A stretch of DNA of 64,000 nucleotides, from positions 6,014,001-6,078,000 of the forward strand of contig NZ_AP022590.1 of NCBI RefSeq assembly GCF_010731775.1, in the 5' to 3' direction. Shown here one piece after another: positions 1 to 64,000 of this stretch (positions are counted from its first letter, which is position 1; the number at the start of each line of letters is the position of its first letter). Origin of the DNA: Mycobacterium mantenii (GTDB taxonomy: Bacteria; Actinomycetota; Actinomycetes; Mycobacteriales; Mycobacteriaceae). The position numbers and the translations under genes are program-made. Below the pieces are notes generated by a model that saw only the letters and a list, made by a program, of their open reading frames with translations, was not told the origin of the DNA and did no database searches.

Positions 1-1975
1 CGGGCCACTTGTCGGGCGGGATCACGTAGCGGAAGGCGAACATGGCCAGTCCCACCGCGAGCATGCCGTACACGCCCATCATCGCCGCATGCGCGTGGTT
101 GGCGGTCAGTGCGGTGCCGATCTGGTAATAGGACACCACCGGGAGGTTGATCAGGAAGCCAAAGATACCCGCCCCCAAGAAGTTCCAGAATCCCACCGCG
201 ACCAGGAACATGACTGCCCAGCGGTGCGGGAACGGGTTGGCGTCGCCGGATTGCTGGCGTGCACCGAGCTGCAGGAACGCCCACGCCTCGACGGTCAGGA
301 ACGTCAGCGGAATGACCTCTGCGGCCGAGAAGAACGCGCCCAAAGCCATGTGCTCTACCGGCGTCCCGGAGAAGTACAGGTGATGCATGGTGCCGATTAC
401 ACCGCCGGCGGAGTACAGGATGACGTCGAGGAAGATCACGCCCAGCGCGATCCGTTCGCGCACCACGCCGAGCAACACGAACATGTAAGCCACCATCACG
501 GTGGTGAACAGCTCGAGGAAGTCCTCGACCCACAGGTGCACCACCCAGAACCGCCAGAAGTCGGCCACGGTGTAGTGGGCGTCGCTGCCGGCCAGCAGGC
601 CCACGGCGTAAAAGGCCGGGATGGCTAGTCCGGAGAAGAAGAACAGCCAGGGCATGTTCATCTTCGACTCGCGCTTGAGCCTGCCGCGCAGGCCGCGCCA
701 GATGATGGCGATCCACACGAACATGCCGATGATCAGCAGGATTTGCCACAGGCGGGGTAGGTCGAGGTACTCCCATTGCTGAGAGAACAGCCCACCCGCC
801 GGGATCACGCCGTAGATGGACAGCGCCTCGCAGATCAGCGACCCGAACACCACCACGGCGACCGCGCCGAGCAGCACGTAGGCGAGCAACCCCTGGCGCC
901 TGGGCTCGCGGCGGGCGATGAACGGCACCAGGAAGATGCCGCCGGCCAGGAAGGCCGCCGCCGTCCAAAACAGCGACAGCTGCAGATGCCAGGTGCGGGC
1001 CAAGTTGTAGGGCAGCACGCGGGCCAAGTCCAGCCCGAAGAAGTTCGACAAATCGGCCCGGTAGTGCTCGGCCGCGGCACCCAGCAGCGCCTGCGCCAGG
1101 AACAGCACCGACACGATCGCGAAGAACCAGATGCAGGCGCGCTGCGCCGGCGTCAGGCTCACCTCGCCGGGTTGGCGGAAGGACAGGGTGGACGACTCGG
1201 CGCTGTGCCAGCCGACCTTCTGGCTCCAGCGGCCGTATACCGCGAACATGACCCCGATGCCGCCGAGCAGTGCGATCAGCGACAGCGCCGACCAGACGAT
1301 CACCGCCGCGGTGGGACCGTTGTCGACTCGCGGCTCCGCCGGCCAGTTGTTGGTGTAGGTGTAGTTGTGGCCGGGGCGTTCGGCCGCGGCGGCCCAGGCC
1401 GTCCAGGCGAAGAACGCCGTGAGGTCACGGATCTGCGCCTTGTCGGTGATCATGTGCGGCAGTAGGCCGTATTTCGTCGAGTTCTCACCGAAGTAAGCGG
1501 CGTACTGGCTCTGGATGTGGTCGAACGCCACGGCCTGCCGATCGGTGAACACCAACGTCTTGGTGGCGGGGTTGTAGCGGTTGGTGCGGAACTCCGTGAC
1601 CACCCGCTCGCGCGGATCGGTGACACCCTGCGACCGGAGCTGACCGGAGACATCCTGCGTGGCGGTCCGCAGGTATTCGGCGGTGTAGTCGGGACCGAGG
1701 TACGCGCCATGGCCGAGCACCGAACCGTATTCCATCAGTCCGCGGGCCTGATAGAGCTCCTGACCTCTGGTGATGTCCTGGCTGGTGAATAGAAGCTGGC
1801 CCGATTCACTGACGACCTTGTCGGGCAGCGGCATCGAAGCCGAATACGTGCGGTAGGCCAGGATGCCCATCACCAGAAAGCCGAAGATCATGACCAGGGC
1901 GACGCCTTGGACCCAACCTTTTCCGATGAGGGGCTGTGACGATGAGGGCTGGGTGGATGTCGGTTGAGCGGTCAT
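1..1975 (-). CDS. norZ: Quinol-dependent nitric oxide reductase (qNOR), C-terminus outside window
   Basis: Single-chain NO reductase of the haem-copper oxidase superfamily, expected to reduce NO to N2O at the membrane with electrons from quinol. The reading frame is open for 658 codons from the ATG at 1975 to the window edge. An N-terminal membrane helix (about residues 24-43) precedes a periplasmic cytochrome-c-like domain without CxxCH, which is the qNOR hallmark, followed by many membrane helices. Visible ligand motifs are WHLQLS (low-spin haem), HLWVEDFLE (His with Glu near the binuclear site), the GTMHHLYF histidine pair and NHAHAAMMG. About 100 residues are missing compared with the usual 750 or so. 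It faces away from the stress protein at 2234. M. tuberculosis lacks this enzyme to my knowledge, so it is an accessory trait. Confidence 0.95.
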   Translation of the reverse strand, partial: MTAQPTSTQPSSSQPLIGKGWVQGVALVMIFGFLVMGILAYRTYSASMPLPDKVVSESGQLLFTSQDITRGQELYQARGLMEYGSVLGHGAYLGPDYTAEYLRTATQDVSGQLRSQGVTDPRERVVTEFRTNRYNPATKTLVFTDRQAVAFDHIQSQYAAYFGENSTKYGLLPHMITDKAQIRDLTAFFAWTAWAAAAERPGHNYTYTNNWPAEPRVDNGPTAAVIVWSALSLIALLGGIGVMFAVYGRWSQKVGWHSAESSTLSFRQPGEVSLTPAQRACIWFFAIVSVLFLAQALLGAAAEHYRADLSNFFGLDLARVLPYNLARTWHLQLSLFWTAAAFLAGGIFLVPFIARREPRRQGLLAYVLLGAVAVVVFGSLICEALSIYGVIPAGGLFSQQWEYLDLPRLWQILLIIGMFVWIAIIWRGLRGRLKRESKMNMPWLFFFSGLAIPAFYAVGLLAGSDAHYTVADFWRFWVVHLWVEDFLELFTTVMVAYMFVLLGVVRERIALGVIFLDVILYSAGGVIGTMHHLYFSGTPVEHMALGAFFSAAEVIPLTFLTVEAWAFLQLGARQQSGDANPFPHRWAVMFLVAVGFWNFLGAGIFGFLINLPVVSYYQIGTALTANHAHAAMMGVYGMLAVGLAMFAFRYVIPPDKWP

Positions 1976-2115
1976 GCGCGAGGTCTCCCGTCCAGGTGGT
2001 GGGTGGTGGTGCCCGCTGTCTCGCATGTCAAACACACCTAGTTTTCGTCCGCACCTAGTATTCGGTCGCTGACATCGCGATGGCAACATCGAATTTCGCA
2101 GGTTTCGTCGATCGT

Positions 2116-2154
2116 AGGGTCCAAAGGCACCTATTTCGGGACCAATGTATCTGG
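2116..2154. promoter_or_regulatory. Candidate DosR-like boxes between qNOR and USP genes
   Basis: Two neighbouring sequences resemble half or degenerate DosR boxes: AGGGTCCAAAGGCACCT at 2116-2132 and TTCGGGACCAATGTATCTGG at 2135-2154. The second matches roughly 12 of 20 positions of the TTSGGGACTWWAGTCCCSAA consensus. They sit in the divergent intergenic region 80-120 bases upstream of a universal stress protein, a class of gene often in the dormancy regulon. The matches are imperfect, so this is a suggestion only. Confidence 0.35.
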
Positions 2155-2233
2155 GGGAGCAAGGTTTACGGCGATAACCTCACGGTGCAACGGTGTAACG
2201 GGCACCCTTCTACGCTCGAAGAGGGAAGTCGCG

Positions 2234-3031
2234 ATGAGCAACAGGTATCCAGCTCCCGCAATTCTGGTGGGGGTTGACGGATCCAAGGCGGCGATACATG
2301 CGGCCGTCTGGGGGGTCGAGGAGGCGGTCAACCGCGACATTCCGCTGCGGCTGGTGTATGTCATCGATCCTCGCGATGGTTCGGGAGCGCGTGCCGTCGG
2401 TACTCGACTCGCCGTCGCCCGAGCCGCGTTGGTCGACGCGCATCGGGCCGTGGACGCCGTCGGCGAACCGGTCAAGGTAGAAACCGACATCCTTTGGGGC
2501 AAAACGGTTTCCAAGCTGCTCGAGGAATCAAGGTCGGCGCTCATGATCTGCGTCGGGCAGATCGGAATCGACCACGCCTGCCATGGCGGACCCTCCGTTG
2601 CGACCTCCTTGGTCCGCTCGGCGCTGTGCCCGGTCGCGGTGATCCAACAGTCGACGGGTCGTCTGACGGCGCCGCGGGTCAGCGGCGTGGTGGTGGAAGT
2701 GGACAACGGCACGGTGCTGTGGCATGCGTTCGACGAAGCCAGGCTGAGGGGAGCGGCACTGCAGGCCGTGTCGGTATCCCGGGTGGCGGACGCCCGGGAG
2801 GGAAGCCCTGAGAAGTTCTCGGCGCGAGCACAATTGGATCGTCGACTGGCGCGGTGGATGCGGTTGTATCCCGACGTGCAGGTGGTGCCGGCGATCGTGG
2901 CCGGCGGCGTGGACCGGTACCTGCGTGCCCGCCACGAAGCGGACCGGCTGCTGGTCACCGACCACGCTCGGGCCGAGGCCCTGTGCCATGCGGGCCATTC
3001 CGTGCTGGCGATACGTTGCGGCAATCTGTAG
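2234..3031 (+). CDS. Universal stress protein, tandem USP domains
   Basis: A 265-residue cytoplasmic stress protein with two USP folds. The first domain opens with ILVGVDGSKAA, the typical USP first strand and helix. The second half (from about residue 145) is shorter and has lost the clear G-x2-G-x9-G-S ATP loop, as in the Rv2028c/Rv3134c type. The ATG is preceded by GAGGGA eight bases upstream. Such proteins are commonly induced by hypoxia and NO in mycobacteria, and the neighbouring NO reductase and globin remnant fit that setting. The biochemical role is unknown, and ATP binding by the second domain is doubtful. Confidence 0.88.
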   Translation: MSNRYPAPAILVGVDGSKAAIHAAVWGVEEAVNRDIPLRLVYVIDPRDGSGARAVGTRLAVARAALVDAHRAVDAVGEPVKVETDILWGKTVSKLLEESRSALMICVGQIGIDHACHGGPSVATSLVRSALCPVAVIQQSTGRLTAPRVSGVVVEVDNGTVLWHAFDEARLRGAALQAVSVSRVADAREGSPEKFSARAQLDRRLARWMRLYPDVQVVPAIVAGGVDRYLRARHEADRLLVTDHARAEALCHAGHSVLAIRCGNL

Positions 3032-3147
3032 CTCGGGCAGAGCTGGTGTGGTGGCCTGAAACATACCGTTGCGCAACAGAATCGAAGTCGACGTCGGATT
3101 GCACGGGGAATTTGTTCCGTGTGTGCCGGTTGGTGCTGCTTGTTGTC

Positions 3148-3165
3148 AAGGGGCTTATGGCTCTG
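3148..3165 (+). promoter_or_regulatory. Candidate DosR-like box upstream of globin remnant
   Basis: AAGGGGCTTATGGCTCTG resembles the relaxed mycobacterial DosR box GGGACTTNNGDCCC with two mismatches. It lies 66 bases upstream of the start of the decayed truncated haemoglobin. The match is imperfect and unsupported by other evidence. Confidence 0.3.
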
Positions 3166-3230
3166 CTGATGGGACGCTACACTTAAATAGTGTTACTCCG
3201 AGTTGCAGATAGATCGAGGGGCTGTTGACG

Positions 3231-3541
3231 ATGAGCCAGCCAACCACGGCCGAGGCAGGCGCAGACCTGATCGACCGCGCTGACGTGGAGGTGTTACTGC
3301 GCCGTTTCTACGGGCGGGCGCTGGACGACGAGGTCCTGGCGGAGCCGTTCATCGCCGTGCTCCGCTGTCGGATCGCCACTTCCGGCGCTGACTCCGCCTG
3401 TGGCACAACACCGTTGACGAGATGTACAGCGGGCCGGCGGCCGATCGGGCGAAGGTTCAGGCCGGCCGCATCGCGTGGGCCATGCCGGCGGCTGACCGGT
3501 CTCGACGCGCCCGAGCTCCTCGTCACGCAACCGGCTCGTGA
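3231..3541 (+). pseudogene. Decayed group III truncated haemoglobin
   Basis: The N-terminus reads as a group III truncated globin (RADVEVLLRRFYGRALDDEVLAE split over two helices), starting at ATG 3231 behind a GAGGGG ribosome site. After about residue 35 the frame loses similarity. Globin-like sequence resumes in another frame near 3390-3470 as HFRR-stop-LRLWHNTVDEMYSGP and then AKVQAGRIAWAM, and shifts again into RRLTGLDAPELLV near 3490-3525. The central segment that carries the haem-proximal region is absent. The gene therefore has an internal deletion of roughly 45 codons, a stop and at least one further frameshift, and cannot make a haem protein. It overlaps the 3' end of the convergent PNPOx-like gene. 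Intact relatives exist in other mycobacteria. Confidence 0.75.
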
Positions 3542-3954
3542 CGGTCAGGCTCCGGACCGAACCGGAAGCGGCGGCCGGTGACTTCGGTCGGGGTTATCCG
3601 CACATAGTGCGGTTTGAGCGTCGCAGTCCACGGCAGCAACTGTGCGCGTTCGGCGTGCTGGATGTCCGCGTCATTCTTCAGCAATCGCGCCCGACCGCGC
3701 ACGATCACGCTCCAGCCGTCGACCAGGTTGTGGTCGTCGACCTCGAAGACCACCGCGTGATGCGCCACGGCCGAGAACAATTTGGTGCCCTCGGCCGTGC
3801 GGAACAGCACCGTGCGGTCTTGCACGACGAAGTTGACGGGAAAGATTTCGGGCTCACCGGCGAAGTTGGTGACCAGCCGGCCCAGCGCGACGCTGCCCAA
3901 CAGATTCCAGTTCTCATTCTCGGAAAGCACGGTTACCGGTTGGTCGCTACCCAC
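3523..3954 (-). CDS. Pyridoxamine 5'-phosphate oxidase-like flavin-binding protein
   Basis: A 143-residue split-barrel protein of the PNPOx-like family, starting from GTG 3954. It shows the usual order for this family: a WNLLGSVALGRLVTN strand-turn, FPVNFVVQDRTVLFRT, AHHAVVFEVDD and WSVIVRGRARLL. Mycobacterial relatives such as Rv3129 and Rv0080 bind flavin or F420 and belong to the dormancy regulon. This copy may be a small flavin oxidoreductase, but no substrate can be read from the sequence. It is convergent with the globin pseudogene and overlaps its 3' remnant by about 20 bases. Confidence 0.85.
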   Translation of the reverse strand: MGSDQPVTVLSENENWNLLGSVALGRLVTNFAGEPEIFPVNFVVQDRTVLFRTAEGTKLFSAVAHHAVVFEVDDHNLVDGWSVIVRGRARLLKNDADIQHAERAQLLPWTATLKPHYVRITPTEVTGRRFRFGPEPDRHEPVA

Positions 3955-4026
3955 CCGCTCAACGCTACGGAGAATCGGCGTCGTTGAGTAGAGCCTTTGT
4001 ATCCCCGGCGCCGCAGAGATCGGCGA

Positions 4027-5388
4027 TCAGCCGTGGCTGACCCGTAGCAACTTGGCCAAACTCGGCAGCTTGACGCGGGGACGTCCGTGCGGTTCGCCGG
4101 CCGCTCGCTCATGGGTGTCGATGAGCTCCCAGTGCGCCGAGGTGACCAGCTGTGGCTGGCGCGACGCCAGCCAGTCGGCCAGCCGGTCGGCGTGGTTGTC
4201 CGGAAAATCCGCCAGACCGTCGGCGCCGGACAGATCCGCGAGCAGGGTGTCCACCGTGTCCTGGGAGTCCTTCTTATTGGTGCCGATGACGCCGGTCGGT
4301 CCGCGCTTGATCCAGCCGACCACGTATTCATTGCGGCTGCCGTCGACCCGGCCGCCGCTGTTGGGGATCGTCGCGGTCTTCTCGTCGAACGGCAACCCCG
4401 GGGTGGGCACGCCGCGGTAACCGACCGAGCGCACCACCAGCTGAACCGGCAGCTCCTCGCGTTCGCCGGTGTCGTTGGCGGACACCCGCCCGTTGTCGTC
4501 GGTGACCAGCTCGTTGCGGCCGAGCACGATCCCTTCCACCCTCTGGTCGCCCTTGATCTCGATCGGGGACGTCATGAAGCGCAGCACGATGCGGCGGTGC
4601 CCGGGGCGCGGATCGCGCTTCGCGTAGTCGCGCAGCACATTGATGTTCTGCTTCGCCGTCTTGCCGGCCGCCGCGGCATCCTCGTCGCTGACGCCCTCCA
4701 GCTGGGCGGGGTCGACGATCACGTCGACGTTGTCCAGCTCGCCCAGCTCGCGGAGCTCCAGGGTGGTGAACGCGGTCTGCAGCGGCCCGCGCCGACCGAT
4801 GACGACCACCTCGTCGACGCCGCACGGGCGCAGCGACTCCAGCGCGTGGTTGGCGATGTCGGTCAGTCCCAGCACGTCGGGGTCGGTGACCAGGATGCGT
4901 GCCACGTCGAGGGCGACGTTGCCGTTGCCGACGACTACGGCTCGGGCGCCCGAGAGATCCGGCGTGGCCTCCTCGAAGTTGGGGTGTGCGTTGTACCAGC
5001 CCACGAAATCGACGGCGGCGATGCTGCCCGGTAGATCTTCGCCCGGGATGTTCAGCGCGCGGTCGGATTGTGCCCCGACGGCGTAGACGACGGCGTCGTA
5101 GCGCTCGGCCAGCTCGCTGGACTGCACGTGTTCGCCGACCGCGATGTTGCCGAAGAAACGGAAGCGCGGATCCTGGGACGTCTTCTCGAACTGTTTGCTG
5201 ATCGACTTGATCTTCGGGTGGTCGGGCGCGACGCCGGAGCGCACCAGTCCCCAGGGGGTGGGCAGCATTTCCAGCATGTCGACGGCGACATCGAAGTCCT
5301 CGGACCCGTCGGCCGCCTTCAGTAAGGACGATGCGGCGAAGAAACCGGACGGGCCGGAGCCGACGATTGCAACGTGATAAGGGCGCAT
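4027..5388 (-). CDS. fprA: NADPH-ferredoxin reductase FprA
   Basis: A 453-residue FAD enzyme of the adrenodoxin-reductase type, which passes electrons from NADPH to ferredoxins that serve P450s and other oxygenases. The FAD-binding GSGPSGFFAA lies at residues 9-18; VVVGNGNVALDVARIL is the NADPH Rossmann motif near 150; VVIGRRGPLQTAFT and the C-terminal VGWIKRGPTGVIGTNKKDS are typical of the family. The start ATG at 5388 follows GAAGG. The frame stays open far upstream over the antisense of prfB, but that extension shows no similarity to the family. FprA is divergent from prfB, as in M. tuberculosis Rv3106/Rv3105c. Several P450s and a Rieske oxygenase in this window could draw on it. Confidence 0.97.
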   Translation of the reverse strand: MRPYHVAIVGSGPSGFFAASSLLKAADGSEDFDVAVDMLEMLPTPWGLVRSGVAPDHPKIKSISKQFEKTSQDPRFRFFGNIAVGEHVQSSELAERYDAVVYAVGAQSDRALNIPGEDLPGSIAAVDFVGWYNAHPNFEEATPDLSGARAVVVGNGNVALDVARILVTDPDVLGLTDIANHALESLRPCGVDEVVVIGRRGPLQTAFTTLELRELGELDNVDVIVDPAQLEGVSDEDAAAAGKTAKQNINVLRDYAKRDPRPGHRRIVLRFMTSPIEIKGDQRVEGIVLGRNELVTDDNGRVSANDTGEREELPVQLVVRSVGYRGVPTPGLPFDEKTATIPNSGGRVDGSRNEYVVGWIKRGPTGVIGTNKKDSQDTVDTLLADLSGADGLADFPDNHADRLADWLASRQPQLVTSAHWELIDTHERAAGEPHGRPRVKLPSLAKLLRVSHG

Positions 5389-5559
5389 ACTCGACCTTCT
5401 ATTCGTGCTCGATAGCGCCGGGGGCTTCCTAAACAGCCCGGCGCGCAGAGCGGGGCGCACATGATCGTGACTCGATGCTAAACGCATGACCGCTGGTCGT
5501 GACCTGGACACTCGCTGCGAGCAAAGTCGGTCGGCGGGCCCCGGGTAACGTTGTCGCCT

Positions 5560-6672
5560 GTGGAACCTGACCGTCAAGCCGATATCGCCGCCCTCGACGC
5601 CACCCTGACCACGGTGGAGCGGGTGCTCGATGTGGACGGTCTGCGCACCCGCATCGAGAAGCTCGAACACGAGGCATCGGATCCTCAATTGTGGGACGAC
5701 CAGGCGCGGGCGCAGCGGGTGACCAGTGAGTTGTCTCACGCTCAGGGCGAGCTGCGCCGGGTCGAGGAGCTTCGTAGCCGCCTGGACGATCTGCCGGTGC
5801 TCTACGAGCTGGCGGCCGAGGAGGGGGAAGGCGCGGCCGACGCGCTGGCCGAGGCCGACGCCGAGCGCAAGGCGCTGCGCGCGGACATCGAAGCGACCGA
5901 GGTTCGGACCCTGCTCTCGGGCGAGTACGACGAACGCGAGGCGCTGGTCACGATCCGGGCCGGGGCGGGCGGGGTGGACGCCGCTGACTGGGCCGAGATG
6001 CTGATGCGGATGTACATCCGGTGGGCCGAGCAGCACAAGTATCCCGTCGAGGTGTTCGACACGTCCTACGCCGAAGAAGCGGGCATCAAGAGCGCGACGT
6101 TCGCCGTGCACGCGCCCTTCGCGTACGGCACGCTGTCCGTCGAGCAGGGCACCCACCGGCTGGTGCGAATCAGCCCGTTTGACAACCAGAGCCGACGTCA
6201 GACATCGTTCGCTGAAGTCGAGGTGCTCCCGGTGGTGGAGACCACCGACCACATCGACATACCGGAAGGTGATGTGCGCGTTGATGTTTACCGCTCGAGT
6301 GGCCCGGGAGGCCAGTCGGTGAACACCACCGACTCTGCGGTACGTTTAACCCACATCCCAACGGGTATCGTCGTGACTTGCCAGAACGAGAAATCGCAGT
6401 TGCAGAACAAGGTCTCGGCGATGCGGGTGCTTCAGGCAAAGTTGTTGGAGCGCAAGCGTTCCGAAGAACGCGCTGAGCTTGACGCGTTAAAAGGCGAAGG
6501 TGGCAGTTCGTGGGGCAACCAGATGCGCTCCTATGTTCTGCAGCCGTATCAGATGGTCAAGGATCTGCGGACCGAGTACGAGGTCGGCAATCCTGCGGCC
6601 GTCCTGGATGGAGACATCGACGGATTTCTGGAAGCGGGAATACGTTGGCGCAACCGAAAAGATGACGAATAA
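5560..6672 (+). CDS. prfB: Peptide chain release factor 2
   Basis: RF2 terminates translation at UGA and UAA. The 370-residue protein contains the stop-codon-recognising SPF tripeptide (RISPFDNQS) and the peptidyl-tRNA hydrolysis motif [11 protein letters not shown] 5560 is chosen because mycobacterial RF2 begins (M)[12 protein letters not shown]; an in-frame TTG at 5551 adds only three residues. No in-frame UGA is present near codon 25, so the programmed frameshift that autoregulates prfB in enterobacteria is absent. It is first in a co-directional chain with mscS-like, Rv3103c-like, ftsE, ftsX and smpB. Confidence 0.96.
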
Positions 6673-7648
6673 CACAAGTTTTCTTGCTGCATCGATGACG
6701 CACCGCTGGCACGACTTCTGGCGGGGCGAACTCGGTGAGTGGATCATCACCCGGGGTCTGCGGATCGTCATGGTCCTGATCGCGGCGGTGCTGGCGGCCC
6801 GGTTGGTCAACTGGGTCGCGCAGCAGGTGACCCATCAGCTCAATTTGGGTTTCGCCGAAAGCGACGCGCTGGTGCGCTCGGAAGCCTCCAAACACCGGCA
6901 GGCCCTGGCGTCGGTCATCTCCTGGGTGTCGATCGTGATCATCGGCATCTGGGTCATCATGCAGATCGCCGACGTGCTGCAGTTCTCGGTGGGCAGCTTG
7001 GTCGCGCCGGCCACCGTGGTCGGTGCCGCGCTGGGTTTCGGCGCCCAGCAGTTGGTGCGAGACCTGTTGGCGGGTTTCTTCATCCTGGTGGAGCGCCAGT
7101 ACGGTTTTGGAGATCTGGTCACCATCACGGTGGTTTCCGCGACGGAGGCCAGCGGCACGGTGGAGAACGTGACATTGCGGGTGACCCGCTTGCGTTCGTC
7201 GGATGGCGAAGTGTTGACCATTCCCAACGGGCAGATCGTCAAGGTGGTCAATCTGTCGAAGGACTGGGCGCGCGCGGTGGTGGACATCCCGGTGTCGACC
7301 AGCGCCGACCTCAACCGGGTCAACGAGGTCTTGCATCAGGAATGCGACCGCGCGATGGAGAATCCCGTCCTCGGGGAATTGCTGTTGGATGCCCCCACCG
7401 TGATGGGTGTGGAGAGTATCGCGGTCGACACCGTCACGCTGCGTCTGGTGGCTCGCACCCTGCCCGGCAAGCAGTTCGAGGTCGGCAGGCAGCTGCGCGT
7501 GCTGGTCATCCGGGCGCTGGCCCGCGTCGGGATCGTGACCGCGGCGGACGCGACGGTGGGCCTGGTCGAAGACCCCTCCGTTCCGGCCGCCCAGGCCGCC
7601 GAACAGCAGTCCGACGATGAAGTCCAAGGTGCGGTGCAGAAGCGTTGA
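6662..7648 (+). CDS. Small-conductance mechanosensitive channel (MscS family)
   Basis: A 328-residue membrane protein, orthologous by position and sequence to Rv3104c. Membrane helices lie near residues 25-45 and 85-110, and the pore-lining helix has the Gly/Ala pattern [26 protein letters not shown]. It is followed by the MscS beta domain (FGDLVTI...[19 protein letters not shown]...IPNGQI). It probably releases solutes on hypo-osmotic shock. The ATG at 6662 overlaps the prfB stop by 11 bases; a second ATG at 6695 is an alternative. The acidic C-terminal tail is unstructured. Confidence 0.9.
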
Positions 7649-8136
7649 AGTTCACCCTGAACATCCTCGAGAAGCGCGGCTACGACACGGATGCGGAGCA
7701 TCGCTGGCCGAAGTACGTGTTCGGCGGGCGGATGCGCACGTCGACACTCGTGCTGCTCATCGCGTTCTTCGCCGTGTGGTGGGTCTACGACACCTACCGC
7801 CCCGAACCGCCACCCAAGCCCCCGGCGCAGCAAATTGTGCCGCCGGGATTCGTGCCCGACCCCAACTACACGTGGGTGCCGCGCAGCCGCGTGCAGGCGC
7901 CGCCGCCAACCGTCACCTATACGCCCACTCCGACGAGCACACCGCCGCCCCCGCCACCGCCGCCGCCACCGGTGACGACGACCACCACGACGACACCGCC
8001 GTTCCAGCTGCCGCAGCTGCCGTGCATCCTGCCGCAGCCGTTCTGCCCGCCCAGCTCGAGCCCGGCCACACCGCCGCCGCAGCAACCGCAGCCGGGGCCC
8101 GGCCCGACGCCGACTTCGCCGCCACCGGCCAGTTGA
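7645..8136 (+). CDS. Proline-rich single-pass membrane protein (Rv3103c-like)
   Basis: A 163-residue protein with a short cytoplasmic N-terminus ([17 protein letters not shown]), one membrane helix near residues 33-48 ([18 protein letters not shown]), then an extracytoplasmic domain dominated by Pro and Thr, including a run of ten prolines and a run of Thr. The TTG start at 7645 shares four bases with the preceding stop, so translation is probably coupled. Its place just before ftsE in mycobacteria suggests a link to the division machinery or cell wall, but no activity is known. The proline tract may span the peptidoglycan layer. Confidence 0.82.
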
Positions 8137-8180
8137 CTTCGCCTGCCAGGCGAAATTCACCGCTACACTGGCGTGCCGTG

Positions 8181-8870
<690 letters not shown>

Positions 8871-9764
8871 GTGCGCTTCGGCTTCCTACTCAACGAGGTC
8901 CTTACCGGGCTCCGGCGCAACGTCACGATGACGGCCGCGATGATCCTGACGACGGCGATCTCCATCGGCTTGTTCGGCGGCGGTCTGCTGGTGGTCCGGC
9001 TGGCCGACAACTCGCGCGAGATCTATCTCGACCGCGTCGAGACGCAGGTGTTCCTGACCGACGACATCTCGGCCAATGACACGATATGCGCGTCCGCGCC
9101 GTGTAAGGGGTTGCGCGACAAGATCGATGCGCGCCAAGACGTCAAATCGGTGCGCTTCGTCAACCGGCAGGACGCCTACAACGACGCCATCAAGAAGTTC
9201 CCGGAATTCAAGGATGTGGCGGGCAAGGACTCGTTTCCCGCGTCGTTCATCGTCAAACTGAACAATCCCGAACAGCACGCCGAGTTCGACGCCGCGATGC
9301 AGGGGCAGCCCGGGGTGCGCAGCATCCTCAACGAAAAGGACCTCATCGACCGGCTGTTCGCCGTCCTGGACGGCTTGCGTGATGCCGCGTTCGCCGTCGC
9401 GCTGGTGCAGGCCGTCGGGGCGATCTTGTTGATTGCCAACATGGTGCAGGTCGCGGCGTACACCCGGCGCACGGAGATCGGGATCATGCGGCTGGTGGGT
9501 GCCAGCCGGTGGTACACCCAGCTGCCCTTCCTGGTGGAAGCGATGCTGGCCGCGTCCATCGGTGTGGCCATCGCCGTCGTCGGACTCATGCTGGTTCGGG
9601 CAGTGTTCCTGGACAACGCGCTCAGCCAGTTCTACCAAGCACATCTGATCGCCAAGGTCGACTACGCCGACATCCTTTACATCTCGCCGTGGTTGTTCCT
9701 GCTCGGCGTGTCGATGGCGGCAATGACGGCATATGCAACATTGCGCCTCTATATAAGGCGGTAG
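8871..9764 (+). CDS. ftsX: Cell division membrane protein FtsX
   Basis: A 297-residue membrane partner of FtsE. One helix lies at residues 20-42, followed by an extracytoplasmic loop of about 120 residues (with a Cys pair in [10 protein letters not shown]), and three C-terminal helices containing the ABC3-permease signature [13 protein letters not shown]. The GTG start at 8871 abuts the ftsE stop. The loop contacts RipC-type hydrolases in mycobacteria. Confidence 0.96.
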
Positions 9765-9766
9765 CT

Positions 9767-10276
9767 GTGGCCAAGGGTTCCGGCCGAGCCAAGGCGGCGG
9801 GCGGCAAAGGTGGCAGCAAACAGGTGATAGCCACCAATCGCAAAGCGCGGCATAACTATTCGATCATCGAGTTGTTCGAGGCCGGAGTGTCTTTGCAAGG
9901 CACCGAGGTCAAAAGCCTTCGTCTGGGCCAAGCATCGTTGGCTGACGCGTTCGCAACGATCGACGACGGCGAAGTGTGGTTGCGTAACTTGTACATTCCG
10001 GAGTATCAGCACGGTAGCTGGACCAATCATGAGCCGCGTCGCAACCGAAAGTTGTTGTTACATAGGCAACAAATTGACAGGCTGGTCGGCAAGATACGGG
10101 ATGGTAACCTCGCCTTGATGCCGCTGTCATTGTATTTCTCCGAGGGCAAGGTCAAGGTCGAACTGGCCTTGGCGCGCGGTAAAAGGGCTTACGACAAGCG
10201 CCAGGACATGGCGCAACGCGATGCACAGCGCGAAGTGGTCCGTGAAATGGGGCGCCGAGCAAAGGGCATGACCTGA
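9767..10276 (+). CDS. smpB: SsrA-binding protein SmpB
   Basis: A 169-residue RNA-binding protein that carries tmRNA into stalled ribosomes for trans-translation. The conserved core NRKARHNYSI, GTEVKSLR, SWTNHEPRRNRKLLLH and the basic C-terminal tail RDAQREVVREMGRRAKG are all present. GTG 9767 lies two bases after the ftsX stop. The N-terminal Gly/Lys-rich stretch is slightly longer than in M. tuberculosis. Its RNA partner ssrA is 3 kb downstream in this window. Confidence 0.97.
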   Translation: MAKGSGRAKAAGGKGGSKQVIATNRKARHNYSIIELFEAGVSLQGTEVKSLRLGQASLADAFATIDDGEVWLRNLYIPEYQHGSWTNHEPRRNRKLLLHRQQIDRLVGKIRDGNLALMPLSLYFSEGKVKVELALARGKRAYDKRQDMAQRDAQREVVREMGRRAKGMT

Positions 10277-11115
10277 TCGGGGCGGCATACGCCCAGCTGT
10301 CGGCCGTTACGTACGGTGTCAGCGATTTCGTGGGCGGCGTTGCAGCTCGGCGGGTGGCCGCGCTGCGCGTGATGCTCGTCGCCTACCCGATCGAGACGCT
10401 GCTGGTGGGCGTGATGGCCGTTTTCGTCGGCGGCCCCATCCATCTCGGTGCCGTCCTGTGGGGTGCCCTGTACGGCATCGGCATGGCGTTCGGCATGTGG
10501 GCGTTTTTCGCGGCGCTGGGCTCCGGGCCCATTTCGGTGGTCTCACCGCTGGCCGCGGTGCTCAACGCCGCGGTGCCCGTCGCGGTCGGCATGGCGATGG
10601 GGGAGCGGCCCGGGCAAGCGGCCCTGGTGGGCGTCGTGCTGGCGCTGGCGGCGGTGATGCTGGTCAGCCGCGAGGCCCCCGCCGAGGGGACACCGTACCG
10701 GTTCACTCCAAAAGTGGCCTGGCTCACAGTGGTTGCGGGCTCGGCGATGGGACTGAACCTGGTGTTCCTCCATCAGGCGCCGCACGTGTGCAAACTCTGG
10801 CCGCTGTTCTTCGCGCGGGTGGCGGCCAGCCTCGTGGTGTTCGCGATGGCGAAGTCCAGCCAGAACCTGGCGATGCCGCGGGGGCGGCCGCTCAAACTGG
10901 CCGTGGCCGTGGCGGTGCTGGACATTTTCGCCAATATCACCATGCTCGCGGCGCTGCACACCTGGCTGCTGTCGTTGGCCAGCATCTTGATTTCTCTTTA
11001 TCCGGCCGCGACGGTCGTGCTGGCGATGGTCGTGCTGCGCGAGCGGGTGACCCGACTGCAGGGCATCGGCATGGTGCTCGCCATGGGATCCGTGGCGATG
11101 ATCGCCTCAGCCTGA
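10273..11115 (+). CDS. EamA/DMT-family transporter, unusual start
   Basis: A multi-helix membrane protein of about 280 residues with the two EamA repeats (about residues 1-135 and 150-280), likely a small-metabolite exporter or importer of unknown substrate. The first helix, AYAQLSAVTYGVSDFVGG, is family-typical and lies upstream of the first conventional start, GTG 10330. In that frame no ATG, GTG or TTG occurs between a stop at 10243 and 10330, whereas a CTG at 10273 overlaps the smpB stop by four bases (CTGA). I infer the CTG start from helix completeness and coupling; starting at 10330 would cut the first helix in half. A sequencing error is an alternative. Confidence 0.75.
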   Translation: MIGAAYAQLSAVTYGVSDFVGGVAARRVAALRVMLVAYPIETLLVGVMAVFVGGPIHLGAVLWGALYGIGMAFGMWAFFAALGSGPISVVSPLAAVLNAAVPVAVGMAMGERPGQAALVGVVLALAAVMLVSREAPAEGTPYRFTPKVAWLTVVAGSAMGLNLVFLHQAPHVCKLWPLFFARVAASLVVFAMAKSSQNLAMPRGRPLKLAVAVAVLDIFANITMLAALHTWLLSLASILISLYPAATVVLAMVVLRERVTRLQGIGMVLAMGSVAMIASA

Positions 11116-11167
11116 CGGTTGTGAGGCCGCTTCTGTTGACGGGAAGCATCGGCCTACGATCCTGAGC

Positions 11168-12013
11168 ATGGCCGATCGCCCCGTCACCAAACTCGACAAG
11201 TCCGCCGTGCTCTCCGGCCTGTTCGCGGTGTGGGACGACATCGACACGCTGCTGGCCGGGCTGTCGGAAGCGCAGTGGCGGGCGGCCAGCCCGCTGCCGG
11301 GCTGGGACGTCAAAGCCTTGGTGGCGCACATGATCGGCACCGAGTCGTTCCTTGCCGGCATCGCCGCTCCCCAGCCCGATATCGACGTCTCGGCGCTGGA
11401 GCACGTGCGCAACGACATCGGCGTGATGAACGAGTGCTGGGTGCGCCATCTGAGCGCGCACGCCGATGCCGACGTGCTGGAAAGCTTCAGAGCGATCACC
11501 ACCGATCGGCGCGAGGCGCTCTCGAACATGTCCGGCGAGGAGTGGGACGCCGTGACGATGACGCCCAGTGGGCCGGACTCGTATGGCCGGTTCATGCGGA
11601 TCCGGGTGTTCGACTGCTGGATGCACGAGCAAGACATTCGGGTGGCGTTGGGGAGGCCGCCGTCCGACGGCGAACTCGCCGGACCCGCGGCCTCGCTCGC
11701 CGTCGACGAGATCGCCGCCACCATGGGCTACGTGGTGGGCAAGCTGGCGAAGGCGCCCGACGGTTCACGCGTCCAGTTCGACCTCACCGGCCCGCTGGCC
11801 CGCACCATCCGGGTCAGCGTCGACGGCCGGGCCGCGGTGGCCGACGATTTCGGCGGCCAAGCACCCACCGCTACCATCCGGCTGGACGGGCTGCAGTTCA
11901 CCCGGCTCGCCGGTGGCCGCCCGATGTGTCCCGCCCGCTCGCAGGACATCGAACTCGGCGGCGATGAAGACGTTGCCGCGCAGATTGTCGACCGCCTCAA
12001 TTTCGTTATCTGA
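11168..12013 (+). CDS. Maleylpyruvate isomerase/DinB-type mycothiol-dependent protein
   Basis: A 281-residue protein with an N-terminal DinB/MDMPI four-helix bundle of the TIGR03083 type: W(R)AASPLPGWDVKALVAHMIG and the later WMHEQDIRVALGRPP, which supply the His ligands of a metal site. The C-terminal 80 residues resemble the SCP2-like lobe of MDMPI proteins. These enzymes use mycothiol in isomerisation, S-transfer or conjugation. The substrate is unknown. It is transcribed with the transporter ahead (52-base gap), so it may share a promoter. Confidence 0.82.
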   Translation: MADRPVTKLDKSAVLSGLFAVWDDIDTLLAGLSEAQWRAASPLPGWDVKALVAHMIGTESFLAGIAAPQPDIDVSALEHVRNDIGVMNECWVRHLSAHADADVLESFRAITTDRREALSNMSGEEWDAVTMTPSGPDSYGRFMRIRVFDCWMHEQDIRVALGRPPSDGELAGPAASLAVDEIAATMGYVVGKLAKAPDGSRVQFDLTGPLARTIRVSVDGRAAVADDFGGQAPTATIRLDGLQFTRLAGGRPMCPARSQDIELGGDEDVAAQIVDRLNFVI

Positions 12014-12178
12014 CAAGTCTTTTCGTCTTGCCCGACGAATCGGGCGGTGACGGAGTAAACAAAGCGAGATATGTCACACCTGCGCATTGATGGTGTCTTG
12101 GGGGCCGGTGAACGGGTAGGCGGTCAAAGAGCGCGCCTTGCGCCGACACCCATCGTCAATGCCAGGAGGGCCATAAAA

Positions 12179-13141
12179 ATGACTGCACCCGATACCTCGA
12201 GATTGCTTGCGCAACTGCGCACGCTGCTCGACCTGACCAACACCGAGATTCAAATCGCGGAGACCCGCGTCGTCCAGGCGCGCACCGAGGCGGTGCGCCG
12301 CGAGCTTTCCCAGAACGCCGGAAATGGCCGTGCCCGGGCCGAAGCGATCGAGTCGGCGATACGGGACCTGGGGGGCTACCCTGACGTGATCGGTCCCTTC
12401 CTGGGCCGCGCCGCTGCGGCGGTCAAAGCGCTGACCGAGCAGGCCGAACCCTTTGACGAGGCGCTGCTGGGTGACCTCGCGCTGGAGGATCAGCTGCTGG
12501 ACCGGGCTCGCTACACCAAGGCGCTGGCCGTCGCCGCGAAGCGCCAGGACATCGTCGATCTCGCCGACCGCCTGATCACCGCCCACGCGGCGACCGTGGA
12601 CTGGCTGACGACCGTGCTCGCCGAAGATGCGCTGGGCGGACCTGCGGCGCTTCGCCGTACCCCGATCCAGATGGCCGCCGGCACCGCGGTGAAGCTGGTC
12701 AACCTGCCGGTGACCTGGTCCGCCCGTGGGGTGGACCGGGCCGTGGATGCGCTGCGTTCCACCGGTCCGGCGATCAACGACCTCGTCAAGCGCGGCGGCA
12801 ATGCCGGCGAGATCGCCGCGAAGGCACTGTCCGCGTCGCAGAGCGCCGCGTTGCGGGCCGCGGAACGGGTCACCCGCTCCGAAGGGGCGGACCGGGCGGC
12901 CGACGCCTTGCACTCCGGTCGCGCCACGGTCGGCGTCCTGGACGAGTCCGAGTTGCCCATCGGCAACTATGACGAACTCAACGTCAGCGAGGCGGTGGCC
13001 GCGATCAAGGATCTCACCACCCCCGACGACGTGCGGGTTGTCATCGCCTATGAGGAGGCGCACAAAAACCGGCAGGGCGTCGTCTCGGCGGCGCAAACCC
13101 GGATTGCTGCCATCGCCCAAGAGGTGGTCGGCATCAACTAG
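12179..13141 (+). CDS. Alpha-helical protein, possibly ferritin-like fold
   Basis: A 320-residue soluble protein that is almost entirely helical. The first 150 residues carry the spacing of a ferritin-like bundle (TNTEIQIAETRV, LGDLALEDQLLDRARYTKAL, LITAHAATVDWL), with Glu and His at plausible metal-ligand positions. The C-terminal half is Ala-rich and of unknown fold. ATG 12179 has a strong AGGAGGG nine bases upstream, which decides against the longer in-frame starts at 12071 onward. I do not recognise a specific function. Confidence 0.65.
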   Translation: MTAPDTSRLLAQLRTLLDLTNTEIQIAETRVVQARTEAVRRELSQNAGNGRARAEAIESAIRDLGGYPDVIGPFLGRAAAAVKALTEQAEPFDEALLGDLALEDQLLDRARYTKALAVAAKRQDIVDLADRLITAHAATVDWLTTVLAEDALGGPAALRRTPIQMAAGTAVKLVNLPVTWSARGVDRAVDALRSTGPAINDLVKRGGNAGEIAAKALSASQSAALRAAERVTRSEGADRAADALHSGRATVGVLDESELPIGNYDELNVSEAVAAIKDLTTPDDVRVVIAYEEAHKNRQGVVSAAQTRIAAIAQEVVGIN

Positions 13142-13154
13142 CAACCCCAACTGC

Positions 13155-13189
13155 CCGAATCCCCCGGTGCCAGGCGCCGGGGGATTCGG
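13155..13189 (+). terminator. Strong hairpin after the helical-protein gene
   Basis: A perfect 13-bp stem (CCGAATCCCCCGG with its complement) and 9-base loop lie 13 bases past the stop at 13141. There is no U tract, so it is a mycobacterial-style hairpin terminator separating this gene from ssrA. Confidence 0.7.
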
Positions 13190-13214
13190 CGCCCCAGCGC
13201 GGAACATATTTGCG

Positions 13215-13242
13215 TTGCCGCTGGTTGATAGGCAGGTACCAT
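13215..13242 (+). promoter_or_regulatory. Probable ssrA promoter
   Basis: TTGCCG at 13215-13220 and TACCAT at 13237-13242, separated by 16 bases, fit a housekeeping SigA promoter. They lie 33 bases upstream of the mature tmRNA 5' end, leaving a short leader to be processed. Confidence 0.5.
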
Positions 13243-13274
13243 TGATATTCCTGCCGAAAGTCGGCGGGGTGCGA

Positions 13275-13640
13275 GGGGCTGAAAGGTTTCGACTTCGCGC
13301 ATCGAATCAAGGGAAGCGTGCCGGTGCAGGCAACTGACCACCGTAAGCGTCGTTGCAAACAGATAAGCGCCGATTCACATCAGCGCGACTACGCTCTCGC
13401 TGCCTAAGCGACAGCTAGTCCGTCAGACCGGGAAAGCCCTCGACCCGGAGCCTGGCGTCAGCTAGAGGGATCCACCGATGAGTCCGGTCGCGGGACTTAT
13501 CGGGACACCAACAGCGACTGGGATCGTCATCCTGGCTTGTTCGCGTGACCAGGAGATCCGAGTAGAGGCATAGCGAACTGCGCACGGAGAAGTCTTGAGG
13601 GAATGCCGTAGGACCCGGGTTCGATTCCCGGCAGCTCCAC
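13275..13640 (+). ncRNA. ssrA: tmRNA (ssrA)
   Basis: Transfer-messenger RNA that rescues stalled ribosomes with SmpB. The 5' end GGGGCTGAAAGGTTTCGACT pairs with the 3' CAGCTCC to form the tRNA-like acceptor, and the T arm GGTTCGATTCC lies just upstream. The internal tag frame, resuming at 13369, reads ADSHQRDYALAA and stops with TAA at 13405, matching the M. tuberculosis tag. The terminal CCA is not encoded. A good intrinsic terminator follows. Length (366 nt) is normal. Confidence 0.97.
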
Positions 13641-13644
13641 AGAG

Positions 13645-13675
13645 AAAGGGCCGCCGCTCGGCGGCCCTTTCGTTT
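13645..13675 (+). terminator. Intrinsic terminator of ssrA
   Basis: An 11-bp perfect stem (AAAGGGCCGCC with GGCGGCCCTTT), 4-base loop GCTC, then TTTCGTTT. This is the clearest rho-independent terminator in the window. Confidence 0.9.
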
Positions 13676-13784
13676 GACTGGATCGAATGCTTCGACCCGT
13701 TGCTCCGAACGGACGATCCTGTACCTCATCACAGGCGGCAATATTGCGCCGCAGGTAGGTTTCCTACGAGTGCGAGGAGCGCCC

Positions 13785-14963
13785 ATGCGCGGCAGACGAT
13801 TACTTCAACTGATCCCCATCGCCGGTGTAGCGGGCTTGACGGCATGCAGCTCCACCACGCACAGCGGCAATGCATCGATGCCGGCAGAACCGCCGTCAAT
13901 CACCAGCGAGCCGTTCGGTCGGGTGGGTGAGACCCCGGTCAGTCGCTACACGATGACCAGCGGGTACGGCATGCGGGTACGAATCCTGAACTACGGCGGC
14001 ATCATTCAGTCGATCGAGGTCCCCGATCGCATCGGAAATGTCAACAATGTGGTGCTGGGCTTTCCGGCCCTGGACGGCTACCTGAACAACACCGGATCTG
14101 CCAAGACCTATTTCGGCGCGATCATCGGTCGCTATGGCAACCGAATCGCCAAGGGGGCTTTCTCGTTAAACGGCAACGGGTATCACGTGCCGATCAACAA
14201 CAGTGGCAACAGCTTGCACGGCGGTACCGCCGGCTTCGATACGAAGGTGTGGCAGGCCAGTCAGCAGAACGGTAGCGACAGCGTAAGCCTGAGGCTCCAA
14301 TATGTCAGTCCTGCAGGCGAAATGGGCTATCCCGGGACACTGGCGACCACCGTCACGTACACCGTGGACCAGAAAAACGAACTGCGCATCGACTACCGCG
14401 CGACCACCGACGCGCCGACCGTGATCAACCTGACCAACCACAGCTACTTCAACCTGGCGGGTGAGGACACGCTCGACGTCTACGACCAGAAGGTCACCAT
14501 CGATGCCGACAACTACACGCCCACCGACCCCACACAGATCCCGACCGGTCAGATCGGGCGGGTGCAGGGCACGCCGTTCGATTTCACCTCCCCGACCGCG
14601 ATCGGGGCACATATCACCGCGAACGACCCGCAGCTGTTGCTGGCCCGGGGTTACGACCACAACTGGGTGATCAACCGCGGCCACAACACCGGGCTGGTGG
14701 AGGCGGCCAGGGCCGAGGACCCGCGGACCGGGCGCACGCTGACCGTCTCCACCACCGAGCCCGGTATGCAGTTCTATACATCCAACTTCCTCGAAGGGAC
14801 GTTGACGGGCACCAGCGGGCACATCTACCGACAGGGCGCGGGATTCACGATGGAGACCCAGCACTACCCCGATTCGCCGAATCACCGGAACTTCCCGACC
14901 ACCACCCTCAACCCGGGCCAGACCTACGATTCGACAACGGTTTTTGCCTTCAGCACGAAATGA
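13785..14963 (+). CDS. Lipoprotein aldose 1-epimerase (GalM-like)
   Basis: A 392-residue exported sugar mutarotase. The N-terminus is a lipoprotein signal (RGRR, a hydrophobic stretch, then lipobox LTAC with Cys about residue 21), followed by a Ser/Pro linker and the GalM beta-sandwich from about residue 45. Catalytic elements are visible: NRIAKGAF, the general-acid His in NLTNHSYFNL, and the general-base Glu in TMETQHYPDSPNH. It probably interconverts alpha and beta anomers of a hexose outside the membrane. ATG 13785 follows GAGGAGC. It is a stand-alone gene after ssrA. Confidence 0.92.
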   Translation: MRGRRLLQLIPIAGVAGLTACSSTTHSGNASMPAEPPSITSEPFGRVGETPVSRYTMTSGYGMRVRILNYGGIIQSIEVPDRIGNVNNVVLGFPALDGYLNNTGSAKTYFGAIIGRYGNRIAKGAFSLNGNGYHVPINNSGNSLHGGTAGFDTKVWQASQQNGSDSVSLRLQYVSPAGEMGYPGTLATTVTYTVDQKNELRIDYRATTDAPTVINLTNHSYFNLAGEDTLDVYDQKVTIDADNYTPTDPTQIPTGQIGRVQGTPFDFTSPTAIGAHITANDPQLLLARGYDHNWVINRGHNTGLVEAARAEDPRTGRTLTVSTTEPGMQFYTSNFLEGTLTGTSGHIYRQGAGFTMETQHYPDSPNHRNFPTTTLNPGQTYDSTTVFAFSTK

Positions 14964-15095
14964 GCGCCGGTGCGGGCGCCCATATCTGCGGTCGGGCCTA
15001 ACCCGTTGGATTTCGCGTGGGGTGAGCGGCTTTAATCGTCATACGACGGCGATGTCACGTTGTGCACGCCCGAGACCGCATCACGAGGAGCTCTC

Positions 15096-15593
15096 ATGAC
15101 CTATCGCCGTTTTGCTTGGGTGCTCGGCGCGGTGGTGGCGGTGGCCATCATTCCCGTCGAAGCCCACGGCGAGCCGCCGACGAAGTGTCTGACCAACACT
15201 CCCAAGGGCAAGCAGGTCTACGTGCCGTGCGATCTGCTCAACGCCGGGGCCAATTTCCCGCCGGGACAGCGTTGTCCTCCACCGCTCGAGCAGTACCCGA
15301 AAGATGTGGCGGACTGGTGCGGCGAAGGCCCGGGACTTGCGAGTACCACGCCCACGACTCCTCCGACTCCGACGAGCCCCACGAGTCCTACCAGCCCTGT
15401 GCGGCCGACGAGCCCTACGACCTCAACGACTCCCACGACCCCAACCAGTCCTTCGACCCCAACGACTCCCTCGACCCCAACGACTCCCACGACCCCAACC
15501 AGTCCTACCACCCCAACCAGTCCTACGACCCCGACGAGTCCTGCGAGCCCAACGAGTCCCACCAGTCCGGCGGCTCCGGGCACTGCACAGTGA
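15096..15593 (+). CDS. Secreted Thr/Pro/Ser-repeat protein
   Basis: A 165-residue secreted protein. A signal peptide (MTYRRFAWVLGAVVAVA..., probable cleavage after AHG) is followed by a small Cys-containing domain of about 60 residues with four Cys (CLTN, CDLL, CPPP, CGEG) likely forming disulfides. The last 80 residues are a tandem TTP/TSP array. ATG 15096 is preceded by GAGGAG. The low-complexity tail may be a wall-spanning or glycosylated stalk. I do not recognise the family. Confidence 0.8.
   Translation: MTYRRFAWVLGAVVAVAIIPVEAHGEPPTKCLTNTPKGKQVYVPCDLLNAGANFPPGQRCPPPLEQYPKDVADWCGEGPGLASTTPTTPPTPTSPTSPTSPVRPTSPTTSTTPTTPTSPSTPTTPSTPTTPTTPTSPTTPTSPTTPTSPASPTSPTSPAAPGTAQ
15349..15585 (+). 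repeat. Tandem minisatellite encoding (T/S)TP/TSP repeats
   Basis: Degenerate units of about 9-18 bases (ACNCCNACNAGTCC pattern) repeat in frame across the C-terminus of the secreted protein. Pure, slippage-prone copies such as ACCCCAACCAGTCCTAC recur near 15470-15530, so the copy number is likely to vary between strains. Confidence 0.8.
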
Positions 15594-15634
15594 CGAAGTC
15601 TTCTTTTCACCCGAAGCTTCGGCCCGCAGGCGAA

Positions 15635-17122
15635 TTACAACAGGCCCAGTTCTCGCGCCCGCCTAACCGCCGCGCTGCGGTGCTCGACGCGGAGCTTGCG
15701 GTACACGGCGCGCTGGTGGGTCTTCACGGTGTTGAGCGAGACATATAGCCGCGCACCGATTTCAGTTCGCGATAACCGGGTGGGCAGCAGGCGAAGAACC
15801 TCAAGCTCCTTGGGCGTCAACTCCTCACCGACCGCGCACCCGACGTGGCGCGAAGTCACCCCCACGTCCGCGCTCAGCTCGGCCGTGGCGAGGACATCAG
15901 CACTGCGCGCGATGTCACCACCGCCGACCAGGTGGCGCCTCGCCTCATCGATTAGCCCCTCGGTCTCGAACCAGGTCGCCGCGCGTCGGTGCAGATCGGC
16001 GACGAGATCGGGCTCGGTGCGACGCAGCTCGGTGCGCAACAGCTCTGCGAACAGCTGGTGATAGCGATACCAGTGACGCGACATGTCCAGCGGCACCACA
16101 AACAGGTTTTCGCGCTCGACCATCTCCAAAACCGAGGCCGAGCCAGACGTTTGGAGCACCGCGTCGCACAACGGACCGCTGAGTCGTCCCAAGACCGAGG
16201 TACGGAGCAAAAAGTCACGAAGGTGCGGTGGTTGACCGTCGAGCACCTCGGCCATCAAGTAGTCGACGATGTGACGGTTGTCGCCGGCGAAGGTCTGAAT
16301 AAATGCTGCGGCATCGGTGCGACCGGCCAACGACAGTCCGGCGAGATACAGTCCCGCGGCCCACCCCTCCGTGCGGCGAAACAGCAGTTGGACTTGCGCG
16401 TCGGTCAACGTCAAACCGAGCACGCCGTCAAGCAGGTCCGCGGCCTCGCCGGTCTGAAAGCGCAACTCCTCAGCCCGCAGCTCCAGCAGCTCGCCGCGGG
16501 CGCGCAACCGCGCCAACGGCAGCAGGGGATCCGAGCGGGTGGCGATGACCAGCTGGAAATTTCGCGGCATCCGTTCCACCACGAAACCCACCTGCTCATG
16601 CACGGTCTTATTTTCAACAAGGTGATAGTCGTCGAGGATCAGCGCGACCTGGTGGTCGATGGCGGCCAACTCGTCGAGCAGGGTGGGCAAGACCACCTGT
16701 CGAGGGTCGGCACCTATCGTGATGAGCTCGAACGCACGGGGCGCCACCCCCGGGCTGGCCTTGCCCAGCGCCGCGATCGCACAGCCCCAAAATCGCGCCG
16801 GATCATTGTCGGACGCATCAAGGGACACCCAACCCCGTCGACGGCGGTCATCGGCGCCGCTTACCCATTGCGCCAAAAGCGTCGTCTTGCCCCAGCCCGC
16901 CGGCGCACTGAGCAACGCGAGCTTGCGAGAGGGTTCCGCCGAAAGGATGTCGATCAGGGCTGCCCGTTCGATGAGCTGAGCGCGGATCGCCGGTGGTGCC
17001 GTCTTTCCGGCAAGTAGCACCGCCGGCTCGCCGGCTTCAGTCGGTGCTTTGCCCTCGAAGTCGAAGAGGATCGGCGTGACGCACAGCAGATCGGCGATCG
17101 TTGAGCTGTCTGCCACTATCAT
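15635..17122 (-). CDS. MalT/LuxR-type ATP-dependent regulator, compact form
   Basis: A 495-residue STAND-type transcription regulator. The P-loop APAGWGKTT lies at residues 73-81, Walker B LILDDYHLV near 165, and a LuxR HTH occupies the last 65 residues (LTPKELEVLRLLPTRLSRTEIG and SLNTVKTHQRAVYRKL). MalT-type proteins are usually 850-900 residues, with a long TPR-like sensor between the ATPase and HTH; here only a few dozen residues separate them, so most of the sensor is missing. The reading frame is intact. It is convergent with the repeat protein and lies 79 bases downstream of the MocR gene on the same strand. Confidence 0.85.
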   Translation of the reverse strand: MIVADSSTIADLLCVTPILFDFEGKAPTEAGEPAVLLAGKTAPPAIRAQLIERAALIDILSAEPSRKLALLSAPAGWGKTTLLAQWVSGADDRRRRGWVSLDASDNDPARFWGCAIAALGKASPGVAPRAFELITIGADPRQVVLPTLLDELAAIDHQVALILDDYHLVENKTVHEQVGFVVERMPRNFQLVIATRSDPLLPLARLRARGELLELRAEELRFQTGEAADLLDGVLGLTLTDAQVQLLFRRTEGWAAGLYLAGLSLAGRTDAAAFIQTFAGDNRHIVDYLMAEVLDGQPPHLRDFLLRTSVLGRLSGPLCDAVLQTSGSASVLEMVERENLFVVPLDMSRHWYRYHQLFAELLRTELRRTEPDLVADLHRRAATWFETEGLIDEARRHLVGGGDIARSADVLATAELSADVGVTSRHVGCAVGEELTPKELEVLRLLPTRLSRTEIGARLYVSLNTVKTHQRAVYRKLRVEHRSAAVRRARELGLL

Positions 17123-17201
17123 GCTTTGAACGTAATCGCGGTTTCGCGCTGATCGTGGGCCACTTGGGCACGACGAGATGGGTCCAGTTGAGGCGGATGT
17201 T

Positions 17202-18614
17202 TCAGGGCAGCAGTCGGATCAAGGCGTCCAACGCCGCCGACCATGCGCTCGGCGAGGGCGCCGCAAACCCCACTACTAAGCCGTTCCGCTTGCTGCCGGC
17301 TTCGGGATGGCGAAACAGATCAAGACCGTCCACACCGAGCCGTCGCCACGCCCGTTGACGAGACAGCGCGCTCTCGTCGGCCCCGGCAAGCTCAAGCATC
17401 ACCTGCAGACCCGCGGGCATTCCCGCGACGGTGGTCGTCGGTGATGACCGGGCGACAGCGGCGACGAGTTGCTCGCGGCGGCGCCGGTACTGGGCGCGCA
17501 TGGTGCGAATGTGTCTGTCATAGGAACCGGACACGATGAATTCGGCCATCGCCAACTGGTCAACGAAGCCGGACGTCTCCTCGCGTTCACCCCTCTGCCG
17601 GCCCACCGCATGGACGAGTCGGTCTGGCAGCACCAGCCACCCGAGCCGAAGCCCCGGCGCCAGCGACTTGCTCGCCGTCCCCATATAGATGACATGTTCG
17701 GGATCGATGCCCTGCAGCGCACCGACAGGGCCACGGTCGTAGCGGAATTCGCCGTCGTAATCATCTTCGATGATCAGTCCGCCGGTACGTCGCGCCCAAT
17801 CGACGACGGCTGCGCGGCGGTCGGACCACAGAGGCACGCCCAGCGGGAACTGGTGCGACGGAGTGAGCAGCACACCGCCCGCATCTGCAATGCCGTCGAG
17901 GGCCATAACATCAGCGCCATGAGAGTCCACTGTCAGTGGGGGGCAACGTAACTGCGCTCGAGCGAGCGACGCCCGCTGTGCCCGCAGGCCAAATGATTCG
18001 ACGGCGACAGCGGCGACCCCGGCTTCTGCCAGCGCGGCGGCCACGAGGTTCAATCCTTCAGCGGCGCCGCTGCAGATGACGATGTTGTCCGGCCGGGCCC
18101 GAACTCCCCGAGCACGAGCGAGATACTCGGCAAGGGCGCTGCGAAGCTCCGGGCGCCCCTGGGGGTCGGCGTAGCCGAACGCCTCGAACGGGGCATCGTT
18201 CAACGCGCGCTTGACAGCACGACTCCATTCCATCCGTGGAAACGACGACAGGTCCGGATGCCCCGGTCGCAAGTCGTGGTCCAACTCGTGCTGTGTCGGT
18301 CGTTTAGGGGGTGAAGCCACGGACCGGACGACTTCAGCCGCACGTTGGGCAACCAATGTGCCCGAGCCGTGTTGTGATGTCAGCCAGCCCTCGGCGATGA
18401 GTTCGGCGTACGCACGGGCGACGGTGTTTCTCGCAACTCCGAGGTCGGCGGCCAGCGCGCGACTCGAGGGCAACTGGATGCCCGGCACCAATCGCCCCGA
18501 ACGGATCGCGTCGCGAATGGCTTCCATGACACCATCACGCACCCTGCCGCCGGGGCGATCCAGGTAAAGATCCAACCCGGCGACCGAGCTTTGTGATCCG
18601 GTCGTTGCGCGCAT
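17202..18614 (-). CDS. MocR/PdxR-type GntR regulator with aminotransferase domain
   Basis: A 470-residue regulator. The N-terminal GntR winged helix (residues 18-85, PSSRALAADLGVARNTVARAYAEL) is fused to a fold-type I aminotransferase domain (about 110-470). The PLP lysine is in MGTASKSLAPG, and the DDYDGEFRYD motif is typical. MocR proteins sense PLP adducts or amino-acid derivatives. It is divergent from the redox operon that starts at 18792, and the palindromic element at 18704-18749 lies between them, making it the best candidate regulator of that operon. Confidence 0.92.
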   Translation of the reverse strand: MRATTGSQSSVAGLDLYLDRPGGRVRDGVMEAIRDAIRSGRLVPGIQLPSSRALAADLGVARNTVARAYAELIAEGWLTSQHGSGTLVAQRAAEVVRSVASPPKRPTQHELDHDLRPGHPDLSSFPRMEWSRAVKRALNDAPFEAFGYADPQGRPELRSALAEYLARARGVRARPDNIVICSGAAEGLNLVAAALAEAGVAAVAVESFGLRAQRASLARAQLRCPPLTVDSHGADVMALDGIADAGGVLLTPSHQFPLGVPLWSDRRAAVVDWARRTGGLIIEDDYDGEFRYDRGPVGALQGIDPEHVIYMGTASKSLAPGLRLGWLVLPDRLVHAVGRQRGEREETSGFVDQLAMAEFIVSGSYDRHIRTMRAQYRRRREQLVAAVARSSPTTTVAGMPAGLQVMLELAGADESALSRQRAWRRLGVDGLDLFRHPEAGSKRNGLVVGFAAPSPSAWSAALDALIRLLP

Positions 18615-18703
18615 GTCCGTGCTCGTGGTGGTTACCAGTGGGCGATTGGGCAGCTCCTGGGGCTTGGCAAAGCGGTATTAAGACTACGCTCTGATGCCTG
18701 TGC

Positions 18704-18749
18704 ACTCACCCGGGTGAATTAGCTCGCCGGGTGATGACGACTCACCCCG
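18704..18749. promoter_or_regulatory. Bipartite palindromic operator, copy A
   Basis: Part 1 is ACTCACCCGGGTGAAT (18704-18719), containing the perfect palindrome TCACCCGGGTGA. After a 9-base spacer, part 2 is GGGTGATGAC-GA-CTCACCCCG (18729-18749), an inverted repeat of the same half-site GGGTGA/TCACCC. A third weaker pair (GGTGA...TCACC) lies at 18754-18771. The same two parts with the same 9-base spacer recur at 26478-26523. It lies in the divergent region between the MocR regulator and its probable target operon. Confidence 0.8.
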
Positions 18750-18791
18750 TGCCGGTGAACGCTGAATCACCAGTTGGCGAGCGGAGGACAA

Positions 18792-19037
18792 GTGCAGTCG
18801 ACGATGTACCGGATCTGCGTTCGAGGCCGCGTGACCGAGCGGCTCGGTTCCGCATTGGAAGGGATGCGGCTCGAGGCCGGTGCGACCGAAACCGCGTTCA
18901 CGGGTGAAATCCGCGACCAGTCACAGCTTTACGGACTCCTCGACCGGGTCCGTGATCTCGGCCTTGAGCTCGTCAGCGTACAACCGCAGCCTGCGGCTGA
19001 CCCGAGAACGACAACCGGAATCAGGAAGGACCTGTAA
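18792..19037 (+). CDS. Small protein leading the redox operon
   Basis: An 81-residue soluble protein of unrecognised family. A strand-helix pattern (MYRICVRGRV...LGSALEGM...TAFTGEIRDQSQLYGLLDRVRDLGLELVSVQP) suggests a ferredoxin-like or ACT-like alpha/beta fold. GTG 18792 has GGAGGA seven bases upstream; an internal ATG at 18804 is an alternative. Its stop overlaps the next start (TAATG). Its position first in an operon with an oxidoreductase, cupin and RidA suggests a small regulatory or binding role. Confidence 0.7.
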   Translation: MQSTMYRICVRGRVTERLGSALEGMRLEAGATETAFTGEIRDQSQLYGLLDRVRDLGLELVSVQPQPAADPRTTTGIRKDL

Positions 19038-19957
19038 TGCAAGCAATCACCGTTTCAGATCGTGACGCCGGTGTCGCTGGCCTGGCGTTGGTAGAACTGC
19101 CCTACCCGCAACCGGCCGACAACGACGTCGTCGTGCGGGTGCACGCCGCGGGCTTCACGCGCACGGAGCTTGAATGGCCGCACACCTGGACCGACCACGC
19201 GGGCCGCGACCGGACACCGAGCGTGCCCGGACATGAGCTGTCGGGTGTGGTGGTTGAGTTAGGTTACGGCGCCACCGGTTTGAGCGTCGGTCAGCGGGTG
19301 TTCGGGCTTGCCGACTGGGCGCGCAATGGCTCGCTGGCGGAGTACACCGCTGTCGAAGCCCGCAATCTCGCACCGTTACCAATCGACATCGACCACACCG
19401 TGGCCGCGGCGCTGCCCATCTCTGGATTGGCGGCCTGGCAGGGCCTGTTCGACCACGGCCGCCTCGCCGCCGGGCAAACGGTCCTCATTCACGGCGCCGC
19501 GGGTGGGGTTGGGTCGCTCGCGGTGCAGCTGGCTCGCGAGGTCGGCGCGCGCGTCATCGGTACCGGCCGGGCCGCAGATCGCGAGCGGGCGGCCGAGCTC
19601 GGTGTCCACACGTTCCTCGACCTGGACACCGAAAAGCTCGAGGAAGCAGGCGAAGTCGATGTGGTGTTCGACGTGATCGGCGGAGACATTCTGGCCCGCT
19701 CGGCGGATCTGGTGCGGGCTGGCGGAACGCTCGTCGCCATCGCCGAGCCGCCGAAGACCCTGCCGCGCGATGGGCGGGCAGTCTTCTTCGTTGTCGAAGC
19801 CGATCGCGCCCAGCTCGCCGGCCTCGCCGCGCGAGTACGAGATGGACGTCTCAAGCCGGTGGTGAGTGCCGTGCTTCCACTCGCCGAAGCTGCCGCGGCG
19901 TTCGCTCCCGGCAAGCGCACCCCCGGCAAGACGATCCTGCGCGTCGTTGAAGGCTGA
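19037..19957 (+). CDS. NADP-dependent quinone oxidoreductase-like (MDR family)
   Basis: A 306-residue medium-chain reductase of the zinc-free quinone oxidoreductase group. It has a GroES-like N-terminal domain (PGHELSGVVVELG at about 55-67) and a Rossmann domain with HGAAGGVGSLAVQLA near 152-166. The Cys and His zinc ligands of alcohol dehydrogenases are absent. It probably reduces quinones or enones with NADPH. It is translationally coupled to the small protein ahead, with a cupin, a RidA and an MFS pump behind, suggesting detoxification of reactive carbonyls or quinones. Confidence 0.88.
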   Translation: MQAITVSDRDAGVAGLALVELPYPQPADNDVVVRVHAAGFTRTELEWPHTWTDHAGRDRTPSVPGHELSGVVVELGYGATGLSVGQRVFGLADWARNGSLAEYTAVEARNLAPLPIDIDHTVAAALPISGLAAWQGLFDHGRLAAGQTVLIHGAAGGVGSLAVQLAREVGARVIGTGRAADRERAAELGVHTFLDLDTEKLEEAGEVDVVFDVIGGDILARSADLVRAGGTLVAIAEPPKTLPRDGRAVFFVVEADRAQLAGLAARVRDGRLKPVVSAVLPLAEAAAAFAPGKRTPGKTILRVVEG

Positions 19958-19977
19958 AAAAAGGAAGGCAGCCAAAA

Positions 19978-20412
19978 ATGGACCTAAAAATGCCACTCAC
20001 CGCACTGACGGTTGCAGTGATGCTCGCGCCTGCAGCCCACGCCCAGCCGGTGCCAGAGAATTCGGATCAAAACCCGGTTGTCCGACCAGTTTTCAATCAA
20101 CCCACCAATGTGCCGGGCAAATCACTTCAAGCAGTGACCGTCAGCTATCCACCCGGAGCGAAAAGCGGAGCTCACCGCCACGCGAAATCGGCGTTCATCA
20201 TGGCCTACGTGATCTCCGGAGCGATCCGCAGCCAGGTCGAAGGTGAGCCTGCACGCGTCTATCACGCCGGTGAGACGTGGAGCGAAGCCCCCGGCGCACA
20301 CCACACGACCAGTGAAAATGCCAGCGCCTCCGAACCCGCTGAGTTACTCGCGGTCTTCCTGGTCGATACCGGCGATGGCCCGCTCACCACGGACGACGAC
20401 GCGAAAACATGA
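19978..20412 (+). CDS. Exported cupin-domain protein
   Basis: A 144-residue protein with a signal peptide (MPLTALTVAVMLAPAAHA, likely cleaved before QPVPE) and a single cupin barrel. Metal-ligand motif 1 is GAHRHAKSAFIMAYVISG, and motif 2 is degenerate (PGAHHTTSENAS). It is probably a metal-binding exported enzyme or sensor of unknown substrate. The ribosome site GGAAGG precedes ATG 19978 with a gap of 20 bases from the oxidoreductase gene. Confidence 0.85.
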   Translation: MDLKMPLTALTVAVMLAPAAHAQPVPENSDQNPVVRPVFNQPTNVPGKSLQAVTVSYPPGAKSGAHRHAKSAFIMAYVISGAIRSQVEGEPARVYHAGETWSEAPGAHHTTSENASASEPAELLAVFLVDTGDGPLTTDDDAKT

Positions 20413-20460
20413 GCCTTGATCAATCCGGACGAAAACCTCACACCACCAAGGAGTGGCGAG

Positions 20461-20853
20461 ATGACCACCATTACTCCGATCTTCACTGGAGTGGCCGCCC
20501 ACATCGCCGAATACGCCGACGCTGTTGCCGTATCCGGTCGCGGCGGCACGCAGATTTTCGTCTCCGGTACGCCCGGCCTGCGCGAAGACGGCACCCGGCC
20601 TGAGGACTTCACCGACGAAGCCCGGCAGTGCTGGGCCAACGTCGAATGCGCGCTGGGCAAGGCCGGCGCCAAGCTCACCGACATTGTCTACATGCGCCAA
20701 TGGATCACCAGCCGTGACAATGCGTCCGCCTACCTGGCGGTGAGCAAAGAGATCATCCGCCACCAACCCGCCGCCATGTTCAGCATCATCGATGGGCTGG
20801 TATGGCCCAACGTCCGCGTGGAAGTCGAAGTCACCGCCATCCTGCCGGCATGA
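20461..20853 (+). CDS. RidA (YjgF/YER057c) family deaminase
   Basis: A 130-residue protein of the Rid family, trimeric barrels that hydrolyse reactive enamine/imine intermediates. Visible features are FVSGTPGLREDGTRPEDF, ECALGKAGAKLTDIVYMRQWI and the C-terminal NVRVEVEVTAIL. The substrate-binding Arg usual before VEVE is present (VRVEVE). ATG 20461 follows GGAGTGGCG. RidA next to a PLP-domain MocR regulator is suggestive, since imine intermediates come from PLP enzymes. Confidence 0.88.
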   Translation: MTTITPIFTGVAAHIAEYADAVAVSGRGGTQIFVSGTPGLREDGTRPEDFTDEARQCWANVECALGKAGAKLTDIVYMRQWITSRDNASAYLAVSKEIIRHQPAAMFSIIDGLVWPNVRVEVEVTAILPA

Positions 20854-20944
20854 GCAGTTACCGGCGACGCGGGGCATTTCGACCGATGGTGAGCCGCAAC
20901 GGGTCTGGCGCCCCGCCACCGTCACGCGCCGAACGGAGCTCGCA

Positions 20945-22411
20945 GTGACATTGCGCGAGGCGGCACCCACCAGCCGCGCGATGGTGGTCGCGGTGATGGT
21001 GTCCATGGTGGCGTTCCTCGACTCCACCGTGATCAACCTGGCGTTGCCGGCCACCGAACACGACCTCGGGGGCGGCCTGACGCTGCAGCAATGGATCATC
21101 GACGGCTACCTGTTGGCGATGGCGGCCGCGATTTTGCCCGGCGGGTCCATCTCGGATCTGTTCGGACGCGTTCCGGCGATGCGATTCGGGCTGTTGGCTT
21201 TCGGGACGGGCTCGGTTCTGGCGGCGGTTGCGACCTCCCCGGCGATGCTGATCACCGCGCGCCTCATCCAGGGTCTGGGTGCGGCGTTCCTCGTGCCGGG
21301 CTCGCTGGCGCTGATCAACACGGTGTTCGACAAAGCACACCAGCCGGCGGCGGTCGGCGTCTGGACCGGGTGGACGGGAACCGCCTTCGCGCTGGGCCCC
21401 CTGCTGGGCGGCATGTGCGTCGATTTCCTCGGCTGGCGTTGGATTTTCGTGTTGTCGGCGATCCCCATGGCGGTCGGGTATGCGCTGACGTTCTGGTTGT
21501 GCCCGATGTCGGGGCGGGTCGAGGGCGCCCGAGTCGATATCACCGGGGCGGGCCTATCGGCGGTAGGGCTGGCCGCCACCGTGTATGCGTTGATCGAATC
21601 GCAACGCGACGGCTGGACCGACCCGATGGTCATCACACCATCAGTGATCGGGGCCGCCGCGCTGGCCGGATTCGTGAGCTGGCAGCGCCGCAGTAGGTCT
21701 CCGATGCTTCCGTTGCCGCTGTTCACCTTTCGCAACTTCGCCGCGGCCAATCTCGTCACCGCGTTCGTCTACGGCGCGCTGACGCTCGGCTCGCTGGCCA
21801 TCGCCCTCTACACCCAAGAAGTCGGCGGCTACTCAGCCACCGCGACCGGACTGGCCACCCTGCCGATCCCGGCGCTGTCGTTCGTGTTCGCAAGCCACGT
21901 CGGCCGCATCGCCGCGCGAGTGGGGCCACGCGTGTTCCTGATCGCCGGACCCGCGTTGGCGGGGATCGGGCTGCTGCTGATCCGCCCGAAAGCCAATGGA
22001 TTTCACGTGATCACCGACCTGGTCCCCGGGATCACCGTGCTGGCCATCGGGCTGGTCGCGACTATCACACCGCTGACGTCGGTGACGCTGGCCTCGGTGC
22101 CGACCGAACACAGCGGCCTGGCATCGGCGGTCAACAACGCGGTCTCGCGGCTGGCCGCGCTGATGTCGATCGGGTCCATGGGCCTGATCAGCGTCGGCAC
22201 GAGCGCCACCGGATTCGCCCACGTGTTAGAGGTGAGCGCCGCGCTGTTTGCCCTGGGCGCGTTGTGCTCCGCGCTTGTGATAACCAACCCTCCTGCCGGG
22301 TGCCAACCTGTGCCCTGCGACATCGCAGCCTTGTGCCGCGATCGGCCCGGCGTGCAACCAGCCCTGGCCAGCAGGCCCTCGGCCGCGGTCGAACCGTCGC
22401 CTCCGCAGTGA
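20945..22411 (+). CDS. MFS transporter, EmrB/QacA (DHA2) family
   Basis: A 488-residue drug/proton antiporter with about 14 predicted helices. The DHA2 motif DSTVINLALPA in helix 1, WIIDGYLLAMAAAILPGGSISDLFGR (motif A) and GxxxGPLLGG (motif C, ALGPLLGG) are present. GTG 20945 with GGAGC upstream is chosen; the frame remains open further upstream over the RidA 3' end. It ends the redox operon and probably exports the compound class that the operon handles. Confidence 0.88.
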   Translation: MTLREAAPTSRAMVVAVMVSMVAFLDSTVINLALPATEHDLGGGLTLQQWIIDGYLLAMAAAILPGGSISDLFGRVPAMRFGLLAFGTGSVLAAVATSPAMLITARLIQGLGAAFLVPGSLALINTVFDKAHQPAAVGVWTGWTGTAFALGPLLGGMCVDFLGWRWIFVLSAIPMAVGYALTFWLCPMSGRVEGARVDITGAGLSAVGLAATVYALIESQRDGWTDPMVITPSVIGAAALAGFVSWQRRSRSPMLPLPLFTFRNFAAANLVTAFVYGALTLGSLAIALYTQEVGGYSATATGLATLPIPALSFVFASHVGRIAARVGPRVFLIAGPALAGIGLLLIRPKANGFHVITDLVPGITVLAIGLVATITPLTSVTLASVPTEHSGLASAVNNAVSRLAALMSIGSMGLISVGTSATGFAHVLEVSAALFALGALCSALVITNPPAGCQPVPCDIAALCRDRPGVQPALASRPSAAVEPSPPQ

Positions 22412-22613
22412 TCGTTCGCCCGGGAAAGGCAATAGTGAAAAGCGCTGCAGCCGAGTTGTTTGACAGTCGCGAGATGCACGCTGCTGCTGCAGTGCGTCGG
22501 TCTGGCGGCCACGCCGGGAATCAACTCGACCGCTATGGCGTTCGGCTAGCCGTGGCGCAACTGAAGAGATGTCTTGATACCGGCCGGTCGACCATTCCCC
22601 ATCGGGAGGCACG

Positions 22614-23039
22614 GTGTTGACACTCCTCAAGCGGGCATGGGTTCCGCTGGTTGTGGCCGCGGCGCTGATCATCGGTGGCGTTGCCGTGGTGCGACTTAAC
22701 GGCGTTTTCCCAGGACCCGGCCTGCCCAAGCCCGATCCCCGGGATGCGACCCCGCCGTATGCGGCCAAGACCGCCATCTACGAAATCCTGGGACCGCCCG
22801 GGACGACCGGCGTCGTCAACTGGATGGATGCGGAGTCACTCCCGCAGAAGGCCAGCTTCACCACCTTGCCGTGGTCGAAGACGATCGTCGCCCAGATGCC
22901 CGGCATCTTCGCCTACGTCGTCGCCCAAGGTGACAGTCCCTCCATCGGTTGCCGCATCACCGTCGACGGCAAGTTGGTCGATCAACAACAGGCCAACACC
23001 CGGGACGCGCAGGTTTCCTGCTTGGACAAGTCCGCGTGA
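22614..23039 (+). CDS. MmpS-family membrane protein
   Basis: A 141-residue accessory protein of an MmpL transporter. One N-terminal helix (residues 8-27) anchors an extracytoplasmic beta-sandwich with the family pattern YEILGPPGTTGVVNWMD and GCRITVDGKLVDQQ...CLD. GTG 22614 follows GGGAGG. Its stop overlaps the mmpL start by four bases (GTGA), so the pair is co-translated. Confidence 0.93.
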   Translation: MLTLLKRAWVPLVVAAALIIGGVAVVRLNGVFPGPGLPKPDPRDATPPYAAKTAIYEILGPPGTTGVVNWMDAESLPQKASFTTLPWSKTIVAQMPGIFAYVVAQGDSPSIGCRITVDGKLVDQQQANTRDAQVSCLDKSA

Positions 23040-26005
23040 CCGACGACACGAGCGACACGGACAGAATCCCCGTCGCGCAGCGCACCTCAGTCGAACGCAG
23101 ACCACGTCTGGCCCGTACCATCCGCGTCCTGGCGCTGCCGATCGTCGTCGTCTGGCTGCTGATCGCGGTCGGCGTCAACGTCTTCGTCCCACAATTGGAG
23201 AAGGTTGCCGAGGACGTCTCGGTGCCGCTCTCGCCGTCCGACGCGCCCTCGGTGACCGGGATGAAGCACATCGGGCAGAAATTCAAGGAGTACGACTCCG
23301 ACAACCTCGTCCTGGTAACCCTGGTCGGTGACAAGCCTCTCGGCGAGGACGCTCACCGGTTTTACGACGATCTGGTCAAGAAGATCCAGCAGGACCACGA
23401 ACACGTCGAGCATGCGCTGAACTTCTGGGGACAGCGATTCACGGCCTCCGGTGTCGAGAGCTACGACCACAAGGCCGCCTACGTCCAGGTCAACCTGCGC
23501 GGCGACCAGGGCGGCGCGGTCGGCGACAAATCGGTTGCCGCGGTTCGAAAAATAGTCGCGGACTCGAAGCCGCCGGCGGGGGTGAAGGCCTATGTCGCCG
23601 GTCAGGGAGCCCTGACCGCCGACACGATCGTGGTCGGCGACGCGAGCCTGGCCAAGATGACGATCATCACCATCATCATCATCGCGATCATGCTGATGTT
23701 CGTCTATCGATCCATCGGCACGGTGCTGATGACGATGGTCATCCTGTTCGTCGGACTGGCCACCGGTCGCGGCGTGGTCGCGCTGCTGGGCAACACCGGC
23801 ATCATGGGGCTGTCGACCTTCGCCGTCAACTTGCTGACGGCACTGGCCATCGCGGCGGGTACCGACTACGCGATCTTCATGGTCGGCCGCTACCAGGAGG
23901 GCCGCGAACGGGGGCTGGACCGCGAAGCCGCCTACTACGACACTTTCGCCGGTGTCACCAGGGTGGTGCTGGGCTCGGGTTTGACGATCGTCGGGGCGCT
24001 GGCCTGTCTGAAATTCACTCGGCTGCCGTACTTCAGTTCGCTGGCGTTTCCGTGCGCGGTGGGTCTGCTGGTGGTGGTTGCCGCCGGGGTCACGCTGACG
24101 CCGGCGCTGATCGCCTTCGCAAGCGGCTTCGGCCTTTTCGACCCCAAGCGCGAGTTCAACTACACCCGGTGGCGCCGCTTGGCGACGGCCATCGTGCGGT
24201 GGCCCGCGCCCATCCTCGCCACCTCCGTCATCCTGGCGATCGTCGGCGCGATTGGCTTGATGGGCTTCACCCCGCGTTACAACGACCTCTACTACCTGCC
24301 GGAGAGTGCTTCGTCGGTAAAGGCGTACACCGCGGCCGATCAACACTTCACCCAAGCTCGTCTGAACCCAGACCTGCTGATGATCGAATCGGACCACGAT
24401 CTGCGCAATCCCCGAGACATGCTGGTCCTGGACAAGATTGCCGGCGCCATCTTCCGGGTGCCCGGCATCGAACGGGTGCAGAGCATCACCAGGCCGCTCG
24501 GCCCGCCGATTCAAGACGGATCCATTCCGTTCCAGCTCAGTGTGCAAAGCGCGCCGATCCGCAGCAACCTGAACTACTTGAAGGACCGCGTCGGCGACAT
24601 CAAGAAGATCACCGGTTTCCTCGACACTCAGATAGCACTGTTGGAGCGCCAGTACGCGGTGACCCAGAAGCTCGCGAACGCCGCGGACGACAGCTCGAAA
24701 ACAACGGGGGAGACGGCGGCCATCACGGACGAAATCCGGGATCACATCGCGGATTTCGACGACTTCTGGAGGCCGATTCGCAGTTACTTCTACTGGGAGA
24801 AGCACTGTTACGACATCCCGATCTGCTGGTCGCTACGAGCGCTCTTCGATGCGCTGGACGGGTTCGATCAGCTGGCCGATAAGTTCCACGCCCTCACCAG
24901 CGACCTCACCGACACGGCCAAGACCACGCGCGAATTGCTGGCGATCATTCCCGAGAATATCGCCGTCTCGAAATCGATCCGGGATACGACGCTGACCATT
25001 TACAGCTCGTTCGACAGCCTGATCGATCAGTTCGACCGGCTGACCGACACGAACGCCGTGATGGGCAAGTCCTTCAACGACTCTCAGGTGGAGAGCCTGT
25101 TCTACCTGCCACCCGAGATCTTCCAGAACCCAGACTTCTTGCTGGGGTTGAGCTTGATGGTATCGCCGGACGGCAAGGCTGCTCGCTTCATCATCACTCA
25201 CTCGGTGGATCCGGCGACGACGAAGGGAATCGCGTCTGTCGATCAGGAGCGCCAAGCCGCCAAGGAGGCACTGAAGCTCACCTCGCTGGAGGATGCCGAC
25301 ATCTACCTTGGCGGTACGGCCGCGACGTTTTATGACATCGCCAACGGCGCCAAGTACGACCTGATGATCGCCGGGGTGGCCTCGATCGTGCTCATCTTCA
25401 TCATCATGGTGATCGTCACCCGCGCTTTGGTCGCAGCGGGCGTCATCGTGGGCACCATCGTGATGTCGTTGGGGGCCGCCTTCGGGTTCTCGACACTGAT
25501 CTGGCAGCATCTTGGTAATTTCCAGTTACACTGGGTGGCAACCGAATTCGCCTTGATTGTGCTCTTGGCGGTGGGATCCGATTACAACCTGATGCTGGTA
25601 TCGCGAATCGAGGAGGAGATCGGAGCCGGCCTGAAGACGGGACTCATCCGTGGCATGGGTGTGACCGGCCCGGTGGTGACTGCCGCCGGTGTGGTGTTCG
25701 CCGTCACCATGGCCACGATGATCACCAGCGATCTCCGGGCGATCGGCCAATTCGGAACGACGATCGGCATCGGTCTGTTGTTCGACACCTTCGTCGTCCG
25801 ATCGCTCATCACGCCATCGATCATGACGGTGATGGGACGCTGGTTCTGGTGGCCGAAGCGGGTACGCGTACGGCCGGCCAGCCAGATGCTTCGGTCCGTG
25901 GGGCCGCGCCCGCTGGTTCGTGCTCTGTTGTACCACCCGCGGCACGGGGCCCTCCCCCTCGAATCCGCGGACGTACCATCCGGCACAGTAGGCGCCGCGA
26001 AGTGA
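23036..26005 (+). CDS. MmpL-family RND lipid transporter
   Basis: A 989-residue RND exporter of lipids or siderophores, with 12 predicted helices and two periplasmic loops. The two proton-relay Asp-Tyr pairs are visible in GTDYAIFMVGRYQEG (helix 4) and GSDYNLMLVSRIEEE (helix 10). The long second loop contains coiled-coil-like segments (residues 520-700). It lies between two modules that share an operator, so its cargo may be related to lipids modified by the neighbouring P450, but that is inference. Subfamily MmpL4/5-like by length. Confidence 0.94.
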   Translation: MTDDTSDTDRIPVAQRTSVERRPRLARTIRVLALPIVVVWLLIAVGVNVFVPQLEKVAEDVSVPLSPSDAPSVTGMKHIGQKFKEYDSDNLVLVTLVGDKPLGEDAHRFYDDLVKKIQQDHEHVEHALNFWGQRFTASGVESYDHKAAYVQVNLRGDQGGAVGDKSVAAVRKIVADSKPPAGVKAYVAGQGALTADTIVVGDASLAKMTIITIIIIAIMLMFVYRSIGTVLMTMVILFVGLATGRGVVALLGNTGIMGLSTFAVNLLTALAIAAGTDYAIFMVGRYQEGRERGLDREAAYYDTFAGVTRVVLGSGLTIVGALACLKFTRLPYFSSLAFPCAVGLLVVVAAGVTLTPALIAFASGFGLFDPKREFNYTRWRRLATAIVRWPAPILATSVILAIVGAIGLMGFTPRYNDLYYLPESASSVKAYTAADQHFTQARLNPDLLMIESDHDLRNPRDMLVLDKIAGAIFRVPGIERVQSITRPLGPPIQDGSIPFQLSVQSAPIRSNLNYLKDRVGDIKKITGFLDTQIALLERQYAVTQKLANAADDSSKTTGETAAITDEIRDHIADFDDFWRPIRSYFYWEKHCYDIPICWSLRALFDALDGFDQLADKFHALTSDLTDTAKTTRELLAIIPENIAVSKSIRDTTLTIYSSFDSLIDQFDRLTDTNAVMGKSFNDSQVESLFYLPPEIFQNPDFLLGLSLMVSPDGKAARFIITHSVDPATTKGIASVDQERQAAKEALKLTSLEDADIYLGGTAATFYDIANGAKYDLMIAGVASIVLIFIIMVIVTRALVAAGVIVGTIVMSLGAAFGFSTLIWQHLGNFQLHWVATEFALIVLLAVGSDYNLMLVSRIEEEIGAGLKTGLIRGMGVTGPVVTAAGVVFAVTMATMITSDLRAIGQFGTTIGIGLLFDTFVVRSLITPSIMTVMGRWFWWPKRVRVRPASQMLRSVGPRPLVRALLYHPRHGALPLESADVPSGTVGAAK

Positions 26006-26157
26006 TCTGGGAGGTAATGTTTTACGGCTCAGGTTAGGCGTACGCTGCGCCTTCCTGGCCGTTGGAGGAGCGTCTGCTTTCTGATCTCTACGTCCGGTCG
26101 ACGGGGCCGGTAGAACACCCCCCGGAACGAACAAAGAAAAATCCGACGGCGATCGGT

Positions 26158-26376
26158 CTACGTTTGGTGCCGCGCCGCCATGGCGGCTTCGCGCCGAGCC
26201 TTCTCTTTCACGTGGGTCGAGCAGCAATGCCCCATTTCGCAATGGAATCGGTCACTGCATTCATGCGAGCAATAGATTGATGCGGCCGGAAGCCAGTCCG
26301 GATCGGACAGGTCACGCGGCAGGGCGCTCGGATCGAACGTGTGGCCGCAATGTGCGCAGGTCTTGGTCTTGACCAT
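26158..26376 (-). CDS. Small Cys-rich zinc-ribbon-like protein
   Basis: A 72-residue protein starting MVKTKTCAHCGHTFD. Cysteines form a CxxC knuckle (CAHC), then CSHEC and a terminal HCEMGHCC, enough for one or two zinc sites. ATG 26376 is chosen because the Cys motif starts just after it; upstream in-frame sequence is featureless and no clear ribosome site is seen. Function unknown; it might bind nucleic acid or act as a metal chaperone. It is convergent with mmpL. Confidence 0.65.
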   Translation of the reverse strand: MVKTKTCAHCGHTFDPSALPRDLSDPDWLPAASIYCSHECSDRFHCEMGHCCSTHVKEKARREAAMAARHQT

Positions 26377-26477
26377 AAAGGTCAGGGTACGCCCAACGGC
26401 CCAAATCGAATGCTGGTTTCGCCTCGACAGCAAACAACCTTTCGCAAGAGCGGCCACGCGCCATCGGGGTCCGGTCT

Positions 26478-26523
26478 ACTCACCCGGGTGAATGGGTGGT
26501 TGGGGTGATGACAGCTCACCCCG
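26478..26523. promoter_or_regulatory. Bipartite palindromic operator, copy B
   Basis: ACTCACCCGGGTGAAT at 26478-26493, a 9-base spacer, then GGGTGATGAC-AG-CTCACCCCG at 26503-26523. All 35 core bases equal copy A at 18704-18749, while the 9-base spacer and the 2-base centre differ. That pattern, conserved half-sites with free spacers, is what selection on a protein-binding site would leave. It lies 148 bases upstream of the SDR start. Confidence 0.8.
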
Positions 26524-26670
26524 CCTGGCTGCAGTCTCAGTACGACCACAACCGGACGGGATTTGTCACCGCGGTTGCGGGGCGCCCCAGCAGACGGGCT
26601 TACCGGCGTCGCCGATGCGAAGACTGCGGTGCAGCCGGAGCCGTCAGGAGAACCAGGAAGGATCCCGCAT

Positions 26671-27441
26671 ATGCATTTTGAGGCCAAGAAGGTCGTTGTT
26701 GTCGGCGGCAGTGCCGGCATCGGTCGGCAGGTCGCGATGGACATCGTCGATCACGGCGGTAGCGCTGTGATCGTCGGCCTGTCGAACGACCGTGTCGACG
26801 ACACCGTCGCTGAGCTCATGAGCCGGGGTGGCCAAGCCTGGGGGATCGCCGCCGAGTTGACGGACCGCGGTGCCGTCGCCGATGTGCAGCGCGCGCTTTC
26901 CGGGCAGCACGGCGATGCGACGTTGTTGGTCAACGCGGCCGGATTCTTTGTTCCCAAGCCGTTTCTCGAGTATGACGCGGTGACCTATGACTCGTACATG
27001 GAGCTCAACTACGCGTTGTTCTTCCTGACGCAGACCGTCGTCGAGGGCATGATCGTCCGCGGGGAAGGCGGGGCGATCGTCAACATCGGCAGCATGTGGG
27101 CGCATCAGGCGATCGGTGTGACCCCATCGTGTGGGCATTCGATGCAAAAAGCCGGGCTGCATGCGCTGACCCACAACCTGGCCATCGAGCTTGCCGGGCA
27201 CAAGATCCGCGTCAATGCGGTGGCACCGGGCGCTGTCAAGACCGCCGCCCTCGAGCGGTGGGTCCCGAAGGACGAGATCGACGCCACCCTTGACACTTTC
27301 GCGCCGCTTCATCCATTGGGACGAGTCGGCACCCCCGCCGATGTCGCCAACGCCGTCACGTATCTGCTCTCTGATCAGGCCAACTGGGTCACCGGTGCGA
27401 TTCTCAACGTCGACGGCGGCATCATGGCCGGCCGCAACTGA
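26671..27441 (+). CDS. SDR-family oxidoreductase with Tyr-to-His active site
   Basis: A 256-residue short-chain dehydrogenase. The cofactor loop is GGSAGIGRQ (residues 12-20), the NAG-equivalent is NAAGFF, and the active-site Ser is in NIGSMWA. The catalytic Y-x3-K is replaced by H-S-M-Q-K (codon CAT, one transition from TAT), so classical proton transfer by Tyr is lost. The C-terminus [11 protein letters not shown] is normal. ATG 26671 follows AGGAAGGA. It shares operator copy B and is followed 99 bases later by a P450 fusion, so it may act on the P450 product or bind it without catalysis. Confidence 0.88.
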
Positions 27442-27540
27442 CCCGATGGAGCTCCGCTGCCGGTAGGGAACCGGCGTTGGCCGAGGATGACATCCGCGGA
27501 TTCCAGGCGCCACTGCCATACAGATATCTATGCTGCCCGC

Positions 27541-30500
27541 ATGACCGAGTTCCGTGCGTCGCCGCCGCCGGATCTTCCCGGCATCCCCTCGGCCGAGGGA
27601 CCGTTGCCCGGTCCGGAGCAGTTGGTCGGCCGCCCCCGGGCGTTGCCCGTGGACTTACTCGGCGAGTTGCACGGTCCGCTGTTCTACGCCGACTTCAACG
27701 GCGGCTTCAGGAAGCTGTACGCGTGCTCGCTGGAGCTCGTCACCGAGCTTTGCGACGAGAGCCGCTTCGCGAAGAACCTGACGGCAACCCTTGCTCGAGT
27801 CAGGCCCTTGGCCGGTGACGGTCTGTTCACGGCCTACCACGGCGAACCGAACTGGCAGCGCGCCCACGATGTGCTGCTACCGGGTTTCAGTTACGCGGGT
27901 CTGCGCGCCTACCACCCGGCGATGCTGGACATCAACCGCAAAATGATCGAGCGCTGGGACGCCAGCGCGGGAGTCGGACCGGTGGACGTGTCCACCGACT
28001 TGCAGAAGCTGGCCATGGACACCGTGGCGCTCGCCGGATTCGGTTCGCGCTTCGATTCTTTCGACTACCCCGGCCTGGCCCCTATCCCACAGAGCTTCAC
28101 AATTGCGCTGGGGGAGTTGACATCTGACACGCCCACGCCGGTGTTCACCGAACAATTGGCCACCTTGCACACGTTCATCGACGGACTGATAGCCGAGCAT
28201 CGATCCGGTGACCGTGAGTCTGAGGACCTGTTGGCGCTGATGCTGCAACAGGATCCGAACGGCAAACCGGTGCTCGAAACGCAGAATATCCGCAATCAGA
28301 TCATGACTTTCCTGATCGCGGGGCAGCTCACCACATCGGAGCTGATGCCCAACACGCTGTACAACATCGTCAGCGATCCGACGGTCCTGCATCGGGTGCA
28401 GGCCGAGGTGGACACCGTTTTCGCGACCGACGACGACTACCTGCCCGGCTATGACGACATCGGCAAGCTGACCTACCTGCGGCAGGTCATCGAGGAGACC
28501 CTGCGGTTGTCCCCGCCGGTGCTGAACTTCGATCGAATGGCCCTGGAAGACACCGTGATCGGTGGCCAGCATCCGATCAAGCGCGGCGAGGCGGTCACGG
28601 TGCTCACCGGCGCCCTGCACCGCCAGCCGCAGTGGGGCGACAATGTCGAACTCTTCGATCCCGACCGCTTCGCTCCCGATCGTTCGGCTTCCCGGCCGGC
28701 CGCGTTGTTCAAACCCTTTGGCACCGGTGCACGATCCTGCATCGGCCGTCAGTTCGCGCTGCACGAGGCGGCCATGGCGCTGGCCCGGCTCGTCCATCGC
28801 TACCGCCTCATCGACGCCTACCACTATGTGCCGCAGTGGGAAACCCCGACCAGCCGCCGGCCGGTTGGGTTCCGACTCGACGTGCTTCGGCGCACACCGC
28901 AGGACCGCCAGACCGGCACACCTGCCGTCGAGGCCGCGGCCGGGCCGAATGCAGAGCAGCGCCCAACGGCTATCACGGCCGGCACCAGGCTGGCCATTTT
29001 GTACGGTTCGAACCTCGGCACCTGCCGCGCGCTGGCCCGCCAATTCGCCGACGATGCCACGGCATTAGGCTGCACGGCGACGGTGGCCCCCCTCGACGAT
29101 GCCGTTGGTGGCTTCCCCGAAGCCGAGGCCCTCGTGATCATCGCGTCCTCGTACAACGGACAGCCGACCGACGACGCGCGCGCCTTCCTCACCTGGCTGC
29201 TCGACGCGAATACCACGCTGAGTCCGAGGCCCAATGTCGCGGTTCTCGGTGTGGGTGACCACAACTGGGCGGACACCTACCAGGCGATCCCGCAGCGCAT
29301 CGATGAACGCCTCGGCGAGCTGGGAGCCAACCGATTGGTCCCGCGGGCAGCAGCCGACACCTCGGGGGATATGGTCGGCACGATCGAGGAGTTCGCCGCC
29401 GCGCTGTGGGCATCGCTGGCCGAACGCTTCGGAGACCCCGACGCCGCGCCACTCACGGATGCGGCCGAACCGCTCTACGAGTTGCGCCGGATCGTCGGGC
29501 CGGTGACGGCCGCGATGGACGCACGGTCGTCGGTGATCCCGATGACCATCGTCGAGAACACCCAACTGGTCAGCCCCGGGCTGGGTCAAGCCAAAACCAG
29601 TGTCCGCGTCGACCTTCCGGACGGCGTCGACTACCAAACGGGCGACCACCTCACGGTGATGGCCGACAATCCACCCGAGGTAGTCGACGCGGTTTTGGCG
29701 CAACTCGGCATCGACCCTGGACTGAGGCTGGCAATCAACCCTCGGCGCAGCTCGCGGCGGCTCATTGCGCTGGATCGAGAGGTCAGCGCACGAGAACTGC
29801 TGACGCACTTCGTCGAATTGCGGAAACCGGTGACCAGCAGTCAGTTACGAAGCCTTGCGGCGGCCAACAGCAATCCTGAAGAGTGCCAGCGGCTTAACCA
29901 ACTGGCCGAGGCCCCAGACGGCTGCCCGCTCAGCGTGTTCGAGTGCCTCGACGAATACCCGGCTTGCGTTCTCACCGGTGCCGAACTCCTCGAACTGCTC
30001 GACCCCATGGTGCCGAGGCACTATTCAATCGCGTCATCGTCAATGCTGTCACCACGCACGGTAGGACTGGTCGTCAGTGTGCTCGATGCGCCGGCTCGTT
30101 CCGGTCACGGCCTGTTCAAGGGCGTCGCGTCCAACTACCTCGCGACAGTCCAACCCGGACAAGTGATCCGGGCGCGGGTGGACCCGGCTCGGCAGGCGTT
30201 CCGGGCCGGTGCCGATCCGGCCAAGAACGTGATCCTGGTCAGCGCCGGTACCGGTGTCGCACCGTTTCTCGGTTTCCTCGGTGACCGACTCGCCGCACAG
30301 CGTGCCGGAATGCCGGTGGAGCCGGCGCTGTGCTTCTTCGGGGTGCGTGATCCGGAGGTCGACTACATCTTCCGAGACCGGTTCGAGCAGGCCGAAGCCA
30401 TCGGTATCGTGCAGATGCGCCCGGCCTTCTCTCGCGCGCCGCAGGACGGGGTTCGCTACGTGCAGGACCGGATCGCCGCGGACGCCGACGAGGTGTGGAA

Positions 30501-30693
30501 CCTGCTAGGCGACCCGGCCAAGGACACCCACGTCTACGTGTGCGGCGACGGCGCACGGATGGCGCCGTCGGTGCGCGGGTCCTTCCTCGACATCTATCGG
30601 GCACGGACGGGCGATGACGACGAGCAGGCCCGCGATTGGCTGAACGCTCTCATCGAATCCGACCACTACGTCGAGGATGTGTGGGCGGGGTGA
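27541..30693 (+). CDS. Self-sufficient cytochrome P450/NADPH-P450 reductase (CYP102-like)
   Basis: A 1050-residue P450 BM3-type fusion; length matches BM3 (1049). Haem domain, residues 1-460: EETLR (ExxR), FDPDRF, and cysteine loop FGTGARSCIG. FMN flavodoxin domain, about 480-640: LYGSNLGT, SYNGQPTD, GDHNWADTY. FAD/NADPH domain, 660-1050: RHYSIAS, SAGTGVAPFLGF and C-terminal VEDVWAG. BM3-like enzymes hydroxylate fatty acids. The I-helix reads AGQLTTS where BM3 has AGHETTS, so the conserved acid next to the Thr is Leu; oxygen activation may be altered. ATG 27541 is chosen because the first P450 residues follow it. Confidence 0.94.
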   Translation: MTEFRASPPPDLPGIPSAEGPLPGPEQLVGRPRALPVDLLGELHGPLFYADFNGGFRKLYACSLELVTELCDESRFAKNLTATLARVRPLAGDGLFTAYHGEPNWQRAHDVLLPGFSYAGLRAYHPAMLDINRKMIERWDASAGVGPVDVSTDLQKLAMDTVALAGFGSRFDSFDYPGLAPIPQSFTIALGELTSDTPTPVFTEQLATLHTFIDGLIAEHRSGDRESEDLLALMLQQDPNGKPVLETQNIRNQIMTFLIAGQLTTSELMPNTLYNIVSDPTVLHRVQAEVDTVFATDDDYLPGYDDIGKLTYLRQVIEETLRLSPPVLNFDRMALEDTVIGGQHPIKRGEAVTVLTGALHRQPQWGDNVELFDPDRFAPDRSASRPAALFKPFGTGARSCIGRQFALHEAAMALARLVHRYRLIDAYHYVPQWETPTSRRPVGFRLDVLRRTPQDRQTGTPAVEAAAGPNAEQRPTAITAGTRLAILYGSNLGTCRALARQFADDATALGCTATVAPLDDAVGGFPEAEALVIIASSYNGQPTDDARAFLTWLLDANTTLSPRPNVAVLGVGDHNWADTYQAIPQRIDERLGELGANRLVPRAAADTSGDMVGTIEEFAAALWASLAERFGDPDAAPLTDAAEPLYELRRIVGPVTAAMDARSSVIPMTIVENTQLVSPGLGQAKTSVRVDLPDGVDYQTGDHLTVMADNPPEVVDAVLAQLGIDPGLRLAINPRRSSRRLIALDREVSARELLTHFVELRKPVTSSQLRSLAAANSNPEECQRLNQLAEAPDGCPLSVFECLDEYPACVLTGAELLELLDPMVPRHYSIASSSMLSPRTVGLVVSVLDAPARSGHGLFKGVASNYLATVQPGQVIRARVDPARQAFRAGADPAKNVILVSAGTGVAPFLGFLGDRLAAQRAGMPVEPALCFFGVRDPEVDYIFRDRFEQAEAIGIVQMRPAFSRAPQDGVRYVQDRIAADADEVWNLLGDPAKDTHVYVCGDGARMAPSVRGSFLDIYRARTGDDDEQARDWLNALIESDHYVEDVWAG

Positions 30694-30740
30694 ACCTCGT
30701 CATGGTTACGCGGCAGCTGTTGCGACGCAATGGCCAGCGA

Positions 30741-30971
30741 CTAGGAAGCGTCGCGCAGGCGGGTCTCCACATCCTTGATTCCCTGGCGCAGGTGCTGTGC
30801 CAGGTACCATTCCTCACCGCTATGGGCATCGCGTAGCGCCATGTCGACTGCCGCCTTGGCGTCCGAGAGGTGCCCTCGGCGTTCGTCGCCCTGAGCGGTG
30901 ATGGCATGAAGGACAGCCCGCACGGCCTCCTGGCAGGCAGTGGCGAAACCGCCGAGATGTGTGACCGACAT
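30741..30971 (-). CDS. Small helical protein of unknown function
   Basis: A 76-residue soluble protein, mainly two helices (FATACQEAVRAVLHAITAQGDER and LSDAKAAVDMALRDAHSGEEWYLAQHLRQGIKDVETRL). ATG 30971 has GGGGTCAGC directly upstream, favouring it over an ATG 57 bases earlier. I do not recognise it. It lies 120 bases downstream of the amidase on the same strand and converges on the P450. Confidence 0.6.
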   Translation of the reverse strand: MSVTHLGGFATACQEAVRAVLHAITAQGDERRGHLSDAKAAVDMALRDAHSGEEWYLAQHLRQGIKDVETRLRDAS

Positions 30972-31091
30972 GCTGACCCCTTTTTCCGCCTGGTCACCGG
31001 GATGCCCGCTGTACAGGGCGACAAACATTCCTTCGTCGCGGCAATTCGAGTCCCGCCGACTCCGCCGACGAGCGCCTCAGGGGAGGGCCGG

Positions 31092-31946
31092 TTAGTTTCC
31101 GGCCTCGATTGACGCGACTCTTGCGGCCGCGTCGGGACCGCAGAAGCGCTGCAGGTCCACTCCGCCCGCGCCGAGCAGGTCGTCAATGCGGCGCTTGAGG
31201 TCGCCCGACGAAATGTGGGTGTACAGGTTTCCACCGGGGCAAGAGGTTTGGGCCAGGTCCCGATGGCCCGCCAGTGTGTCGGTCGAAATGTGAAAATTCT
31301 GAGCCGCCCATGCGAACGCGCGAGCCGCTCCCTGGAGCTGGGCCTCCGGCACAGCCTCTTGATCGAAGTCTCCTTCGCAGAGGACCAGGAAATGGCCCGT
31401 CGTGTCGTAGTCCGTCGCGGTGTCGCCCGCGATCTCGGTGCTCCGCAGCTCGTAGATGTTGCCATTGCGGTCGACGCCGACGTGATAGGCGATGTCGATC
31501 CAGCCGTGTTGGTCCTGGTGGTATCGCTGATCCTGTCGGAGATGGCTTGGGGCATGGCGGTTTTCGCCCAGGACGACGGCCTCGTGGTGCAGAGTCATCC
31601 GGGTGATGGTGTGGCGCTTTCCTCCGGAGCGGGCCGGTCGCGCGCCCCAGGCGTCGCGGCATAACAACGGTGCCGAAGTCGCAGCGGTCAGGCGTGCATT
31701 GATTGTCGACGTGGCGGGAGGAGCCGGAACCGAAGGCGGCTTCGGGCGGGTCTCAGACGCCGAGGCCGAGTTCGTTTGGGTCGCACTCGAGCAGCTGCCG
31801 ACCAGGGACGCCACCCCGGCGCCGCCGGCCAGCGCCAGCAGCTGACGGCGACTGACACGAGCTGGCCCACCGCACGCAGGCTCACACACGGTCCTCACGA
31901 TACGGGCGTGACGCCGGCCCGCGGGACGTCTTGCTTTATGTCCCAC
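31092..31946 (-). CDS. Tat-exported PGRP-type N-acetylmuramoyl-L-alanine amidase, lipoprotein
   Basis: An amidase_2 domain (about residues 95-265) that cleaves the amide bond between MurNAc and L-Ala. Zinc ligands and catalytic residues are visible: TLHHEA, AYHVGVD with its Tyr, and AGHRDLAQTSCPGG. The N-terminus has a twin-arginine motif SRRQLLAL followed by a lipobox-like LVGSC, so it is a Tat lipoprotein candidate. GTG 31946 overlaps the upstream murQ-fusion stop by 11 bases; GTG 31898 or 31889 would give a shorter, more usual Tat leader. Coupling to a MurQ gene suggests peptidoglycan scavenging. Confidence 0.88.
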   Translation of the reverse strand: MGHKARRPAGRRHARIVRTVCEPACGGPARVSRRQLLALAGGAGVASLVGSCSSATQTNSASASETRPKPPSVPAPPATSTINARLTAATSAPLLCRDAWGARPARSGGKRHTITRMTLHHEAVVLGENRHAPSHLRQDQRYHQDQHGWIDIAYHVGVDRNGNIYELRSTEIAGDTATDYDTTGHFLVLCEGDFDQEAVPEAQLQGAARAFAWAAQNFHISTDTLAGHRDLAQTSCPGGNLYTHISSGDLKRRIDDLLGAGGVDLQRFCGPDAAARVASIEAGN

Positions 31947-33682
31947 CTAACGCGTCCCGCACGCGTCCGCGCGCCCGGTCGAGCCGGACGGCGGCCTCGG
32001 TCGCGTCAACGCCCGCGACCAGGGCGACGATCGCGGTCTTGGCGTGACCGCGCGCGGCGGCGAGCGCGGCGATCGCCGTCTCCTCGTCGACTCCCGCCGC
32101 GTCGCGGACGATCCGCACCGCGCGGCGGCGCACCTTCGCATTGGTCGCGCGCACGTCGACCATCCGCGGTCCATAGGCCTTGCCGAGCGCAATCATCACG
32201 CTCGTCGAGAGCGCGTTGAGCACGACCTTCTGCGCCGTCCCCGCGGTGAGCCGCGTAGACCCGGCGAGCACCTCGGGCCCGGTCAGCAGCTCGATCATCA
32301 AATCGGCCGACGCCTCGCTGCTCGGGTTGTTGACTATCGCGACGGTCAGCGCCCCCACCGCGCGCGCGTGCTCGAGCTCCCCGAGCACGTACGGTGTGCG
32401 GCCCGACGCCGTGATCCCGACGAGCACGTCGGCGGCGGTCAGGTCGGCGAGATCGGTTAAGTCAAAGGCGTCTTCGGCGCCCTCGATCGCCTCGGTCAGC
32501 GCCGCCGCCCCGCCCGCGATCACTCCGCGCACCAGGTCGGTGCCGAATGTGGGTCCGCACTCGGCCGCGTCGAGCACCCCGAGCCGACCGGGCGTTCCGG
32601 CGCCGGCATAGATCAGACGGCCGCCGCGGTCGAGCCGCGCGGCGATCGCCTCGGCCGCCGCAGCGATCCGCGGGACCGCCGCCGCCACCGCGCCGTGCGC
32701 GTCGGCCTCGGCGGCAACGAGCAGAGCGACGACCTCGGCGATAGGCCGCGCGTCGAGGTCGTCAAGGTCTGGCCGCACGGCTTCGGTGGCCAGCGCATCG
32801 AGCCCGTGCGCGACAAGGGCCTCCGGAGCCGCTTGCACGCGAATCAAATACGGCTCGTGGATCGCCCGTAGCCGCAGCGCGCCATCAAGCGCGTCGCCGG
32901 CGGCAGGGATGAGGTCGAGTTGCGCCCGCAGCGCGTCGACCCCGTCGAAGACTCCCGCCAGTCCGCCGACCATCGCCACCGGCCCATCCCCGGCCGCGCG
33001 GGCGGTGGCGGCGAGCGCCTGGGCGGCGGCGCTGACGATCGCCAGCGCCGCGGCGTCGCCCTGCGCGGCCAGGACGTCGGGCGCGAACGACGCGAGCGCG
33101 GCGGCGCCGGTGAGCTGCCCGGGCCAGGTCTCCGGCGCGCCGAACCGGGCGCGGGCGGCGTCGAGCAACGATGTGGACGGTCCGCGGCCGTCGTGGGCAC
33201 GCAACGCCGCGCGCAGCCCCGCGGCGCCGATCCACGCGCCGCCGCCCTCGTCACCCAGCCACGCGCCCCAACCGTCGGCGGTGCGCAGGGCGCCGTCCGC
33301 GTCGATCGCCAGCGCCACGACGCCGGTGCCCACGATCAGTGCGACGCCCGGCTCCCCGTTCAGCGCGCCCGCGTGCGCGATCACGGCGTCGCTGGTTACC
33401 GTGACGCGCTCCGTCTGCAGCGATGCCAGCAGCGCATCGCCCAGTGCTCGCGCCGCGTCCGGCGCCGTCAGCGCCCCGGCGGCGCCCACGACCACCTCGT
33501 CGACCGGGCCGATCTCGCACTAGCTTGCCGGCCACGGCCAGGATCGCCGCCTCCGCGGCCCGCGCGCCGCCCGGTGTCGCGAGCCCCGGTGCGCCCGTGC
33601 CTTCGGCCCTGCGGCCGCCTGCCGCGGCCCGGCAGGACGTCTTGCCGAGGTCGACGGAGAGGGTCCGGAAGCGCTGAATCAC
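31936..33682 (-). pseudogene. murQ: BadF-type sugar kinase–MurQ fusion, split by a one-base frameshift
   Basis: Two domains in one gene: an ASKHA N-acetylhexosamine kinase (N-terminal LSVDLGKTS phosphate loop, later LIVGTGVVALAID and GDEGGGAWIG) and a C-terminal MurNAc-6-phosphate etherase (RLIYAGAGTPGRLGVLDAAECGPTFG, with the catalytic Glu in AAEC). GTG 33682 overlaps the VOC stop by four bases. Around 33511-33525 the kinase frame must shift by one base to continue as EIGPVDEVVVGAAG; the sequence there contains a rare CTAG. From the shift to 31938 the frame is open for over 500 codons, so an N-truncated kinase–MurQ could still be made. GC content is visibly higher than in neighbours. A sequencing error remains possible. 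Confidence 0.8.
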
Positions 33683-34047
33683 CGCAGTTTCTCGGCGAAT
33701 TCGACAATGTTGCCGTCCGGGTCGGCGATGTGCAGCGTCCTTTCACGCCATGGCCGATCCACCGGCCCGGTGAGGATCTCGACGCCGAGTCCGCGCAGCC
33801 GCTCCGCTTCTGCATCCACGTCCTCAATCAGGAAGCCGATCTCACCGCAGGGCGGATTGCCGCCTTCGCGACCGATGAGCTCGGGCAGCTTCGAGCGTTC
33901 GAAAAGCGAGAACTTCGTGTTTTCCAGGGCGAACTCGACATAGCCGTCGCCCTCGATTCGCACCTCGAGCCCGATCACGTCGCAGTAAAAGGCCACCGAC
34001 CGGCTGAGCGATTCGACATATTGGATGACGTAGTCCACGCGACGCAT
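33679..34047 (-). CDS. VOC/glyoxalase-fold protein
   Basis: A 122-residue single vicinal-oxygen-chelate module pair. It begins with RRVDYVIQYVESLSRSVAFYCDVIGLE and ends HIADPDGNIVEFAEKL, the classical glyoxalase/bleomycin-resistance ends; Glu ligands are in GYVEF and NIVEF. Metal-dependent isomerase, epimerase or dioxygenase activity cannot be distinguished. ATG 34047 gives the family start; a GTG three codons earlier is possible. It sits between the beta-oxidation genes and the kinase–MurQ gene and is translationally coupled to the latter. Confidence 0.85.
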   Translation of the reverse strand: MRRVDYVIQYVESLSRSVAFYCDVIGLEVRIEGDGYVEFALENTKFSLFERSKLPELIGREGGNPPCGEIGFLIEDVDAEAERLRGLGVEILTGPVDRPWRERTLHIADPDGNIVEFAEKLR

Positions 34048-34088
34048 GCAATGCACCGTATCGGTTTCCGCTGTGAACTCGCGGGAGT

Positions 34089-34850
34089 TCAGCGACCGGT
34101 GAATAGGGGAGCACGGCGCTGTGCCGCCGCCGTCACGCCCTCGCGGAAGTCGGCGGTCGCCTGGAGCCGCGTTTGTTCATCGAGCTCGTGGGCGGTGGCG
34201 GCTGCGACGGCCTCGGCGAGTCCGGCGCGCATCGTGGCACGGATGCTGGTGAGCGCCAGGGGCGCCGAGGCGGCGATACGCTCGGCGAACCGAATCGCCG
34301 CCGGGCGAACATCGCCGTCAGCGGCCAATTCATCGAAAAGCCCTGTTCTATAGCCGATTTCACCACCATAACGCTCACCGGTGAGCATCCACTCGAGGGC
34401 TTTTTGCTGGCCGACGACACGCGGCAACGTGGCGGTGATGCCGAAGCCGGGATGAAACCCCAGCCGGCTGAAGTTGGCCGCAAATCTCGAGGAGGGCGCC
34501 GCCACTCGGAAGTCTGCGCTGAGGGCGAGCCCGAGCCCACCGCCGATCGCGGCGCCCTGCACCGCCGCGACAACCGGCTTGCGGGCGCGGAACAGCCGGA
34601 TGGCCTGCGCGTAAAGCTCTTTGGGCGACGAACGATTCTCGGCGGGCTGGGAGAAGTCGGCGCCCGCGCAGAAGTGTTTTCCCTCCGCGCACAACACGAT
34701 CGCCCGGCATTCGATGTCGTCGTCCAGTTGCTCGTAGGTGTCGGCGATGTGCGTGATCAAGGCGGTGTCGAAGTAGTTGTTCGGGGGCCGATGGATCTCT
34801 ACGACGGCGACGTGGCCGACGAATTCGACGGTGACATCGACAGTGTTCAT
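34089..34850 (-). CDS. Enoyl-CoA hydratase/isomerase family protein
   Basis: A 253-residue crotonase. The oxyanion-hole segments HFCAGADFS and QGAAIGGGLGLAL are present. The acid corresponding to the first catalytic Glu of hydratases is not obvious in FSRLGFHPGFG, which reads as an isomerase- or degenerate-type site. It is coupled to the hydrolase upstream by an ATGA overlap. Context with two acyl-CoA dehydrogenases suggests degradation of a specific branched or cyclic acyl-CoA. Confidence 0.88.
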   Translation of the reverse strand: MNTVDVTVEFVGHVAVVEIHRPPNNYFDTALITHIADTYEQLDDDIECRAIVLCAEGKHFCAGADFSQPAENRSSPKELYAQAIRLFRARKPVVAAVQGAAIGGGLGLALSADFRVAAPSSRFAANFSRLGFHPGFGITATLPRVVGQQKALEWMLTGERYGGEIGYRTGLFDELAADGDVRPAAIRFAERIAASAPLALTSIRATMRAGLAEAVAAATAHELDEQTRLQATADFREGVTAAAQRRAPLFTGR

Positions 34851-35611
34851 AGCTGTTCCAGCAGTTCGCGCACGGCGGCATTGAATGTCTCGGGCTGGTC
34901 CATATTCGCCGCATGCCCGGCATTGTCGATGACCAGCTTGCGGGAATTGGCGATCTTGCGGTGCATGTAATCGGCCGGGGCCAGGAAGTCGGTGTCCTGG
35001 GCGCCGACGACCACCAACGTGGGCACCCTGATGCTGTCGAGCGACGTGATCACGCGCGAGTCCTTTTGCGCCATCACACCGCGGGCAGCGCGAGGCAGCC
35101 CCTCGGGATGCGCATGCAACGCCTGAGCCACTTCCGCCGAGACGTCGGCACGCCCTTCGCCCTGCTCAAGTTCTCGAGCGCGTCGTTCCACCCACGCGTT
35201 CCACTTGTCGCGTGCTTCGTCGTTGCGGTAGCCCGGCCCCGTGTCGACCAGCACCAGCGCGGCCACGCGCTGTGGATGGGCGAGGTGAAAGGCCAGGGAT
35301 AGGTAGCCGCCCAACGACATTCCGCCGAGCACGGCGCGATCGGCACCGGCGGCGTCGAGAATGGCCGCCATGTCGGCGACGCTGATCTGCTCGGTGTAGC
35401 GGTCCATGTCGTCGGGTGCGTCGCTGCTGCCGTGGCCGCGCTGGTCCCAAACGATCACCGGTCGGTCGACGCTCAAGGCATCGATATTGCGGTTCCACAT
35501 GCCCGCGGTGGCGCCGAAACCGTGTGTGAGCAAGAGCGGCAAGCCCGGCGCGTCCGGGTTGTGCACCTGATAGGCCAGCGTGACCCCGTCCGGGCGTTGC
35601 AGTCGATTCAC
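34847..35611 (-). CDS. Alpha/beta hydrolase
   Basis: A 254-residue serine hydrolase. HGFGATAGMW is the oxyanion loop, WDQRGHGSSD is typical, the nucleophile elbow is GGMSLGG, and the C-terminal DNAGHAAN supplies the His. GTG 35611 overlaps the stop of the acyl-CoA dehydrogenase (GTGA), which fixes the start; the open frame upstream of that is antisense-like sequence. Substrate is likely an ester, lactone or ring-fission product of the same pathway. Confidence 0.88.
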   Translation of the reverse strand: MNRLQRPDGVTLAYQVHNPDAPGLPLLLTHGFGATAGMWNRNIDALSVDRPVIVWDQRGHGSSDAPDDMDRYTEQISVADMAAILDAAGADRAVLGGMSLGGYLSLAFHLAHPQRVAALVLVDTGPGYRNDEARDKWNAWVERRARELEQGEGRADVSAEVAQALHAHPEGLPRAARGVMAQKDSRVITSLDSIRVPTLVVVGAQDTDFLAPADYMHRKIANSRKLVIDNAGHAANMDQPETFNAAVRELLEQL

Positions 35612-36663
35612 GACATCACCTCCGACCCCGACTGGATGGCTGGGTACAGGGCGTCGGGGCCGCCGGCGACCAGGGCCGCGCCAAGCCTGTCCGCCCAGCG
35701 GTGATGCCCTCCGGCTTCGTCTCGCCATGCCCAGAGGCGACGGGTCAGATAATGCAACGGATACTCCCTCGTCATACCGATCGCGCCATGCGTCTGGTGG
35801 GCGGCCGCCGACACCAGCTGCGCGGCCCGGTCGGCAAGCATTTTGGCGCAAGCGATTTCGAAACCGCCGCGGCCGAGTTCGACCGCTTCGGTCGCACCAT
35901 CGGTCGCCGATGCGATCAGCGCGGCCTGCTGGTGGATGGTGACCAAATGGGCTTGCACGGCCTGGAAGCGACCGATGGGGCGTCCGAACTGCTCGCGTTC
36001 ACCGCTGTAGCGCAGTGTCATTGCCGCGACGGCACTTATCGCGCCGGCCATCAACGCGACGCGACCCAGCGCGGTGCGTTCCCACAAAGTTTGATCGGTA
36101 ACCGCGTCCGGTGCGTCGGCGCGCGCGGTTACCGGCACGCCGTCGAAAACGACTGTGTCACGGGGATCTTCGGCGAGATTGACCGCGCGGCTGACGGCCG
36201 GGCCTCCTGATGATGCGGCCGGTCCGGGCGCGAGCACCACGACGCCGTCGACGAGCCCGATGACATGCTCGGCACGGTGACCCCACGCGACCGCGGGCGC
36301 CGTACCGAACAGGCGATCACCGTCGAGGCGGAGTGTCGTGACGGGCGGCAGCGCCGTGCGAACACCTTTGGGCAATGGCAGACCGGCAGAAGCCAATAGC
36401 CATCCGCCGACCAGTCCGGCTTCGGCCAGGGGCACCGGTGCCGCGTGTGCTCCCGCCGCTCGCAGCAGCTGGACAGCATCGGCAACGCTGCCCCCGGCTC
36501 CGCCCAGCTGCTCCGGGATAGGGACGTCACTGAATCCACTCTGCTGCAACGCGTTCCAAAGTTGCGGCGCCCAACCGGTAGCTTCGGCTTCGCCGACATC
36601 CTGCCACCGGCTGTGCGCGGCGAACAGTTTGGCGGCCGCGCTATACAGTTCGTTCTCGCTCAT
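35608..36663 (-). CDS. Acyl-CoA dehydrogenase, short partner subunit
   Basis: A 351-residue acyl-CoA dehydrogenase fold that is shorter than usual and lacks the clear catalytic Glu region; conserved pieces are YSGEREQFGRPIGRFQAVQ and AAHQTHGAIGMTREYPLHYLTRR. Adjacent pairs like this form heterotetramers in mycobacterial steroid catabolism (FadE26/27, ChsE4-ChsE5 type). It starts at 36663, overlapping the upstream dehydrogenase by four bases. I infer a heteromeric complex with the next gene. Confidence 0.88.
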   Translation of the reverse strand: MSENELYSAAAKLFAAHSRWQDVGEAEATGWAPQLWNALQQSGFSDVPIPEQLGGAGGSVADAVQLLRAAGAHAAPVPLAEAGLVGGWLLASAGLPLPKGVRTALPPVTTLRLDGDRLFGTAPAVAWGHRAEHVIGLVDGVVVLAPGPAASSGGPAVSRAVNLAEDPRDTVVFDGVPVTARADAPDAVTDQTLWERTALGRVALMAGAISAVAAMTLRYSGEREQFGRPIGRFQAVQAHLVTIHQQAALIASATDGATEAVELGRGGFEIACAKMLADRAAQLVSAAAHQTHGAIGMTREYPLHYLTRRLWAWRDEAGGHHRWADRLGAALVAGGPDALYPAIQSGSEVMS

Positions 36664-37802
36664 GACAAACCTTTGGCCGCGACCGAGCGCAGTATCTCGT
36701 TGGTACCGCCGCGGATGGTAAACGACGGCGAATCCAGCACGGCGCGGCGTAGCAACCGTTCGAAGAGCGACGGCTCCGGCTCCAGGCCGCAGACGAGCTC
36801 ACGGTCCAACAATCCCCGCAGCGCGCTCACGACATCCTGTTCGAACCGGGTGCCCATCTCCTTGATGAGCGCGGCCTCGGCGGCGGGCGTGCCGCCGGCA
36901 TCGATCGCCCTGGCCACGGACAGCGATAGCCGGCGCACCACCCAGTATTGGGCCGCGAGTTCGCCGATCAGCCGACTCCCGGAGACAGTGGCGGCCAGGT
37001 CCGGCCACTCGCGCAGGAACTCTTGGACTAACAGGAAGGTCGAGATCCACCGGTCCGGGCCGCTCCGCTCGAAGGCCAACTCGCTGGCGTTCTGCGCCCA
37101 ACCCTGTCCGATTTCACCGATTACCATCTCGTCGGACACCAGCACGCCGTCAAGGAGCACCTCGGCGAAGTGGTCGGTGCTGCCGTTCAGGTAGGGGATC
37201 GGCTTGACCGTCACGCCGGGGCTGCGCATATCGATCAGGAACCGGCTCAGCCCGCTATGACGTTCGCCCTCCCCGGTTCGACACAGCGCGATCATGAAGT
37301 CGGCGCGCATCGCGTTACTCGTCCAAACCTTCACGCCCGACACTCGCCAGCCATCCCCGTCGCGCACACCCCGCGTCCGCACCGAAGCGAGATCGCTTCC
37401 GGCGTCGGGCTCGCTCATGCCGATGCAAAAACACAACTCGCCCCGGCAGATTCGCGGCAACAGCCACTGCTTCTGGTCCTCGGTGCCGTAACGCAACAGC
37501 ACCGGGGCGATCTGCCGGTCGGCCACCCAGTGATGCCCAACCGGGGCGCCCCAGCGCAGCAGCTCCTCGACGACGACAAAGCGGTCGACGGCGGTGGCGT
37601 CGTGGCCGCCGTAGCCCGCCGGGACCGCCATGCCGATCCAGCCACGCTCGGCCAACGCGGCGGAGAACGCCCGGTCAACCCCGGCGCTCATCCCGAGGCC
37701 AGGCTCGAACGTCCCCCAGGGCAGCGTCTCGGCCAGGAACGCCCGAACCTGTTCCCGCAATTCCAGCTCTGCGGCGGTAAGCGCGGCAGGCGACGGGACC
37801 AT
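36660..37802 (-). CDS. Acyl-CoA dehydrogenase
   Basis: A 380-residue flavoenzyme that introduces a 2,3 double bond into an acyl-CoA. Signatures are FCIGMSEPDAGSDLASVRTR, GVKVWTSNAMRADFMIALCRTGE and the C-terminal RGGTNEILRSVAAKGL. It is first in the minus-strand chain fadE–fadE–hydrolase–crotonase–VOC–kinase/murQ–amidase, most of which overlap by four bases. No regulator lies adjacent. Confidence 0.92.
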   Translation of the reverse strand: MVPSPAALTAAELELREQVRAFLAETLPWGTFEPGLGMSAGVDRAFSAALAERGWIGMAVPAGYGGHDATAVDRFVVVEELLRWGAPVGHHWVADRQIAPVLLRYGTEDQKQWLLPRICRGELCFCIGMSEPDAGSDLASVRTRGVRDGDGWRVSGVKVWTSNAMRADFMIALCRTGEGERHSGLSRFLIDMRSPGVTVKPIPYLNGSTDHFAEVLLDGVLVSDEMVIGEIGQGWAQNASELAFERSGPDRWISTFLLVQEFLREWPDLAATVSGSRLIGELAAQYWVVRRLSLSVARAIDAGGTPAAEAALIKEMGTRFEQDVVSALRGLLDRELVCGLEPEPSLFERLLRRAVLDSPSFTIRGGTNEILRSVAAKGLS

Positions 37803-37873
37803 ACTGGCAGGCTAACCACCCGCTCGGAAGCGAGGAAGTTGCCGACCCTGATGCGCCGGCAGATCAGCCGCCC

Positions 37874-39514
37874 CTAGTGGGGGAGCTGCAGGTAGCGATG
37901 CACCAGGGCGATCGCTGTGCCGCCTTCACCGACTGATGCCGCGACGCGCTTCACTGATCCCGAGCGAATGTCGCCGATTGCGAAGATGCCCGGGGCGCTC
38001 GTTTCGAGGCCGAACGGCTCGCGTCCGGGCTTCCACGGTCCCGCCTTCATCGCATCGGTTCCCGTCAACACGAAGCCGTGTTCGTCGCGCGAGATCTGTG
38101 GTGGGAGCCAATCAGTCGTCGCCTCGGCGCCGATGAGCACGAAGAGCACCCTCGCGCCGCGCCGAGATGTGATGCCGGTCCTTCGATCGATCACCTCGAT
38201 CTCCTTGAGTTGTTCGTCTCCGTGCGCGGCGACAACCTCGGATCGGGTTTCCACCCGGATGTTGGCTTTTGTTGCGATCTGCTCGATGAGGTAGGCAGAC
38301 ATGCTCTCGGCGAGCGATTCGCCCCGCACGACGAGCGTGACCGATCGGGCGTGGTTGGAGAGAAACACGGCGGCTTGGCCGGCCGAATTGCCCGCACCGA
38401 TCAGATACACATCGTTGCCCTGCGCCAGACCCGCGTCGCTGCGTGCCGCGCCGTAGTAGACACCGGAGCCGACGAACCGATCGACCGATTCGAGCCGCAG
38501 GCGTCGCCATTCCACACCCATCGCAAGCACGATCGACCTCGTCCGAAGAACGTCGCCACCATCGAGGGTGACTGCCATCTCGGCGGGATCGATGCCTTCG
38601 ACCTGACGCGTCACGACGATTTCGGCGCCCAGCCGTTTCGCCTGTTGCAGCGTCCGCGTCGCGAGGTCGTCACCAGAGACGCCGAACGGAAATCCCGTGT
38701 AGTTCTCGATCCGGGTTGAGGTGCCGGCCTGCCCGCCGGGGGCGAAGGATTCGATCAGTCCGGTTTGCAAACCCTCGGAGGCGCCGTTGACCGCCGCAGT
38801 CAGGCCCGCCGGGCCGCCGCCCACGATCACCACGTCGTAGTTTCTCCGGGTCGGTTCGACCGTCAGTCCAGCGGCCGTGGCAACCGCCCGCATCGTCGGG
38901 GTGGCCAGCTGGGTGCCGTCCCGCAGCACCACCACGGGATAGGCGGCGGGTTTGCCTCCGGTGTGTTCGAGAGCTGCGGGGTCGTCTGAATCTAGGCGTT
39001 CGTAAGGAATCTGGTTGCGATGCAGAAAGGTGTCGCATGCGTGCACTCCCGGGTCGACGCGCGGGCCGATCACGAACATGGCGGGCTCGCGGGGGCTGGC
39101 CGTGGCGCTTCTGAGCATGTCCATGCGCCGCAGCGCCGCGGCACCGACCGCTTCGGAGACTTGGGGCGCCATGGCGGCGAGCGTGTGGAACTCCTCGACC
39201 GTCACTTTCAGCACGCGCGATGGCTCGACGGCTCGCATGCTGGCGGGCAACGACGTACCGAGTGTCATCGGGATCTCGCCTGCGACTTCGCCCGGAAGCC
39301 GCACGCCGATCACCTGCTCGACTCCGTTCACCAGCTTCGTCAACTCGGCCTTGCCTTCGACCACGATCGCTAAGGACCTTCCTTCGCCCTCGTGGCCTAC
39401 GTACTCCCCGGCGATGAGGTGAATGTCCTCAACGGCGCCGGCAAGGTACTCCAGTTCTTTGTCCCCCAGCGTCGAGAAGAGTGGAATTGTGGCCAGCTCT
39501 TCGATGGTGAACAT
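37874..39514 (-). CDS. cNMP-domain fused thioredoxin-reductase-like flavoprotein
   Basis: 546 residues in three parts: a cyclic-nucleotide-binding fold (1-130), a glutaredoxin-like segment (about 145-225, FVIGPRVDPGVHACDTFLHRN), and a FAD/NAD(P) thioredoxin-reductase fold (230-546: VVIVGGGPAGLTAAV, YLIGAGNSAGQAAVFLS, GIFAIGDIRSGSVKRVAASVGEG). The redox CxxC expected before the second Rossmann domain is missing (GVYYGAARSDA). The phosphate-binding cassette also reads GEIPMTL...LPAS without the usual Arg, so cAMP binding is uncertain. It diverges from an adenylate cyclase gene 175 bases away. Confidence 0.88.
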   Translation of the reverse strand: MFTIEELATIPLFSTLGDKELEYLAGAVEDIHLIAGEYVGHEGEGRSLAIVVEGKAELTKLVNGVEQVIGVRLPGEVAGEIPMTLGTSLPASMRAVEPSRVLKVTVEEFHTLAAMAPQVSEAVGAAALRRMDMLRSATASPREPAMFVIGPRVDPGVHACDTFLHRNQIPYERLDSDDPAALEHTGGKPAAYPVVVLRDGTQLATPTMRAVATAAGLTVEPTRRNYDVVIVGGGPAGLTAAVNGASEGLQTGLIESFAPGGQAGTSTRIENYTGFPFGVSGDDLATRTLQQAKRLGAEIVVTRQVEGIDPAEMAVTLDGGDVLRTRSIVLAMGVEWRRLRLESVDRFVGSGVYYGAARSDAGLAQGNDVYLIGAGNSAGQAAVFLSNHARSVTLVVRGESLAESMSAYLIEQIATKANIRVETRSEVVAAHGDEQLKEIEVIDRRTGITSRRGARVLFVLIGAEATTDWLPPQISRDEHGFVLTGTDAMKAGPWKPGREPFGLETSAPGIFAIGDIRSGSVKRVAASVGEGGTAIALVHRYLQLPH

Positions 39515-39689
39515 GACTGCCTCCCAATCCCTTTCACGGGAGTCGCTGATTCACGAGAGCGGCTTCGCGTGTGGGGTCGAAATTCTTCGATACAGAAATC
39601 GTCCACCGCACAGCCATGGCGGCACATGAGGCATCCGCCCCAAATGTCGGGACGGAACACCTGGGCCCAGGCAAGCGTATGGTTCGACC

Positions 39690-41018
39690 ATGAACGTCGC
39701 GCCGGACGTCCACTATGCCAAGAGCGGCGGCCTGAACATCGCGTTCTCGGTGACCGGAGAAGGGCCCGACCTGGTCGTCGCGCCCGGCTTCATCTCGCAC
39801 CTCGACATCATGTGGGAGGAGCCGTCAGTCGTTCACTTCTACTCGCGGCTCGCGTCCTTTCGCCGCGTCGTCACCTTTGACAAGCGGGGCACGGGCCTTT
39901 CGGATCCGGTGATGCACGCGCCAACGTTGGAAGAGTCCGTCGATGACCTGCGCGCCGTCATGGACGCGGCCGGATGTGAACGTGCCGACCTCGTGGGCGT
40001 CTCCGAGGGAGGCACGATGGCGGTGCTGATGACTGCCGGCCATCCCGACCGCGTGAATGCGCTTATCCTCTACGGCACGTTTTCCCGCCTGCTCCGAGCA
40101 ACTGACTACCCACTTGGCGTCACCGAGGAGCAGCTGACGGCATTGGTCGAGGTGAGTGCCAAGGGCTGGGGTGAGGGCATCGGGCTGGGTGCGTGGGCTC
40201 CGAGCCGGCGGGGCGACGCCGATTTCCGGCGGTGGTGGGCGCGGCTGCAGCGGGTGGCTGCCAGCCCGGGCATGGTGCGCAACATCTTCGCGCTCTATCC
40301 GCAGCTGGACATCCGCGACGTGCTGCCCGCGATCCAGGTGCCGACGCTCGTGCTCCATCGGCGCGGCGACCGGATGGTGCGGCTCGAGATGGGTCGCTAC
40401 CTCGCTGACCGCATCCCCGAAGCCAAGTTCGTCGAGGTCGACGGCGCCGACCACCTGTTCTTTACAGGCGACGCCGATACCGTTCTCGATGAGATCGAGG
40501 AGTTCCTCACCGGCGTCCGGCCGCTGCCTGTGGCCGAACGCGTACTGGCGACGGTGTTGTTTACCGACATCGTCGACTCCACGAAGCGAGCGGTCGAGCT
40601 TGGCGACCAGCGGTGGAAGGAGATGCTCGGCAGGCACGATGTCCAGGTACGGCGCCAGCTGGCACGCTTCCAGGGCCGTGAGGTCAACACAACCGGCGAC
40701 GGCTTCCTCGCCCGGTTCGACGGACCCGCCCGCGCGATCCGGTGTGCCATGGCGATCCGCGACGTGCTGCGGAGCCTGGGTCTAGAGGTGCGGGCGGGCG
40801 TACACACGGGCGAGGTCGAGCTGCGCGACGACGACATCAGCGGCATCGCTGTCCACATCGCAGCGCGTGTGGCGGCAGCCGCCGGGCCGGGCGAGGTGCT
40901 CGTCTCGCGCATCGTCGTCGACCTGGTCGCCGGGTCGGGGCTCAGCTTTGCCGCTCGCGGCGAGCACGTTCTCAAGGGTGTGGCGGGTGAGTGGGGGCTA
41001 TTCGCCGTCGAGGGCTGA
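39690..41018 (+). CDS. Alpha/beta-hydrolase–class III adenylate cyclase (Rv1900c/LipJ-like)
   Basis: 442 residues. An N-terminal alpha/beta hydrolase (1-265; elbow GVSEGG, His in DGADHLFF) is fused to a C-terminal cyclase homology domain (275-442). Metal-binding Asp residues are in LFTDIVDS and TTGDGF; the transition-state Arg is in HIAAR. The adenine-selecting Lys is Asn (EVNTTGDG), as described for Rv1900c, which nevertheless makes cAMP. The hydrolase may sense or modify a lipid. It faces the cNMP-domain flavoprotein, suggesting a local cAMP signalling pair. Confidence 0.9.
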   Translation: MNVAPDVHYAKSGGLNIAFSVTGEGPDLVVAPGFISHLDIMWEEPSVVHFYSRLASFRRVVTFDKRGTGLSDPVMHAPTLEESVDDLRAVMDAAGCERADLVGVSEGGTMAVLMTAGHPDRVNALILYGTFSRLLRATDYPLGVTEEQLTALVEVSAKGWGEGIGLGAWAPSRRGDADFRRWWARLQRVAASPGMVRNIFALYPQLDIRDVLPAIQVPTLVLHRRGDRMVRLEMGRYLADRIPEAKFVEVDGADHLFFTGDADTVLDEIEEFLTGVRPLPVAERVLATVLFTDIVDSTKRAVELGDQRWKEMLGRHDVQVRRQLARFQGREVNTTGDGFLARFDGPARAIRCAMAIRDVLRSLGLEVRAGVHTGEVELRDDDISGIAVHIAARVAAAAGPGEVLVSRIVVDLVAGSGLSFAARGEHVLKGVAGEWGLFAVEG

Positions 41019-41046
41019 CATCGGATAACGACGGCTCTTGACGCTG

Positions 41047-41946
41047 TCAGGAACGACGAGCCACGATCACCGGGACCTTGATCCTGTTGACCACCGCCGC
41101 GCCGACCGAGCCCAGCATCATGCCGGCGAAGCCGCCCCGGCCGTGGCTGCCGATCACGAGCAATTGCGCCCATTCGGATGCCTCGATCAGCCAATGCGCG
41201 GGCTCACCGATTTCGATTCTGCGACGGACCCCCACCTCGGGATAGCGCTCCTGCCAACCCGCCAGCCGTTCGCCAAGCATCTCTTCCTCGGTGGACAGCC
41301 CGACATCCCAATCGAAGTTCGGGAACGCCTCTTTGAAGTCGGTAATCCGCAGATCCGTCCAGGCGTGCAGGGCAATCAGACCGACACCCCGTCGTGACGC
41401 TTCGTCGAATGCGACCGCAGTCGCCGCCTCCGACGCGGACGAGCCGTCGATGCCCAGCAGGACCGGCGCTCGAGCGACATTGCTGATCAGCGGCTTCTCG
41501 TCGTGGATCACGGCGACTGGGCAATGCGCGTGGTAGACCAGTCCCGAGCTCACCGAGCCGAGGAAGCTGCGGACCAGCACGCCGCCATACCCCCGGTAGC
41601 CGACCACGACCATCTCGACCTGTCTGGACAGGTCGATGAGCGTCGGGACGGTGGCCGAACGAAACACCTTGCTGTGGATCTGTACCGGGCCACAATCGCC
41701 GGTGCTCTCCTCGGCGACCTTGACCGCCGAGTCGAGGAAACCGCGCGCCCGCCGTTCCAGCCATTGGCAGAAGCTCCCCAGCGCGGCGACTTCGAACCAC
41801 TCCGGTAAGGAGGCATCGATGACATGGACCATGGTCAGCGGCACATCCCGCAGCGCTGCGTCACGGGCCGCCCACCGCACAGCGCCCAGTGCCGCTGCCG
41901 AGCCGTCGATACCTACCACGACCCCGCGACGCGGTGGTTGCACCAT
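41047..41946 (-). CDS. Universal stress protein, tandem USP domains
   Basis: 299 residues with two complete USP domains. The first starts VVVGIDGSAAALGAVRWA and has the ATP loop GYRGYGG...SFLGSVSS. The second starts VLLGIDGSSAS and has GSHGRGGFAGMMLGSVG. Both loops fit the ATP-binding type (Rv2005c/Rv2623-like). ATG 41946 is chosen, since the first strand follows ten residues later; upstream in-frame sequence is unlikely coding. A degenerate DosR-like site lies about 90 bases upstream. Confidence 0.9.
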   Translation of the reverse strand: MVQPPRRGVVVGIDGSAAALGAVRWAARDAALRDVPLTMVHVIDASLPEWFEVAALGSFCQWLERRARGFLDSAVKVAEESTGDCGPVQIHSKVFRSATVPTLIDLSRQVEMVVVGYRGYGGVLVRSFLGSVSSGLVYHAHCPVAVIHDEKPLISNVARAPVLLGIDGSSASEAATAVAFDEASRRGVGLIALHAWTDLRITDFKEAFPNFDWDVGLSTEEEMLGERLAGWQERYPEVGVRRRIEIGEPAHWLIEASEWAQLLVIGSHGRGGFAGMMLGSVGAAVVNRIKVPVIVARRS

Positions 41947-42032
41947 TCCAGCTCGTTTCTGATCGGCTATGTGCCCACCGGCAGGATCGCTCAGGGCGGC
42001 CCTCATTTGTCAGGGCCGAAGAGATGCAAGCC

Positions 42033-42050
42033 GAAGGACCAAAGGCATCG
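42033..42050. promoter_or_regulatory. Candidate DosR-like box upstream of USP
   Basis: GAAGGACCAAAGGCATCG shares the core GG(A/T)CCAAAGGCA with the site upstream of the other USP gene in this window (2116-2132) and about 11 of 20 positions with the palindromic DosR consensus. A partly inverted copy GGGTCCTTTG follows near 42064. Weak evidence. Confidence 0.3.
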
Positions 42051-42146
42051 AGTGCAGGCCGAGGGTCCTTTGCCGCAGCCCGACGGACGCTTAATCTCCC
42101 GACATGGACCGCATCTGGCAGTGGACATGGGATCGGTGGCGGCGTT

Positions 42147-42584
42147 CTAGCCTTTCGGCGCCAGGACGACGACGGGGATGGGTCGCGACGTCTTCTTCTG
42201 GTATTCGTTGTAGCGATTTTGATTGTTCTTGTTGACGATCTGCCATAGCCGCGGGTAGTCGGGATCGCCGGACAGCACCGGTCGTGCGGTGACAGCGAGA
42301 CGTCTTGGGCCGACGTTGATCTCGACGTCGGGATTGGCCTTCAGGTTGTGGTACCAGCCAGGAGCCCGGGGCGCACCGCCCTTGGAGGCGACGATCAGAT
42401 AGTTGTCACCGTCGCGGGCGTAAGTCAGCGACGTCGTGCGTTGTTTACCGGTCTTCGCGCCGACGGTATGCAGTAGCAGGCTCGGTATCCACAGCGTGCG
42501 GTGACCGATCCAGCCGTTCGTCTTCTGATAGACCGTGTCGTGCACCCGCAGCACCTGCGAGAACACCCTTTCCACCAAACTCAT
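42147..42584 (-). CDS. Deazaflavin (F420)-dependent nitroreductase family protein (Ddn-like)
   Basis: A 145-residue split-barrel protein of the DUF385/Ddn family, F420-dependent quinone reductases. Motifs are LLLHTVGAKTGKQRTTSLTYARDGDNYLIVASKGGAPRAPGWYHNL broken into the usual strand blocks, and ANPDVEINVG. ATG 42584 starts MSLVERVFSQ. Relatives reduce menaquinone-type quinones and activate nitroimidazoles. Physiological substrate not determinable. Confidence 0.88.
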   Translation of the reverse strand: MSLVERVFSQVLRVHDTVYQKTNGWIGHRTLWIPSLLLHTVGAKTGKQRTTSLTYARDGDNYLIVASKGGAPRAPGWYHNLKANPDVEINVGPRRLAVTARPVLSGDPDYPRLWQIVNKNNQNRYNEYQKKTSRPIPVVVLAPKG

Positions 42585-42674
42585 GGCTACCAGTCTCACT
42601 CAGCGGCGTCGGGCTTTTCCAGTACTGTCCCTGAAGCGCGCTCCGCTCGCACAGTCGGGTCACAGTGCGGCGGG

Positions 42675-42833
42675 TTAGTAATGGTGCGGCGGTCGCTCGT
42701 CGCGGAGCCGGCGCTCGTCCCATGCCTCGCGCGCCTGCTCCTCGTCGCCGAACCTCTCCAAGTCCTCGGGCGTGACGCGTTCCCGCGGCGGTTTTGGCTC
42801 GGCCGGCCGTGAAGGTGGGGGTTCGCTAGCCAT
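42675..42833 (-). CDS. Small charged protein, 52 residues
   Basis: A short reading frame starting MASEPPPSRPAEP and ending DERPPHHY-stop. It is Pro-rich at the N-terminus and then strongly charged (RVTPEDLERFGDEEQAREAWDE..RR). The composition looks coding rather than random, with GC-rich third positions. No ribosome site is obvious. Function unknown. It lies between the Ddn-like and LysR genes, all on the minus strand. Confidence 0.5.
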   Translation of the reverse strand: MASEPPPSRPAEPKPPRERVTPEDLERFGDEEQAREAWDERRLRDERPPHHY

Positions 42834-42856
42834 GAGGCAATTGTCTCTTACGAGCT

Positions 42857-43780
42857 CTAAGTCTCTGCTCGGGCGATGTTCTCGACGATGATCTCACAGG
42901 CGGTGTCATAGAAGGCGCTGATCAGAGTGGAGAAGGAGAGCTCGAAGGGATAGATCATGTGCACCGCCAGCGGTTCCACCGTCCATTCGGGAAGGATCGG
43001 CACGATGGTGCCCTCGCGCAGTTCCTCGGCGCAGATGATCTGCGTGGGCATGGCGCCGATGCCGAGGTCCTGCAGAATGTACTCCTTGCACACTTGAAAG
43101 TTGTTGGCCCGTGCGCGCACTCGTGGCGACAGCTCGTATCGCTTGTTAGGTTTGGTCACCGCCAGCTTTTGCGGTCCGCAGAACCCGAAGTCGATGAACG
43201 GCAGGGTGTTCAACTGCGCGGGTTCGGTGATCGGGTCCGGCAGTTGACCCACGAAAGTGGTTGAGGCGCAGAGGAACAGGTTCAGGTCGAAGACCTTGCG
43301 CGCGATCAGTGTCGAATCCTGCAGCGGCCCGGGACCGAACACGACGTCGTAACCGTCTTTGACCGGGTCGACCATGTTGTCGACCAACCGAATGTCCAAG
43401 CGCGAGTTCGGGTAACGCCGAAGGAAGGTGGCCCCGACCCTGGATGCATAGTCGATGCCCAGGCTTACCGGTATCGCGACCCGCAGCTCACCCTGTGGCT
43501 CCTGCCTGCTGCCCTCCACCAGCGCCCGGACGCCGTTGGCCTCGGTCAAGATATTGAGCGCGTGGTCGTAGATCTGCTCGCCGATATCGGTGACCGTCAG
43601 CTGGTGGGTGTTCTTCCGCAGCAGCTTGATGCCCAGGTCGGATTCCAGCTTGGTCAGCTTCCGGCTCACCGTCGACTTGGGCATGCCCAGCGCCGTCGCC
43701 GCCTTCGAGATGCTGCGGCAGTCCACCACCTTGCCGAACACCAGCAGGGCATCGAGGTCGAAGGGCAGATTCTGTTCCAT
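42857..43780 (-). CDS. LysR-type transcriptional regulator
   Basis: 307 residues: N-terminal winged HTH (10-70, RSISKAATALGMPKSTVSRKLTKLESDLGIKLL) and a PBP-like effector domain (95-300). It is divergent from the Rieske-led operon and so is the likely activator of it, responding to the pathway substrate or an intermediate. The inverted repeat at 43799-43813 lies between the two genes. Confidence 0.93.
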   Translation of the reverse strand: MEQNLPFDLDALLVFGKVVDCRSISKAATALGMPKSTVSRKLTKLESDLGIKLLRKNTHQLTVTDIGEQIYDHALNILTEANGVRALVEGSRQEPQGELRVAIPVSLGIDYASRVGATFLRRYPNSRLDIRLVDNMVDPVKDGYDVVFGPGPLQDSTLIARKVFDLNLFLCASTTFVGQLPDPITEPAQLNTLPFIDFGFCGPQKLAVTKPNKRYELSPRVRARANNFQVCKEYILQDLGIGAMPTQIICAEELREGTIVPILPEWTVEPLAVHMIYPFELSFSTLISAFYDTACEIIVENIARAET

Positions 43781-43798
43781 GGGCTGCGTTCCAAGTAT

Positions 43799-43813
43799 GC
43801 AACAGGGTGTTGC
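43799..43813. promoter_or_regulatory. Inverted repeat, candidate LysR operator
   Basis: GCAACA-GGG-TGTTGC is a perfect 6+6 inverted repeat with a 3-base centre, midway in the 102-base divergent region between the LysR gene and the Rieske operon. It does not fit the T-N11-A rule exactly. Confidence 0.55.
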
Positions 43814-43882
43814 GTTCGTACACCTTATTGGGGGTCCCCCCAGCTGCTAGCGTCGGCCGCACCAGGTAGGGAGGTACCCGGG

Positions 43883-45163
43883 ATGAATCAGCCCATCGCC
43901 GTCGCCAAGCCCCCGAGCGGGCACTGGACCGACGCATACCCCGAGCTCGGCCGCGGCCCGGTGTCGCTTGACGATTGTGTGTCCGAGGAGTTCTACGAGA
44001 AAGAACGCGAGCACGTCTTCAAGAAGACCTGGCTGTACGTCGGGCGGGTCGAACGCGTTCCGCGCACCGGCAGCTACTTCACCCGCGAGCTCAAGTTCCT
44101 GAACACCTCGATCATCATCGTGCGCGGCAAGGACCAGGTGATCCGCGCCTTCCACAACATCTGCCCACACCGTGGCAACAAGATGTTGTGGGAAGACGAC
44201 CCGTTCCAGGAGGTGTCGGGTCGCGCCCCGTTGCTGTACTGCCGCTTCCACGGCTGGCGCTACAAGCTGGACGGATCGCTGCACTCGGCCACCCGCAAGG
44301 ACCTGCTGCTGGACTTCGATGCCGACAGCTGCCGGGTGCCGGCGGTGCAGTGCGAGGTCTGGGAAGGCTTCATCTTCATCAACCTCAATCCGAACAACAC
44401 CGAGCCCCTGCGTTCCTTTCTCGGCGAATTGGCCCATGGCATCGAGGGTTATCCGTTCGACGGCCCGCATCGGGTCTACAAATTCTCGGCCGAGTTGCAG
44501 TGCAACTGGAAGATCTTCGTCGACAGCTTCGCCGAGAGTTACCACGGGCCCTACTTGCATGCGTCGTCGTTCGGCGCTCTCACCGCAGAGGCCAGAGATG
44601 CGTTCGACCAGCCGAACCCATTCACCGACGCGCTGGCCTACCAACTCAGCGGCCCGCACCGGATGTTCTCGTTCTCCGGTGAGCCATCGCAAAAGACGCC
44701 GTACTCCAAGCCCATTGAGTGCGTGATGGAAGCCAGCGCTGCGGGGCCCTGGACCAAGCGCACCGATCGCGGTCCGATGCCGCCGGGGCTCAATCCCACC
44801 CGATCGGAGAAATACGGCTTCGACTCCTTCCAGTTCTTCCCCAACTTCGTGGTGATTTTCGGATCGTCCGGTTTCAGCACGCACACGCATTGGCCGACCG
44901 GCCCGCACTCGCACCTGTTCGAGGTCGAGATGTTTTATCCCCCGCCCAAGACGCACAAGGAGCGCCTCGGCCAGGAGCTCACCGTGACCTTCCTCAACGA
45001 CATCATCCTCGAAGACGCGAGCCCGTCGGAGGGTCTGCAGGCGATGCTCAACAGCGGTGTCCTGACGCATTTCACGATGAACGACGAGGAAGTCCTGCTG
45101 CGCCACCTGCACAAAGTGGTCGGTGACTACGTCGCGGCCGGCGAAGCGGCGGCCCAGCAATGA
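43883..45163 (+). CDS. Rieske non-haem iron aromatic-ring-hydroxylating oxygenase, alpha subunit
   Basis: 426 residues. The Rieske [2Fe-2S] ligands are CPHRGN and CRFHGW (about residues 94-118). The mononuclear iron site is DSFAESYHGPYLH. ATG 43883 follows GGGAGG. It probably hydroxylates or O-demethylates an aromatic or cyclic substrate. No beta subunit is adjacent, consistent with an alpha-only oxygenase. Its reductase and ferredoxin are not in this operon; a general system (for example FprA with a ferredoxin) may supply electrons. First gene of a five-gene operon. Confidence 0.93.
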   Translation: MNQPIAVAKPPSGHWTDAYPELGRGPVSLDDCVSEEFYEKEREHVFKKTWLYVGRVERVPRTGSYFTRELKFLNTSIIIVRGKDQVIRAFHNICPHRGNKMLWEDDPFQEVSGRAPLLYCRFHGWRYKLDGSLHSATRKDLLLDFDADSCRVPAVQCEVWEGFIFINLNPNNTEPLRSFLGELAHGIEGYPFDGPHRVYKFSAELQCNWKIFVDSFAESYHGPYLHASSFGALTAEARDAFDQPNPFTDALAYQLSGPHRMFSFSGEPSQKTPYSKPIECVMEASAAGPWTKRTDRGPMPPGLNPTRSEKYGFDSFQFFPNFVVIFGSSGFSTHTHWPTGPHSHLFEVEMFYPPPKTHKERLGQELTVTFLNDIILEDASPSEGLQAMLNSGVLTHFTMNDEEVLLRHLHKVVGDYVAAGEAAAQQ

Positions 45164-45483
45164 CTAGGGTTCTGCCGCAGGAGTTTTCGCAACTCGAGCA
45201 CCTGGTGCCCGAGTGGGCGATCGAGGACGGCCACCAGCGCTACGTCAAACGTGTCAACAGCTCCATGGAGGAAATCCAGGCCTTCTACGACGAGGTGTTT
45301 CCGCACGCCGAAGAGGCCGTGGCCTATATCGACAAGTTCGACTACTCCGAGCCGCTGCCCGACGACGTCGCCAATCTGCGCAACCTGCTCTACTCGCTGA
45401 TCACCGTCTCGTTGGCGGTCGAACTGTGGAAGCAGCCGCGGGTGAAGCATTCGGCCAACACCATTCTCACGAGAGTCAGCTGA
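45160..45483 (+). CDS. Small partner protein of the Rieske oxygenase
   Basis: 107 residues, acidic and helical (EEIQAFYDEVFPHAEEAVAYIDKFDYSEPLPDDVANLRNLLYSLITVSLAVELWKQPRV is the core, read in parts). It overlaps the Rieske gene by four bases (ATGA), so is co-translated. No catalytic motif is recognisable. It could be an assembly factor or a small structural subunit replacing the missing beta subunit. Confidence 0.75.
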   Translation: MTRVLPQEFSQLEHLVPEWAIEDGHQRYVKRVNSSMEEIQAFYDEVFPHAEEAVAYIDKFDYSEPLPDDVANLRNLLYSLITVSLAVELWKQPRVKHSANTILTRVS

Positions 45484-45486
45484 ACC

Positions 45487-46317
45487 ATGGGACTCACTTC
45501 TGCACAGCTGGAGATCGTCGACCTCACCCCGAGAATCGGCAGCGAAATCAGGACCGACCTCGAGACGCTGCTGAGCGGGCGCGAGGCTGCGACGATTCGC
45601 GACGTTCTCGAGCGGCGCGGTGTGGTGTTTTTCCGCGGGCTGGACATCGGCGACGAGCAGCAAGTCGCCATCGCCAAGACCCTCGGTACTTTGGTCGCCA
45701 ACGAGGGCGAGGGTGGGATCAACAAGATCTCCCTCGACGAGAAGGTGAATCAGCGCGCCAAATACCTCAAAGGCTCGATGTTCTGGCATTTCGACGGTTC
45801 CCTGCAGCCCCTACCGAATTTGGCCACGCTGCTGCGCGCGGTGCGGCTCTCCGAAACCGGAGGGCAGACCGAATTCTGCAACACATACGCGGCCTACGAG
45901 GACCTCCCGCAGGCCGACAAGGACGCGATCGCGGAGCTGCGCGTCGTGCACAGCGCGGAGCGCTCGCAGTATTACGTCACCCCGGAGATGAGTTACGACG
46001 AGGTGGCGTTCTGGCAGAAGTCGCCGACCAAGGCGTGCCCGATCGTGTGGACCCATCAATCCGGCCGTAAGTCATTGCTATTGGGCGCAACCTCCGATTA
46101 TGTGATCGGGCTTCCGGTGGAGGAGAGCCGCGCTTTGCTTGCGCGGCTTCGTGATTGGGCCACCCAGCCGCAGTACGTCTATCAGCATGTCTGGCAGCCG
46201 GGTGATCTGCTCGTCTGGGACAACACCGGCACCATGCACCGGGTGTTGCCGTATCCGGTGGACAGCGGCCGCCTGATGCACCGAACCATTCTCGCGGGTG
46301 AAGAGCCCCTGCTGTGA
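45487..46317 (+). CDS. TauD/TfdA-family 2-oxoglutarate-dependent dioxygenase
   Basis: 276 residues. Iron ligands: HFDGS (HxD) near residue 100 and the distal His in TMHRVLPY; the 2-oxoglutarate Arg is in RLMHRTIL. Family members hydroxylate C-H bonds next to sulfonate, ether or carboxylate groups. Three bases separate it from the upstream stop. Together with the Rieske enzyme and P450 it gives the operon three different oxygen-activating chemistries. Confidence 0.9.
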   Translation: MGLTSAQLEIVDLTPRIGSEIRTDLETLLSGREAATIRDVLERRGVVFFRGLDIGDEQQVAIAKTLGTLVANEGEGGINKISLDEKVNQRAKYLKGSMFWHFDGSLQPLPNLATLLRAVRLSETGGQTEFCNTYAAYEDLPQADKDAIAELRVVHSAERSQYYVTPEMSYDEVAFWQKSPTKACPIVWTHQSGRKSLLLGATSDYVIGLPVEESRALLARLRDWATQPQYVYQHVWQPGDLLVWDNTGTMHRVLPYPVDSGRLMHRTILAGEEPLL

Positions 46318-47192
46318 AACTCGGGATTGCCACCCCGGTCGTCACCAATGTCGCTGGGGCACCGCTGGAGTGGGAAAAGGACGCCGGCATCGAGGACATC
46401 GGCCGGGCTGCGGAGGTCGCGGATCGGCTCGGTTATCACCACATGACCTGCAGCGAGCACATCGGCATCCCGTCCACCGAATCCGTTCGGCGCGGAGCAC
46501 GCTACTGGGACCCATTGGCCACGTTCGGTTATGTCGCGGCGCGCACGACGCGGATTCGCTTCGCGACCATGACTCTGGTGTTGGGATATCACCATCCGCT
46601 GGCGATCGTGAAGCGCTACGGCACACTCGATCACGTCAGTGGTGGGCGGGTGATCCTCGGCGTCGGCGTCGGCTCGCTCAGGGAGGAGTTCGACCTGCTC
46701 GGTGCGCCTTTCGACGACCGCGGGGCCCGGTGCGATGACGCCCTGCGGGCGCTGCGAGCGGCTTTGCCGAGCAACAAGCCGGCCTATGACGGTGAGTTCT
46801 ACTCGTTCGGCGGCCTGACCGTGGATCCCTGTGCGATACAGCCGCATATGCCGATCTGGGTCGGTGGACGGACCCGACGCTCATTACGGCGGGCGGTCAC
46901 CCTCGCGGACGGTTGGTGTCCGTACTACGTGTCGATCCACACCGCGGCGGAATGGCTGCAGCAGTTCGAGCTTCCCCCGGATTTCGAGGTGGTGATACCG
47001 GCCGAACAACCCCTCGATCCGGCCGGGAAACCCGAAGCGACGAAGGACATCTTGCGGGAATTGGCCGACGGCGGCACCACCACGCTCTCGGCCCGCTTCG
47101 CTCACCATTCGTTGCAGCACTACCTCGAGCAACTCCACGCCTTGATCGAATTGCATCGTGAAACCTTCGGCGCGCACGTGCGTACGCAGTAG
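46314..47192 (+). CDS. LLM-class F420/FMN-dependent oxidoreductase
   Basis: 292-residue TIM-barrel protein of the luciferase-like group: LGIATPVVTN, YHHMTCSEH, RTTRIRFATMTLVLGYHHPLAIVKRYGTLDHVS in blocks, and GRVILGVGVGSLREEF. In mycobacteria most use F420. GTG 46314 overlaps the TauD stop by four bases. Likely hydride transfer to a ketone or alcohol of the pathway. Confidence 0.88.
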   Translation: MKLGIATPVVTNVAGAPLEWEKDAGIEDIGRAAEVADRLGYHHMTCSEHIGIPSTESVRRGARYWDPLATFGYVAARTTRIRFATMTLVLGYHHPLAIVKRYGTLDHVSGGRVILGVGVGSLREEFDLLGAPFDDRGARCDDALRALRAALPSNKPAYDGEFYSFGGLTVDPCAIQPHMPIWVGGRTRRSLRRAVTLADGWCPYYVSIHTAAEWLQQFELPPDFEVVIPAEQPLDPAGKPEATKDILRELADGGTTTLSARFAHHSLQHYLEQLHALIELHRETFGAHVRTQ

Positions 47193-47203
47193 ATAGGAAT
47201 GTC

Positions 47204-48406
47204 ATGACCATCAGGACTGCCGACGACTTGTACTACGACCCGTGGGACGTCGATCTCAACGCCGATCCCTATCCCATGTTCAGGCGCATCCGTGAGAACG
47301 CGCCGCTGTACTACAACTCCGAACACGACTTCTATGCGTTGAGCCGGTTCGATGACGTCAACCGGGCGCTGGTAGACCATCAGACGTTCAGTTCCGCGCG
47401 TGGTGTGGTGCTGGAGATCATCAAGGCCGGAATCGAAATTCCGCCAGGACTACTCATCTTCGAAGATCCACCCGTGCACGACATCCACCGCAGCCTGCTC
47501 TCCCGCGCGTTCACGCCGCGCAAGATCAACGCCCTCGAACCGATGATCCGGGAGTTCACGCAGCGCTGCCTGGATCCGCTGGTCGGCGGCGACCGGCTGG
47601 ACTTCGTTCAGGATCTCGGCGCCATCATGCCGATGCGTGTGGTAGGCATGCTGTTCGGAATCCCCGAGGACTACCAGCGGCGAGTCCAAGAGGACGGCGA
47701 GAAGTTCGTCCGGACCAAGCGTGGTGGACGAATGACCGACAACACCGACGCCAAGCTCGCCGACGGAGAGGTCTTCGCCGACTTCATCGATTGGCGGACA
47801 AACCATCCCGCCGACGATCTGACGACGGAGCTTCTCAACGCCGAGTTCGAGGACGAGAACGGTGTGACGAGGAAGCTGCATCGCGACGAGCTGCTGATGT
47901 TCATGAACGTCGTTGCGGTCGCGGGCTCAGAGACGACAACGCGGCTGATCGGCTGGTCGGGCAAGCTGCTGTCCGAGCATCCCGATCAGCGCCGGCAATT
48001 GGTTGCCGACCGATCGCTGTTGCCCGGCGCAATCGAGGAGCTACTTCGGTTCGAGCCGCCCGCACTGCAAGCGGCGCGGTACGTGACGCGAGACATCGAA
48101 TTCCACGGCGCGACCGTGCCCGAAGGCAGTGCGATCCTGACGTTGATCGGAGCCGCCAACCGTGACGAAAGGCGGTTCGGCGATAACGCCGAAACGTTAG
48201 ACGTGACGCGGGTGCCGCGCCAGCATCTGACGTTCGGGGTGGGCGCCCATTACTGCCTCGGCAATGCACTGGCGCGGATCGAGGGACGAATTGCGTTGGA
48301 CGAGATCATGAATCGTTTCCCCGATTGGGAAGCCGACCTCGACGCCGCGGTGTTCTCGTCGTCTTCGGCCGTGCGGGGCTGGGACAGCATGCCGGCCCAC
48401 GTTTAG
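47204..48406 (+). CDS. Cytochrome P450
   Basis: 400 residues, soluble bacterial class I P450. I-helix AGSETTTRL, K-helix ELLRF, cysteine loop FGVGAHYCLGNALAR. Needs a ferredoxin and reductase, not encoded in the operon. Last gene, 11 bases after the LLM gene, with TAGGAA ribosome site. Probably hydroxylates the same class of small hydrophobic substrate. Confidence 0.94.
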   Translation: MTIRTADDLYYDPWDVDLNADPYPMFRRIRENAPLYYNSEHDFYALSRFDDVNRALVDHQTFSSARGVVLEIIKAGIEIPPGLLIFEDPPVHDIHRSLLSRAFTPRKINALEPMIREFTQRCLDPLVGGDRLDFVQDLGAIMPMRVVGMLFGIPEDYQRRVQEDGEKFVRTKRGGRMTDNTDAKLADGEVFADFIDWRTNHPADDLTTELLNAEFEDENGVTRKLHRDELLMFMNVVAVAGSETTTRLIGWSGKLLSEHPDQRRQLVADRSLLPGAIEELLRFEPPALQAARYVTRDIEFHGATVPEGSAILTLIGAANRDERRFGDNAETLDVTRVPRQHLTFGVGAHYCLGNALARIEGRIALDEIMNRFPDWEADLDAAVFSSSSAVRGWDSMPAHV

Positions 48407-48574
48407 GAACACCGCGCCACTCAGTGGTTACTCCCAACTCGTCACCGTGGGAGTGGTCGCTTGTCGACACGTTCGGGGTAAGGTGAGGGAGCGTAATGCC
48501 GTGTCCCGCTTCGTGATGCCGTTTGTTTACTTCCGGCCCTGAAATTTTTTAGGACGCGATCGGCGCTTTGAGCC

Positions 48575-49081
48575 TCAGGCGTTTTCGATGATCCACGTGG
48601 TGGTGAAGCGCAACATTTCGGGGATGCCCTCGGCCAATCCGGCTCCGATGGATTTCTCGAGCTTGCCGCCCAACAGCGGGATTTTGACCTCCACCATGAA
48701 GGCGGAGCGAAGTTGTGAGCCGCCGTCGTCCGTCGGCGCCAGCCAAGTCTCGGCACGGCCCGACCCCAATCCGCCGGACGCCGAGACGCTGACCTGCCCG
48801 CGCACCTGGCGGTCACCGTCGGGTCGCCAGGTCTCGGACTGCACGATCTTCACGTCAGTCTTGACGAATTTGGCGACCATCCCGGGTAGGAGCTGACGAC
48901 CTAGGTGCTGGGTCGTGAGCACTGTCACCGTGCCTTCGGCGTCGACTTCCAGCGAATTCAGCGTGGTGTCGGCGGCACCGGCCGCGATGCGGGCCAGCCA
49001 ATAGTCCTCACGAGTGAACGCGGCATGAATTTGCTCGACAGTGGCGGGCGACTCGGTCAAGACGTCGAATGAGCGAGACAT
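48575..49081 (-). CDS. DUF2505 family protein (START-like)
   Basis: 168 residues. The N-terminus SRSFDVLTESPATVEQIHAAFTREDYWLARI and W(R)PDGDRQVRGQVSVSASG match DUF2505, a helix-grip fold with a hydrophobic cavity. Likely binds a lipid or other hydrophobic ligand; no enzymatic residues are evident. ATG 49081; 27 bases downstream of the M15 peptidase gene. Confidence 0.82.
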   Translation of the reverse strand: MSRSFDVLTESPATVEQIHAAFTREDYWLARIAAGAADTTLNSLEVDAEGTVTVLTTQHLGRQLLPGMVAKFVKTDVKIVQSETWRPDGDRQVRGQVSVSASGGLGSGRAETWLAPTDDGGSQLRSAFMVEVKIPLLGGKLEKSIGAGLAEGIPEMLRFTTTWIIENA

Positions 49082-49108
49082 ACCGATCCATTGTGGCAGA
49101 GGCCGGGT

Positions 49109-49900
49109 TCAGGGGCGCTCGAAGTGCTGATAGTCGATGGGCGCCGCCCAATGGCCACCCCATTTCCACCCGCGGTCCGTGAAGGCGCGTATGGCTGGGT
49201 CGCCGTCGTGGAGGAGTCCCGGGTCGGTTCGGCTGCGGTCCAGGTAGTTTGCCGCATTCTGCGGTTGGAAAGTGCCGGTGGCGTAGACGCACGGGTTAAG
49301 GCGGGGATTGAGGTCGATGGCGCGACCGTAGGCGTGTTGAGACCAGTGCTCGCTTCCGGGAATGCCCCGGCAGTTGAACGCCGACGTGTTGTCGTCCTGC
49401 ATGGACAGCTCATCGTCGGCGCCCGGATAGTGGTCGGCCGGGCGGATCTTCTCGATCGGGAAGCCCAGGCGGTACAGCCGCTCGAAGATCGCGATGACCT
49501 CGGGCACCAGGTCCTGGTGCACGATGAGCTCGCCGCGGTGACTTTGGCCGTCGAATCCGAGGTGGTCGACCTCGACTCGTCGGAGCTGCGCAGGGTCCAC
49601 CGGGCAGCCCGGCCGCCAGCTCGGGCCGAGCTCGGCCGCGGTGACCGGACGAACGTTGCCAGCGGCGGGCGCCGGCGGCGGGCCGGCCCGCGACGACGCG
49701 GCCGACGTCGGCCTGGCCGCGGGGGGTGCCGGCGCGGCGGTGCACTGCGTCGACACGACACCGGCCGCCAGGGCGCCCGCCAGCATGGCAACCCACCGCC
49801 TGCCGGAGGTCAACGGGGGTGAGTCCTCACCGCTTGCTCCATCCTGGCCAGACCGCCGCGACCACGTGTCGCGAGCAAGGTCCGACGCCAACGCTTGCAC
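49109..49900 (-). CDS. M15-family D-Ala-D-Ala carboxypeptidase-like exported protein
   Basis: An extracytoplasmic zinc peptidase (VanY/M15 type) of the cell wall. Zinc ligands and catalytic residues are in SQHAYGRAIDLNP (His and Asp) and DYQHFE (second His). The N-terminus is uncertain: from GTG 49900 a 36-residue polar stretch precedes the hydrophobic leader, so TTG 49813 or GTG 49792, next to AGGCGG, is more likely and gives a signal peptide ending VSTQC. A Pro/Ala-rich linker follows. Divergent from the beta-lactamase-fold gene. Confidence 0.85.
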   Translation of the reverse strand: MQALASDLARDTWSRRSGQDGASGEDSPPLTSGRRWVAMLAGALAAGVVSTQCTAAPAPPAARPTSAASSRAGPPPAPAAGNVRPVTAAELGPSWRPGCPVDPAQLRRVEVDHLGFDGQSHRGELIVHQDLVPEVIAIFERLYRLGFPIEKIRPADHYPGADDELSMQDDNTSAFNCRGIPGSEHWSQHAYGRAIDLNPRLNPCVYATGTFQPQNAANYLDRSRTDPGLLHDGDPAIRAFTDRGWKWGGHWAAPIDYQHFERP

Positions 49901-50013
49901 ATTCGATTATGCGACTGCTCGCTGCGCCCTGGGACCTGGTGCGCAACAGCCGCTTTGCGCCGAATCTGAAAGGCATAGTGCGTGCCGCGGGTCCGTCGAC
50001 TTACCCTTGCCGT

Positions 50014-51576
50014 ATGCCGGTAGTCAGGGGCAGGTGGAAGTCCTGGCCACCACCGCTTCGCAAGACGGTTGTTGTCGCCGTTGTGTTGCTTGCCCTCGTC
50101 GCGGCTTCCCCGTGGGCCTTTACGACGCACACACCGGTCACCGACCGCCCACCGCAGCCGGCGTCCGCGCCCGCACCCCCGCCGGCTGCGGCTCCCGCAC
50201 CCGCTCCCGCACCCGAGTTCGCGGCCGTCTCCAAGCTGATGAACGATGCGATCGCCGCGGACGGTCTGCCGGGTGGCGTGGTGGTGGTCGGGCACGGCGG
50301 CAAGGTCGTCTTTCACCAGGCCTACGGGTCGCGCAAGCTGGCCGGCGAACCGGGCCTGGACGGATCACCCGCACCTGCGGAGCCGATGACCGAGGACACC
50401 ATCTTCGACCTGGCGTCCTTGACGAAGTGCCTCGCAACGGCGGTCGCCATCATGCAGCTCTACGAGCAGGGCAAGGTTGCGTTCGACGATCCGGTGCAGA
50501 AATATCTGCCCGACTTCAACGCGACGAACGATCCACGGCGGGCGAAGGTCACCGTCCGCATGTTGCTGACCAACACCTCGGGCGAGGGGATCGACGTGAG
50601 CCTCGGCGATCCGTGGGGTCTGGGTGCACCCGACAAAGCGCAGGGTGTGCATCGGGCTCTCACCACGCCGCTGCAGTCGGGGCCGGGCGAGCTTTTCCGA
50701 TACTCCGACATCAACTACATCCTGCTGGGCGCGCTGCTCGAGAAGGCCACGGGCGAGCCTGAAGACACCTACGTTCAGCGCAATGTCTTTGCGCCGCTTG
50801 GCCTGCAAGACAGCCGCTATCTCCCTGCGGCCAAAGCGTGTGGCCCACACGTGGTGCGGGGCGCCGCGGTTGCGTGGGCCCCCGCGCCGACGGGCGGTGA
50901 GCCTTGTCCCGCGGGGACCTGGAACACGGGTATTCTGGCGCGCATCGCACCGACGGCGCGCGATGAGGAAAGCAGGGACGACCCGAGCAAGAATCCGGAT
51001 TTCTATGCCCTGCTTCGGGGTACGGTGCATGACCCGACCGCGCGCCGCATGGGGGGAGTGGCCGGCAATGCCGGCGTGTTCTCGACGGCGCACGATGTCG
51101 GCATCTTTGCGCAGGCGCTGCTTGATCGGCTAGCCGGTCGCACGAGTGAGTTCCCTTTGGGGCAAGAAACTCTCGAGCTGATGACGACTCCGCAGCAGCC
51201 CGGCCACACCGCCGAACAAGTCGAAGCGGCCAACCGTGCCGCCCAACAAGCTCACGTTCCAACGTATCCGGCGATCGAGGGGCAAAGCCTGTTCGGTTTT
51301 GGCTGGGACATCGACACGGCCTACTCCAGACCGCGCGGGAGGGTCTTTCCCGTCGGAAGCTTTGGCAACACCGGGTTTACCGGCACCACGTTGTGGATGG
51401 ACCCAGGCTCGGATACGTACGTCATTCTGCTCTCGAACTCGATCCACCTGCGCGGCAGCCCGCCGATCTCGAAGCTCAGAGGTGCGGTGGCGACGGCGGC
51501 GGCGCAGGCCCTGCATCTCTACGGTGCGGCGCCACCGGCCTCGATCTCGACGCCTGCGCCGCGGAAAAAGCCGTAG
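50014..51576 (+). CDS. Membrane-anchored beta-lactamase-fold serine hydrolase
   Basis: 520 residues. One N-terminal helix (about 16-35) and a Pro/Ala linker lead to a class C beta-lactamase/esterase domain. The SxxK nucleophile is in DLASLTKCLAT; the Tyr motif is YSDINY; the third motif reads HTGF-equivalent FGNTGFTG. Such proteins act as esterases or peptidoglycan-modifying hydrolases (EstB/LpqK-like) rather than true lactamases. ATG 50014 places the helix near the N-terminus; ATG 49909 in frame is an alternative. Confidence 0.88.
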   Translation: MPVVRGRWKSWPPPLRKTVVVAVVLLALVAASPWAFTTHTPVTDRPPQPASAPAPPPAAAPAPAPAPEFAAVSKLMNDAIAADGLPGGVVVVGHGGKVVFHQAYGSRKLAGEPGLDGSPAPAEPMTEDTIFDLASLTKCLATAVAIMQLYEQGKVAFDDPVQKYLPDFNATNDPRRAKVTVRMLLTNTSGEGIDVSLGDPWGLGAPDKAQGVHRALTTPLQSGPGELFRYSDINYILLGALLEKATGEPEDTYVQRNVFAPLGLQDSRYLPAAKACGPHVVRGAAVAWAPAPTGGEPCPAGTWNTGILARIAPTARDEESRDDPSKNPDFYALLRGTVHDPTARRMGGVAGNAGVFSTAHDVGIFAQALLDRLAGRTSEFPLGQETLELMTTPQQPGHTAEQVEAANRAAQQAHVPTYPAIEGQSLFGFGWDIDTAYSRPRGRVFPVGSFGNTGFTGTTLWMDPGSDTYVILLSNSIHLRGSPPISKLRGAVATAAAQALHLYGAAPPASISTPAPRKKP

Positions 51577-51583
51577 CTCCTTG

Positions 51584-53233
51584 TCATTTCACGCAGGGAA
51601 TGCCGTCGGCGGTCATCCGCGAGAGGTTGGTGACGGCAGGTTCCTGCGCCCCGGCGCCGGTGGCCGGGACCGTGGTGACCGGTGCCGCGGCGGTCGTCGT
51701 CGTCGAATCCGATGAGTATGTGCGGGCGCGGTCAAATCGGGAGAAATCGGTCCCGACGGTCAGCCGCACCGTGTTGCGGGGTACGCCGTCGGATGCGGTC
51801 GCCGCTATGTCGTACTTGTCGGCGAGCTCGGTGGCGGCTACCTTCGCGCCGGGTCCGTAGGTGATGGTGCTCGTCTCGGCAGTGGAGTCGGCGGTGCTGA
51901 CCTTGCCTTCACTGAATTGCCCAGTCGCCAACAGTATTTGGACATTCGTGGCCTCGCCTTCCCGGCCCGATGCGTTGACCACATCGAGCGCGATGCTGCC
52001 GGGGGTGCTCTGCGCACCGCCGTCCGGTTGGGCCGCCGTGGTGGGGCTGCTGCTCGAGGGCGCGGTCGACGAATCGGCGCCCACCAGGTTGTGCACGATG
52101 GAGCGAATGGTGGGTATGTCGATGAAGTTCACGTAGGCACCGTTCGAGAGCTCGCCGAAACTGATGACCGGCAGGGTGTACAGCGCCATGGGTCTTTGGG
52201 GGAATGCCAAGGCATTACGAACGAATTCGTCAAAGTCGAAGCCGACGTCGACGGCGACGTTCTGCTCGGCGACGTTAAACACGGCGTGCAATTTGGTGGG
52301 GTCCGACAACGTCCCGCCGCGGCGCATCGCACTGACCACCGAGACGATGAAGGCCTGCTGGCGCCTGCTTCGATCAAGGTCGGTGAACGCCGCGTCGTTG
52401 GGGTCGCGGCGTTGCCGAACGAAGGCCAACGCCTGAGTTGCGGTGATCTGTTGCACGCCTTGATGAAAGTCCGCGCCAGAGTAGTAGCGGTCCGAGGTGT
52501 CCGCGGCGAGGCACACCGTGATCGGTTCGACCACCCGGGCGAGTTGAAAGAACCCGGCCAGGGTGATTTCGATGAAGTGATCGATCGGGATTTGCAGAAG
52601 ACTTTTGACGGTGCTGATTTCGGCCGTGCGGCCCGCCTCCCGCGCCGCCTGTTCTTTGGCCGTCGAGTCTTGCCCTTGCAACGGCCTCGGATTCGGCTGC
52701 GAGCCGGCGGAGCCGTGGCCGGCCATCACGCGCTGGTAGGCGTAGGCGTAGGCCTCCTTGATCTTGCCGCGGCAATCCGAGGTCGGGCATCCGGCCAGAT
52801 CGACATAGTCGTCGCGGGGGATCGAGATCGCCGTGGCTGGACCGCCGCCGGCGGGTAGGTGCACGATGATGAGCGCGTCGGAATCGCCGTCAGCGGAATC
52901 CTCGTTGCCCGCGTGCAGCGCGTCATAGATGTCGGGGGGTAGCGGCTGTCCGTGCTGGTCGCGGCGGCTATCGAGGCCCATGATCAGGATGTTTTGATCG
53001 CTTCCGGTGGACGCGGGTTCTCCCGCCAACGCCTCGGATCTGGTGATGCCCGCCGACGCGCTGCGGTAGGCGTGCCAGGCGATGCCGAGGACCGCCACCA
53101 CGATCAGCGATATCGACGCGGCCAGCACCTTGGCACCGGCCACCATCCTATGGTTGCGGTGCAGGCGATTCCGGGGCCCGGCCGTCGACGAAACTTCTTC
53201 TTGCTCGCCGGGCGGGCCCGCTCGACGCGTCAT
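51584..53233 (-). CDS. LytR-CpsA-Psr (LCP) family glycopolymer ligase
   Basis: 549 residues. A membrane helix (about 34-54) is followed by the LCP domain (80-390): LIMGLDSRRDQ, ISIPRDDYVDL, and the polyprenyl-phosphate site FVRQRRDPN with DLDRSRRQQ. A C-terminal LytR_C domain (about 430-530) comes after a Ser/Thr linker. In mycobacteria LCP proteins (Lcp1, CpsA) attach arabinogalactan to peptidoglycan. ATG 53233 gives a short cytoplasmic tail before the helix; the open frame further upstream is not coding. Confidence 0.93.
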   Translation of the reverse strand: MTRRAGPPGEQEEVSSTAGPRNRLHRNHRMVAGAKVLAASISLIVVAVLGIAWHAYRSASAGITRSEALAGEPASTGSDQNILIMGLDSRRDQHGQPLPPDIYDALHAGNEDSADGDSDALIIVHLPAGGGPATAISIPRDDYVDLAGCPTSDCRGKIKEAYAYAYQRVMAGHGSAGSQPNPRPLQGQDSTAKEQAAREAGRTAEISTVKSLLQIPIDHFIEITLAGFFQLARVVEPITVCLAADTSDRYYSGADFHQGVQQITATQALAFVRQRRDPNDAAFTDLDRSRRQQAFIVSVVSAMRRGGTLSDPTKLHAVFNVAEQNVAVDVGFDFDEFVRNALAFPQRPMALYTLPVISFGELSNGAYVNFIDIPTIRSIVHNLVGADSSTAPSSSSPTTAAQPDGGAQSTPGSIALDVVNASGREGEATNVQILLATGQFSEGKVSTADSTAETSTITYGPGAKVAATELADKYDIAATASDGVPRNTVRLTVGTDFSRFDRARTYSSDSTTTTAAAPVTTVPATGAGAQEPAVTNLSRMTADGIPCVK

Positions 53234-53312
53234 GACAGAACTGAGAATAGCCAGGCAGCGGTGCTTCAAACCGGGGATTGGGCGTTCCGCCTTTTCAGCA
53301 ATCGGCCGACCG

Positions 53313-54176
53313 CTACGGTCCCGGCTCAATCTCCAACAGCCGCAAGGGATGTAGGCCGTCGACGTTGCCGACGAACGGCGGGTGGATGCTGTAGCCGAGC
53401 ATCCGGCGAATGTCATCGGAAACCGCTCGCGCGATGTCGCGCGATGTCGACAAGGTGAAGGCCTCCATCGGGCGTAGCCACGGTTCGCAGTACTGGGCGG
53501 TGACGGCGAGGCGCTCGTGTCCGGTGTTGTTGGCGCCCCCACCGTGCCACAGGGTTCCCACGAAGAAGACGCACGATCCCGCGGGCATGACGACGGGTAC
53601 CGCCTGATCGTCGGGGCCCGGCCGGCGCTTGCCCCAGCGGTGGCTACCCGGGTAGACGACGGTGGCGCCGTTGTCGGCGGTGAAGTCGTCGATCGCCCAG
53701 ATCGTGGCAGCCGCCAACGGGGCCCGGGGCCGTGGTATCGGGTAGAAACCGTCGTCGTGGTGCGCCAGCTGCGCGGCCTCACCGGGCTGAATGTTGATGG
53801 CCTGCAACGCCGAAAGCAGATAGTTGGGCATCAGCAGGCGATCGAGCACCGCCAGCACCCGGGGAGCGTCGACCAGCGGATCACATACCCGGGTCCTGCT
53901 CAGCACGCTGTAGATGCGCTGGGTGCGCAGGCCTTCGAAGGAATTGCGTCCGGTGTGCCCCAGCCACGGGCGCACAACGTCACGGATCTGCGAGCATTGC
54001 TCGGCGCTGAGCAGGTTCTCCCAGATGACGTAGCCGTTGCGATCGAGCGCCGCCATGTCGGCCTCGACGATCGCGCTGTCCACCGAACTCCCACCGGTCG
54101 GCGTCCGCCTGTACCGCTGCGCCAGGTCGCCCCGGAGGTCCTCCAGCGTGGTGACGGATTCGTCGTCGATGCTCAT
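53313..54176 (-). CDS. Phytanoyl-CoA dioxygenase (PhyH) family protein
   Basis: 287 residues, non-haem Fe(II)/2-oxoglutarate dioxygenase. Iron ligands HDDG (HxD) and the later His in LWHGGG; NTGHERLAVTAQYCEPW supplies the 2-oxoglutarate Arg. ATG 54176. Substrate unknown; relatives hydroxylate lipids or natural products. Lies 79 bases downstream of no shared operon partner, between LCP and phospholipase D genes on the same strand. Confidence 0.88.
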   Translation of the reverse strand: MSIDDESVTTLEDLRGDLAQRYRRTPTGGSSVDSAIVEADMAALDRNGYVIWENLLSAEQCSQIRDVVRPWLGHTGRNSFEGLRTQRIYSVLSRTRVCDPLVDAPRVLAVLDRLLMPNYLLSALQAINIQPGEAAQLAHHDDGFYPIPRPRAPLAAATIWAIDDFTADNGATVVYPGSHRWGKRRPGPDDQAVPVVMPAGSCVFFVGTLWHGGGANNTGHERLAVTAQYCEPWLRPMEAFTLSTSRDIARAVSDDIRRMLGYSIHPPFVGNVDGLHPLRLLEIEPGP

Positions 54177-54257
54177 TGGTGCTCGTCCTTAGTCCACTGG
54201 CGCTTCTGCCCACACTAAGCCGAGTTCGCCGCAACCCATACCCAAATCGCCGACCGG

Positions 54258-55715
54258 TCAACCCCGAAGGCCGGTGATGAACCGCTGGACGCTGCGCGTC
54301 AACGACCGTGGGACGTGGTCGGGATCCATCAGGTCGTTCTCGGCCAGCGGGCCAGCCTCGTCGGCGACGGTGCGCTCGGTGAATGGGCACAACGTCTTGC
54401 CGTCCCTCCGAAGAGTTTCGACCGCCTTCAGGACCGACCCGTGTTCGTCGATCGCCTCTTCCAGCTCGCTCACCGCAACGCCGAGGTGCTCGGACACCAA
54501 TTCGTTTCGCACCGAAGTGATTTCGTGGCGCAGGTCGTCGTGTTCGGAATTCGTCGGCTGCGCCTCGATGGCGACGTCGCACTCGCTGTCGAACCCCATC
54601 GAGCGGTTGTTGAAATTCGAGGAGCCGATGCGCAGCAGCCGATCGTCGACCGCCAGCACTTTGGAATGGACGTAGATCGGCGCACCGCCGTCGGTCACCG
54701 GCCAGTAGACGCCCAGCCGGCCATGCTTGTCGGCCTCCCACAGCAGTTGGAGAAGCCGGTGGCGCGCGCTGTCCATGGTTCCCCGCTCAAGCGGGTTATT
54801 GCCCTTACGCGCGAGCACGATGACGATTTCGGGCCCGTCGTCTTCCCGGAGGCGCGCGGCCAGCGCCTCGGTAATGGTGCGGGACGCCAGGTATTGGTTC
54901 TCCGCGTAGATGGTGCCGCGCGCGGCCGCGATGGCGGCCAGGTTGAGCGCCTCGACCTCGCGGACCTCCCGGCGATCGCCGAGCCGCGGCACGGTGCGTG
55001 CAATCCCTACGTCGACATTGCGCAGGCTCGGCGCCAGCTTGCTGGGCCAGGCGCTGTGCTTGGCCTCGACCGGCGACAACGATTGCTGCGTCGCGGCCTG
55101 CCAGCGGGCCAGCGCCTGCTCGCCCAGGGCCCGTGCCGCCGCGCCGTCAACCGCCAGCCCGACGTCGTGTCGCGGGCCGTAGCCGCGTCCCGCCGTCCGG
55201 CGGTGGTGATTCTCATGCTGGTGGGCACGGGTGTCCCATCGTTCGAGGGTGAGATCGATGCCGGCGCAAAACGCCACCGCGTCGTCGACGACCACGATTT
55301 TCTGATGATGCACCGAACCGATCGGGTGCGCGCCGTCGATGGCGAAGTGCATTCGTTTGCTGCTGATCTGGTTCAGCAGCGACACGGGTGTCAGGCCGAA
55401 CCAGATGCCGTCGAAGGCCGGTAGCAGCCGTAGATTCGACTTCAGTAGGTAGATATCCAGCCCCGGCCGTTTCCACAGCATCCAATAAAGGAAGGCGCCC
55501 AGCTGGTTTGGCCCTGGAAGGGTCTTCTCACCCCGCTCGAACAGCACCCTGGAATCGAAATCCCAGCCGATCAGCATCAGTCGGTGACGGGCGCGCAGCA
55601 TCGCCGCCTTGACGTGTTTGAAGTAGTCGGCCGCGTCGATGATGGGCGCGAACTTGTCGGCACGTGCCGTGCGCCAGCAGGTCTGGCCGGGAGTCAGAAG
55701 TCGATCGTCGTGCAC
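54258..55715 (-). CDS. Phospholipase D-family protein (cardiolipin synthase-like)
   Basis: 485 residues with two HKD active sites: VHHQKIVVVDD at about residue 165 and VHSKVLAVDDRLLRIGSSNFNNRSMG at about 375 (HxK-x4-D in both). No membrane helices, so it is a cytoplasmic or peripheral PLD rather than a classical Cls. It could transfer phosphatidyl groups or hydrolyse phospholipids. GTG 55715 is chosen; an earlier TTG at 55811 adds a Cys/Pro-rich stretch without similarity. Confidence 0.9.
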   Translation of the reverse strand: MHDDRLLTPGQTCWRTARADKFAPIIDAADYFKHVKAAMLRARHRLMLIGWDFDSRVLFERGEKTLPGPNQLGAFLYWMLWKRPGLDIYLLKSNLRLLPAFDGIWFGLTPVSLLNQISSKRMHFAIDGAHPIGSVHHQKIVVVDDAVAFCAGIDLTLERWDTRAHQHENHHRRTAGRGYGPRHDVGLAVDGAAARALGEQALARWQAATQQSLSPVEAKHSAWPSKLAPSLRNVDVGIARTVPRLGDRREVREVEALNLAAIAAARGTIYAENQYLASRTITEALAARLREDDGPEIVIVLARKGNNPLERGTMDSARHRLLQLLWEADKHGRLGVYWPVTDGGAPIYVHSKVLAVDDRLLRIGSSNFNNRSMGFDSECDVAIEAQPTNSEHDDLRHEITSVRNELVSEHLGVAVSELEEAIDEHGSVLKAVETLRRDGKTLCPFTERTVADEAGPLAENDLMDPDHVPRSLTRSVQRFITGLRG

Positions 55716-55886
55716 GCCGGGGCTCTCAACGATGTTGATGGGGCAGCGCGGGCATAGCCACTGTGTACCACATCGCGGCCGTGGGCCAGGATTCGTGAGG
55801 AAGGGCCACAACGGGCTCGACTTGCGGTTATGAACAGCCCGGGGGCTCGGCAGGACAACGGAGGCGATCTATATGAGGATGAAGCC

Positions 55887-56288
55887 ATGCGAATGCTGGT
55901 AGTGCTTGCCGGCTGCGCCGCCCTCATCGGTGTGGCCGCGCCGGCGTACGCCGACCCGGTCGGCACTTCGGGACCCGATGCGAGCTTCATCGCCGCGCTC
56001 AACCAAGCGGGCATCACCTATCAGGACCCCGCCGCCGCCGTCGGGGTGGGTAAAAGGGCGTGCCAACTGATGGACGAGGGCAGTCCCCAGGTCGAGGTCA
56101 TCAAGAGCGTGTCGTCGAGCAATCCGGGGTTCACGGTGGACGCCGCCGCCCAATTCACCATGATCGCGGCCAGCGCCTACTGCCCCCAGCACCTGGGGCA
56201 ACAGGTCACCAAGGCGCCGACGCCGGCGTCGACACCACAGCCAGCACCGGTCATCGACCTTCCGCCCCTCACGCCGGGCGCCGCCTAG
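55887..56288 (+). CDS. Secreted DUF732 protein
   Basis: 133 residues. Signal peptide (MLVVLAGCAALIGVAAPAYA, cleaved before DPV) followed by the mycobacterial DUF732 domain: FIAALNQAGITYQDPAAAVGVGKRACQLMDEG and AAQFTMIAASAYCPQHL, with two Cys likely disulfide-bonded, then a Pro-rich tail. ATG 55887 follows GGATGAA. Function unknown; the family is abundant in mycobacterial culture filtrates. Confidence 0.88.
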   Translation: MRMLVVLAGCAALIGVAAPAYADPVGTSGPDASFIAALNQAGITYQDPAAAVGVGKRACQLMDEGSPQVEVIKSVSSSNPGFTVDAAAQFTMIAASAYCPQHLGQQVTKAPTPASTPQPAPVIDLPPLTPGAA

Positions 56289-56334
56289 GAGGCGTTATCG
56301 GTTTCTGCTGCAACGGGATTCGTTGCGACCCGAG

Positions 56335-56949
56335 TTACGCCGCGGCCTCCAGGGTCAGCAGGATGCGTTTGGCTTCCGCGCCGGCGAGGTAGCCACCCAT
56401 CGCGCCGTCGCTGCGTACCACGCGGTGGCAGGGCACCACGACCGGTAGCGGATTGGTGGCACAGGCGCTGCCGACGGCGCGAACCGCGTTGGGGTTGCCG
56501 GCCAGCCTGGCCACCGCGGCATAGCTCGCGGTGTGGCCGTAGCCGATCTCGGACAGGTGACGAAGCACCGTGGCGCGGAATCCGGCCGACAGCCGCCAGT
56601 CCAGCGGCACGCTGAATTCCTGGCGCTTGGCGCCGAAGTACTCGTCGAGTTGCCTTGCGGCCGTGTCGAGCCGGTCGGGTGCGAGCAGAATGCGTGGACT
56701 GATCCTGTCGGCGAGGCTTTGCAGGACGGTGTCGTGTCCCTCGCTGGCGTAGGCCACGCGGACGAGACCGAGCTCGGTGGCCGCCAGCAGCAGGGCGCCG
56801 ACCGGGCTGTCGACGACGCGGTAGGCGATGTCGAGGATGCCGTCGCGTTGCGCGCCGGCGGCAAGCCGGGCGTGCAGTGCGTCGAGGTCGTCGGCGGTGG
56901 CGTCGGTGATCCTTGCCAGGTCGACGGCCGTTTCGTGTTCGTTGCTCAT
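56335..56949 (-). CDS. ogt: O6-methylguanine-DNA methyltransferase (Ogt)
   Basis: 204 residues. Suicide DNA-repair protein; the acceptor Cys is in VVPCHRVVRSDG, followed by GGYLAG. The N-terminal lobe is about 100 residues. Its ATG overlaps the sigma-factor stop by three bases, so it is translated from the same message as the ECF sigma gene. Confidence 0.95.
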   Translation of the reverse strand: MSNEHETAVDLARITDATADDLDALHARLAAGAQRDGILDIAYRVVDSPVGALLLAATELGLVRVAYASEGHDTVLQSLADRISPRILLAPDRLDTAARQLDEYFGAKRQEFSVPLDWRLSAGFRATVLRHLSEIGYGHTASYAAVARLAGNPNAVRAVGSACATNPLPVVVPCHRVVRSDGAMGGYLAGAEAKRILLTLEAAA

Positions 56950-57497
56950 CGGTGTTCTCCCGTCGTGCCGGTCGCGATGCCGCGGTACGTGCGTCTGAGG
57001 GTGGCGATGCCGTCGGCGGCGGCGCGCCGGGCGGCGTCGGGGCTGCCGCCGAGGATGGCGGCGATCTCGGAATAGGGCAGGCCGGCCAGGTAGTGGTAGG
57101 CCACGGCCTGCTTCTGTTTGGTGGGCAGCCCGGCCAGCGCGGCGGCGAGGTCGTCGTCCCTGCCGGGAGCCGCCGGGCCGCCGGTCTCGGGGACCTTGTC
57201 GGTTGGCACCGCGCGCCGTGCCCTGGCTCGGGTGAGGTCGATCGCCTTGCGGTGCGCGATGGTGACCAGCCAGGCCTCCACGTTGGCGTCGGCGGGCAGG
57301 TCCGGGTAGCCGCGCAACGCGGACAAAAAGGTCTCCGACCAGGCATCGTCGGCGTCGACCGGTCCGACGATGGCCCGGCAGACCCGCAGCACGGCGGAGC
57401 CGTGGTCGACGACCACCGCCTCAAACGGTCGTTTGACTGTCACGCTGTGTAGACGTTTCGCCGGGGGACTTTGTGAGATGTCCCCAGTGTCGAACAT
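56946..57497 (-). CDS. ECF-type RNA polymerase sigma factor
   Basis: 183 residues with region 2 (DDAWSETFLSALRGYP...NVEAWLVTIAHRKAIDLTRARARR) and region 4 (LAGLPTKQKQAVAYHYLAGLPYSEIAAILGGSPDAARRAAADGI). No anti-sigma gene follows; instead ogt is fused into the operon, so the sigma may control alkylation repair. ATG 57497 or GTG 57443 could be the start; the first 18 residues have no sigma similarity. Confidence 0.88.
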   Translation of the reverse strand: MFDTGDISQSPPAKRLHSVTVKRPFEAVVVDHGSAVLRVCRAIVGPVDADDAWSETFLSALRGYPDLPADANVEAWLVTIAHRKAIDLTRARARRAVPTDKVPETGGPAAPGRDDDLAAALAGLPTKQKQAVAYHYLAGLPYSEIAAILGGSPDAARRAAADGIATLRRTYRGIATGTTGEHR

Positions 57498-57515
57498 CCG
57501 CGGCAGCGGCAGCGA

Positions 57516-58520
57516 CTACACCGACTGGAAGCTGCGCTCCACCTCGGAGCGACTGCGAACCTGATCGCTGCCGAGCACGTAGGTCGGCAGGGTGTGCGGG
57601 ACCGTCGTGCCCCCCTTGACCCGGGCCTGCGCCTGCTGGAACTCGGGGGTCGGTCCCGATGCGGCGTTGATGCCGTTGATGATCGACCACACCGCGGTGC
57701 GACGGGCGGTACGTTCGACGATGTTGCAGTCGCGGTGCTGCAGCATCTGTTTCGCCCATTTCGGCATGGTGTCGCGGATGGCCCAGTCGACCGCCGCCTG
57801 CGGCATGGAGACGTTGGGGCCGGTGCCCATCGCTTTCCCATGGGTGACAGCCAATTTCGGTAAGTATGACTCCAAGCACTCGAGCGTCTCGGCCTTGGTG
57901 GTGGGCAGATCGGTGCCTCCCAGCGCGTGCCCGACCCGGACAAACTCGCCGTAGTAGCGGTCGAGTTTCTTGCCGCGCAACGGCATTGGGTGATATAGCT
58001 CGTGCGCGGTGGCCAGGCCCCAGACGACGGTCGCATAGTTCCACCGCAGCCATTCAGGGTCGTCGGCGTCGTAGCGGGCGCCGTCGGGACGAGTGCCCTT
58101 GATGGTGTGGTGCATCGCGCGAACGGATTTCGCCAGGCGTTCGGCGGTTTCCGTCGACCCGTATGCCGTGCCGATGAAGAACGCCACCGAGTGGCCGAGG
58201 CGGGTCGCGGCGCCTTCGGGATCGATTTGGGGCACTTGCGATATCGGGTTTCCGTTGCTGTCTCGCTTGATCAGCCGGGAGTGGTGCATGCCCATCCAAT
58301 AGATCGACGGGTCCAGCGTTTCCATGAAGGCGGCGCACTGCAGGCCGAAGATCAGCGCGGGCAAGTGCGAATGCACCCGCCACACGGCGCTGTCGGGGCC
58401 GAACCAACCCGGATCGCCGACCGGCGCGGCAAACTCCATGCCGCGGAAGAAATACCGCCGCATGTTGTCGTCCAACCGTTTGTTGATCATCTGCCCGACG
58501 ATCTGGTGTGGCAGAAACAC
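57516..58520 (-). CDS. MpaB/DUF2236 family oxygenase-like protein
   Basis: 334 residues, mostly helical, of the DUF2236 family that includes latex-clearing oxygenase Lcp and MpaB; members bind haem b. Family blocks: DSAVWRVHSHLPALIFGLQCAAFMETLDPSIYWMGMHHS, ATRLGHSVAFFIGTAYG and LRWNYATVVWGLATAHELYH (all read in parts). GTG 58520 follows GAGGAG by six bases. A GTG at 58547 is in frame but lies inside the upstream palindrome, so the shorter start is preferred. Probable oxygenase of terpenoid or lipid substrates; repressed by the divergent TetR. Confidence 0.88.
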   Translation of the reverse strand: MFLPHQIVGQMINKRLDDNMRRYFFRGMEFAAPVGDPGWFGPDSAVWRVHSHLPALIFGLQCAAFMETLDPSIYWMGMHHSRLIKRDSNGNPISQVPQIDPEGAATRLGHSVAFFIGTAYGSTETAERLAKSVRAMHHTIKGTRPDGARYDADDPEWLRWNYATVVWGLATAHELYHPMPLRGKKLDRYYGEFVRVGHALGGTDLPTTKAETLECLESYLPKLAVTHGKAMGTGPNVSMPQAAVDWAIRDTMPKWAKQMLQHRDCNIVERTARRTAVWSIINGINAASGPTPEFQQAQARVKGGTTVPHTLPTYVLGSDQVRSRSEVERSFQSV

Positions 58521-58538
58521 AGCGCACTCCTCGACATT

Positions 58539-58589
58539 TCTGGTCACGGCTGTAACCAGAATAAAGTTTTGGTTACGGGTGTGACAAGA
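58539..58589. promoter_or_regulatory. Two tandem TetR-type operators
   Basis: Two 22-bp imperfect palindromes lie at 58539-58560 (TCTGGTCACGG to its mate, ending ACCAGA) and 58568-58589 (TTTGGTTACGG..., ending ACAAGA). They agree at 17 of 22 positions and have centres 29 bp apart. The pair fills the divergent region between the MpaB-like gene and the TetR gene. Confidence 0.8.
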
Positions 58590-58618
58590 CCCGGGCCGTG
58601 TCGACTTAGGCTGTAGGG

Positions 58619-59215
58619 ATGTCGAGTCCCACCCGGTGGGCCGGTATACCGCTCAAGGACCGCCGCGCCGAGCGCCGTGCGCTGCTGGTCGAGGCCGCCT
58701 ATCGACTGTTCGGCAGCGGGGGTGAGGCGGCCGTCTCGGTGCGTTCGGTGTGCCGGGAATGCGGACTGAACACGCGGTACTTCTACGAAAGTTTCGGCGA
58801 CACCGACGATCTGCTCGGCGCGGTGTACGACCGGGTGAGCGAGCAGCTCAGCGAGGTGATCGAGGCCGCCGTCGAGCAGGCGGGGGATTCGCTGCGGGCC
58901 CGGACCCGGGCCGGCATCGCGGCGGTGCTCGGCTTTTCCTCGGCCGATCCGCGCCGCGGCCGGGTGTTGTTCACCGATGCCCGCACCAACCCGGTGCTGG
59001 CCGCCCGGCGTCGCGCGACGCAGGACCTGCTGCGCGAGGGTGTGCTGACCGAAGGCTGGCGTCTCAATCCCGATTCGGATCCGGTCGCCGCGGAGGTGGC
59101 CGCGGCCCTGTACACGGGCGCCATGGCCGAGCTCGCGCAGCAGTGGCTCGCCGGCCATCTGGGCGCCGATCTAGACGTCGTCGTCGACTACGCTCTGAAA
59201 CTGGTGTTGCGGTAG
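58619..59215 (+). CDS. TetR-family transcriptional repressor
   Basis: 198 residues. N-terminal HTH (about 18-62, RALLVEAAYRLFGSGGEAAVSVRSVCRECGLNTRYFYESFGD in blocks) and a helical ligand domain. ATG 58619 lies 30 bases after the second palindrome, consistent with autorepression and repression of the divergent MpaB–sigma–ogt unit. Confidence 0.93.
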   Translation: MSSPTRWAGIPLKDRRAERRALLVEAAYRLFGSGGEAAVSVRSVCRECGLNTRYFYESFGDTDDLLGAVYDRVSEQLSEVIEAAVEQAGDSLRARTRAGIAAVLGFSSADPRRGRVLFTDARTNPVLAARRRATQDLLREGVLTEGWRLNPDSDPVAAEVAAALYTGAMAELAQQWLAGHLGADLDVVVDYALKLVLR

Positions 59216-59229
59216 CGGGGAGTGCGGTC

Positions 59230-59502
59230 ATGGGCGGAATCGAACACGCGATGGACCCGGTTCGGCGCATCCTCGGCCACAAGGTCAGCGTCGGCGGGCT
59301 GATCGAACTGGCGGCGTGGCTGGCGATTCCATACCTGTGTATTGGGTTCGCGTGGACCGTGATTCACCCCGACCCGACTCAGCGGATTCAGGCGCGGATA
59401 GAAGCCGTGTCGCCCACCGGCGCTGACGCCATGGCCTTCGGGCTGGCCACGGTGCTGTGGCCGGCATCGCTGCAGATCGCTGACGCCTGCCCGGCGCCGT
59501 GA
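59230..59502 (+). CDS. Small membrane protein
   Basis: 90 residues with two hydrophobic segments (about 24-42, IELAAWLAIPYLCIGFAWTV, and 66-82). ATG 59230 lies 14 bases after the TetR stop, so it is co-transcribed. I do not recognise the family; the TetR gene may control it too. Confidence 0.65.
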   Translation: MGGIEHAMDPVRRILGHKVSVGGLIELAAWLAIPYLCIGFAWTVIHPDPTQRIQARIEAVSPTGADAMAFGLATVLWPASLQIADACPAP

Positions 59503-59560
59503 GCGACTCACGGTGGGAATGCGTGCACGATCGGACGGTTTGCTCCTAGGCTCTCAGAGC

Positions 59561-59971
59561 ATGTCAATCGACCGGTTCGGCCTTCTTGCGGGCACCATCC
59601 GACTTGCCTCTGGCGTTTCCTTTCTCGTCGACCCGCTCCGCGCAAACAAGCTGTGGGGCGACCCGGACGAGCCGACACCGACCGCGCAGTTGTTGCTGCG
59701 ATCGATGGGCTATCGCGACGCGTTGATCGGTGTCCTGCTCGCGTCGGCGGCACTGCGCGGTAAGAACACCCGCGGCTGGTTCCTGGCCTCAGCCGGTGCC
59801 GACGTGGCCGACCTGGTCGGCGGGATGAGCGTGCACAGCAAGTTGAAGCCCTCGCAGCAGATCATCGGCCTGGGCGGCGCCGCCGTCGGTGTCGCCGCCG
59901 GGCTCTGGGGCGCGGTACGTCCGACCATCCGGACGGCAACCCGGGCGGCACCCGAAGAACCGGCGCCGTGA
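59561..59971 (+). CDS. Small membrane protein, DUF4267-like
   Basis: 136 residues with about four hydrophobic segments (LLAGTIRLASGVSFLV, ALIGVLLASAALRG, FLASAGADVADLVGG, IIGLGGAAVGVAAGLWGAV). The pattern resembles DUF4267-type membrane proteins. ATG 59561. Function unknown. Confidence 0.68.
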   Translation: MSIDRFGLLAGTIRLASGVSFLVDPLRANKLWGDPDEPTPTAQLLLRSMGYRDALIGVLLASAALRGKNTRGWFLASAGADVADLVGGMSVHSKLKPSQQIIGLGGAAVGVAAGLWGAVRPTIRTATRAAPEEPAP

Positions 59972-60033
59972 GCTGAAGCGAAGCAGTAAGTATTTGCTGT
60001 CCTAGACCTTGATGCAATCGGTACGCTCATTGC

Positions 60034-61599
60034 GTGCCGGAGACGGCGTATGCAAACTGCGGGGATCTCAGCCTCGCGTACCAGGTTTTTGGGGACGGGC
60101 CGGTCGACCTCGTCTTCGCTGGCTCGTTCGCCAGCCACGTCGAGCTGTACTGGACCATGCCCGAGTTCAAGGCCTTCATGGAGCGCCTCGCGACGTTTTG
60201 CCGCGTCATCCTCTTCGACAAAGCCGGCGTCGGGCTGTCGGACCCCGTTCCAAAGGTCCGCACGCTGGACGACCGGGCGGCCGAGATCGAGGCCGTCATG
60301 GACGCCGCCGGCTTCGACAGGGCGGCCCTGCTCGGGGTGAGTGAGGGTGGCCCGGCGGCCATCCTGTTCGCCGCGACGCGACCGGAGAGAACGCGGGCGC
60401 TGATCCTCACCGGCACGGCGGCGTATCTCCCCAGCGAAGGTTGGGATGACCTCAATGCCGATCCGGCCGAGCTCCGGGCGCGCTCCATACGCGAGGTCGG
60501 CGAGGAGTACACGCCCTCCGAGGACCAGATCATCGGCTTCCAGAAATTCGGGCGGGCTGTCTTGTCAGCGTGGGGAAGCGGTGAGGCACTCAAGTGTCTG
60601 CTGCCGTCGGTCCGGTCAGTGCGCCAGCTGGGAATGCTCGAGCGGATGTGCGCGAGCCCCGGAATGGCGCGGGCCACGCTCGAAGCCGCGTTCCACATCG
60701 ATGTCCGGCCGATCCTGCCAACCCTCACCATGCCCACGCTGATCGTGCACGCCAGGCGAGACCCCGGCGTTCCGGTGCAAGCAGGCAGGTACCTCGCCGA
60801 CCACATCCCCGGTGCGCGCATGGTCGAGCTCGACGGCACCGATCACGCTCCGTGGTTCACCGATCCCGACAGAATCGCGACCGAGATCGAGGAACTTCTC
60901 ACCGGCAGCCATGCGACCCCGGCGCCGTTGAGTCGCGCCCTGCGGACCGTGCTGTTCACCGACATCGTCGCGTCGACCGAACGGGTGGCGGCAACCGGCG
61001 ACGAGCGATGGCGCGCGGTCCTGCAGCGCTTTGGCGACATCACCGCTGAGGCCACCGAACGATACGGCGGGACGGTGGTAAAGAGCACCGGTGACGGCTA
61101 CCTCGTCACGTTCGACGGCCCGACCCAGGGCATCCGATGCGCCGAGAATTTGCGCGACGACGCCGAGAAGCTGGGCATCGAGATTCGCATCGGCATCCAC
61201 ACCGGCGAGTGCGAACTCCTGGATGCCGACATCGGCGGGATCGCAGTCCACATCGCGGCGCGGATCCTTGGGCAAGCCGATGGCGGGGAGATCCTGGTGT
61301 CACGCACGGTTCGTGATTTGGTCGTCGGCTCCGGGATCGGTTTCCAACAGCGCGGTGTCGTCGAGTTGCGTGGTGTCCCCGGCGCCTGGGAACTGGTCGC
61401 CGTTGACCGAGCGAGCAGGGAATCTCGCGAAGTGCAGCTGGCCGCCGCGCCCACGCCCGGTCCGCGAACGTCGATGCGTCGATCGGATCGCGCCATGGCG
61501 GTGATAGCGAAGCGCACGCCGTGGATCCTGCGCGGAATGGCGCGGTTGGCCCCGGTCACCGAACGCGGCCAAGTGGCCGCAGGAGCAAGTTCGCGCTGA
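60034..61599 (+). CDS. Alpha/beta-hydrolase–class III adenylate cyclase, second copy
   Basis: 521 residues. Hydrolase domain 1-290 (elbow GVSEGG, His in DGTDHAPW) and cyclase domain about 300-465. Metal Asp in LFTDIVAS and STGDGY; here the adenine Lys is retained (VVKSTGDG), unlike the copy at 39690; transition-state Arg in HIAAR. A 60-residue basic C-terminal tail follows. GTG 60034. It should be a competent cyclase; the hydrolase part may be its sensor. Confidence 0.9.
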   Translation: MPETAYANCGDLSLAYQVFGDGPVDLVFAGSFASHVELYWTMPEFKAFMERLATFCRVILFDKAGVGLSDPVPKVRTLDDRAAEIEAVMDAAGFDRAALLGVSEGGPAAILFAATRPERTRALILTGTAAYLPSEGWDDLNADPAELRARSIREVGEEYTPSEDQIIGFQKFGRAVLSAWGSGEALKCLLPSVRSVRQLGMLERMCASPGMARATLEAAFHIDVRPILPTLTMPTLIVHARRDPGVPVQAGRYLADHIPGARMVELDGTDHAPWFTDPDRIATEIEELLTGSHATPAPLSRALRTVLFTDIVASTERVAATGDERWRAVLQRFGDITAEATERYGGTVVKSTGDGYLVTFDGPTQGIRCAENLRDDAEKLGIEIRIGIHTGECELLDADIGGIAVHIAARILGQADGGEILVSRTVRDLVVGSGIGFQQRGVVELRGVPGAWELVAVDRASRESREVQLAAAPTPGPRTSMRRSDRAMAVIAKRTPWILRGMARLAPVTERGQVAAGASSR

Positions 61600-61631
61600 C
61601 AGGCGAGCGGTGATGCGGTTGACTGAGCATC

Positions 61632-62459
61632 ATGGGTTTCGGTGTGCTGACATTTGTTACCGACGACGGCATTGGCCCGGTGGACTTGGGCAGGGCACTC
61701 GAGGAGCGCGGTTTCGAATCGTTGTTCCTCGCTGAACACTCACACATCCCGGTCGATGCCAAGACCCCGTACCCGAGCGGTGGCCCGATTCCGCCGAAGT
61801 ACTACCGCACGCTGGATCCGTTCGTGGCGCTGACGGCCGCGGCGGCGGTCACCGAGAACCTGCTTCTGGGAACCGGGATCGCGCTGGTCCCGCAGCGCGA
61901 TCCGATTCACACCGCCAAAGAGGTGGCATCGCTGGATCTCGTGTCGCAGGGGCGATTTCGATTCGGCGTGGGGGTGGGCTGGCTACGGGAGGAAATCGCC
62001 AATCACGGTGTCGACCCGTCGGTCAGGGGACGCGTCGTTGACGAGCGACTCGACGCGATGATCGAGATCTGGACGCACGAAAAGGCGGAATCCCACGGCG
62101 AATTCGTGAACTTCGACCCCATCTACAGCTGGCCGAAGCCGGTCCAGAAGCCCTATCCGCCGCTGTATCTCGGCGGAGGGCCGGCGGGCTTCAAGCGCAT
62201 CGCCCGGCTGAACGGGGGCTGGCTGTCGATGACGGCGTCAGCAGAACAATTGGCGCCCCCGCTTGTCCAACTGCGTGACGTGGCCGGCAAGGACGTGCCG
62301 GTGATCCACTTCCACGGCGGTGAGCCGACGGCGAAAGAACTCGAGGGTTACCGCGACCTGGGATTGGAGCACCTACTGGTCGACCTGCCCACCGAACCCC
62401 GCGACCAGACGCTGCGCCGCCTCGACGAGCTACAGGCCGAGCTCGCGAAGGGGGCGTAA
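61632..62459 (+). CDS. LLM-class F420-dependent oxidoreductase
   Basis: 275 residues, TIGR03619-like luciferase-family barrel: MGFGVLTFVTDDGIGPVDLGRALEERGFESLFLAEHSHIP (in parts), LLGTGIALVPQRDPIHTAKEVASLDLVSQGRF and GVGVGWLREEI. F420 is the likely cofactor. Substrate unknown. It is 32 bases after the cyclase gene and converges on selO with only three bases between stops. Confidence 0.88.
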   Translation: MGFGVLTFVTDDGIGPVDLGRALEERGFESLFLAEHSHIPVDAKTPYPSGGPIPPKYYRTLDPFVALTAAAAVTENLLLGTGIALVPQRDPIHTAKEVASLDLVSQGRFRFGVGVGWLREEIANHGVDPSVRGRVVDERLDAMIEIWTHEKAESHGEFVNFDPIYSWPKPVQKPYPPLYLGGGPAGFKRIARLNGGWLSMTASAEQLAPPLVQLRDVAGKDVPVIHFHGGEPTAKELEGYRDLGLEHLLVDLPTEPRDQTLRRLDELQAELAKGA

Positions 62460-62462
62460 AAG

Positions 62463-63926
62463 CTAAGTGCCGCAGAAGGTTTGGTACTTGCCGAAGTCCT
62501 CGGGGGCGGGAGCGGCGTAGCGTTCGAGGCCTGGCCGTTCCGTGTAGGGCTCCGTGACCGCGGCGAGTAGTTGTTCCAGTGGGCCGAGTTCGCCGGCCGT
62601 CGCGGCGGTGAGAGCCTCCTCGACCAGATGGTTACGCGGAATGTAGACCGGGTTGGTTTGGTCCATCGCGTCGGCGTCGGGACCCAGGGCGCGCCAACGC
62701 GTCAACCACGCGTCAAAGCCGGCGAGGTCCATGAACAATCCGCGGACGGGTTCGGCATCCGTTCGCGCCGCGTGGCTGAGCCGGCGGAAGAACGAGGTGT
62801 AGTCGACGTGGTTCTGCTTGAGCAGCAGAAGCAGTTCCTCGATCAGCACCGTGGCGAATTCGGCGTCGATGCCGGCGGGCAGGCCGAGTTTGGCGCGCAT
62901 CCCGGAACCCCACACCGCGTCATAGCGGGTATGGAAAACCCCGAATGACTGCTCGGCGATCGCGATCGCCTCCTCGGAGTTCTCCGCGAGCAGCGGAAGA
63001 AGCGTTTCGGCGAAGCGGGCGAGGTTCCATCCGGCGATCACCGGTTGGTTGCCATAGGCGTAGCGACCCCAGAAATCGATCGAACTGAAGACCGTGTCGG
63101 GGTCGTAGGCCTCCATGAAGGCGCACGGTCCGTAGTCGATCGTTTCGCCCGAGATCGTCGTGTTGTCGGTGTTCATCACGCCATGGACGAATCCGAGCAG
63201 CATCCACTGGGCAACCAGCGAGGCCTGAACGGCGACGACCGCCTCGAACAAGGCGAGGTAGGGGTTCGCCGCCTCGGCGGCGGCGGGGTGGTGACGGGCG
63301 ATCGCATGGTCGGCAAGGCGGCGCAGCAGGTCCGCGTTGCCGGTGGATGCGGCGAATTGGAAGCTGCCGACCCGCAGATGGCTGCCGGCCACCCGGGTGA
63401 GCACCGCGCCGGGCAGCGTTTCTTCGCGATGGACCGAACGCCCGGTACCCACCACGGCCAACGATCGTGTCGTCGGCACGCCCAGGGCGTGCATCGCCTC
63501 GCTGACGACGTATTCGCGCAGCATCGGCCCCACCGCGGCCAGGCCGTCTCCGCCGCGGGCGAACGGTGTGGCACCGGAACCCTTGAGGTGGACGTCGCGC
63601 ATCCGCCCGTCGCCGTCGACCAGCTCGCCGAGCAGCAGCGCACGCCCATCGCCCAACCGGGGGACGAAGCCGCCGAACTGATGCCCGGCGTAGGCCTGGG
63701 CTACCGGAGTGGCGCCGCCGGGCACCAGGTTGCCGACCAGGAAGCGCAGCCCCTCGGGGCCACGCAGCCAGGCGGCGTCGAGGCCCAACTGCGCGGACAG
63801 TGGCTCATTGAGCACCAGCAACCGCAACTCGGGGAAGGTCTCGGCCTGCCAGCGGACCGCCATCTCCGGCAATTCGCGCAAGAACCGGTCGTGGAGGGCA
63901 ACGGTGGTATCCGGGGCAACACTCAT
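62463..63926 (-). CDS. selO: SelO family protein adenylyltransferase (YdiU/UPF0061)
   Basis: 487 residues, pseudokinase-fold AMPylator that modifies redox proteins. Blocks: [59 protein letters not shown] and [16 protein letters not shown] (metal-binding Asn/Asp). The C-terminus ends TFCGT, with Cys where eukaryotic SelO has selenocysteine. ATG or GTG near 63926; the frame is intact. Confidence 0.94.
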
Positions 63927-63966
63927 CTCATCGAGCCTACGGAAACCCGAAGCCGCGCCGGGTGCC

Positions 63967-64000
63967 CTAACCGAGGGCTTTGCCGATGAGGTCGCGGGCG
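63967..64000 (-). CDS. C-terminal end of an unidentified gene
   Basis: Reading the minus strand in from the right edge, one frame gives [10 protein letters not shown] and a TAG stop at 63967-63969, 40 bases upstream of selO. This is too short to identify. It is offered because the composition and spacing fit an upstream gene in the same direction. Confidence 0.35.

What the first reader, a model, noticed from the sequence alone, without database searches (positions are those of the whole stretch)
18704..26523. One 46-bp bipartite palindromic element guards two separate oxidative gene modules
Copy A (18704-18749) and copy B (26478-26523) share all 35 core bases: ACTCACCCGGGTGAAT, then nine free bases, then GGGTGATGAC, two free bases, and CTCACCCCG. 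Both parts are inverted repeats of the half-site TCACCC/GGGTGA. The spacers differ completely while their lengths are equal, which is the pattern expected of a conserved protein-binding site, not of recent duplication alone. A lies upstream of a quinone reductase–cupin–RidA–MFS operon, B upstream of an SDR–CYP102 pair. I infer a local two-operon regulon not tied to any regulator I know.
Basis: partly seen in the sequence, partly recalled or inferred. Interest (0 to 1): 0.86.

Follow-up and report, generated by a model that had tools for sequence, protein, structure and literature searches.

The report
Shared promoter of a mycobacterial redox island
The two matching 46-base elements are copies of a nearly invariant promoter that, in related mycobacteria, sits in front of many oxidative-damage-type operons and is most likely switched on by a MalT-like LuxR-family protein, of which this genome keeps only a shortened version.

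Summary
In detail: the 46-bp pattern occurs at 18704-18749 and 26478-26523 and, within 3 mismatches, nowhere else in this genome. The reading changes. The element is one end of a ~58-bp promoter: in 231 aligned copies it runs on into a fixed -10 hexamer (A at -11 in 227, T at -7 in 225, T at -12 in 0), and its second part straddles a -35 hexamer. Of 396 genomes of the genus 61 have a match, up to 16 copies, often packed into 30-60 kb of redox genes. A MalT-like LAL/LuxR ortholog is in 47 of those 61, in 41 of 41 with four or more sites, and in 0 of 90 site-less genomes tested; the MocR in 11 of 61 and 1 of 30. LAL relatives lie on 4 of 6 fetched non-mycobacterial site loci. The window's LAL (15635-17122) lacks its TPR region but keeps its HTH. 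Best explanation: a MalT-type activator's promoter-operator, of which this genome keeps a two-operon remnant. Closest precedent: Actinoplanes' MalT-activated region (PMC7567727). New variant of a known kind; binding and inducer untested.

The parts
18704..18749 (+). Element copy A: palindrome TCACCCGGGTGA 18706-18717; arm GGGTGA 18729-18734 / TCACCC 18742-18747
18734..18739 (+). -35-like hexamer of copy A (ATGACG), inside the arm
   Evidence: positions 28-33 of the 231-site profile; sigma assignment inferred
18758..18763 (+). -10-like hexamer of copy A (AACGCT), 18 bp after the -35; inferred start of transcription about 18770
   Evidence: start site inferred
26478..26523 (+). Element copy B: palindrome 26480-26491; arm GGGTGA 26503-26508 / TCACCC 26516-26521
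26508..26513 (+). -35-like hexamer of copy B (ATGACA)
   Evidence: sigma assignment inferred
26532..26537 (+). -10-like hexamer of copy B (CAGTCT); inferred start of transcription about 26544
   Evidence: start site inferred
15635..17122 (-). Shortened MalT-like LAL/LuxR regulator (495 aa): P-loop ATPase part + C-terminal GerE HTH, TPR region absent; best candidate binder
   Evidence: dN/dS; binding inferred
17202..18614 (-). MocR/GntR regulator; neighbour, not the general binder
18792..19037 (+). ~81-aa conserved small protein (YRI-x-RG motif), first gene of operon A, stop overlaps start of the reductase
19037..19957 (+). Quinone oxidoreductase (zinc-type ADH/QOR)
19978..20412 (+). Cupin
20416..20853 (+). 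RidA/YjgF family protein (PF01042)
20981..22411 (+). MFS-type transporter (named by eye; island family F9)
22614..23039 (+). MmpS-like membrane protein (PF05423), may lie in the same operon
23036..26005 (+). MmpL-like transporter (named by eye; island family F11)
26671..27441 (+). SDR oxidoreductase (family F12, the commonest first gene behind the element: 7 of 27)
27541..30693 (+). CYP102-type P450-reductase fusion

Best explanation
Each 46-bp element is the upstream part of a ~58-bp activator-dependent promoter. Shown by alignment: a 12-bp palindrome TCACCC-GGGTGA (centre about -58), an inverted pair GGGTGA-N7-TCACCC that straddles a -35-like hexamer (aTGACa), and, 18 bp on, a -10-like hexamer with A(-11) and T(-7) but never T(-12). 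Inferred: an ATP-driven MalT-like LAL/LuxR protein binds the GGGTGA half-sites through its GerE domain and recruits RNA polymerase to a promoter too weak to fire alone. In many mycobacteria the full-length protein would control an island of redox genes; in the window's lineage the regulator has lost its TPR (presumed sensor) region and two target promoters remain, for the small protein-QOR-cupin-RidA-MFS(-MmpSL) operon and the SDR-CYP102 operon.
For: Pattern and rarity. 61 of 396 genus genomes match, many with clustered copies; reversed-pattern control hits in 3 of 396, one each. 0 of 42 sites in 8 mapped regions lie inside a called gene (68% of random positions do); 27 of 42 have a co-oriented next gene within 600 bp (22% at random). 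-35/-10 geometry in 231 sites (225 have both A and T) and in 117 with dissimilar flanks: A 113, T 111, T(-12) 0. LAL ortholog (51-100% identity) in 47 of 61 genomes with a match and 41 of 41 with four or more sites; 0 of 90 site-less genomes tested (best 38% identity). Other regulators fit less well: F34 36 of 61, absent from G309 and G321 with 11 sites each; MocR 11 of 61. Outside Mycobacterium, 4 of 6 fetched site loci (L082, L104, L187, L189) carry a LAL of this type. The G046 protein is MalT-like by NCBIfam (394.8 bits) and PDB 8bob (E 2.6e-60); the half-site resembles the MalT box GGA(T/G)GA, and a MalT-like LAL of Actinoplanes activates a large region through half-sites overlapping -35 (PMC7567727). 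GerE of the short forms stays constrained (pairwise dN/dS 0.10-0.19, 70 codons).
Against: No binding or expression data. LAL and sites lie in one island, so co-inheritance alone could give the correlation, and related genomes are not independent. Seven genomes with element-like sites have no LAL ortholog (G061, G076, G089, G118, G247, G274, G283), five of them with a perfect site. F34 has no close ortholog (59% or more) in the 30 site-less genomes either, so it is also specific to site-bearing genomes, only less complete. L188 and L190 show no LAL of this type. Only 2 of 28 non-genus LAL relatives have the full palindrome within about 1.5 kb. Most variant palindromes change one half only (26 of 32). 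The window's LAL is shortened and could be inactive. The arm overlaps -35 and spacer, so repression is possible.
Confidence: 0.74

Rival explanations
1. The adjacent MocR (17202-18614) binds the element and controls both operons and itself.
For: Copy A lies in the mocR-QOR intergenic region; MocR sits beside the short or split LAL and site A in the window and in G110, G059, G290 and G031, and beside a full-length LAL in G033 and G077.
Against: Close orthologs (73% identity or more) in only 11 of 61 genomes with a match; site-rich G001, G017, G080, G224, G238 and others have no match at 1e-60. In G345 a 79% MocR heads a cupin-QOR set with no element. mocR has a different conserved upstream block (18664-18692) in the five genomes with a short or split LAL.
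Confidence: 0.07
2. Another island regulator (second LAL family F34, or the GAF/Fis-type F47) binds the element.
For: F34 (E 1e-150 or better) is in 36 of 61 genomes with a match and 3 of 30 without, those three being only 46-57% identical; F47 lies in the G046, G224 and G364 regions.
Against: F34 not found in site-rich G309, G321, G148, G154, G164 and G364 nor in the window's genome; the LALs at non-mycobacterial sites match F5 best. F47 not seen in the G017 and G077 regions (not searched genome-wide).
Confidence: 0.1
3. The element is the promoter of an alternative sigma factor with no dedicated DNA-binding regulator.
For: Fixed -35 to -10 distance and unusual T-less -12.
Against: The upstream palindrome and the second TCACCC inside the spacer have no role in a plain sigma promoter; TGAC and A(-11)/T(-7) fit the main sigma factor (general knowledge).
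Confidence: 0.06
4. In this genome the two copies are non-functional relics of a lost island.
For: Short LAL; genomes with one site and no LAL; the G031 LAL is split in two frames; ATPase dN/dS higher in short (0.22-0.28) than full-length pairs (0.13-0.17).
Against: Both copies keep all fixed bases and both core promoter hexamers; short LAL ORFs are open in four genomes and GerE stays constrained (0.10-0.19).
Confidence: 0.2

Closest known systems
MalT-activated large genomic region of Actinoplanes sp. SE50/110 (ACSP50_3915; PMC7567727: abstract, passages, section 13 and discussion read)
   Same: MalT-like LuxR/LAL inside a large region; near-identical operator overlapping -35 of many promoters (17 start sites there); proximal half-site at about the same place (there the motif ends 34.4 bases before the start; here about -41 to -36, start inferred); region rearranged between species.
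   Different: Motif there is TCATCC-5nt-GGATGA; here TCACCC-0-GGGTGA upstream plus GGGTGA-N7-TCACCC over the -35. Genes listed there are of amino-acid type, here redox. Maltose-dependent there, inducer unknown here.
E. coli / Klebsiella MalT regulon (MalT box GGGGA(T/G)GAGG, as quoted in PMC7567727)
   Same: STAND ATPase + GerE protein; GGRTGA-type half-sites near -35.
   Different: Score below the NCBIfam MalT cut-off; no maltose genes noticed in the mapped regions; GGGTGA rather than GGATGA is the main half-site.
E. coli rcl / reactive-chlorine response (RclR, RclA, RclC)
   Same: Island holds a RclA/MerA-like flavoprotein, a DUF417/RclC-like membrane protein, MsrA, MsrB and a molybdopterin oxidoreductase.
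   Different: RclA and RclC scores are below equivalog cut-offs; RclR is an AraC-family activator (PMC10151825, passages), not a LAL.

Membership tests
LAL (large ATP-binding LuxR) regulator | N-terminal P-loop ATPase | tested here: met
   SAPAGWGKTT in all 13 aligned forms; AAA_16/AAA_22 matches are below the Pfam cut-off
LAL (large ATP-binding LuxR) regulator | C-terminal LuxR/GerE HTH | tested here: met
   PF00196 45.9 bits in the window protein, 48.7 in the G046 protein, cut-off 23.5
MalT (strict) | Equivalog score of NF003420 | tested here: not met
   394.8 bits against cut-off 537, G046 protein
MalT (strict) | TPR_MalT sensor region | tested here: inconclusive
   26.2 bits, cut-off 45, in the full-length G046 protein; region absent from the window protein
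MalT (strict) | Maltotriose-dependent activation | not testable with these tools
   needs biochemistry
Actinoplanes MalT region | Operator TCATCC-N5-GGATGA | tested here: not met
   half-site spacings here are 0 and 7 in the site profile
Actinoplanes MalT region | Half-site overlapping -35 of many promoters in one region | tested here: met
   transcription starts inferred, not measured
Actinoplanes MalT region | Same genes | not tested
   only Table 1 of the paper was compared by eye
MocR-controlled operator | Regulator present wherever the operator is | tested here: not met
   11 of 61 at 73% identity or more
rcl reactive-chlorine operon | RclA and RclC equivalogs | tested here: not met
   RclA 160 of 740 bits, RclC 82.2 of 275 bits

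The most novel reading that the evidence does not exclude
A previously undescribed LAL-driven oxidant-defence regulon of mycobacteria (possibly against hypohalous acids), mobile as an island, built on one stereotyped promoter that forbids T at -12 so that it is silent without the activator; in the window's lineage the activator has shed its TPR sensor and works as a sensor-less short form on just two promoters.
Probability: 0.35. Interest if true: 0.76.

Novelty: new variant of a known kind. Interest (0 to 1): 0.6.

Why it matters
It gives an operator, a promoter architecture and a named candidate regulator for a redox island carried by many non-tuberculous mycobacteria, and a natural series from 16 sites plus full regulator, to 2 sites plus shortened regulator, to 1 site without it: a test case for how a clustered regulon decays. 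In the listings of eight searches of the held library I saw no paper describing this mycobacterial motif or regulon; the closest was the Actinoplanes region.

Tried and rejected
MocR as binder. Second LAL family as binder: less complete, but also specific to site-bearing genomes, so not excluded. Duplication of a whole segment. Chance. TANNNT scanning for a -10 gave only scattered hits; the -10 was seen in the column profile. Of the 61 genomes with a match, seven have only a 3-mismatch hit that does not look like the element: TCATCGGGGTG type in G025, G029, G086, G090, G332 and G369, and TCTCCCGGGTGACTC in G358; none has a LAL ortholog. They stay in the counts of 61; without them the LAL count is 47 of 54. 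The first LAL, MocR and F34 searches were given 50 of the 61 because of the 80-handle limit; the other 11 were searched later. Site-less genomes tested: 90 for the LAL, 30 for MocR and F34. Palindrome near LAL relatives elsewhere in the phylum: 2 of 28 non-genus loci, L199 and L204. The 12-mer in the literature: one unrelated paper, listing only. Searches for mycobacterial LAL/HOCl regulons: listings without a matching system.

Full report
WHAT WAS CHECKED. The 46-bp pattern is present with no mismatch at 18704-18749 and 26478-26523 and in none of 100 shuffles. A relaxed form with 24 fixed bases and up to 3 mismatches finds only these two in the 6,185,541-bp genome. The nine-base spacers share one base of nine, and around A and B only the element itself aligns.

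THE ELEMENT ELSEWHERE. Of 396 genomes of the genus (an even draw, own genome included) 61 have at least one match with up to 3 mismatches; the reversed-pattern control hits 3 of 396, once each. Seven of the 61 have only a 3-mismatch hit that does not look like the element. Many of the rest have 5 to 16 copies, often packed into 30-60 kb (the listing of places was cut). In a phylum-wide draw of 396 genomes 6 have a match; the three outside the genus are G471, G505 and G426.

WHAT IT SITS IN FRONT OF. In eight mapped regions (the window and seven others) 0 of 42 sites lie inside a called gene (68% of random positions do), and 27 of 42 have a co-oriented next gene within 600 bp (22% at random). 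Of the other 15, ten have a co-oriented next gene further off (my gene caller misses small ORFs) and five face a gene on the other strand. The genes are mostly redox ones: QOR, SDRs, cupins, RidA, a nitroreductase-like protein, a RclA/MerA-like flavoprotein, a DUF417/RclC-like membrane protein, MsrA, MsrB, a molybdopterin oxidoreductase, transaldolase, with MFS and MmpS/MmpL transporters (those not covered by a family search were named by eye). The window keeps a small subset.

IT IS A PROMOTER. 231 unique sites with up to 3 mismatches (from the loci held) show conservation beyond the 46 bp: counting the first T of the palindrome as 0, A at 53 in 227, T at 57 in 225, both in 225, T at 52 in none. 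In 117 sites with dissimilar flanks the figures are 113, 111, 111 and 0. Positions 28-33 read aTGACa and the spacer to 52-57 is 18 bp: a main-sigma-type -35 and -10 with T(-12) avoided (sigma assignment inferred). Window copies: ATGACG/AACGCT (A) and ATGACA/CAGTCT (B). Of nine non-mycobacterial copies seven have A53 and T57; L199 and L204 have the same kind of hexamer one base upstream (by eye); none has T52. In some divergent pairs one palindrome is shared by two arms on opposite strands (G272, G077, G046). Of 32 variant palindromes among the 231, 6 change both halves (5 TCATCCGGATGA, 1 TCGCCCGGGCGA) and 26 change one half, so support from covariation is weak.

WHO BINDS. A MalT-like LAL of about 759 aa (family F5, G046 copy) was searched in all 61 genomes with a match and in 90 without. 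An ortholog (51-100% identity; full, short or split) is in 42 of 50 plus 5 of 11, that is 47 of 61, and in 0 of 90 (best 38% identity, 300 bits). All 41 genomes with four or more sites have it full-length. Of the 14 without it, seven are the doubtful hits above and seven (G061, G076, G089, G118, G247, G274, G283) have one or two element-like sites, a perfect one in five. F34, a second LAL family, is in 36 of 61 and in 3 of 30 site-less genomes, the three only 46-57% identical; it was not found in G309 and G321, with 11 sites each. The MocR, at 73% identity or more, is in 11 of 61 and 1 of 30. Outside the genus, four of six fetched site loci (L082, L104, L187 of G471, L189 of G505) carry a LAL of this type; L188 (G505) and L190 (G426) do not. 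Of 28 non-genus LAL relatives examined, 2 have the full palindrome within about 1.5 kb. This is correlation, and LAL and sites share an island; binding is inferred.

THE WINDOW'S REGULATOR. The window LAL is 495 aa: ATPase part and GerE domain present, TPR region absent; likewise in G110, G059 and G290, with slightly different junctions. In G031 the gene is split in two frames. G000, G110, G059, G290 and G031 each have two sites. Pairwise dN/dS among short forms is 0.22-0.28 in the ATPase part (0.13-0.17 between full-length pairs) and 0.10-0.19 in GerE (0.09-0.17 between full-length pairs; 69-70 codons): some relaxation, but not free decay. These averages include time before the loss.

MECHANISM (inferred). 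GGGTGA half-sites resemble the MalT box. In Actinoplanes a MalT-like LAL, by deletion and overexpression, activates 40 of 51 genes of a region in which 17 start sites carry TCATCC-5nt-GGATGA ending 34.4 bases before the start (PMC7567727; abstract, passages, section 13 and discussion read). Here the proximal GGGTGA would span about -41 to -36, nearly the same place. So I propose activation by LAL oligomers on the upstream palindrome and the proximal box; the TCACCC in the spacer could add an off state. The inducer is unknown; gene content suggests oxidant or electrophile stress, but the RclA and RclC scores are below their family cut-offs.

THE SMALL PROTEIN. The ORF after site A has 605 homologs; in the 120 listed the given names are hypothetical or uncharacterized, or none, save one called a YcjX-like ATPase. 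Relatives follow the element in L104, L187 and L188 and one lies between two LAL genes in L172.

Noticed in passing
18792-19037 and L104:889-1116, L187:10065-10289, L188:9137-9355, L172:11673-11930: A conserved ~75-90-aa protein family (YRI-x-RG motif, predicted beta-alpha-beta-beta-alpha-beta) that repeatedly follows the element or neighbours the LAL; no Pfam match for the window copy.
   Followed up: partly
18664-18692 (-): A separate conserved block (GTAGTCTTAGTACCGCTTT-like) upstream of mocR in the window, G110, G059, G290 and G031; the pattern used was not found in L194 (G033) or L195 (G345). Perhaps mocR's own promoter or operator.
   Followed up: partly
L195:7260-10078: In G345 a 79% MocR ortholog heads a MocR-cupin-QOR set with no element, so the MocR-QOR link exists without it.
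   Followed up: partly
26158-26376, ORF extends to 26457 (-): Small cysteine- and histidine-rich ORF divergent from the SDR at copy B; no Pfam match.
   Followed up: no
L168:5943-7453: In G031 the LAL is split in two overlapping reading frames; intact relatives exist.
   Followed up: no
L202 (G618): Beside a 40%-identical LAL lies TCCCCTAGGGGA-N11-GGGTGAAGAC followed by TACGAT at the -10 distance: possibly a diverged version of the element.
   Followed up: no
G089, G118, G247, G274, G283: A perfect element kept in genomes with no LAL ortholog: recent loss or another binder.
   Followed up: partly
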